NCBI GenBank assembly: GCA_008638215.1 | Contig: VTPN01000008.1 | Span: 1-34,724, forward strand | DNA from: Pelagibacteraceae bacterium | GTDB lineage: Bacteria; Pseudomonadota; Alphaproteobacteria; HIMB59 | Length of the DNA stretch: 34,724 nt | Reading direction: 5' to 3' | Shown: positions 1 to 34,724 of the stretch, in pieces | Layout of the letters: each line of letters opens with the position of its first letter | Numbering within the stretch: position 1 is the first letter of the stretch | Translations under genes and position numbers: made by a program | The notes under the pieces: model-generated | What the model was told of the DNA's origin: nothing | Database searches by the model: none | What the model saw: the letters and a program-made list of their open reading frames with translations, nothing else

Positions 1-47
1 ATAGAAATATATTTTTTAGCGTCACCGTCGCTATATCTGCTCTTCAA
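1..47 (-). CDS. 5' end of a gene running off the left edge (possible class II aldolase/SDR)
   Basis: Just downstream of the ABC ATPase gene there is a textbook AGGAGG ribosome binding site (minus strand, 58-53). A TTG codon follows 5 nt later at 47-45 and opens a frame that stays open to the window edge. It reads M/L-KSRYSDGDAKKYIS. The earlier TTG at 51-49 is too close to the AGGAGG and meets a stop after six codons, so 47 is the better start. The 'RY-DxDAK' start recalls the N terminus of bifunctional class II aldolase/short-chain dehydrogenase proteins (RhaD-like), which would fit a sugar operon, but 15 residues cannot prove it. It is probably co-transcribed with the ATPase gene. Confidence 0.4.
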   Translation of the reverse strand, partial: MKSRYSDGDAKKYIS

Positions 48-70
48 TCAATCCTCCTAATCAATATTTT

Positions 71-1129
71 TTAATCTATTCTTTTTGTAGTTGTTTGATC
101 AAAGGTGTGAGCTTTCATGGTGTCAAATTCTAAAGATATTTTATCACCATTTTTTATTGTGGTTCTGCCGCCAGCTTGAACAATTCGAAATTCATTGTCA
201 TCTAACAAAGCTATAATGTGAGTCTCGGATCCCGTAGTTTCAACAAGAATGACCTCCGCTTTAACATTGGAGTTTTCAACTATTTTGACATCCGTAGGGC
301 GGATACCATAAACAACTTTTTGATTTGGTGATAAATTATTTTTTTGATGAGGTAAATCTTGATTTTTTAGTTTTATTGTACCCTTATCAGTAGCTACTCC
401 TTTGATTAGATTTATCGCAGGAGAGCCGATAAAATCAGCAACAAATAAGTTATTAGGTTTTTCATAAATATCGTTGGGAGATGCAATTTGTTCAATGATA
501 CCACCATTCATGATGACAATTTCATCGGCCATCGTCATCGCTTCAATTTGATCATGGGTTACATAAATGGTAGTAGCATTTTGTTGGTTATGAAGTTTTC
601 GAATTTCTAGTCTCATGTGAGCACGAAGCTTTGCATCTAAGTTGGAAAGAGGTTCATCAAATAAAAAAACTTTAGGGTCTCTGACTAAAGCCCTACCCAT
701 TGCAACACGTTGTCTTTGTCCACCGGAAAGCTCTTTAGGGGTGCGCTTTAAATATTCAGTAAGATTTAGTACTGAAGCGGCCCACTCCACTTTCTTTTTA
801 ATTTCTTGAGCATCAAGTTTTCGAATTTGAAGACTAAAAGCGATGTTATCGAAAACATTCATCTGAGGATAAAGCGCATAGTTTTGGAAAACCATGGCAA
901 TATCTCTATCTCGTGGGTGAATATTATTTATTATTTTTCCTTCAATGGATATATCTCCACTAGATATGGTTTCTAAACCTGCTGTCATTCGAAGTAGGGT
1001 TGTTTTACCACAACCAGAGGGACCTAATAAAACGACGAATTTTTGATTATTAATTTTGAGATTGATATCTTTTAGAACTTCTACTGATCCAAAATTTTTT
1101 TTGATATTTTTATATTGAACTTCAGACAT
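71..1129 (-). CDS. Carbohydrate ABC transporter ATPase, UgpC/MalK type
   Basis: This is the cytoplasmic ATPase that powers a CUT1-type sugar/polyol importer. At 352 aa it has the usual length of the MalK/UgpC family. Visible motifs are Walker A GPSGCGKT (36-43), Q-loop Gln82, the signature LSGGQRQ (134-140), Walker B VFLFDEP (154-160) and H-loop His192. A C-terminal regulatory (TOBE) domain runs from about 235 to the end. It is the last complete gene of the leftward operon headed by the solute-binding protein at 4754-6271. Its matching permeases are encoded divergently at 6461-9028. It is the only ATPase in the window, so it presumably forms a homodimer serving these permeases. The start overlaps the end of the preceding gene by 8 bp, which indicates translational coupling. 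Confidence 0.95.
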   Translation of the reverse strand: MSEVQYKNIKKNFGSVEVLKDINLKINNQKFVVLLGPSGCGKTTLLRMTAGLETISSGDISIEGKIINNIHPRDRDIAMVFQNYALYPQMNVFDNIAFSLQIRKLDAQEIKKKVEWAASVLNLTEYLKRTPKELSGGQRQRVAMGRALVRDPKVFLFDEPLSNLDAKLRAHMRLEIRKLHNQQNATTIYVTHDQIEAMTMADEIVIMNGGIIEQIASPNDIYEKPNNLFVADFIGSPAINLIKGVATDKGTIKLKNQDLPHQKNNLSPNQKVVYGIRPTDVKIVENSNVKAEVILVETTGSETHIIALLDDNEFRIVQAGGRTTIKNGDKISLEFDTMKAHTFDQTTTKRID

Positions 1130-2423
1130 TTATTAAACTATCCAATTGATTACTATCCCCAGCTAAATCAAGAATGGTGTAGCGATCTCTTATGAATCTA
1201 CCATATTTTAGAGCATCTTTATAAAAATTACTATCAAGTTTAGCATCTTCAGCAGTCCTTAAAGCGCCACATTCCCCCATAGAGTTCCAAATAATATCAT
1301 AGTCCAACATTTTCTCTCTTAGTGGTTCCGCAAACTCTGACCAATTCTTTAAAAAATACTCGTTGGTCTCATCTGCTTTTTTTTGATCAAATATTTTCGG
1401 TTCCATTGCTTTTTTAATTGTTTCCAACATTGGCTCTCCTAATTTTTGAATAATTTCATCTTCGGGAATATTAGTGGGTGTGATGATGGGGGGTTGATCT
1501 TTTTTAAGGATTGAATTTTGTAATTTTGAGATACTAATCGTTGCTATTCCTACTTGTTCACCATGTGAGGTGCCAGGATGCTTATCTCCGGCAAACATAT
1601 CAATATAGTGCGAAACTCCATGTTCACCCATGCTTCCAACATGTGTTGTTTGGGTAAAGGAGGTGCCAAGACCCATAATCGCAGATATCCTGGTCAAGAG
1701 CGCTAAGGCATTAATTTTTCCTTCTGAAATTTCTTTGGCCGCGTCAATCATTTGCTGTTCGTACAAAGCCAGCAATTCATAAGGAATTGGCTTGTATTCT
1801 GTATTTAATAATTGATGTGACATCAGCCAATCTACCTGCGCGGTAGTTCTACAAATGACATCTGCAAAAGCAGCAGCGGTTAATCTCTTCGGACAATGAC
1901 TTAAAACATTCAAATCAAAAAACACTCCTTGAGCGTAATGAGCTACTAGTGATTTCTTAATACCATTAAAAGCAATTGATGCTGTGCCAGTAGTGTAAGC
2001 ATTCATTGGGGTCGTCGCAAAAACTGAGTAATTCTTTTTTTCTAAAAAAGTAGCATATTTAATACTATCGCTCACAGTACCAGAGCCCACCGCAATCATT
2101 CCATCATAGTTTTTAAGCTTCTCTCTTAAATGATCGACGCCCTCAATACTTGAGGATGGTTTTTCCCATATGTATTCATCAACATTGACTTTTCCAGTTA
2201 AATTTTTAAAAATTCTTTCTCCCATTGCTTTATGAGTAAAAGGGTCACTAACAACTAAAAGTTTTTGGTTATCATGAAGTTTGTTAATTAAACCTGACTC
2301 CAAACCTTCCACACTTTCTAAAATTTGAATATTTTTAATTGGAATGCCGTACTGATTTTGATCTGAAGGACTAACCCAAGTCCCATTAATTAATTCATCA
2401 ATTACACCATTATAATTTTTCAT
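1122..2423 (-). CDS. AraM/glycerol-1-phosphate dehydrogenase-like iron-type alcohol dehydrogenase
   Basis: The protein belongs to the dehydroquinate synthase-like/iron-containing alcohol dehydrogenase fold, closest by motif to sn-glycerol-1-phosphate dehydrogenases (AraM/EgsA). These reduce DHAP with NAD(P)H, or run in reverse, using a bound metal. Numbered from the ATG at 2423, the nucleotide loop GSGTVSD lies near 113-119. The likely metal ligands are Asp188 (FADV), His268 (GEHGVSHYID) and His287 (HGEQVG). A longer frame begins at 2456, inside the upstream kinase gene. I prefer 2423 because an AGGA lies 6 nt upstream and the start follows the kinase stop by 7 nt. The protein is then 433 aa. 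It sits between an FGGY kinase and the ABC ATPase, so the true substrate may be another polyol or polyol phosphate. Family is confident, substrate is not. Confidence 0.8.
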   Translation of the reverse strand: MKNYNGVIDELINGTWVSPSDQNQYGIPIKNIQILESVEGLESGLINKLHDNQKLLVVSDPFTHKAMGERIFKNLTGKVNVDEYIWEKPSSSIEGVDHLREKLKNYDGMIAVGSGTVSDSIKYATFLEKKNYSVFATTPMNAYTTGTASIAFNGIKKSLVAHYAQGVFFDLNVLSHCPKRLTAAAFADVICRTTAQVDWLMSHQLLNTEYKPIPYELLALYEQQMIDAAKEISEGKINALALLTRISAIMGLGTSFTQTTHVGSMGEHGVSHYIDMFAGDKHPGTSHGEQVGIATISISKLQNSILKKDQPPIITPTNIPEDEIIQKLGEPMLETIKKAMEPKIFDQKKADETNEYFLKNWSEFAEPLREKMLDYDIIWNSMGECGALRTAEDAKLDSNFYKDALKYGRFIRDRYTILDLAGDSNQLDSLINV

Positions 2424-2430
2424 TTTTGTC

Positions 2431-3957
2431 CTAACTTTTATTGTGCTTAGCAGCAAAATCTACTAAACGGTTATTAATACTTGCCGTAGAGTGATAAATA
2501 TCTTTATAGATATCTAGTAGCTCATCATAAATAGCTCTTTTTGATTGATCTGGCTTGAAACTCTTTGTTTCGCCGGCCATAGAATTTGCGGCTTTTTCAA
2601 TAGAGGAATGCCACCCAACTCCATATGCAGCCAACATCGCAGCTCCTAAAGAAGAAGCCTCAACAGTATCGGCAATTAAAACATTTTTACCTGATGCGTC
2701 AGCTAACATTTGTCTCCAAAGAGGGCTCTGGGCTCCTCCTCCAATGGCCAAATATTCCTTAATTTCTAAATTAGACTGTTTTTCCATCTCAAAAGTTGCC
2801 ATAACCTGATTCAAGGTAATTCCTTCTAAAATTGATCTATACATATGTGCCGGAGAGTGAGAAGGTGAAAATCCTGTAATTGTACCTCTAGCCGATACAT
2901 CCCAGTGGGGATCCATGCAAGCTGACCAATACGGTTGTGTCATTAATCCATCCGATCCAATTGAAATTTTAGAAGCTTCTGCTTCTAGATTAGTAAAAAA
3001 GTTTTTATCTTTTCTATCACCTGGAACAAATTGATCGGCAAACCAATTAATTAAAAACGCACCCGATTTTAAACAATTTTCAAATATGTATCCTTCACCT
3101 TGTGCCGCTATCTCTGTTCTCCAAGCATTAGAGACATGGTAATCTTTAGACCATACTCCTGACACAACCGCTGTTCCCAAATTAATATACGCCCTATCTG
3201 ATTTCGTACAATTTGTTCCTAAGCCTGCTAGTTGACCATCTCCTCCCGCAGCGATAATTGGCGTCCCCTCTTTATAGCCGGTTAACTTGGAGGCTTCAAA
3301 AGAGACCTCTCCTATTTTCGTACCTGGTGCGGAGAAATTAGGAAATCGAGAATTATTCAACTCTAATAAGCTTAATATATCGTCAGATAATTTCTTTTTT
3401 TGAAGATCAAACATTCCGTGGGGATCTAAAGAAATCCAACTACCATAAAATTTACCTGAAAGTTTTTTCAATAAATAAGAGTGAACATCAGAAAAAAAAT
3501 CGATTTTTTTATATAATTCAGGATGATTTTTTTTCATCCAATATACCCTGTATACACAAGGACAAGTATCAGCAGGCCGACCAGTTATATTTCGAATGAC
3601 ATGTTCACCACCGATTAATTCACAAAATTCTGCAACTTCTTTTCTAGCCCTTTCATCCATCCACACTTGAGCGGGGAAAACAGATTTACCTTCTTTATCA
3701 AAATAGCCAATTGTTTCTCTTTGATTAGAGATAGCTATGGCCTCAATATTCGAGGTTTCAATTTGTTGATTCAATTCTTGAGAAGATTTACAAAAAGCAC
3801 TCCACCAATCCTCTGGATTTTGTTCAAAGTAAAACATTGAGGGATTGCTAATAGGAATATCACATCTCCCTTCAGCTATGGATTCACCTTTGATATTCCA
3901 TGCGATTGCTTTAGTTGATTGGGTAGAGCTATCTACTCCAACTACAATCTTTGTCAT
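2431..3957 (-). CDS. FGGY-family carbohydrate kinase (xylulokinase-like)
   Basis: A 508-aa sugar/polyol kinase of the FGGY family, which transfers phosphate from ATP to a ketose or polyol in the cytoplasm. The N-terminal phosphate loop DSSTQSTK is at 9-16. SNQRET (78-82) and VWMDER (98-103) are typical substrate-side motifs. The likely catalytic base is Asp240 in GGDGQLAGLG. The C-terminal GGGAQSPLW is the adenine-binding loop. The length is that of xylulokinases and glycerol kinases. Its gene follows the SDR by 3 nt and precedes the AraM-like gene by 7 nt. An imported polyol could be oxidised by the SDR and phosphorylated here. Specificity cannot be read from sequence; this is one of three FGGY kinases in the window and is clearly not GlpK (17462-18943). 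Confidence 0.88.
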   Translation of the reverse strand: MTKIVVGVDSSTQSTKAIAWNIKGESIAEGRCDIPISNPSMFYFEQNPEDWWSAFCKSSQELNQQIETSNIEAIAISNQRETIGYFDKEGKSVFPAQVWMDERARKEVAEFCELIGGEHVIRNITGRPADTCPCVYRVYWMKKNHPELYKKIDFFSDVHSYLLKKLSGKFYGSWISLDPHGMFDLQKKKLSDDILSLLELNNSRFPNFSAPGTKIGEVSFEASKLTGYKEGTPIIAAGGDGQLAGLGTNCTKSDRAYINLGTAVVSGVWSKDYHVSNAWRTEIAAQGEGYIFENCLKSGAFLINWFADQFVPGDRKDKNFFTNLEAEASKISIGSDGLMTQPYWSACMDPHWDVSARGTITGFSPSHSPAHMYRSILEGITLNQVMATFEMEKQSNLEIKEYLAIGGGAQSPLWRQMLADASGKNVLIADTVEASSLGAAMLAAYGVGWHSSIEKAANSMAGETKSFKPDQSKRAIYDELLDIYKDIYHSTASINNRLVDFAAKHNKS

Positions 3958-3960
3958 GAA

Positions 3961-4683
3961 TTAATAATCTTGTTTAGTTGGGGTGACCACAACTTCTTGC
4001 ATAATTACATTTTGTGGCATTTCATATGCAAAAAGGATCATTTTCGCAACATATTCTGGAGAAATTCTCCCACCTATACGCTCGATATTTGCTTTGTATG
4101 CAGCTAAAGTATTTGGGTCAGTGATACCATTCAGCACCTCAGCTTCGATATTTCCAGGTGACATTACAATAACTCTTACATTGTGGGGAGAAAGATAACC
4201 TCTAATACTTTCAGAAATGGCGTGAACAAAATACTTAGTTCCACAATATACGGTATGGTCACCATATACTTTTCGCCCTGCGATAGAACTCATGTTGACT
4301 ATCGTACCTGACTTTCGAGCTTTCATATCACTCATCACAGCATAAATACCATTCATCACCCCTTTAGTGTTGACGTCAATCATTTCGTCCCACTCATTAG
4401 GATCTTGTGTACTGATATCAGCTAATCTTGCTACACCAGCATTATTAAACATCATATCAGTGGGGCCATAAATAGCCTCAGCTTCTCGAACAGCTGCTAC
4501 CAATGCTTCTCGATCTCTTACATCAACTTTTTTACAAATAGAATTTTTTAACTTGAATGACTCCATAATTTCAATACGCCTAGCAAGAAGTAGTGTTGGG
4601 TAACCAGCTTCAGAAAATATTTTTGCAGTAGCTTCGCCTATGCCACTGCTTGCTCCGGTGATGACAGCTAAGGGTTTAGTCAT
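3961..4683 (-). CDS. Short-chain dehydrogenase/reductase
   Basis: A 240-aa classical SDR, a cytoplasmic NAD(P)-dependent oxidoreductase. The cofactor motif TGASSGIG is at 9-16 and NNAG at 80-83. The active site is Ser132/133, Tyr146 and Lys150 (YCGTK). The overall pattern resembles the YdfG-like 3-hydroxy-acid/serine dehydrogenase branch, but polyol dehydrogenases share these features. It is the first enzyme gene after the solute-binding protein in the leftward operon, separated from it by a stable hairpin at 4717-4741. No ribosome binding site sits at normal distance; a GAGGAG lies about 19 nt upstream, and an in-frame stop excludes an earlier start. In context it probably oxidises an imported polyol to a ketose. 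Confidence 0.9.
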   Translation of the reverse strand: MTKPLAVITGASSGIGEATAKIFSEAGYPTLLLARRIEIMESFKLKNSICKKVDVRDREALVAAVREAEAIYGPTDMMFNNAGVARLADISTQDPNEWDEMIDVNTKGVMNGIYAVMSDMKARKSGTIVNMSSIAGRKVYGDHTVYCGTKYFVHAISESIRGYLSPHNVRVIVMSPGNIEAEVLNGITDPNTLAAYKANIERIGGRISPEYVAKMILFAYEMPQNVIMQEVVVTPTKQDY

Positions 4684-4716
4684 TTTTATTTAACTTAATG
4701 AGCTCCTCAATTTAAC

Positions 4717-4741
4717 TAGGGCGATCTTTATGATCGCCCTA
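4717..4741 (-). terminator. Intercistronic hairpin after the solute-binding protein gene
   Basis: A perfect 10-bp stem (TAGGGCGATC with its complement) closes a 5-nt loop, 12 bases past the solute-binding protein stop codon. On the minus strand it is followed by AGTTAAATTG, with no run of U, so it is a weak terminator at best. Such hairpins after binding-protein genes commonly protect the upstream mRNA or attenuate downstream genes, so that binding protein is made in excess over enzymes and ATPase. Structure is seen; function is inferred. Confidence 0.75.
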
Positions 4742-4753
4742 TGATTTATTTAA

Positions 4754-6271
4754 TTAAGCTCCAACAGTCTTGTTGAAGTTATTAGCAATAGTGTCAAGAC
4801 AGTCTTTTGCTGAACTGTATTCACCAGCCCAGTATCTTCCTAATTCAATAGGAATCATATTACTTGACATATCTGCCCACTCAGGAAGATCAGGTTCTGA
4901 TCCCATGTCATTAAAGATTGCATCTCTTACAACATCCAAGTGACGAGTTGTACCATTACCACTTCTGTTATTTGCTTTTACGCGATCATCGTCGTAAACA
5001 GAAGCTCTAGTTGGTCCAGTACCACCGCCAAGAGCTGTGATGTATACTTGAGTTTCATAGCTAGTTGCCCATTGTGCAAATAACCATGCAGCATCTTTAT
5101 TCTTAGAGTACTTTGATACAGCTAAAGAAGATCCACCTTGGTGAGCAACACCAGGAATTTCACCATATCCACAATCACCAGTAGCTCTTAATGGGCTAGC
5201 TGGAGCAGGACATGCTGCTGCCATCATTTTTCCTTGAACAGAAGACTCATCAGAGTCCCACCATGGGAAGAATTCACCCCATGAGATCGTCTGAGCAGAA
5301 CCACCTTGTAAGATGTCTTGTCCCTGACCGTCCCATGTCCAACTGGTAACACCAGAAGGCATATTCTCTTTAAGCTTAGTCCAGTACTCCATACCTGCTA
5401 AACCGTTTGCGTCGTTACCCGCAAAGCTTCCATCAGGGTTAGTAATTGAACCGCCAAATGCCCATGTAAACATTGTCCAGTCACACTCTAAGCTGTAGTG
5501 ACCTGATTTCATCTGACCGTTTGTACCATAAATTGGTCTTCCGTCAGGATTCAAGTGACCTAAGCTAGCAGCCTGAATAGCTTGAGCATTCGCCATGTAT
5601 TGATCAAATGTTTTAGGAACACTCAGTCCGAGCTCTTTATAAACATCATCTCTGTACATCATAATGAAGACAGGAATGTCATAAGGAACACCGACCATAC
5701 TTCCGTCATACATTGAGATACCATCAACAAGAGGGCCTAAGAAGTCATCAAAGTTATAACCTGGCATTGCTAGGTCTGGCTTTGCAGCATAAAGTTCACG
5801 TGGATCTTCCGCATCGCCTCTAAAAGCAGCCATCCAACTTTGATCTAAATAATAGGTATCATAAGTACCTAATCCAGATGCAACGTCGAGAGTAAGTTTT
5901 TGTAAAACCTGCTCTAGTGGTAGAACTTCAATATTAACCTTAATACCTGTTACCTCTTCGAAGAAAGGTTTCAATGTAGAGTTAATAGCATTGGAAGGAG
6001 GTGTAGATTCAGTTGCCAAAGAAACTGTTTGACCTCTGAACGGTGATGAGACATCTCTTAGCCAGTCCATCATGTCACCTTTCCATTCTATGTGTGAGCC
6101 TGCATGAGCTTGTGGAATAAATTTCCTACTCATGGTACCCATTGAGCCTAAGCAACCAGCGCCAAGACCAAGCATACCGGCATTTTTCAGAAAATCTCTT
6201 CTCTTCATATTGCCATTAACATACTTGCCAACGATGTTTGCTAAATGCATTTTTCTATACATATCGCGCAT
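4754..6271 (-). CDS. Carbohydrate ABC transporter solute-binding protein (family 1), Tat signal
   Basis: A 505-aa periplasmic binding protein that captures the substrate for the ABC importer encoded around it. The N terminus carries a twin-arginine motif, KRRDFLK (residues 23-29), then a hydrophobic stretch and a likely cleavage site near AHA-GS (55-59), so it should be exported folded by the Tat system. The start at 6271 is supported by GGAGG 9 nt upstream, giving an unusually long positively charged leader of about 23 residues before the RR pair. The body is a family 1 (CUT1) sugar-binding protein rich in Trp and Tyr (e.g. TSWTWDGQG, EFFPWWD), typical of stacking onto a polyhydroxylated ligand. 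It heads the leftward operon, divergent from its permeases. The ligand is unknown; a polyol such as glycerol or a pentitol would fit the neighbours. Confidence 0.92.
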   Translation of the reverse strand: MRDMYRKMHLANIVGKYVNGNMKRRDFLKNAGMLGLGAGCLGSMGTMSRKFIPQAHAGSHIEWKGDMMDWLRDVSSPFRGQTVSLATESTPPSNAINSTLKPFFEEVTGIKVNIEVLPLEQVLQKLTLDVASGLGTYDTYYLDQSWMAAFRGDAEDPRELYAAKPDLAMPGYNFDDFLGPLVDGISMYDGSMVGVPYDIPVFIMMYRDDVYKELGLSVPKTFDQYMANAQAIQAASLGHLNPDGRPIYGTNGQMKSGHYSLECDWTMFTWAFGGSITNPDGSFAGNDANGLAGMEYWTKLKENMPSGVTSWTWDGQGQDILQGGSAQTISWGEFFPWWDSDESSVQGKMMAAACPAPASPLRATGDCGYGEIPGVAHQGGSSLAVSKYSKNKDAAWLFAQWATSYETQVYITALGGGTGPTRASVYDDDRVKANNRSGNGTTRHLDVVRDAIFNDMGSEPDLPEWADMSSNMIPIELGRYWAGEYSSAKDCLDTIANNFNKTVGA

Positions 6272-6297
6272 ATGATTATTCCTCCGTATACAGTCCT

Positions 6298-6327
6298 ATT
6301 ATACTCAGATCCTAAATTAAAATTCAA
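6298..6327 (-). promoter_or_regulatory. Promoter of the leftward solute-binding protein operon
   Basis: On the minus strand TTGAAT (6327-6322) and a consensus TATAAT (6303-6298) are separated by 18 nt. The predicted transcript would start near 6291, giving a leader of about 20 nt with GGAGG at 6285-6281. This is a normal sigma-70-type arrangement and agrees with the chosen start codon. Confidence 0.65.
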
Positions 6328-6361
6328 GCACTTGATGAAAATAAAATGTTTGACAAATATG

Positions 6362-6419
6362 TTTTAAATTATCTCAAGATTAGTGTGAAGAATCACAAAA
6401 TATTTGAGATAAAATAAAA
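6362..6419. promoter_or_regulatory. Nested dyad operator candidate in the divergent control region
   Basis: Two inverted repeats share exactly the same centre (6390.5). The outer pair is ATCTCAA (6371-6377) and TTGAGAT (6404-6410); the inner pair is TGTGA (6384-6388) and TCACA (6393-6397) with AGAA between. The outer arms extend with few mismatches to TTTT at 6362-6365 and AAAA at 6416-6419. The octamer AATCACAA also recurs at 6391-6398 and 6421-6428, exactly 30 bp apart. The site lies upstream of both divergent promoters. A binding site for the DeoR-family protein at 9068-9844 is the simplest reading; the inner spacing of 4 does not fit CRP. Confidence 0.6.
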
Positions 6420-6445
6420 TAATCACAATAATATGAAATTATGTG

Positions 6446-6451
6446 TATAAT
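6446..6451 (+). promoter_or_regulatory. -10 element of the permease operon, probably leaderless
   Basis: A consensus TATAAT lies only 9 nt ahead of the ATG at 6461, so the transcript should start about 3 nt before the start codon. There is no Shine-Dalgarno sequence, which agrees with leaderless translation. No good -35 hexamer is visible; activation through the dyads upstream is possible. Confidence 0.55.
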
Positions 6452-6460
6452 TTTGCCATT

Positions 6461-7354
6461 ATGACGAACCAAAAATCATATTCATTACCTAGTATTATGA
6501 CTTCTGATAGTTCGTTACCCTGGTTACTTCCTTTAATAACGATGCTCGTTGTGTTCGCTATTATCCCCTTTTTCTACAATATTTATCTTAGTTTTCATGA
6601 ATTTGTTCCCTTAAAAAGGGCTCTGATATTTGTTGGATGGGATAACTGGATTAAATTATTTACCGATGAGATTTTCTGGGGATCTTTAAAAGTTTCTCTT
6701 TATTACACCTTTGTTTGTCTAATTATCCAGTTAGTTTTAGGAATGGGCATTGCTCTTCTCATCGACTCTGACGACCCTGGTTTTGGCGTAATAAGATCTA
6801 TTTTGACTTTAACATTAGTTATCCCACCCGCCATTGCTGGAATGATTTTTTTAATTATGGAAGATGCCAATTATGGTTTAATCCCGTGGGCTCTGAAATC
6901 GATTGGTCTTCTTGGTCAAGAGGATACAATTCTTGCTGATCCAACATTAGCCCTATGGGGGGTAATGATTGTTGATATATGGCAATGGACTCCCTTTATG
7001 GTTTTAATTCTAGTTGCGGGGCTGCGATCTTTACCTAGTGAGCCTTTTGAATCTGCAATGATTGATGGCGCTAAACCTTTTCAAATTTTTAGAAGGTTAA
7101 CACTTCCCATGCTTCATAAAGTAATTGCTGTTGCTGTTCTTATTAGAGGAATAGATTTGTGGAGGATGGTAGACTATGTATTTGTTTTAACATCTGGTGG
7201 GCCTGGTACAGCAACATACACACTAAGTCTTTATTCCTGGCAAAGATTTACTTTTGTCCAGTGGGGTTATGGGGCAACAATTAGTCTATTTTCTCTTATT
7301 GTAATTTTAATTGTCGGAAATGCTTTTATTCATTTTGCTAAGGTAAAATGGTAG
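6461..7354 (+). CDS. Carbohydrate ABC transporter permease, MalF/UgpA type
   Basis: A 297-aa inner-membrane permease with about six hydrophobic segments. It has the cytoplasmic coupling (EAA) loop near the C-terminal third: EPFESAMIDGA followed by FRRLTLPML, which docks onto the ATPase. It forms the transmembrane channel with a MalG-type partner. A GTG at 6443 would add six residues, but it lies inside the -10 region; the ATG at 6461 fits a leaderless start 9 nt after TATAAT. It is the first gene of the rightward operon, followed after 3 nt by the MalG-type permease. The ATPase and binding protein are encoded on the other strand. Confidence 0.92.
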   Translation: MTNQKSYSLPSIMTSDSSLPWLLPLITMLVVFAIIPFFYNIYLSFHEFVPLKRALIFVGWDNWIKLFTDEIFWGSLKVSLYYTFVCLIIQLVLGMGIALLIDSDDPGFGVIRSILTLTLVIPPAIAGMIFLIMEDANYGLIPWALKSIGLLGQEDTILADPTLALWGVMIVDIWQWTPFMVLILVAGLRSLPSEPFESAMIDGAKPFQIFRRLTLPMLHKVIAVAVLIRGIDLWRMVDYVFVLTSGGPGTATYTLSLYSWQRFTFVQWGYGATISLFSLIVILIVGNAFIHFAKVKW

Positions 7355-7357
7355 TTC

Positions 7358-8224
7358 ATGAATAAGGTCGTAAAACAAATCTTAGGATGGTTTGTTGCCG
7401 CTATTTTTTTCTTTCCAATTTACTTTTGGATAACCGTTTCGATTAAAAAAGACAAAGATATTTTTGCTCTTCCACCTAAACTTTTTAATTTTGATATTTC
7501 ATTTCAAGCATATGAAGAAGTATTTGGTTTATCACGATTCTTATATGTAGAGGACATGGGAGCTGTCAGACCTGGTGGTGGAGATTTTTATATGATGCCT
7601 AATTTAGTTGATAGTATCATTATTGCTCTTGGATCAACTGGTTTAGCAATGCTAATTTCAATCTTGGCCGCTTATGCACTCTCTCGACTTCCTATGAGGG
7701 GCCAGCAGCATTTTATGGGTTGGATACTTTCGACAAGAATGATGCCTCCTGTTGCAGTCGCAATACCAATGTTTTTTATTTATAAAAATATTGGCCTAAT
7801 GGATACTCATTTAGGGATTATCATCATACATGCTTTAATGAACCTACCATTAGCTGTGTTGTTAATGAAAAGTTTTTTTGACGATATCCCAAAAGATATT
7901 GATGAAGCTGCCCTTCTAGACGGGGCATCGCGATTTTTTGTCTTTTGGAGACTGATTGTGCCCCTTGCTATTGGAGGCATAGCCGCCACTGCCGTGCTTT
8001 GTTTTATTTTTAGTTGGACTGAATTTATCTTTGTTCTTATGTTAACTCAAACTGGGCTTAAGACAATTCCAGTAGTTTCTACTTCGTTTGTTACATCGAC
8101 AGGAACTGCTTGGGATAATATGGCAGCTCTAGGAACTGCTGCAATTATACCTGCGTTCATATTTATCTTATTAGTACAACGCCATCTCGTACGAGGCTTG
8201 ACATTAGGATCAGTAAAACAGTAA
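7358..8224 (+). CDS. Carbohydrate ABC transporter permease, MalG/UgpE type (copy 1)
   Basis: A 288-aa inner-membrane permease with six predicted transmembrane segments. The EAA coupling loop reads IPKDIDEAALLDGAS then FWRLIVPL. The C terminus ends in VRGLTLGSVKQ, a typical MalG-family tail. It pairs with the MalF-type protein just upstream. Compared with the next gene it has an extra roughly 20-residue loop after the first transmembrane segment (around SRFLYVEDMGAVRPGGG), which faces the periplasm and may touch the binding protein. The gene starts 3 nt after the upstream stop with no clear ribosome binding site, implying translational coupling. Confidence 0.93.
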   Translation: MNKVVKQILGWFVAAIFFFPIYFWITVSIKKDKDIFALPPKLFNFDISFQAYEEVFGLSRFLYVEDMGAVRPGGGDFYMMPNLVDSIIIALGSTGLAMLISILAAYALSRLPMRGQQHFMGWILSTRMMPPVAVAIPMFFIYKNIGLMDTHLGIIIIHALMNLPLAVLLMKSFFDDIPKDIDEAALLDGASRFFVFWRLIVPLAIGGIAATAVLCFIFSWTEFIFVLMLTQTGLKTIPVVSTSFVTSTGTAWDNMAALGTAAIIPAFIFILLVQRHLVRGLTLGSVKQ

Positions 8225-8230
8225 AGGCAA

Positions 8231-9028
8231 TTGTTTAAAAAAATATCTGCCTATCTCGTTGGCTTAATCTTTTTTTTTCCAATTTTTTTTTTAATTTCCT
8301 CTGCTATCAAACCTACAAAAGATATATTTGCCATTCCTCCTAAAATATTTTTTTTTTCAATTAACTTAAATAATTTTCAAAATGTTTTTTCTCAAATTAA
8401 TTTTTTTCCTAGTATCTTTGATAGTTTTATAATTGCTTTTGGGTCTGCTAGCTGGACATTAGTGGTTGCAATTTATTCTAGTTATTATCTTTCCAGAAAT
8501 AATTTTAAATTTAAAAATTTATTTATAATGTCAGTTATTAGTGCACGCATGATGCCTTTAGTTTCAATTTCTATCCCACTTTACTTTGTCTTAAGTAAAT
8601 TAAATTTATTGGATACCTATTTGGGTTTAATATTAGTGCACAGTTGTATTAATTTACCTTTAGCAGTTTTATTGATGAAAAGTTTTTATGATGATATTCC
8701 AAAGGAGATTGATGAAAACGCACTTATAGATGGGGCAAGCAAGATTCTTATTTTACACAAACTTATAATTCCGCTGAGTTTAGGAGGTTTGAGCGTTACT
8801 TTTGTTTTATCTTTTATCTTCAGCTTAACCGAATTTATTTGTGCTGTGATGTTGAGTCAAATGGAAATCAAAACTCTACCAGTATATGCATCTCTTTATA
8901 AAACTCTTCCTAGTTGGAGTACTATGTCGGTAATAATTTCTTTTTCTTTAATTCCATTGTTTGTTCTTCTTTTGTTTATTCAAAAATATATTGTTCGCGG
9001 ATTAACTCTTGGATCTGTAAAAGAGTAA
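8231..9028 (+). CDS. Second MalG-type ABC permease (diverged tandem paralogue)
   Basis: A 265-aa inner-membrane permease that aligns end to end with the preceding gene: the same KSF-DDIP-IDE-AL-DGAS coupling loop, FIFS-TEFI segment and VRGLTLGSVK tail. It lacks the extra periplasmic loop of copy 1. Alignment with copy 1 places the start at the TTG at 8231, with AGG only 3 nt upstream, so initiation may be weak. The reading frame is intact and the motifs are conserved, so it is not an obvious pseudogene. Its base composition is still more T-rich than that of its neighbours. It may form an alternative channel with the MalF-type protein, changing substrate range, or be a duplicate still diverging. 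Confidence 0.88.
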   Translation: MFKKISAYLVGLIFFFPIFFLISSAIKPTKDIFAIPPKIFFFSINLNNFQNVFSQINFFPSIFDSFIIAFGSASWTLVVAIYSSYYLSRNNFKFKNLFIMSVISARMMPLVSISIPLYFVLSKLNLLDTYLGLILVHSCINLPLAVLLMKSFYDDIPKEIDENALIDGASKILILHKLIIPLSLGGLSVTFVLSFIFSLTEFICAVMLSQMEIKTLPVYASLYKTLPSWSTMSVIISFSLIPLFVLLLFIQKYIVRGLTLGSVKE

Positions 9029-9067
9029 CTTATTTATAAATAATGCTAATTCTGATATTTTTTTAAT

Positions 9068-9844
9068 ATGGAAACAAAAGAACAAAGACTCTCAATAATT
9101 ATCAACGAGATCATAACTAATGGACAAGTTGATATTAAAATTATTGCAAAAGATCTCAATGTGAGTCCAATGACAATTTATCGAGACGTCGATGATTTTA
9201 TTTCAAGTGGAGTGATAAGAAAAGAAAGAGGAGTTTTAAAATCTAGCGATTCTTTTTCTTTGGAATACTTTCACGAAGTTCGCGCTAATCTTAGTTTAAA
9301 TGCAAAGAATAAATTAATTGAAGAGGCAGGTAAGTTAATTAAACCAAACTCTATAGTTGCACTAGATGATAGTACAACATGTATTCAATTTTTAAACTTT
9401 CAAAAATATTTAGAAGGAACTACTGTAATTACCAATAGTTTTAAATTAATTATGGGTCTTAGTAACAATCCCAAAATTAAAATTATTTCTGTTGGAGGGA
9501 GATATCAAAAAACTACTGGGAGTTTTGTAGGTTTAATAACTGAAAACACGATCTCTCAGATCCCTTCAAATATTTTATTTATGTCTTCAACTTCTTTAGA
9601 TGGATCTCAACTATATACTCATGATGAAGACGTATATAGATTTAAGTCTTTATTCATGTCTAATGCTGATCAAAAGTATTATTTAGCTGACACTAGTAAA
9701 ATAAATAAAAAATCTATAAACAAGCAAGCAAATCTAAAGGATTTTGATAAATGTTTTTTTGCAGGCCCAAAGCTTGACCCCAATTTTCTTAAAATAATTC
9801 AAAAGAAAAAAATAAATTACGAATTCTTTAAAATTAAAAATTAA
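9068..9844 (+). CDS. DeoR/GlpR-family transcriptional regulator
   Basis: A 258-aa DNA-binding repressor or activator controlled by a phosphorylated sugar. The N-terminal winged helix-turn-helix spans about 6-57, with the family pattern IAKDLNVSPMTIYRDVDDF at 26-44. The C-terminal sugar-phosphate sensor domain shows DDSTT (100-104), ITNS (121-124) and GGRYQKTTGSFVG (143-155), typical of DeoR sensors. It lies 39 nt after the second MalG-type permease, so it may share that transcript. It ends exactly where the convergent isomerase gene ends. Likely targets are the divergent transport operon (operator at 6362-6419) and perhaps the aldolase operon. No Shine-Dalgarno sequence is visible before the ATG. 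Confidence 0.92.
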   Translation: METKEQRLSIIINEIITNGQVDIKIIAKDLNVSPMTIYRDVDDFISSGVIRKERGVLKSSDSFSLEYFHEVRANLSLNAKNKLIEEAGKLIKPNSIVALDDSTTCIQFLNFQKYLEGTTVITNSFKLIMGLSNNPKIKIISVGGRYQKTTGSFVGLITENTISQIPSNILFMSSTSLDGSQLYTHDEDVYRFKSLFMSNADQKYYLADTSKINKKSINKQANLKDFDKCFFAGPKLDPNFLKIIQKKKINYEFFKIKN

Positions 9845-10288
9845 CTACTGATCAAGTTCGTTAATCTTATCTACTTTTTTTCCAGATCGTTCTACTTGAA
9901 AGTCATTGTTTAACCAAATGTCAGTGTACATTTTTGCATTTGGAGCACCAATAATCAAAGCACCAAATGTAATCACCTGTGCATTATTACTAGCAATTGA
10001 CCTTTCTGCTGTATAAGCATCATTTACGCAAACGGCGCGAATACCTGAAAACTTATTGGCTACAATGGCCATTCCCGCTCCAGTTCCACAAACTAAAATT
10101 CCTCTCTCAAACTCTTTATTTTGAATTCTTTTTGAAAGCTCTTTACCAACATCTGGGTAATCAACAGATTCATCTGAGTTGACACCAATATCAGTTACGT
10201 CTATTCCTTTTGAGGTTAAATATTCTTTTAAAATATCTTTTAGTTCGCGACCAAGGTGATCACATCCAATAACTATTTTTTTGATCAT
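9845..10288 (-). CDS. RpiB/LacAB-family sugar-phosphate isomerase
   Basis: A 147-aa aldose-ketose isomerase of the ribose-5-phosphate isomerase B family. GCDHLG (8-13), Cys67 in CGTGAG (the catalytic base of the family) and DYPDVG (43-48) are present. Where E. coli RpiB has His99-Asn (the ring-opening His), this protein has Ser100-Asn-Asn-Ala, a pattern I associate with LacB/EryI-like members. Loss of the ring-opening His suggests an open-chain substrate such as a tetrulose phosphate rather than ribose-5-phosphate. It is the last gene of a seven-gene leftward operon, 13 nt after the GpsA-like gene. Its stop codon abuts that of the convergent DeoR gene with no bases between. Confidence 0.88.
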   Translation of the reverse strand: MIKKIVIGCDHLGRELKDILKEYLTSKGIDVTDIGVNSDESVDYPDVGKELSKRIQNKEFERGILVCGTGAGMAIVANKFSGIRAVCVNDAYTAERSIASNNAQVITFGALIIGAPNAKMYTDIWLNNDFQVERSGKKVDKINELDQ

Positions 10289-10301
10289 AAGTAAAATATA
10301 T

Positions 10302-11318
10302 CTAAAGATTTTCCCAAGGTATATGGATCTTTTTGTCCTTAGAAATTGTTTGAATTAGCTCATAAAAAATTGGTAACTTGCTCTTATCAAAGAAACCACT
10401 TTCAAATTTTTCATTCAAAGCGACTTGTAAATCTAAAATTAATTGAGCACCCTCAACAGTTTGACCTAATAATTCATTTTTCATAATTGAAGAGTATAAT
10501 TTTCCTTCACCGAGATACTTACCTAAAGTGCCGTTTCTTCCTGTTCCAGAGGTCACATGAAGATCTCCAACTCCCGGCAAACCATAAGCTGAACTGATGT
10601 CTCCTTGATGTAGTTTTACAATTTGTGCTAATTCTTTAATACAGTGTGTAAAAATACCAGATTCAGGATTATAAATTTTTACTTGATCATTATAACATGT
10701 TTGTGAACAGCCCACCATAATTGAAAAAACATTTTTTAATGCTGCGCAAAATTCTCCTCCAACAAAATCTGTTAGTGTTTCAATAATATAAAATTCGTTT
10801 TTAAATAATGCCGCTAGACTATTTGCGCTTTCAATATTTTGATTAATAAAACAAATATTTGTAATATATTGCTGAGCTAGTTCGATAGCCTTGCATGGTC
10901 CAGCTACTGCGGTGATATCAATAGGATAAGGGACACTGTTTAAAATTTTATTTGGTAAAATATCAATAGAATTTTCGTCGTTAATAAAGAGTCCTTTAGT
11001 AATGATTAAAAATTTTTTATCTTGGGCTTTAAATTTTTTTAATAGATCAATATACCAATTAACACCAGCTGAACTTACTCCAATAATTATTACATCTGCT
11101 TCATCAAAATCACTTTGTGATAATTCATCTATTTGTTTGGCATTGGTATTTTTGAGTTTAACATTTAAAATTGGGTGAATATTCGTATCTTTAATAGATT
11201 GAATAATTTCTGTATCCAAATGCGTACCTATCAAAGTTATATCATGATCATTTTTCGCTGCTGGTACGGTAATAGCTGTTCCCATTACGCCTGCACCAAT
11301 TGATAAAATTTTAGCCAT
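10302..11318 (-). CDS. GpsA-like NAD(P)-dependent glycerol-3-phosphate dehydrogenase family protein
   Basis: A 338-aa cytoplasmic dehydrogenase of the GpsA family, which interconverts DHAP and sn-glycerol-3-phosphate. The Rossmann loop GAGVMG is at 8-13, VAGPCKAIELA at 138-148, GGEFCAALKNV at 187-197 with the expected catalytic Lys195, and GTGRNG at 258-263. Several positions differ from the housekeeping pattern: GxGVMG instead of GxGSWG, and GPCKA instead of GPSFA. I read it as a diverged paralogue, possibly for a longer polyol phosphate. The start codon directly follows the stop of the upstream SDR (TAG-ATG). With aldolases next door, making DHAP into glycerol-3-phosphate is an equally good role. 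Confidence 0.8.
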   Translation of the reverse strand: MAKILSIGAGVMGTAITVPAAKNDHDITLIGTHLDTEIIQSIKDTNIHPILNVKLKNTNAKQIDELSQSDFDEADVIIIGVSSAGVNWYIDLLKKFKAQDKKFLIITKGLFINDENSIDILPNKILNSVPYPIDITAVAGPCKAIELAQQYITNICFINQNIESANSLAALFKNEFYIIETLTDFVGGEFCAALKNVFSIMVGCSQTCYNDQVKIYNPESGIFTHCIKELAQIVKLHQGDISSAYGLPGVGDLHVTSGTGRNGTLGKYLGEGKLYSSIMKNELLGQTVEGAQLILDLQVALNEKFESGFFDKSKLPIFYELIQTISKDKKIHIPWENL

Positions 11319-12089
11319 CTAAGAAATAAATTGACCTCCATTAATTTCTAAAATTTGCCCAGTAATGAAGCCACTCAGTTTTTCTGAAGATAAGAATATA
11401 ATCGAACCAACGCAATCAGTAGCAGTTCCTAGTCTTTTCATTGGTATCTTCAATCTGGTATTTTCGAGTTTTTCCAGCGATGAATATTGTTCGTGGAATT
11501 TTGTATTTATGGTTCCTGGTGAAATGGCATTAATCCTAACATTGAAAGCTGACAGCTCTGAAACTAAAGATCTTGTTATACCCGAAACAAAAGCCTTGGA
11601 AGCAGCGTAGACACTTGATCCCGCACTACCTCCAGTTCGAGCACTTATAGTTGACACATTGACAATACATCCACTTTTTTGTTTTTTGAAAATATTATTT
11701 GCATATTGTGTTGTGAAAAAAGCAGATTTAGCATTTAAATCAAAAATTTCTAAAAATTGATTTTCAGTGATTGTATCTAAATTATACCTTCCTACCATCG
11801 TGCCCGCATTATTAATAAGTATATCTAATCCCTTTAAATAATTAGTGGCCTCTTTCATAAAATCATTGACTTGATCTAAATTGGTAAAATCTGCTTTTAT
11901 TATTTTAAAATTTTGACTTGAAGATCGTTCTTTGACTCTTTGTTCTAAATCTCCAATGGAGTTATTTCCATGAAAGATAACATTTGCACCTAGCTCTAAA
12001 AACTCTATCGCAGACTCAAATCCAATTCCAGTACTAGATCCTGTAACAATTACTTTCTTATTTTGAAATTCTTTCAAATCAAATATCAT
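11319..12089 (-). CDS. Short-chain dehydrogenase/reductase in the aldolase operon
   Basis: A 256-aa classical SDR using NAD(P). TGSSTGIG is at 16-23, NNAG at 93-96, and the catalytic residues are Ser146, Tyr161 and Lys165 (YAASK). The C-terminal GQILEINGGQF is typical of FabG-like and polyol-dehydrogenase-like members. It overlaps the upstream HAD gene by 4 bp (ATGA) and abuts the downstream GpsA-like gene, so it is translationally coupled on both sides. Bifunctional aldolase-SDR fusions exist in other bacteria; here the SDR and the aldolase (14204-15226) are separate genes of one operon. Substrate unknown, probably a polyol, ketose or aldehyde of the pathway. Confidence 0.9.
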   Translation of the reverse strand: MIFDLKEFQNKKVIVTGSSTGIGFESAIEFLELGANVIFHGNNSIGDLEQRVKERSSSQNFKIIKADFTNLDQVNDFMKEATNYLKGLDILINNAGTMVGRYNLDTITENQFLEIFDLNAKSAFFTTQYANNIFKKQKSGCIVNVSTISARTGGSAGSSVYAASKAFVSGITRSLVSELSAFNVRINAISPGTINTKFHEQYSSLEKLENTRLKIPMKRLGTATDCVGSIIFLSSEKLSGFITGQILEINGGQFIS

Positions 12090-12934
12090 TTTAATTTCTC
12101 CATAATATATGTTGGGTTACCAGTATTTTGATAAGCTGAATTAATGTTATCAATTATTCCTTGAAAGTCTCTATCTGAAGAAAAATCTTCACGGTGAATA
12201 CCTGATGTTATAAGTAAAGAGTCTATTTCAAATTGATTGGCCCCATAAATATCATTAAACAAAGAGTCGCCGACCATTAAAACCTTTTCTTTTAAGGAAG
12301 ATGTTTGATTAAAAGCAAATTCAAATATTTCTAAACCAGGTTTGCCGATTGCATGAATTATGCCACCAAGTTTTTTATACTGAATTGCCAAGTCTCCAGT
12401 TGATGGATGGATTTTTTCTCCAGAGACACCCAATACATCAGGATTAGAGCAAACTAATGGTAAATTTAATTGGATTGCTTGATCAAATATTTGATTTAAA
12501 TTTTCATAATCTTTAAATCCAGTTGTGCTAGATAATAAAAGAAAATCAGCATTATCTAAATCTCTCGCTTTTTTGTAATTAGTTTTATGTAATAAAGGGT
12601 ATTCAGTAGCGACAACAAAATAATTATTGCCAATATTTTGAAATGGCTTTTTTTTATTAATTAAAAGTTCATAACAGACATCCCCAGAAGTAATTATAGG
12701 AGATTTCAATATATGATTGGCACCTAATTTTTTCATTCTTTCAATATTATCAGATGATCGTTTTCCAGAATTACTGATTATAAAAATATTTTTTTTACTA
12801 TTTTGAAGTACCTCAAATACTTTTTCTGCCTCAGGGAAGATTTTATGGCCATCATGCACTACACCCCATTGATCAAAAAAAAAGATTTCATATTCATCGA
12901 TAAGATCTAAAATAGAGTTTATTTTCTTAATCAT
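12086..12934 (-). CDS. HAD-superfamily class IIA hydrolase (TIGR01459-like)
   Basis: A 282-aa phosphatase of the HAD-IIA (NagD-like) group, acting on a small phosphorylated metabolite in the cytoplasm. Motif I is FFDQWGVVHDG (19-29), with nucleophile Asp21 and a Trp where most HADs have the second Asp; I recall this as characteristic of the TIGR01459 subfamily. Motif II is IISNSG (53-58) and motif IV is the late GDSLFNDI. It overlaps the upstream kinase by 8 bp and the downstream SDR by 4 bp. It may remove phosphate from an off-pathway sugar phosphate or from a true intermediate; substrate unknown. Confidence 0.88.
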   Translation of the reverse strand: MIKKINSILDLIDEYEIFFFDQWGVVHDGHKIFPEAEKVFEVLQNSKKNIFIISNSGKRSSDNIERMKKLGANHILKSPIITSGDVCYELLINKKKPFQNIGNNYFVVATEYPLLHKTNYKKARDLDNADFLLLSSTTGFKDYENLNQIFDQAIQLNLPLVCSNPDVLGVSGEKIHPSTGDLAIQYKKLGGIIHAIGKPGLEIFEFAFNQTSSLKEKVLMVGDSLFNDIYGANQFEIDSLLITSGIHREDFSSDRDFQGIIDNINSAYQNTGNPTYIMEKLK

Positions 12935-14204
12935 TTTTATTTACAATACCCATAGCTAAAAGAGCAACACCATAAGAAGCATCATTAGATAATGGCTCCA
13001 CTAAATCAACTTTTAATATTTTCTCTCTCATAATATTCCAATTTTTATTTTTTCCTCCGCCCCCGATGGTAAATATTTTTAATGGATAACTACCTCCAAT
13101 TTCTACAATCTTTTCATAACTTAATTTTTCAACTTGGGTAATACCTTCTAGTACCGCTTGAAAAAAATCAGCTTCTTTATCTGGTCGTGGTTCTAAAATT
13201 GGCTTCTTATTTGGATCATTGATAGGGAACCTTTCTCCTATTTGAGCAAGTGGATAATAATTTAAATTCAAAAGTTTATCTGGATTTAAACTTTTAGAAA
13301 GATCTTCGATTTTATTTCCAAATAATTGTTGAATAATTTTTCCTCCAACGTTAGAAGCCCCTCCCGCAAGCCATCGATCACCTAAACGGTGGCTATAAAT
13401 ACCATATTCTCTGTTAAAAATTGGTTTTGCAGATATTGCTTTAACAACAAGCGTTGTACCGATTGAGGTAACAGCTTCTCCAATTTGACTTGCACCAGTT
13501 GCTAAAAATGCAGCAATACTATCAGTTGTTCCTGCAACGACTTCCAAATTAGGGTTGAGGCCTAATTTTAAAAATTCATAATTTTTAAGAGTACCCATAA
13601 CTTGTCCTGGAATTAATATTTTGGGTAAACTATTTTCATTTAATGGTAATTCATTAAACCAATTAGGCCAATTACGCTCTTGGCAATCATATCCAAGCTT
13701 AAGAGCATTATTTTCATCTGAAAATTTGAATTCTTCTATAATTTTTGAAGCCACCCAATCAGCTTGATGTAAGATTTTATATGATTGGGCTGAATTCTTT
13801 TTTATAAGTGATAAAGCTCTTACTAGTGCATTGGTAGGACTTGAAACTATAGGATGCCCAGATGAAACTTCCTCAACCAACTTTGCTTCTTCTACGCTTG
13901 ATGCATCGTTGTACATCAGCGCATGATCAAATGGATTTCCTTTATCATCACATATTAAAACCGTTCCTGAAGTTCCATCAATTGAAAGTCTTTTAATTTT
14001 TTTTAAATCAATCTTGGTGCTTAAAAATTGAAGATTTTTTATTAGAGAATTCCACCATAGCAACGGGTCTTGATAAACTAATGAGTCTTTAACTATTGGT
14101 TTTTCAATAGGAACTGAAAAATTTATGATTTCTTCCTTATTAAGATTTATGACAGAGGTTCTAACACCAGAGGTTCCAAAATCGATACCTAAAAATAAAC
14201 TCAT
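12927..14204 (-). CDS. FGGY-family kinase, D-ribulokinase-like
   Basis: A 425-aa sugar kinase, shorter than classical xylulokinases and glycerol kinases. GIDFGTSGVRT (6-16) is the phosphate loop. LSIDGTSGTVLICD (73-86) matches the pattern of the short FGGY branch that includes plant XK-1 and the cyanobacterial D-ribulose kinase SePSK. AGTTDSIAAF carries the likely catalytic Asp and TIGGGGKNKNW the adenine loop. It starts on the last base of the upstream aldolase stop, so it is coupled. In this operon it would phosphorylate a ketose (ribulose-like) before isomerisation or aldol cleavage. Family confident, D-ribulose specificity tentative. Confidence 0.85.
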   Translation of the reverse strand: MSLFLGIDFGTSGVRTSVINLNKEEIINFSVPIEKPIVKDSLVYQDPLLWWNSLIKNLQFLSTKIDLKKIKRLSIDGTSGTVLICDDKGNPFDHALMYNDASSVEEAKLVEEVSSGHPIVSSPTNALVRALSLIKKNSAQSYKILHQADWVASKIIEEFKFSDENNALKLGYDCQERNWPNWFNELPLNENSLPKILIPGQVMGTLKNYEFLKLGLNPNLEVVAGTTDSIAAFLATGASQIGEAVTSIGTTLVVKAISAKPIFNREYGIYSHRLGDRWLAGGASNVGGKIIQQLFGNKIEDLSKSLNPDKLLNLNYYPLAQIGERFPINDPNKKPILEPRPDKEADFFQAVLEGITQVEKLSYEKIVEIGGSYPLKIFTIGGGGKNKNWNIMREKILKVDLVEPLSNDASYGVALLAMGIVNKND

Positions 14205-15226
14205 TAATTAATTGATTGACGATAAATTTCTGCATCCCAATTTAACAATTCATTTTCTTGGGACTCATTTAAAGGCTTAAGTTCTTCATCAAAGTCAATT
14301 CTTAGTAAAACTTCCAGAAAGCAATCAATCATTTCTTTTGCAGCTGGTATAGCAGAATTGTGTTCATATAATCCAAATCTTTTTAATATAATATATGGCG
14401 GAAGATTAAGATTTTTATCATTAAGTTTGTTTAAGAAATTTAATGCATCTTGACTTGTTTCAAAAGAAGGGATGCCTGGACCCAGAAATATAACATGATC
14501 AGGATAAAAAGACTTGGAGAAGGCTGAAAAAACTTTTTCATTTGTTGTTTTAAAAAGATTATATTTTTCATCATTTTTAAGATGATATTGATGAATATCA
14601 AATGAGGTGGGTTCTTTTTGAAAACTAAGATTCTTGTTAATGACAACATCTAATTTTTTGTGGGTATTAAGTAATAAATCATAAGTCTCTTCAAGATCGT
14701 TACCTCCTACAATTAATCCATGATTTTCTAAAATGATGATTTGAGTACCAGGGGTAATAATTTTTTTCATCGACATAGTTAAAGGGAAACCTGGCCTGAT
14801 GTATGGTATAAAAGCAAAATTATCACCTAAATTTTTTTTTAAATTAGTAGTTGAATTAAAAGAAATTGCGTTTGCTATTATTGAAGTAGAATGAACATGT
14901 AATACATATTTAAAATCAATTAAAGCATGAAAAGATGTTTCTGTTGAAGGTCTAAGGTCGTTTTTGGAAATTATATCATTAGAAAAATTGTCATCTTGTT
15001 CGCTATTTATTTTTTTTTTAATTGAATTTAAATCAACCTCAACAAAAACATCTTCTTTTAGTGAATTTGATAACCAAGTTCCAGAAGCTTTGATTAACAT
15101 ACTGTCATCAGATTTCATCGATGTATTTCCTCCAGCTGCCTGAACCAGTGAAAGATTTGATCCAAGTTGGAATGAAATATTTTTAAAATCTATAATTTCT
15201 TGATTATTAAAATTATTGCTTTCCAT
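14204..15226 (-). CDS. Class II aldolase/adducin-family protein, long form
   Basis: A zinc-dependent class II aldolase-type enzyme, 340 aa from the ATG at 15226. A longer frame opens at 15271 but would overlap the previous gene much more; 15226 gives a 14-bp overlap. AAGGNTS (30-36) is the phosphate loop, Glu96 the likely catalytic acid, and His110, His112 and His169 (ENHG) the zinc ligands. Residues 241-251 read YPDHVIFLGPG, a segment known from the aldolase half of bifunctional aldolase/SDR proteins (rhamnulose-phosphate aldolase type). That explains why it is about 120 residues longer than a FucA-type aldolase. It has no fused dehydrogenase; a separate SDR is encoded downstream. Probably cleaves a ketose-1-phosphate to DHAP and an aldehyde. 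Confidence 0.85.
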   Translation of the reverse strand: MESNNFNNQEIIDFKNISFQLGSNLSLVQAAGGNTSMKSDDSMLIKASGTWLSNSLKEDVFVEVDLNSIKKKINSEQDDNFSNDIISKNDLRPSTETSFHALIDFKYVLHVHSTSIIANAISFNSTTNLKKNLGDNFAFIPYIRPGFPLTMSMKKIITPGTQIIILENHGLIVGGNDLEETYDLLLNTHKKLDVVINKNLSFQKEPTSFDIHQYHLKNDEKYNLFKTTNEKVFSAFSKSFYPDHVIFLGPGIPSFETSQDALNFLNKLNDKNLNLPPYIILKRFGLYEHNSAIPAAKEMIDCFLEVLLRIDFDEELKPLNESQENELLNWDAEIYRQSIN

Positions 15227-15863
15227 AAGTCTTAACTGCTTCAATAATTTTTTGCATATCTTTTTTTCCAACTAGTTTCGGAGTTCCATTTATTTTTGCT
15301 ATAGTAATTTGTTGACACAATACTTCTAATTCTTCTGTTAATATTAATGCCTCCTCAAGATCTGAACCAGTTACAATGACACCATGATTAGCTAGAAGAC
15401 ATGCCTTATATTTTTTAAGTGCTTTTACCGCATTGTCTGAAAGTTCTTGGCTTCCTGGAGGGGCAAATTTTGCACAAGGAACAGTATCTCCACCAAAAAA
15501 TGCAATCATATAATGAAAACAAGGTATCGGTTTACCTAAAATAGATAATCCTGTTCCATACGGAGAATGAGTATGAATAACAACGTTTATCTCTTTTTTG
15601 CTTTTTAAAATATCAAAATGGAAGGGTGTTTCAGAAGAGGGTTTCCATTTACCATAATGCTTCTTATTTTTATCAACAAAAACTATATCTTCTGGCTTTA
15701 GCTTATTGTATGCAATTCCTGAAGGCGTAATTAAAAGACCGTCTTTCCACCTAATGCTAATATTTCCTGATTTGCATTGATTTAATTTTTTTTTTTCTAA
15801 TGCTAAAGCGGCATCAATGATGCTTTGTCTTAAAACATATTCTTTTTCATTAATTTTTTTCAT
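15213..15863 (-). CDS. Class II aldolase/adducin-family protein, FucA/AraD type
   Basis: A 216-aa zinc-dependent aldolase or epimerase of the L-fuculose-1-phosphate aldolase/ribulose-5-phosphate 4-epimerase family. GNIS (33-36) and TPSG (46-49) are the phosphate-binding loops, Glu78 (SSETPFH) the general acid/base, and His97, His99 and His160 (ANHG) the zinc ligands. It is the first gene of the seven-gene leftward operon. No Shine-Dalgarno sequence precedes the ATG; the leader is pyrimidine-rich (CACCCCTCTAC). A GTAAA-ATA-TTTAC dyad at 15876-15888 lies just upstream, where a promoter and operator would be. OtnC-type decarboxylases are close relatives, so decarboxylation cannot be excluded. 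Confidence 0.87.
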   Translation of the reverse strand: MKKINEKEYVLRQSIIDAALALEKKKLNQCKSGNISIRWKDGLLITPSGIAYNKLKPEDIVFVDKNKKHYGKWKPSSETPFHFDILKSKKEINVVIHTHSPYGTGLSILGKPIPCFHYMIAFFGGDTVPCAKFAPPGSQELSDNAVKALKKYKACLLANHGVIVTGSDLEEALILTEELEVLCQQITIAKINGTPKLVGKKDMQKIIEAVKTYGKQ

Positions 15864-15875
15864 GTAGAGGGGTGA

Positions 15876-15888
15876 GTAAAATATTTAC
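15876..15888. promoter_or_regulatory. Small dyad upstream of the aldolase operon
   Basis: GTAAA-ATA-TTTAC, a perfect 5-bp inverted repeat with a 3-bp centre, sits 13-25 bp before the aldolase start in the divergent aldolase/glpD intergenic region. It could be an operator, but this stretch is very AT-rich and chance is a real possibility. For the glpD direction TATAAT occurs at 15948-15953 without a convincing -35. Confidence 0.3.
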
Positions 15889-16006
15889 AATAATTTTACC
15901 ATAAAATTTGTTAGAAATAACATTATTTTTGTTTATTAATAATTTAATATAATAAATCATATATTATCAAACTTATATATATGAGTAACTTAAGAAGTAA
16001 TTTTTT

Positions 16007-17443
16007 ATGAAAGATTTTTTGATAATAGGTGGAGGAATAAATGGTGTTGGAATAGCCAGAGATGCTGTTGGCAGAGGTCTAAAAGTAACATTAGTAGAAA
16101 AAGGAGATTTGGCCTCTCAAACATCCTCATGGTCAACGAAATTAATCCATGGAGGAATAAGGTACTTAGAAAATTATGAATTTAGATTAGTTAGGGAGTC
16201 TTTAAGAGAAAGAGAGGTGATCAAAGCTATTGCGCCTCATATTTCTAAACCCATAAGATTTGTGATGCCTCATGTGTCTCATTTAAGGCCCGCATGGTTA
16301 ATTAGAATGGGTCTTCTGCTTTATGATTGGCTTGGAGGATTCATCACTCTCCCAAAATCAAAATATGTAAATCTTCTTAATGATTTCAAAGACAACCCTT
16401 TAAAAAAAAATTTTCAAAAAGGGTATGAATATTCAGATCTATCTATAGATGACGCCCGTCTTGTGCTCATAAATGCTCAAGATGCCTTATACAGAGGTGC
16501 TGAAATTATTCTGAATACTGCTGTAACAAATGCAACTAGGTATGATGATCACTGGGTAGTTGAACTTAGCAATAAAAAAATAATTAAAACAAAAGTAATT
16601 ATAAATGCCTCAGGTCCATTTGTTTTAAACATTCTAAAAGATATTTGTAAAGTTCAAACGAATAAATCATTACGTTTAGTTCAAGGAAGCCACCTAATAG
16701 TAAAAAAACTTTATGAGGGAGAGCAAGCTTACATACTACAACAAGAAGACAGAAGAATAGTTTTTATGATCCCGTATCAAAACGACTATACACTCATTGG
16801 TACGACGGATAAAGAGGTCGACAGTTACTTAAACCCTACTATCACGCCTGAAGAACAGTCTTACTTATTAAATGCTGTAAACTTTTTTTTAAAAAATCAA
16901 ATTTCAGAGTCTGACATTGTTTGGACTTATGCTGGCATTAGACCTCTATTAGAAGACTTTAATCAAAGTGCCTCTAAGGTGACACGGGATTATGAATTTG
17001 ATTTAGATACAAAGGGTGCGCCAATTCTATCTATATTTGGAGGAAAATTAACAACTTACAGAAAACTAGCTGAACACGCTCTAGAAAAATTATCTACTGT
17101 AATTTCAATAAAAAACACGACTTGGACCGATAAAGAAAAACTACCTGGAGCAGATATTTCAAATTACGATATATTTAATAACCTCGTACCAGCTCCGATG
17201 AAAGAAAGATTTAAACAATCTTATGGAAATCAAACTTCTAAGCTACACTCGTATTATATGAATTGCAAAGATGGAGGTATCAAAATCACTGAGGATCTTT
17301 ATGAATTTGAAGTAGCCTATCTGGTAAAAGAAGAAATGGCATCCAGTGTTGAAGATATTCTTTTTCGAAGAACAAAATTAGGAATCAGCTTCCCAAAAGA
17401 TAAAATCAATATCTTAAATGATGTTTTAAATAAATATTTATAA
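16007..17443 (+). CDS. glpD: Aerobic glycerol-3-phosphate dehydrogenase
   Basis: A 478-aa FAD-dependent, membrane-associated dehydrogenase that oxidises sn-glycerol-3-phosphate to DHAP and passes electrons to quinone. The FAD-binding loop IIGGGINGVGIARDA (6-20) is followed by the GlpD-typical SSWSTKLIHGGIRYLE (41-56). The middle of the protein has the GTTDKEVD segment, and the C-terminal third has the GGKLTTYRKLAE motif of the family. The length is close to E. coli GlpD. An AAGAAG lies upstream of the ATG. It is followed after 18 nt by glpK and is divergent from the aldolase operon, so DHAP and glycerol-3-phosphate made there can enter here. EryB of erythritol pathways is a relative, but the glpK partner favours GlpD. 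Confidence 0.95.
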   Translation: MKDFLIIGGGINGVGIARDAVGRGLKVTLVEKGDLASQTSSWSTKLIHGGIRYLENYEFRLVRESLREREVIKAIAPHISKPIRFVMPHVSHLRPAWLIRMGLLLYDWLGGFITLPKSKYVNLLNDFKDNPLKKNFQKGYEYSDLSIDDARLVLINAQDALYRGAEIILNTAVTNATRYDDHWVVELSNKKIIKTKVIINASGPFVLNILKDICKVQTNKSLRLVQGSHLIVKKLYEGEQAYILQQEDRRIVFMIPYQNDYTLIGTTDKEVDSYLNPTITPEEQSYLLNAVNFFLKNQISESDIVWTYAGIRPLLEDFNQSASKVTRDYEFDLDTKGAPILSIFGGKLTTYRKLAEHALEKLSTVISIKNTTWTDKEKLPGADISNYDIFNNLVPAPMKERFKQSYGNQTSKLHSYYMNCKDGGIKITEDLYEFEVAYLVKEEMASSVEDILFRRTKLGISFPKDKINILNDVLNKYL

Positions 17444-17461
17444 TCATTATAATAAAACATA

Positions 17462-18943
17462 ATGAAAAATTATATTCTTTCTATTGATCAAGGTACTACC
17501 TCAACTCGAGTAATTATTTTTGATAAAAATTTTAGTTTTATATCCTCCAGTCAAAAAGAGTTTAGACAAATCTTCCCTAGAGATGGTGAAGTTGAACATG
17601 ATCCAGAAGAAATATATCAATCTGTTTTGTTTACAGCCAAAGAGGCTATTCGTAAGGCTAAAATAAAATCTACTCAAATCAGATCTATAGGAATAACCAA
17701 CCAAAGAGAGACAACGGTCCTTTGGGATAAGACCAATGGCAAGCCGGTCTATAATGCAATTGTCTGGCAAGATAGAAGAACGGTTAAATTTTGTAAAAGT
17801 CTTGAGCAAAAGGGTTTTGCAAAAAAAATACAAAATACAACTGGATTGATTATAGATTCCTATTTTTCTGCATCAAAAATAAATTGGCTTTTAAACAATT
17901 CTAAAGTAGCAAAAGAATTGCTGAAAAAAGATAAGTTATTATTTGGCACTATTGATACATGGTTATTGTGGAAATTAACTGATGGTCAAAGTCATTATAC
18001 TGAAGCAACTAATGCTTCGAGAACAATGCTTTTTGATATTAAAAAAAGTCAATGGTCAAAAGAAATGCTTCAAATATTTAAAGTGCCAGCAAAAATTCTT
18101 CCAACTGTCAAAGATAGTGCTGATGATTTTGGTCATACAACAAAATTTGGAAGTAGAATTCCAATTCAAGGAATTGCTGGAGACCAACAAGCAGCAACGA
18201 TTGGCCAAGCCTGTCTAGAACCTGGTTCCATAAAATCAACCTATGGAACAGGTTGTTTTATGATTATGAACCTAGGATCAAAATTAAAATATTCCAAAAA
18301 CAATTTACTCTCCACAATTGCTTATCGCATTAAAGGAAAAAATACTTATGCCTTAGAGGGGTCGATTTTTATTGCTGGAGCGGCTGTTCAATGGTTAAGA
18401 GACTCACTTAAAATAATTAAAAATGCAAAAGAAACTGAAATTCTATATGCAAAAAATGATCCCTCACAAAATATTTATCTGGTGCCTGCGTTTGTAGGGC
18501 TAGGTGCCCCTTATTGGGATGGTGAAGCAAGAGGAGCGCTATTTGGAATTACTCGTAATACAGGAATTCCCGAATTGGTTAAAGCTACGTTAGATAGTGT
18601 TGTTTACCAAACGAAAGATTTAATTTTAGCGATGGAGAAGGATAGCGGTATAAGAATTAAAAGAATAAAGGTAGACGGAGGGATGGTTAACAATAATCCA
18701 TTTATTCAATTTTTATCAAATATGCTTTTATCTGAATGTTTAAAGCCTAAAATTAATGAAACTACTTCTTTAGGCGCAGCATATTTAGCGGGATTCCAAT
18801 GTGGGTTAATTAAAAGATTTGCTGATATTAATAAGAAATGGAAAAGTGAAAAGAGTTTTGTTCATAAAATGAATAAAAAAGATGTAGAAAGACTCTATTT
18901 AGGATGGAAAAAAGCAGTTAAAGCCACTCTAATTGTAAAATAA
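17462..18943 (+). CDS. glpK: Glycerol kinase
   Basis: A 493-aa FGGY kinase converting glycerol and ATP to sn-glycerol-3-phosphate in the cytoplasm. SIDQGTTSTR (7-16), NQRETT, VWQDRRT, GDQQAATIGQ and YGTGCFMIMN are classic GlpK motifs, and the length is standard. It lies directly downstream of glpD, forming the glycerol to DHAP route. No glycerol facilitator (glpF) is found nearby, so glycerol may enter by diffusion or through an ABC system such as that encoded at 71-9028. Gene identity is strong; allosteric control cannot be judged. Confidence 0.95.
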   Translation: MKNYILSIDQGTTSTRVIIFDKNFSFISSSQKEFRQIFPRDGEVEHDPEEIYQSVLFTAKEAIRKAKIKSTQIRSIGITNQRETTVLWDKTNGKPVYNAIVWQDRRTVKFCKSLEQKGFAKKIQNTTGLIIDSYFSASKINWLLNNSKVAKELLKKDKLLFGTIDTWLLWKLTDGQSHYTEATNASRTMLFDIKKSQWSKEMLQIFKVPAKILPTVKDSADDFGHTTKFGSRIPIQGIAGDQQAATIGQACLEPGSIKSTYGTGCFMIMNLGSKLKYSKNNLLSTIAYRIKGKNTYALEGSIFIAGAAVQWLRDSLKIIKNAKETEILYAKNDPSQNIYLVPAFVGLGAPYWDGEARGALFGITRNTGIPELVKATLDSVVYQTKDLILAMEKDSGIRIKRIKVDGGMVNNNPFIQFLSNMLLSECLKPKINETTSLGAAYLAGFQCGLIKRFADINKKWKSEKSFVHKMNKKDVERLYLGWKKAVKATLIVK

Positions 18944-18970
18944 TATTATCAATTAAACGTGATTTTGATA

Positions 18971-18991
18971 TTAATGTTGAATGCGCATTAA
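18971..18991. promoter_or_regulatory. Overlapping inverted repeats at the LysR gene start
   Basis: TTAATG (18971-18976) and CATTAA (18986-18991) form an inverted repeat across the LysR start codon. Inside it AATGCGCATT (18980-18989) is a perfect 10-bp palindrome. LysR proteins commonly bind dyads close to their own promoter, so autoregulation is plausible. A related ATGCAT palindrome, TTATGCATAA (19882-19891), lies in the acnA promoter. Confidence 0.35.
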
Positions 18992-19871
18992 TATTGAAAT
19001 TGGTGATATTGAAGCATTTATAGAACTAACCGAAACAAATTCCTTTGCAAAAGCTGCCATTAACTTAAATTTATCTCAACCTGCGCTGTCTAGAAGAATA
19101 CAAAAACTAGAACATGAATTAGGAACAAAATTATTTGATCGCACAACAAGAAAGGTTCAACTGTCTTATTCAGGAAGAAATTTTTATGAAAGAGCCAGAA
19201 GTATTATTGATGCAATCAAAACTGCCACTAAAACACTTAATGAAAATTATAGCTTTCCTTCAATTATCAAAATTGGTGCGGTTAATTCTGCTCTGAGCAA
19301 TATTATTTATCCAGCATTAAAAATATTTAAAGAGATGGAACCTCGATGCAAAGTACAAATTATTGAACGTTCATCAAATTATGTCGTTGATAGTGTTTTA
19401 GGGGGCGAATGTGATTTTGGAATTAATTTTACAGGCATTCAAGAACCCGGCATAAACTTTGAAAATTTATTTATTGAAGATTATGTTGTGGTTTTTCCTA
19501 AAGGTGATGTGCTCGAAAAAAAAAGAAAAATTAAATTATCAGATATAAAAAACCGAGACTTTATTTCTGTTTGGAAAGGTTCAGGTAGTCGAATTTATTT
19601 TGAAAATGCTCTAGCCTTACAAAAAGAAGATTTAGATTGGACCTATGAAGTCAGACATATACCTTCAGCTTTAAATATGGTCGAACAGGGATTAGGGATT
19701 ACTTTAGCGCCAAAATTAGCAGTTTCTAAGGATCATAAGCTCTTATCTTACAGACCCTTAATTGATCCCACGGTAACCAGAACTATGGGATTGATTAAAA
19801 GAACTGGCAGAGAGTTGAGTTATGATGCTCAAAAATTATATGACTTGCTAAAAGAAAAATTTAAGCGTTAA
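18981..19871 (+). CDS. LysR-family transcriptional regulator
   Basis: A 296-aa LysR-type regulator. The N-terminal helix-turn-helix (about 20-50) reads NSFAKAAINLNLSQPALSRR and continues KLEHELGTKLFDR, nearly the family consensus. A periplasmic-binding-protein-like effector domain spans about 90-290, with GVNS-type start KIGAVNSALS near 93. The gene lies 37 nt after glpK and 53 nt before acnA, all rightward. It could therefore respond to a glycerol-derived or TCA metabolite and control acnA or the glp genes. The start overlaps dyad sequences and has no Shine-Dalgarno sequence. The effector is unknown. Confidence 0.92.
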   Translation: MRINIEIGDIEAFIELTETNSFAKAAINLNLSQPALSRRIQKLEHELGTKLFDRTTRKVQLSYSGRNFYERARSIIDAIKTATKTLNENYSFPSIIKIGAVNSALSNIIYPALKIFKEMEPRCKVQIIERSSNYVVDSVLGGECDFGINFTGIQEPGINFENLFIEDYVVVFPKGDVLEKKRKIKLSDIKNRDFISVWKGSGSRIYFENALALQKEDLDWTYEVRHIPSALNMVEQGLGITLAPKLAVSKDHKLLSYRPLIDPTVTRTMGLIKRTGRELSYDAQKLYDLLKEKFKR

Positions 19872-19901
19872 TTGATTAAAATTATGCATAAAAAATATTA
19901 T
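19872..19901 (+). promoter_or_regulatory. acnA promoter
   Basis: TTGATT (19872-19877) and TATTAT (19896-19901) are 18 nt apart, giving a start near 19908 and a short leader with AAGAG before the ATG at 19925. The spacer contains the palindrome TTATGCATAA (19882-19891), a possible regulator site. Confidence 0.5.
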
Positions 19902-19924
19902 TAAATAAATGATAAGAGTTAATC

Positions 19925-22558
19925 ATGAATTTTTCTGATAGTTTCCAAACTCTAGACTCCTTAAAAATAGGTGAGAAACAATTTGTTTTTTATAATATCT
20001 CAAAGCTGCATGATAAATATCCAGCTATTCAAAAATTACCCAAATCAAAAAAAATTCTTATAGAAAACTTACTTCGACTTGAGGATGGCAAAGATGTCAA
20101 TAAAGGTTTGATTGAAAAAGTTTTACAAAGTCCTGAAAAAAATCATGAAATATTTTTTCTTCCTGCCCGTGTGCTCATGCAAGACTTTACCGGCGTACCT
20201 GCTGTAGCAGATCTTGCTGCAATGAGAGATGCCGTTGCGCTTAAAGGAAAAGATCCAGCAAAAGTAAATCCCTTGTCTCAAGTCGATCTTGTAATTGATC
20301 ACTCTGTAATGGTTGATTATTTTGCTACCCCTCAAGCCTTTCAAAAAAATGTCGATATGGAATTTGGAAGAAATCAAGAACGATATGAATTTTTAAAATG
20401 GGGGCAACAAGCTTTTGAAAATTTTCGAGTTATTCCCCCTGGGACCGGAATTTGTCATCAAGTTAACTTAGAATATTTAGCTAAAGTTGTTTGGAGTAAA
20501 TCTATAAATGGAAATGAATATTTATATCCTGATACTCTTGTAGGAACTGATAGTCACACAACAATGGTCAATGCTTTAGGGGTCTTAGGCTGGGGCGTTG
20601 GAGGTATTGAAGCCGAAGCCGCGATGCTTGGTCAATCAGTATCCATGTTGCTTCCTGAGGTTGTGGGCTTTAAAATGGATGGGGACCTTCAAGAAGGAGT
20701 TACCGCTACTGACTTAGTTTTAACTGTTGTGGAGATGTTAAGAGCAAAAGGTGTGGTGGGCAAGTTTGTTGAATTTTATGGTGAGGGTGTAAAAAATCTA
20801 TCCCTAGCCGACCGAGCTACGATTGCCAACATGGCCCCTGAATACGGTGCTACATGTGGTTTTTTCTCCACTGACGAAGAAACAATTAAATATCTTAATC
20901 TAACAGCTAGAGATAAAGACTTAATAAAAATTGTTGAAAAATATAACAAAATTCAAGGTCTTTGGATGGATAACCAAAGTGAATACGATGATTATCTTGA
21001 ATTAAATCTTGAAACAGTTCAGGCATCGTTGGCAGGGCCGAAGAGACCTCAAGATAGAATTAATTTAAATGGCGTATCAGCAAATTTTCAAAAACTACTA
21101 CAAGACAAACCTCAAAAATCTAAAGTCAAAAATCATAACTACCAACTATCAGACGGTGACGTTGTGATTGCGGCAATTACATCCTGTACCAATACATCGA
21201 ATCCTAATGTTCTTGTAGCAGCAGGACTAGTTGCCAAAAAAGCAAATGAGCTTGGAATGCAGGTTAAGCCATGGGTAAAAACATCTCTGGCTCCGGGTTC
21301 AAAAGTAGTCACAGACTATCTTAACAAATCAGACTTAACTAAACATTTAGATGCCATGGGATTTCATTTAGTCGGCTATGGTTGTACAACTTGTATTGGA
21401 AATTCTGGACCTCTCCATCCAGATATTGCGGATGCGATTAGTGAAAATAATTTAACAGTAGCATCAGTTCTTTCTGGAAACAGAAATTTTGAGGGCCGTG
21501 TGAACCCTCATGTGAAAGCTAATTACCTCGCTTCACCACCACTGGTGGTGGCCTATGCTTTAGCGGGGACAGTCAATATTGATTTATCAAAAGATGCTTT
21601 AGGTGTCAGTAATGAGGGAAAAGAAATATTCTTAAAAGATATTTGGCCAGCTAATGAAGAAATTAATTCGATTGTTAGTCAGCATGTATCAGCTGAAATA
21701 TTCTCTCATCAATATAGCAACGCCCTTCAAGGGCCTAAAGAGTGGCAAAGCATTCAAACCTCTGAAGGGGATTTATACCAATGGAAACAAGAGTCTACTT
21801 ATGTTCAAAAACCTCCTTTCTTTGATTCTATCTCTGAAATGGAAAAAGAAATTCAAAATATTGATAATGCCAGACCTCTTCTTTTACTAGGCAATAGCGT
21901 AACCACTGATCATATTTCTCCTGCTGGAGCAATTAAGCAAGATAGTCCTGCAGGTAGTTATTTTATGGAAAGACAAATTTTACAAAAAGATTTCAACTCT
22001 TATGGCGCTAGAAGAGGCAATCATGAAGTGATGGTTCGAGGTACGTTTGCCAATATCAGAATTAAAAATGAACTGCTCTCTGATGTAGAAGGTGGGTATT
22101 CCATTCTGGAGCCTGAAAAAAAGCAAATGAGTGTCTACGAAGTGGCCATGGAATATCAAAAAAGAGCTGAAAATATTGTTGTTTTTGCTGGCCAAGAATA
22201 TGGTACAGGCTCTTCAAGAGACTGGGCCGCCAAAGGAACAAAATTACTAGGAATAAAAGCTGTGATCGCAGAGAGCTTTGAGAGAATACATCGATCAAAC
22301 TTAATTGGGATGGGCGTTCTTCCAATCCAACTTGAAAATATCAATATCCAAGATCTTGGTATTAAATCTTCTGACCTGATTGATATCAAATTACATTCTG
22401 AAATAAAGCCACTCGAAAAAATATCTTTAATCTTAAAACAAGGTGAAGTAACAAGAGAATTACAGTGCACATTAAGAATAGATACCATTAATGAACTGCA
22501 GTATTACAAGTCAGATGGTATATTAAACTTTGTACTTAAAAATATACTAAAAAATTAA
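19925..22558 (+). CDS. acnA: Aconitate hydratase A
   Basis: An 877-aa cytoplasmic [4Fe-4S] enzyme that interconverts citrate and isocitrate in the TCA cycle. The cluster cysteines are in SCTNTSNP (one Cys) and [10 protein letters not shown] (two Cys). [24 protein letters not shown] and the C-terminal swivel-domain motifs [10 protein letters not shown] and [17 protein letters not shown] are all typical of AcnA/IRP-type aconitases, and the length is as expected. The C-terminal stop overlaps the stop of the convergent sucB within TTAA at 22555-22558. It is separately transcribed from the sdh-mdh-suc operon. Confidence 0.97.
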
Positions 22559-23634
22559 TCGACTTTAGGATCTTCTAAAATTTCTTTTAATCTTACTAAG
22601 AAAGTGACAGCTTGTTTGCCATCGATTAATCGATGATCATAGCTAAGCGCTGTATACATCATCGGTCTTATCACAACCTTATTTTTGAAAGCAATGGGTC
22701 GCTCGATAATAGAATGCATTCCAAGGATTGCGCTTTGAGGAGGGTTAATAATTGGAGTACTCATCATCGATCCATAAACCCCTCCGTTAGTGATAGAAAA
22801 AGTACCTCCCGATAAGTCTTTCATTGCCAGCTTATTAGAATTTGCTTTGGTGGCTAAATTAATAATTTCTTTTTCAATTTCGGCATTAGATAATTTTTCA
22901 GCATTTCGAATAATAGGGACTACTAAGCCTTTTTCTGAACCTATAGCTACGCCAATATCAAAATAATTCTTATAAATGATTTTATCTTCAAAAATCTCTG
23001 AGTTTATTTCAGGTAGTTCCTTGAGAACCTGAACACAAGCTTTAACAAAGAAAGACATGATGCCTAATTTAACTCCATGTTTTTTTTGAAAAGCAGTTTG
23101 TTGTTTTTTTCGAAGAGCCATAATAGCAGTCATATCAACTTCATTAAACGTTGTTAAAATAGCTGCCGTATTTTGCGCATCTTTTAATCTTCGAGCAATT
23201 GTTTGGCGCAATTTTGACATGGGAACTGATTTTTCGCTCTCATTGTTAGTTGGTTCATCATAATTTGAAATAGCTGGTTCTGAACTTTTTGGTTGATTAT
23301 CAAGACTTTTTTCAACTTTAGGCACTTCCGCCTCTTTTGAAGATGGGGAGGGAATTTTTTCTTTATCTGATTTTGATTGTGATGATGGAGTAGCATCTCC
23401 AACTTCAGAAAATTGTGCAATAATTTCACCTACTTTTACTGAACTTCCTTCAGAAATTAAAATTTTGGAAATTGTTCCTGCCGATTGAGCTGGAATTTCA
23501 ATGGTTATCTTTTCTGTTTCAATTTCAGCAAGGTTGTCTCCCGCTTGAAATGATGATCCCTCTTTGACCAACCAAGTAGTCAAAGTGCCTTCAATAATAG
23601 ACTCGCCTAATTCTGGTACGGTAATATTGATCAT
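22555..23634 (-). CDS. sucB: 2-oxoglutarate dehydrogenase E2 (dihydrolipoyl succinyltransferase) lacking a subunit-binding domain
   Basis: A 359-aa core subunit of the 2-oxoglutarate dehydrogenase complex that transfers succinyl groups from lipoamide to CoA. One lipoyl domain spans 1-78, with lipoyl-lysine 42 in ETEKI. A Ser/Pro/Glu/Lys-rich linker covers about 79-137. The catalytic domain is 138-359 with the active-site SYDHRLIDG (His334, Asp338). Bacterial E2 proteins normally carry a roughly 35-residue peripheral subunit-binding domain in the middle (a P-x-x-R-x-L-A helix and a GTG-x-x-GR-x-x-x-x-D motif). I see neither here, and the total length is about 40 residues short. The start overlaps the sucA stop by 4 bp. 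Confidence 0.94.
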
Positions 23635-26483
23635 TCGTTTGTTGGCAAGTTTTTAAACTTAATAAAACTTACTCCTATCTTTTCTTTTATCACACTTTTT
23701 AGAGGAGAATGAAGCGCTAATTTTTTAATAAGGTTTTGATTGGCATTATGTCTCTTTGCTATACCTGTTGCCGGTGCTGCAGCACGCCTTCTACCCACAT
23801 AATGGATGTTTTTTTCTATCTCAAATTTTTTAAAAAGATGTCTAATTCTACTTTTCACAAAAGCCCAAGCGCCCATATTTTTTGGTTCCTCTTGAACCCA
23901 TATCATTTCTGCATCTTTATGTTTAAGGATTACTTGGCCCAAAGTATCAAAAGGAAAAGGGTAAATTTGCTCTAATCGAACAATCTTTACACCTTTGATT
24001 TTATGCTCTTTTCGATAATCATCTAATTCGTAGAAAATCTTACCTGAGCAGAAAACGACTCTTTTTGGATTTTTAATATCTTCATCAATTATTCGATGAA
24101 AAGCGGATCGTCCTGAAAAATCCTCAATATTAGAAACATTACTAGGGTGTCTTAATGTTGACTTCGGTGTAAATATTATTAAGGGTTTTCTGAAATTTCT
24201 ATGTATTTGTCTTCGAAGCGCATGGAAATAGCTGGCGGGTGTAGTACAGTTTAATAATTGAATGTTATCTTCGGCAGCCATTTGAAGAAACCGCTCAATA
24301 CGAGCACTAGAGTGTTCAGGGCCCATGCCCTCATGACCATGAGGGAGCAACATCACTAAGCCACTCATTTGCATCCATTTTCTTTCACTTGCGGCTATAA
24401 ATTGATCAATAATAATTTGAGCGCCATTCGCAAAATCTCCAAACTGGGCCTCCCAAATTACCAATGTATTAGGATCTGCCAATGAGTACCCGTACTCAAA
24501 ACCAAGAACACCCATTTCTGATAAAAAACTATCAATGATTTCAAATTGTTTTTGCTTTTTTTCAAGGTGATTTAAGGGAATATATCGCTCTTCAGTTTTT
24601 TGATCATAGAACACAGAGTGTCTTTGGCTAAAAGTACCCCGACCTGAGTCTTGTCCGGCCAATCTCACTTTAAAACCCTCTTTTAAAAGAGAGCCAAATG
24701 CTAATGCCTCAGCGAATGCCCAGTCAATTCCTTTACCTGATTGAATTGCCTTCAGTCTTGATGAATTAAATTTTTCTAATTTTGGATGTAAACTGAAATC
24801 TTTTGGCACTTGAGTAATCTTTTTTCCAATATCTTTAAGTGATTTTATGGGCTCTGCTGTTCTGCCTCTTCGCAGGGTGTCTTTTGGAGCTCGACTAAGA
24901 CCGCTCCACTGTCCGCCCATCCATGATTTAGTTTTCAATTTATAATTTTTTGCCTTTTCAAATTTCTTCTCTAAATCTGACCAAACAGCATCTTTGATAT
25001 ATTCAACTTGTTGTGAATTAATAATCTCTTGTTCAATTAATTTTTGGGCATAAATTTCTGCAACTGGTTTTTTCTTTTTAATTGTTTGATACATTAAAGG
25101 TTGTGTAAAAGAAGGTTCGTCTCCTTCATTATGACCGTGTTTGCGGTAGCAGAACATATCAACTAAAGTATCCTTTTTAAAAGTGTTCCTGAATTCTGTT
25201 GCGGCTCTTGAAGCAAGTACTACAGCCTCTGGGTCATCACCATTCACATGAAAAATAGGAGCTTGGACTATTTTTCCAATCTCAGAAGAATAAGGGGCGG
25301 AACGACTATATTGAGGAGAAGTGGTAAATCCAATTTGATTGTTAATAATAAAATGTATAAGACCCCCGATACGATATCCGTTAAGTTGAGACATGGCAAA
25401 AGTCTCGGCGACGACCCCTTGTCCAGCAATTGCAGCGTCTCCATGAATTAATAATCCAGACACCTTTTCATTATTTTTATCATCAATCAGAGCTTGTTTA
25501 GCTCGAATTTTTCCCGCCACAACTGGGTTCACGGCCTCTAAATGAGAGGGGTTTGCGGCCATACTTACATGAATCAGATTACCGCTAAAACTTCTATCCG
25601 AACTTGCACCTAAATGATATTTCACATCTCCTGAACCTTCATTACTGAGAGCGTTTTCTCCTCCATGAATAAACTCGCTAAAAATTTGGATATGAGGTTT
25701 TTTAACTACATTGGCTAAAATATTTAATCGTCCTCGGTGAGCGCAGGCAAAAGAAAAATCCTCAATACCATACTCTGAAGATCTTTTTAAAATTTGCTCA
25801 AGGGCAGGAATAGTTGACTCAGCTCCATCCAACCCAAATCTTTTTGTTCCTCGATATTTTGTATCTAAAAATTTTTCAAAATACTCAGCTGAAATTAATC
25901 TTTCTAAAATAGTTCTTTTTCCTTTAGGGGTTAGATGCATATCTTTTTCATCTTCGATTCTATCCTTGAGCCATAAATATTCTTCAGCACTTTGAATATG
26001 TTTGTATTCGATAGATAGGGTACCAGAATAAATTTTTTGTAATTTCTCAAAAACTTGACGAACAGTAGCTGTCTCAAATCCTAAATAACCAAATAAAAAA
26101 ATTTTTCGATCAAAATCTTTTTTTTGAAATCCATAATACTCAGGATCTAGTCCTGCAGGTTTAGATTTAACGACTAAATCTAAAGGATCAAGGTTAGCAA
26201 TAAGGTGACCAATTTCTCTATAAGCTCTGATCATCATCACCAACCTTAAGGAGTCGGATATAGCCTGATTAAGAGAAGTTTGAGAAAAATCTGAACTTCG
26301 AGTTTTTTTAGACCAATCTAGTTTTTCATAATCAGCCAAAATAGCTAACTCTTCCGGAGCTAATTCCTTAAAAAAATTATGCCAACTTTGATCAACCAAC
26401 GATGGATTTTTGACGAAGTCTTTATATATAGAAATAATTTGAGAGGCGTTATTAGCGGTCAGAAAAGAATTATAAGATCTCAT
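23631..26483 (-). CDS. sucA: 2-oxoglutarate dehydrogenase E1 component
   Basis: A 950-aa thiamine-diphosphate enzyme that decarboxylates 2-oxoglutarate and reductively succinylates the lipoyl group of SucB. The N-terminal helix ([20 protein letters not shown], 4-23) is the segment that in related complexes anchors E1 to E2. [14 protein letters not shown] and the [11 protein letters not shown] to GDDPEAV region form the ThDP site, and [17 protein letters not shown] is diagnostic. The length is typical of alphaproteobacterial SucA. It lies 56 nt downstream of mdh and overlaps sucB by 4 bp. The mdh-sucA gap contains an AT-only inverted repeat after mdh but no convincing separate promoter. Confidence 0.97.
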
Positions 26484-26539
26484 TAATCTTAATTATTTTA
26501 TACTCCCATCTTCCAGCAAAGTCATTGTTTTTTAAAAAA

Positions 26540-27487
26540 CTATTTAAGAAGTTTATCAACTGCACTCACAAGGCTCTGAACTGAGATTACTGATTTCTTC
26601 AACATGTTTTTTTCATTCGAAGATAGCTTAACTTCAATTATTTTCTCAATACCTTTATTTCCAATGATTGTTGGAACGCCCATATACATATTCTTAAGTC
26701 CATATTGCCCGCTTAGATAAGCCGCGCATGGAAGTAATTTTTTTTGGTTTAATAAGTAAGCTTCCGCCATTTGAATGGCCGAGCTTGCTGGGGCATAAAA
26801 AGCCGATCCTCTCTTTAAAAGCTTTACAATTTCTCCCCCTCCCATTCGAGTACGATCAACGATTTTTTGAATTTTAGAGGAAGGTATTTTTTTTAGTTTT
26901 ATGTAATCCATCAAAGGGATACCACCAATCGTTGTATAGTTGACTAAAGGAACCATGTCGTCTCCATGGCCCCCTAACACGAAAGTCTCCACATCCTTTA
27001 TAGAGACATCAAGAGCCTCAGAAAGGAAGAATTTCATTCGAGAGGAGTCCAAAACTCCCGCCATGCCCACGCACATATTTTTGGGAAGTTTAGAATATTT
27101 TTGTAAAACATAGACCATTGCATCAAGTGGATTGGTGATACAAATGACGAATGCTTTGGGTGCATGTTTTTGAATATCAAGAGCAATTTTTTTGATGATT
27201 TTTCCATTCGTCTCCAAAAGGTCATCTCTACTCATCCCTGGTTGTCTTGGCAAACCTGCTGTAATAATAATGACATCAGAATTTTTCATTTGTGAGAAAT
27301 CATTAGTTCCTTTGATTTTTCCAGTAAATCCCTCTACAGCCGATGATTGACTAAGGTCTAAAGCCTTTCCTTGAGGCATGCCCTCAACAACATCAATTAA
27401 CGTGACATCTCCTAATTTTTTTAAAGCTGCTAAGTGAGCAAGCGTGCCCCCAATATTACCAGCACCAATTAAAGATATTTTAGGCAT
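26540..27487 (-). CDS. mdh: Malate dehydrogenase
   Basis: A 315-aa NAD-dependent malate dehydrogenase of the LDH-like type, making oxaloacetate from malate. GAGNIGG (8-14) is the Rossmann loop with Asp32 for NAD. Arg81 in [13 protein letters not shown] is the residue that selects malate over lactate. Asp147 and Arg150 (VLDSSR) and the catalytic His174 (GGHGDDMVP) are present. The start codon overlaps the sdhB stop by one base (TAATG), so the gene belongs to the sdh operon. Its position between sdhB and sucA replaces the sucCD genes often found after mdh in alphaproteobacteria. Confidence 0.97.
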
Positions 27488-28284
27488 TATTTATTCCTCG
27501 CTATTTCTAATTTAATTTCTGAAATCGCTTTTGCCGGGTTTAATCCTTTAGGGCAAGAGCGAGTACAATTCATAATTGAGTGGCATCGGTACAATTTAAA
27601 GTTATCATCCAGTTCTTTAAGCCTCTCTTTTTTTTCTTCATCGCGACTATCTTGTATCCATCTATTCGCTTGAAGAAGAACCGCAGGACCAAGATACTTA
27701 TCTTCGTTCCACCAGTAACTTGGGCAAGAAGTACTACAAGAAAAACACATAATACACTCCCATTTGCCATCTAGTTTATCTCGGTCTTCGACACTTTGGG
27801 TATTTTCTCTTTCGTTATGTTTACTATTTTTCATTAACCAAGGTTTGATTGATTTAAATTGCTCAAAAGCTTTTTTCAAATCAACAACTAAATCTTTGAC
27901 AACCCTCATGTGAGGCAAAGGATAAATGGTAATTTCTTTGGAGCACTCTTCAATATGTTTTTGACAAGCTAAAGTGTTTACCCCGTCAATATTCATAGCG
28001 CAAGATCCGCAAACACCTTCGCGGCAAGACTTACGGTAGGTAAGAGTTGTATCAACGTCTGACTTTATTTTATTTAAAATATCTAATACCATCGTGCCTG
28101 CTTTAGCGACATCAATTTCAAATCGATCTATTTGTGGCGGTTGTCCCTCAATACCTGACCAGCGATAAATATTAATAATGCGAATATCCGTATTGTGTTG
28201 ACCCTGATCATCAATCAATTCAACATTAGAGTGGGTTTTACCTTTAACTGGCACTGAATTTTTAGGAAGCGATAATTGCACCAT
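27487..28284 (-). CDS. sdhB: Succinate dehydrogenase iron-sulfur subunit
   Basis: A 265-aa electron-transfer subunit of complex II at the cytoplasmic face of the membrane. Cys87, Cys92, Cys95 and Cys107 (CREGVCGSC ... C) hold the [2Fe-2S] cluster. The C-terminal [12 protein letters not shown] and [17 protein letters not shown] hold the [4Fe-4S] and [3Fe-4S] clusters. Length and motif order are standard. It is joined by one-base overlaps to sdhA upstream and mdh downstream. Confidence 0.97.
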
Positions 28285-30065
28285 TAGTAAATTCTCACTT
28301 GAGGCTGGATTACAGAAATTTGATTACTTAAAGTGGTCATTCGAACTGGGCGATGAGTAATATTAAATTGGTCCTTATCTTTCCAGGCTAACGTATGCTT
28401 CAACCAATTTTCATCATCTCTTTCAGGGTAATCCTCTCGGGCGTGAGCGCCACGGCTTTCGGTGCGCTGTTCCGCTGATATTCCGACACTGCCAGCAACC
28501 TCCATTAAATTATGAAGCTCCAACGCTTCAATTAAATCAGTATTGAAAACATCTGATTTATCAACAATTTTGACATTTTTAAGGTCTTGGTATAGGGACT
28601 GAAGTTCTTGATTACCCAAAGAAAGTGTTTCGCTTTCACGGTAAACACCAAATCTTTTTTGAACTGTTTTTTGCATTTTGTCTCTAAGCTCTCCAACAGA
28701 AATATCACCCGAATTATTTTTAATAGAGTGGAGTCGGTCAATAATTTCCATCGTCGAAGCGTCTGAAGGCATTTTATTTGACTCTGAAGGATTGATTACT
28801 TGGCCTGCTTGAATAGCAGCGCCCCTTCCAAAAACAACCAGTTCTGCTAAAGCATTTGTTCCAAGACGATTAGCGCCGTGAACTGAGGCACAGGCCGCCT
28901 CTCCAATCGCCATGAGACCAGAGCATACTTCTTCAGTATTATCTGCTGTAGGCTTTAAGACTTCGGCCTTAAAATTAGTGGGAACTCCACCCATACAATA
29001 ATGAACTGTCGGGATTACAGGAATAGGTTCTTTGGAAATATCACGTCCACAAAATGCTTTCACTGACTCTGAGATCCCCGGTAATCTTTTGGCTAACATA
29101 TCAGCATCTAAGTGCTCCAAATGAAGATGGATATAATCTTTATTAGGACCACATCCACGTCCAGCAGTAATCTCTTTACTAATAAATCTTGAGATAACAT
29201 CCCTGGCTGCAAGATCTTTTGCATTAGGAGCGTATTCCAACATGAACCGCGTGCCTTCACTGTTTTTTAAAATTCCCCCTTCGCCTCGAGCCGCCTCGGA
29301 TATTAAAACTCCTACTCCATAAATCCCAGTAGGATGAAATTGGATAAATTCCATATCTGATAAAGGAAGACCGGCCCGCAAAGCAATGCCCGCTCCATCT
29401 CCTGTACATATATGAGCGCTGGTAGAGGATTGAAAAATTCTACCGTACCCTCCGGTTGCAAGGATCGTCATTTTCGCAATAAAACGATGAAGGCTTCCAT
29501 CTTCAATGGATAAGGCTAATAAACCACAAATCTCTCCACTGCTATCTTTGAGAAGATCGATTGCATAAAACTCATTATAAAATTGAACATCTTTTTTTAA
29601 ACTCTGCTGGTAGAGAGTATGTAAGAGGGCATGCCCGGTTCGATCAGCTGCAGCACAAGCTCTACTTGCCGGCTCTCCTTTGCCATTATTGGTCATATGG
29701 CCTCCAAATGGTCTTTGATAAATTTTTCCATCTTCGGTTCGAGAAAAAGGCATACCGTAATGTTCTAATTCTACAATAGAATCAACAGCATTGGAGCATA
29801 GATACTCAATACTATCTTGATCTCCCAGCCAATCTGATCCTTTAACGGTATCAAACATATGCCATTGCCAGCTATCCTGGCCCATGTTCCCAAGAGCCGC
29901 GCCAATGCCTCCTTGAGCAGCAACCGTATGACTTCTGGTAGGATAGACCTTACTCACACAAGCCGTCTTTAAACCCTGTTCGGAACAGCCTAGGGCAGCT
30001 CTTAATCCAGCCCCTCCTGCTCCTAGGACAACAACATCTAATATATGGTCTGTATAATTGCTCAT
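28284..30065 (-). CDS. sdhA: Succinate dehydrogenase flavoprotein subunit
   Basis: A 593-aa catalytic subunit of complex II, oxidising succinate to fumarate with covalently bound FAD. The N-terminal [11 protein letters not shown] is the FAD loop, and [11 protein letters not shown] has the His that links [14 protein letters not shown] and [21 protein letters not shown] are active-site signatures; [14 protein letters not shown] is the C-terminal motif. Length is normal. It begins 3 nt after sdhD. Confidence 0.98.
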
Positions 30066-30068
30066 TAT

Positions 30069-30383
30069 TTAAATCAAGATGACTGGTAATATAAATAAAA
30101 TTACCAATAAAAGTAAAATATCAGTTAAACGACTGTAAAGTTTAACCTTCTTTTCATTAAAGTAATCTTGGTAAATTGTCACTAATCCTAGTCGGGCATG
30201 AAAAGTAGCAACGAAAAAAAATAGGATCATAAAAAATTTAACAAAAAAACTATTTAGCGAATTCAATATTAAAGAATGAGATGCTTCGAGATTATTAACG
30301 AAGAAGAAAACAAACCAATAACTAGTTGGAACTAAAATAAAGGCAGAAACTCTTTGCCAATACCATTTAGTCGATCCTTTCAT
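30069..30383 (-). CDS. sdhD: Succinate dehydrogenase membrane anchor subunit
   Basis: A 104-aa integral membrane protein with about three transmembrane helices that, with SdhC, binds haem b and ubiquinone. FHARLGLVTIYQDYF contains the family's haem-ligand His and the Asp-Tyr near the quinone site. A TTG five codons upstream (30398) also keeps the frame. The ATG at 30383 is preferred because it forms an ATGA overlap with the sdhC stop and has GGAG 9 nt upstream, which sits inside the TTG-started extension. Confidence 0.9.
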   Translation of the reverse strand: MKGSTKWYWQRVSAFILVPTSYWFVFFFVNNLEASHSLILNSLNSFFVKFFMILFFFVATFHARLGLVTIYQDYFNEKKVKLYSRLTDILLLLVILFILPVILI

Positions 30384-30754
30384 GAAAAAATACTCCAAGA
30401 AAAAATGGCGGTCATAATCAAATTGATCAATAAAATACTGTATGAGATTAAGTAAACTTGATTTAATTCCATTCCTTTAGCAAAGGTCCATAAAAAATAC
30501 TTAAGTCCGTTTAATAAGTGGTGATTAAGAGCAAAAAACCAAAAGATAAAAATTAATTTAACAAAAGGTAAATTAAAGAACATTGATAAAACCTCAAATC
30601 CAGAAGGGGCAAAATACACTGAACCAATCCAAAAGGCTAAAAAAGGAAGAGAGATTGCAAAGATAATACCTGAAATTCGATGGGTAATAGAAAAAATCAT
30701 CGTCAACACAGGTTTGTGTATTTGAAGATGGGGCGATAAAGGAGATGTAGTCAT
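30380..30754 (-). CDS. sdhC: Succinate dehydrogenase cytochrome b556 subunit
   Basis: A 124-aa membrane subunit of complex II with three transmembrane helices. SPHLQIHKP, SITHRISG (quinone-site Ser and Arg) and NHHLLNGLKYFLW (haem-ligand region) are the family signatures. It is the first gene of the leftward sdhCDAB-mdh-sucAB operon. No Shine-Dalgarno sequence precedes the ATG. A -10-like TATATT lies 9 nt upstream, so the mRNA may be nearly leaderless. Confidence 0.93.
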   Translation of the reverse strand: MTTSPLSPHLQIHKPVLTMIFSITHRISGIIFAISLPFLAFWIGSVYFAPSGFEVLSMFFNLPFVKLIFIFWFFALNHHLLNGLKYFLWTFAKGMELNQVYLISYSILLINLIMTAIFSWSIFS

Positions 30755-30763
30755 TTAGTTATT

Positions 30764-30800
30764 AATATAGTGAAAAGTGCTTAATAGTAAAAAACTATTA
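30764..30800 (-). promoter_or_regulatory. Promoter and operator candidate of the sdh-mdh-suc operon
   Basis: On the minus strand TTTACT (30791-30786) and TATATT (30769-30764) are spaced by 16 nt, with the sdhC ATG 9 nt further on. A perfect inverted repeat, TAATAGT (30782-30788) and ACTATTA (30794-30800) with a five-A loop, overlaps the -35 element. A protein bound there would block or alter transcription of the whole TCA operon. Low sequence complexity keeps confidence moderate. Confidence 0.45.
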
Positions 30801-30943
30801 TTTCATTGATTGATGCGTTTTATAAATAATTACTCCTGTGGAAAAAATGTGAATTAATATTCTTGATTTAGATACTTTTGAATCATCAATAGGGGAGAAT
30901 TTGTTTACAATTAAATCAGGTTAAACAATTATTATTGTTTTCA
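30801..30943. other. Gene-free part of the sdhC/dctQ intergenic region
   Basis: This is the gene-free stretch between the sdhC promoter and the structured leader ahead of dctQ. I see no coding frame with support. The right end carries a possible rightward promoter: TTTACA (30904-30909), 17 nt, AATTAT (30927-30932), or the better -10 hexamer TATTAT (30930-30935). The implied start is at about 30939-30943, immediately before the predicted RNA fold. The rest is AT-rich without obvious symmetry. Confidence 0.4.
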
Positions 30944-31003
30944 AGGGCACTGAATCTCACCCCGCATGAGTAAGGCTTTATTTTTTAATAAAGTTGGTGC
31001 CCT
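30944..31003 (+). ncRNA. Predicted three-way-junction RNA in the TRAP operon leader
   Basis: The closing helix P1 pairs AGGGCAC (30944-30950) with GTGCCCT (30997-31003). On the plus strand it extends by U-G, G-U and A-U pairs (30951-30953 with 30994-30996). P2 pairs CTCA (30956-30959) with TGAG (30967-30970) around the loop CCCCGCA. P3 pairs CTTTATT (30976-30982) with AATAAAG (30987-30993) around TTTT. P3 abuts P1, so the two should stack, with a UAAGG joining strand (30971-30975). The extra wobble pairs exist only in plus-strand RNA, and a plausible promoter ends just before P1. No U-tract terminator follows. I do not recognise it as a known riboswitch class; a cis-regulatory leader for dctQM is the working idea. 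Confidence 0.5.
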
Positions 31004-31040
31004 AACCTACTTTCTTAGTTTAATTCCCATATCCAAGAGT

Positions 31041-31046
31041 TATAAT
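31041..31046 (+). promoter_or_regulatory. -10 element directly ahead of dctQ
   Basis: A consensus TATAAT lies 8 nt before the dctQ ATG, predicting a transcript that begins about 2 nt before the start codon. No Shine-Dalgarno sequence is present at normal distance and the -35 region is poor. It could be a second, leaderless promoter in addition to the one that would produce the structured leader. Confidence 0.45.
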
Positions 31047-31054
31047 CCTCGGCT

Positions 31055-31570
31055 ATGTTGGCTTTGAGTCTCATATCCAGAACTATCGACCGAATAAATA
31101 CTTTCGTGGGTTATCTATGTGGATTATTTGCTTTTTTGATGGTGCTTTTAGTTTTCACGGTAGTTGTCATGCGGTATGGGTTTAGTGTTGGATTTATATG
31201 GATGCAAGAGGCTTATGTTTGGCTTCATAGTTTTATTTTTATGCTTGGAAGTGGCTTTACCTACCTGGCAAACGAACATGTCCGAATTGATGTTTTTTAT
31301 CGTGATGCATCAGAAAAATATAAAGCCACTGTTGACCTCATAGGAAATATTTTTCTTCTTGCTCCTTTTCTATATATCATTTGGCAATACAGCTATCCCT
31401 TTGTGTATCGATCTTTTTTAATGAATGAAGTTTCTAGAGAGGCCGGAGGCATGCCTGCTCTCTTTGTTTTAAAAAGTGCTATTTTATGGTTTTGTTTGGT
31501 TTTATTTTTACAATTAATTTCGAATGTTTCTAAGTCCATTCAAGTTTTACTAAGTAAGGAAAATTCATGA
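31055..31570 (+). CDS. dctQ: TRAP transporter small permease (DctQ)
   Basis: A 171-aa inner-membrane protein with four hydrophobic segments, the small subunit of a tripartite sodium-driven TRAP importer. Typical DctQ features are the early MRYGFSVGFIWMQEAYVWLHSFIFMLG and, in the second half, EHVRIDVFYRD. It overlaps dctM by 4 bp (ATGA), so the two are coupled. The periplasmic partner is probably the DctP-type protein at 33965-34724, encoded on the other strand beyond a phosphodiesterase gene. Confidence 0.92.
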   Translation: MLALSLISRTIDRINTFVGYLCGLFAFLMVLLVFTVVVMRYGFSVGFIWMQEAYVWLHSFIFMLGSGFTYLANEHVRIDVFYRDASEKYKATVDLIGNIFLLAPFLYIIWQYSYPFVYRSFLMNEVSREAGGMPALFVLKSAILWFCLVLFLQLISNVSKSIQVLLSKENS

Positions 31571-32940
31571 CGCCAGAAATTCTCTCTATCATCATGTTTT
31601 TTACAACTCTTGGGCTATTGTTATTTGGTTTCCCAGTCGCGTTTACGCTAGCTGGTTCTGCCCTAATCTTTGGTTTTATTGGAGAAGCCATGGAGATTTT
31701 CAACTTCCGCATGATTGGTTTTTTCCCCCAAAGGATTTTTGGAACCATGATCAATGAGCCTTTAGTGGCTGTCCCTTTATTTATCTTCATGGGTATTATG
31801 TTGGAAAAAACCAAAATTGCCGCTGGTTTATTACAATCAATTGGTGAGCTCTTTGGAACCACGAAGGGAGGCCTAGGCATTGGGGTGGTTTTAGTTGGTA
31901 TGTTGCTGGCTGCATCCACGGGAATTGTCGGAGCAACTGTTGTGACGATGGGGATGTTGTCGTTACCCTCCATGATCAAGGCAGGATACGATCAAAAAAT
32001 TGCTACCGGCACTATTTGTGCAGCGGGTACTTTAGGTCAAATCATTCCTCCTTCCATTGTTTTAGTTCTTCTGGCAACTATTTTACAAGGTGCCAATGAA
32101 GAAGCCGCATTACTTCGCGGAGAATTGGCTCCCGATCCTGTCACCGCCATTGATTTATTTGCAGGAGCGTTAATGCCTGGATTGATGTTAGTCGTAATGT
32201 TTGTAATATTTATCTATTTCTACGCTCGGATTTTTCCAACCGCTTGCCCTCCAATAGAGACATCAAAATCAAGAAAACAAATTTACTTGGATGCCTTTAA
32301 ATCTGTTTTTCCACCGATCATTTTAATTGTATTGGTGTTGGGGTCCATTTTATTTGGGGTTGCTACCCCCACAGAGTCTGCTTCTGTCGGCGCGATTGGC
32401 GCTGCCATTATTGCCTATACTAAAGGAGAATTAACTTTTCAAAACCTCAAAGAAACTTCACTTGGTACGGTTAAATTAAGCTCATTTGTTTTTGTCATTT
32501 TAATCGGCGCTTCTATGTTCTCCCTTGTCTTTCGAGGATTTGGTGGGGATGAAATGATTGAACATTTTTTAAGCAATCTTCCAGGAGGTCTGTATGGTGC
32601 CTTGTTTGTTGTTATGATTGCTATTTTTCTTTTAGGCTTTTTCTTAGACTATATAGAAATTATTTTTGTTATTGTTCCCTTAGTTGGCCCTATTCTTATC
32701 GCCTATGGTGCTGATCCCTTATGGTTAGGAATATTGATTTCCTTAAATCTTCAAACTAGTTTTTTAACTCCACCTTTTGGATTTTCTCTCTTCTTTTTAA
32801 GAGGGGTGGCGCCAAAGGAAATTCAAACAAAAAATATTTATCGTGGGGTCATCCCCTATATTGGGATACAAGTTCTGGCAATTTTTATTGTGGGATTTTT
32901 TCCTAGTATTGCCACGTGGCTACCGAGACTTTTGTTTTAA
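31567..32940 (+). CDS. dctM: TRAP transporter large permease (DctM)
   Basis: A 457-aa inner-membrane protein with about twelve transmembrane or re-entrant segments, the sodium-coupled transport subunit of a TRAP system. FGFPVAFTLAG near the N terminus, PLFIFMGIMLE, ASTGIVGATVVTMG, GTLGQIIPPSI and FLTPPFGFSLFFLRGVAP are DctM hallmarks. Length is within the family range (about 425-480). The gene ends 16 nt before the convergent phosphodiesterase gene, with no strong terminator between. Substrate is set by the DctP protein. Confidence 0.95.
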   Translation: MTPEILSIIMFFTTLGLLLFGFPVAFTLAGSALIFGFIGEAMEIFNFRMIGFFPQRIFGTMINEPLVAVPLFIFMGIMLEKTKIAAGLLQSIGELFGTTKGGLGIGVVLVGMLLAASTGIVGATVVTMGMLSLPSMIKAGYDQKIATGTICAAGTLGQIIPPSIVLVLLATILQGANEEAALLRGELAPDPVTAIDLFAGALMPGLMLVVMFVIFIYFYARIFPTACPPIETSKSRKQIYLDAFKSVFPPIILIVLVLGSILFGVATPTESASVGAIGAAIIAYTKGELTFQNLKETSLGTVKLSSFVFVILIGASMFSLVFRGFGGDEMIEHFLSNLPGGLYGALFVVMIAIFLLGFFLDYIEIIFVIVPLVGPILIAYGADPLWLGILISLNLQTSFLTPPFGFSLFFLRGVAPKEIQTKNIYRGVIPYIGIQVLAIFIVGFFPSIATWLPRLLF

Positions 32941-32956
32941 AAAGGCCTAAATTTAA

Positions 32957-33880
32957 TTAAAACCAAGAAATATTATTTTTCTCACAAAGATTTTTAAGTC
33001 TCAAGGGATAATCCGTCATAATTCCATCCACGCCATATTCAATCATTTTTAACATGTCGTCTTCATCGTTAACGGTCCAAACATTGACGGTAAGATTTTC
33101 TTCGTGAGAGATATCTATCATCTTTTTGGAAATATCTCGGTAATAAGGGTGCCAAGCTCGACCTCCCAATGAAGCAATTAGTCTTGGGAGTTCGACAGCA
33201 TTTTTAAGGGGCATGAAGTCCATCCAAGGGGATTGGTCATAAATAGTTCCACTTATTTTTGAACCTGATTGTTGCTGGTAAGTTAAATATGCTCTTGGGG
33301 TTTTAGGGCTTTGATCTTTTATTTCTCTTAAAACTCTCCAGTCAAAAGATGAGTATATAATTTTATCTTTTAATACAGAATTATTTACAATATCGAGTAC
33401 TAACCTAACCATTTCTTCAGGCAAGGGTGTCAAATTTTCTTGGGCAGGTGTTGATTTTATTTCTAGATTTATAATTAAATTTTCAGTTTGGTTTTTAGCA
33501 GTTAAATTTAAAAGATCTTCAAGTTTAGGAATTTTTTGATTTGGCAGACTTTTTTGATTAGTAAAATTCCTACCATATTTTGATAATTTATTTAAGGTTC
33601 CAACATCATACTTTAATAATTCTTTATAAGTTAAATCAAATATCTTGATGTTCTCATCCGTAATCCATTTTCCATTGTCGTCTCGAGTAAAGCTGGGGTC
33701 TAATTTAAAGTCATGAGTGATGACGGGTATCAAGTCTTTGGAAATTAAAATGTCAGTTTCATACGCACTAATTAAATGATCGAAAAGATATTGAAAGCTG
33801 TCTAAGGTATTTTCAGGTAAATCACCTCTGGCCCCTCGATGGCCATAAATTTTAATATGATTTGGCTTAGTTAAATTCAT
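32957..33880 (-). CDS. Glycerophosphodiester phosphodiesterase (UgpQ type)
   Basis: A 307-aa GDPD-family enzyme that hydrolyses glycerophosphodiesters to sn-glycerol-3-phosphate and an alcohol. His14 and Arg15 (GHRGARG), Glu23 (PENT), Glu41 and Asp43 (ETDI) and His56 (THD) are the expected catalytic and metal-binding residues. WTVNDEDDM and GVDGIMTDYP close the TIM barrel. No signal peptide is seen, so it should act in the cytoplasm as UgpQ does. Its product would feed GlpD (16007-17443). It lies between the dctM and dctP genes, on the dctP strand and downstream of it. Confidence 0.93.
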   Translation of the reverse strand: MNLTKPNHIKIYGHRGARGDLPENTLDSFQYLFDHLISAYETDILISKDLIPVITHDFKLDPSFTRDDNGKWITDENIKIFDLTYKELLKYDVGTLNKLSKYGRNFTNQKSLPNQKIPKLEDLLNLTAKNQTENLIINLEIKSTPAQENLTPLPEEMVRLVLDIVNNSVLKDKIIYSSFDWRVLREIKDQSPKTPRAYLTYQQQSGSKISGTIYDQSPWMDFMPLKNAVELPRLIASLGGRAWHPYYRDISKKMIDISHEENLTVNVWTVNDEDDMLKMIEYGVDGIMTDYPLRLKNLCEKNNISWF

Positions 33881-33931
33881 TTAACAAAATTATTCATTAT
33901 TTTTATTGAATTTTAAATTTTTTTATAGAGA

Positions 33932-33953
33932 TACGGCCCCCGAAGGGGCCGTA
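33932..33953 (-). terminator. GC-rich UUCG hairpin after the TRAP binding-protein gene
   Basis: A perfect 9-bp stem (TACGGCCCC with its complement) closes a UUCG tetraloop when read on the minus strand, 11 nt after the dctP stop. C-UUCG-G is an exceptionally stable loop. The following sequence is ATCTCTATAAAAA, with no U-tract, so it may protect the dctP mRNA 3' end or act as a partial terminator before the phosphodiesterase gene. It is by far the most GC-rich patch in its surroundings. Confidence 0.8.
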
Positions 33954-33964
33954 AAATATTGAGT

Positions 33965-34724
33965 TTAAGATGATGGATATGGGAAAGGTAAGCTTCGAGC
34001 TCTTAAATATTCTTTCTCCGATACACCCGTCCATCTTAAAATAGAGGATCTAAAGTTCACAATGTGAGAGAAAAGTTCTTGTGATATAGGATCTTGGCTA
34101 GCTATATCAGCTACAACTTCACCTGCTCTTTGGCCCAGGGCGTTCATTACTTCATCTGGAACCTGTCTCATTTGAACATTGTGTTCATTGATTAGCTTTT
34201 GGTATGAACTGTCGTTCACTGCTTGGAAATGAGAGAGAACTTCAAGATTTACAGCCTTTGAAGCAACTGTGATCATTTCTCTGGTGGCATCATCAAGTTT
34301 TTCCCATTCAAACATATCAATGGAACAATCTAAGATTGTGGCAGGTTCGTGCCAACCTGGGTTATAGTAGTATTTTGCTGCTTGATACAGACCAGCACCT
34401 AAGTCAGCGGCCGGGCCAATCCACTCTGTGGCATCGATCGCACCTGAAGCAAGGGCAGGGAGCACATCAGAACCCGCTAGAAGAACGGTTTGCGCGCCGA
34501 AAGACTTTAATACTTCCCCACCTAAACCTGGCATTCTAATTTTGAGTCCATCAAAATCAGAGATGGCATTAATTTCTTTGTTATACCATCCGCCCATTTG
34601 GTTTCCTGTATTTCCTAAAGGTAAAAATTTAACGCCAACTGCGTTGTAGGCTTTATCGGCTGCTTCAATGCCGCCACCGTAATAGCACCATGCATTTTGC
34701 TCTTGGGCTGTCAAACCGAATGGC
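33965..34724 (-). CDS. TRAP transporter substrate-binding protein, TakP-like (5' end outside window)
   Basis: The C-terminal 253 residues of a periplasmic DctP-family binding protein; the frame runs off the right edge, preceded in-window by PFGLTAQEQNAW, a typical interior segment, so signal peptide and start are missing. GLKIRMPGLGGE carries the conserved Arg that binds the carboxylate of the ligand, EWIGP contacts the ligand or metal, and YYNPGWHEPATI matches the TakP (alpha-keto acid) branch. The partner is probably DctQM at 31055-32940. A 2-oxo or hydroxy acid is a reasonable ligand guess and would suit the adjacent TCA genes, but it is unproven. Confidence 0.92.
   Translation of the reverse strand, partial: PFGLTAQEQNAWCYYGGGIEAADKAYNAVGVKFLPLGNTGNQMGGWYNKEINAISDFDGLKIRMPGLGGEVLKSFGAQTVLLAGSDVLPALASGAIDATEWIGPAADLGAGLYQAAKYYYNPGWHEPATILDCSIDMFEWEKLDDATREMITVASKAVNLEVLSHFQAVNDSSYQKLINEHNVQMRQVPDEVMNALGQRAGEVVADIASQDPISQELFSHIVNFRSSILRWTGVSEKEYLRARSLPFPYPSS

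Follow-up and report, generated by a model that had tools for sequence, protein, structure and literature searches.

The window analysed here is a stretch of 34,724 nt from a 1.23-Mb genome (G000) of the marine alphaproteobacterial genus HIMB59. Near its right-hand end lie two genes for the membrane subunits of a TRAP transporter, both on the plus strand: dctQ, the small permease (31055–31570; PF04290, E 6e-16), and dctM, the large permease (31567–32940; PF06808, E 4e-76). Upstream of them stands the divergent sdhC, sdh and mdh genes are among the neighbours, and between sdhC and dctQ there is a structured RNA. All loci examined share this arrangement, the divergent sdhC being followed by the RNA, dctQ and dctM, and the RNA always lies on the same strand as dctQM. 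Further downstream, a glycerophosphodiester phosphodiesterase gene (32957–33880) separates dctM from dctP; it is kept at this position in some relatives and missing in others (e.g. L097, L111, L122). A DctP-like gene (33965–34714) follows on the opposite strand and is cut by the contig end. Among proteins of solved structure, its product is closest to TRAP solute receptors, some of them of the keto-acid and some of the sorbitol/mannitol type. HIMB59/AEGEAN-169 are widespread ocean heterotrophs with genomes of about 1.4 Mb and very short intergenic spacers (PMC10734472). Given such short spacers in streamlined genomes, a strongly conserved 92-nt RNA in a 300-bp gap is likely to be important to its host; and as strains of the group, HIMB59 and LSUCC0245, are in culture (PMC10308909), the transcript and its partner are open to direct testing.

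The RNA as a whole occupies 92 nt of the plus strand (30918–31009), an extent drawn from 25 distinct homologous elements and their covariation. An outer helix, P0, pairs AGGUUA (30918–30923) with UAACCU (31003–31008; located by comparison of relatives) and encloses a hairpin, Pa (30924–30939; AACAAU-UAUU-AUUGUU), found in the same place with another sequence in relatives, together with a three-way junction in which P1 carries P2 and P3. P1 is formed by GGGCACU (30945–30951) and GGUGCCC (30996–31002); the arms of P2 (30956–30959 and 30967–30970) close the loop CCCCGCA (30960–30966); and the P3 hairpin (30974–30995; arms 30974–30982 and 30987–30995) varies in length and loop. The joining strand J1/2 (GAAU), P2 (CUCA/UGAG) and the P2 loop make up a core (30952–30970) that is near-invariant across the 25 distinct elements and reads, almost without variation across homologues, GAAUCUCA-CCCCGCA-UGAG. 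An earlier note, made from the letters of the window, had placed a three-way junction at 30944–31003: its P1, P2 and P3 lie where it put them, nested inside the larger RNA, but its boundaries were too short, P0 and Pa extending the element to 30918–31009.

Folding energy gives a first view of the element. The 60-nt segment originally proposed has a z-score of -2.6 on the plus strand and -3.2 on the minus strand, and the full 92 nt of the window reach -3.4; plus-strand values for the full element across relatives run from -3.4 to -4.9, and for nearly all of the 25 distinct elements the minimum-energy fold takes the P0/Pa/P1(P2,P3) form. As the single-sequence scores are moderate and similar on both strands, a single sequence can establish neither the fold nor its strand, and the modest single-sequence score is what speaks for a chance fold or a short coding region. 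Comparison of homologues argues otherwise. Covariation in P1, P2 and P3 was tested on 13 representative sequences against 500 shuffles: 93.2% of the cells of these helices are paired, versus 35–47% when the alignment is slid, seven pairs are altered on both sides (three in P1, four in P3), and the covariation score exceeds that of every shuffle. For P0, most relatives carry AGGUCG/CGACCU, so that AGGUUA/UAACCU in the window represents two further pairs altered on both sides, and L050 has a U-G variant. P0, P1 and P3 therefore carry compensatory changes; the pairs of P2 are invariant in the covariation alignment, and their pairing is without covariation support. A chance fold is refuted by this covariation, and a coding region by P3 lengths that differ by non-multiples of three, leaving this explanation with practically no probability. 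An ORF from the AUG in P2 was likewise rejected, its reading frame not being conserved. From this comparison of sequences, the element is almost certainly a real RNA family.

The strand is assigned by the same alignment. Among 25 wobble-type cells, 24 are G-U and one is A-C when read on the plus strand, and the P3 loop in L032 and L034 reads GCAA or GAAA on that strand; both point to a plus-strand RNA. The opposite reading, which would place the structure on the minus strand as part of the sdhC leader or take it for an inverted repeat at the DNA level, can draw on the equally good fold of the minus strand in the single sequence and on the nearness of the divergent sdhC. It is largely refuted by the wobble asymmetry, the GCAA/GAAA loops appear on the plus strand only, and a plus-strand promoter (below) fits P0 exactly, so that we regard it as very improbable. 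The main proposal of the earlier note, a conserved, structured plus-strand RNA 5' of dctQM, is thus upheld, and the compensatory changes it had sought among homologous dctQ upstream regions are present in P1 and P3.

A covariance model (R1) was searched across 52 genomes of the genus. It recovered a single copy per genome in 42 of them and no copy in any other genus of the same order. A dctM orthologue is present in 43 of the 52, including all 42 that bear the RNA; the sole genome with dctM and without the RNA is G007, in which the dctQ match starts at contig base 20, and the RNA is missing there because the contig begins too close to dctQ to contain it. The nine remaining genomes, all incomplete assemblies, have neither RNA nor dctM. 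In the sister family, DctQ is about 55–59% identical, and dctQM (L035–L042) is preceded by a different gene across a gap of about 50–60 bases that holds no such RNA. The end of that upstream gene resembles parC, and as sister-family dctQM follows this parC-like end rather than lying beside sdhC, the locus appears to have been rearranged between the families. Class and phylum samples yielded no credible copy outside the genus, with one weak match each, both taken as chance: L076 lies within DNA that reads as coding, and L175 in GC-rich DNA, inside long open frames. Scanning 84,980 species for a 17-mer returned the HIMB59 loci and about 30 others, against a chance expectation of about 30; the others were rejected on covariance-model scores of 16–29 bits, versus 71–85 for true copies. 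In IMG/VR, eight pattern matches were all at chance level and no DctQ relative was found.

The flanks of the RNA bear directly on how it might be expressed. A conserved box, TACAAT (30906–30911, plus strand), occupies positions -12 to -7 relative to the start of P0: across 32 distinct upstream regions aligned on that base, which are related so that the counts are non-independent events, T is found in 29 at -12, A in all 32 at -11, A in 28 at -8 and T in 30 at -7. The spacing of this box suggests that transcription starts on the first P0 base, and the structured RNA would then have its own, putatively sigma-70-type, promoter. The earlier note had chosen TATTAT (30930–30935) as the -10 element, which overlaps the Pa loop, and had consequently put the transcript start at P1, about 26 nt away from the position to which the conserved box points. 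A promoter found by scanner, TTTACA-17-AATTAT, was rejected for lack of conservation. Behind the RNA lies a second -10 box, TATAAT (31041–31046, plus strand), which is conserved as TATAAT or TATACT 32–36 nt past the end of P0 in 32 of 32 distinct, and again related, sequences. From its position, the mRNA is predicted to begin no more than about three bases from the dctQ ATG (31055), and hence to be nearly leaderless. Across the G030 genome, the leaderless -10 signature shows only a slight, non-decisive excess near -12 to -14. No convincing -35 was found at either promoter, that of dctQM being weak, and the 46 nt ahead of dctQ contain no Shine-Dalgarno sequence. The spacer between the RNA and the dctQM box is rich in U and poor in G (49% T, 7% G), with no terminator-like hairpin after the RNA and no conserved intrinsic terminator.

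An mRNA from this second promoter would exclude the RNA. The location proposed in the earlier note, on the 5' side of dctQM, holds; the role it suggested, a leader of the TRAP operon, is doubtful given the separate -10 box that dctQM possesses in all 32 distinct sequences. This explanation posits a protein-binding or ligand-sensing cis-acting leader on a long dctQM transcript that begins at the upstream promoter, in which the RNA alters read-through into, or translation of, dctQM and the internal promoter supplies a basal level. Several observations favour it: in each of the genomes examined the RNA adjoins dctQM and shares its strand, dctM is present in all 42 RNA-bearing genomes (the G007 exception being a contig edge), an invariant core with variable peripheral helices is aptamer-like, and the nearby substrate-binding gene resembles keto-acid binders. 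Adjacency to dctQM is not independent evidence, however, because synteny with sdhC is equally fixed. Against a cis leader stand the conserved -10 of dctQM, which separates the RNA from the start codon, the lack of a terminator, of a Shine-Dalgarno trap or of any pairing of the element with dctQ conserved among relatives, and the restriction to one gene context, with sister-family dctQM lacking the RNA. We consider a cis leader the main rival explanation, to be taken seriously though less likely than not.

A special case of the cis leader would be a riboswitch of a new class that senses a 2-oxo acid or an intermediate of the TCA cycle and controls the importer of that compound. The likeness of the nearby DctP to keto-acid-binding TRAP receptors makes a 2-oxo acid the first candidate ligand; a TRAP receptor that binds alpha-keto acids is the subject of one report (PMC1839085). 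The sdh/mdh neighbours fit such a role, as do the invariant junction and loop; three-way-junction riboswitch aptamers of the purine, TPP and glycine types likewise combine invariant joining and loop bases with a variable outer helix. If true, a switch for such an acid, placed between sdh and importer genes, would coordinate uptake in streamlined ocean heterotrophs. The element differs from those aptamers in lacking both an Rfam riboswitch match and a recognisable expression platform: neither a terminator/antiterminator nor sequestration of a ribosome-binding site was found at the locus, and no Rfam riboswitch matched above chance even at E values up to 10. It is also confined to a single locus per genome and to one genus, ahead of genes with their own promoter. 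Promoter and missing platform together speak against an attenuator or riboswitch of the classical type, and this explanation we judge unlikely.

With regard to known RNAs more widely, the window has no Rfam match at gathering thresholds, and the best relaxed matches (E up to 10), JA04 at 17.4 bits (gathering 81) and a partial Na+ riboswitch at 13.5 bits (gathering 40.5), are at chance level; the earlier note had likewise left the element unassigned to a riboswitch class. Identity with tmRNA or SRP RNA was rejected, both being found at other genome positions. Identity with 6S RNA (RF00013), of which neither G030 nor G000 yielded a match, was also rejected, as the fold is a branched junction rather than a long hairpin with a central bubble. 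Candidate RNAs of Pelagibacter, namely the rpsL motif and the SAR11_0636 element (PMC2704228), offer a closer parallel: they too are three-stem junctions restricted to a marine alphaproteobacterial lineage and were found by comparative genomics. They belong to other genes and taxa, and are set apart here on those grounds and on the Rfam scan, which gave no match to the element. Term searches in the main texts of papers on Pelagibacter RNAs, on 104 motifs and on HIMB59 did not bring the element to light, and literature on TRAP/dctQ riboswitches or HIMB59 small RNAs yielded nothing matching it. The element is an undescribed, lineage-specific RNA family of a familiar sort, with no match in Rfam.

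The separate dctQM promoter, the missing expression platform and a parallel with the small SRP RNA lead us to prefer to a classical dctQM leader, with roughly even confidence, an RNA specific to HIMB59 that would be transcribed from its own sigma-70-type promoter and act on its own as a small RNA. The SRP RNA of HIMB59 genomes (RF00169) is about 95 nt long and likewise has its own -10-like box and a terminal closing helix; its sequence and fold are unrelated to those of the element, and it lies elsewhere in the genome. In four genomes (L176–L179) a few bases separate the end of this closing helix from an ATG, with no U-run and no evident terminator, and the ORF directly after it reads like dnaX. 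Transcription of the element would start at the first base of P0, and by analogy P0 would hold its ends together without an evident terminator, as the terminal helix does in SRP RNA. P0, P1, Pa and P3 would serve as scaffold, presenting the invariant GAAU and the C-rich P2 loop as a putative recognition site for a protein, RNA or ligand. In favour of a stand-alone RNA we count the covariation and strand evidence, the -10 that fits the start of P0, the single copy at one place per genome, the absence of a terminator-like site and sister-family dctQM without the RNA; against it, the lack of a conserved terminator and a position that is always immediately ahead of dctQM and on its strand, which a cis leader would predict as well. 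Hfq (PF17209) was detected in five controls and not found in G030 (99% complete) or G000, which makes an Hfq-dependent antisense mode unlikely. Inspection by eye of TGCGGGG occurrences near gene starts in 419 kb of G030 revealed no convincing target, and pairing of the CCCCGCA loop with CAUGCGG inside dctQ was rejected, being present in the window only and missing in relatives.

In divergent members of the genus (L027, L032, L034), where the elements measure 130–134 nt, P0 and the core are retained and Pa is enlarged to a long, branched arm; of the two hairpins within this arm, one is capped by a G(C/U)GCAACC loop that is conserved. Upstream of the RNA promoter, a TTTTGAATCA-like stretch recurs at about -45 to -36 from P0 (about 30877–30886 in the window) in L003, L005, L014, L021 and L052, and is possibly a regulator site or a piece of the sdhC promoter.
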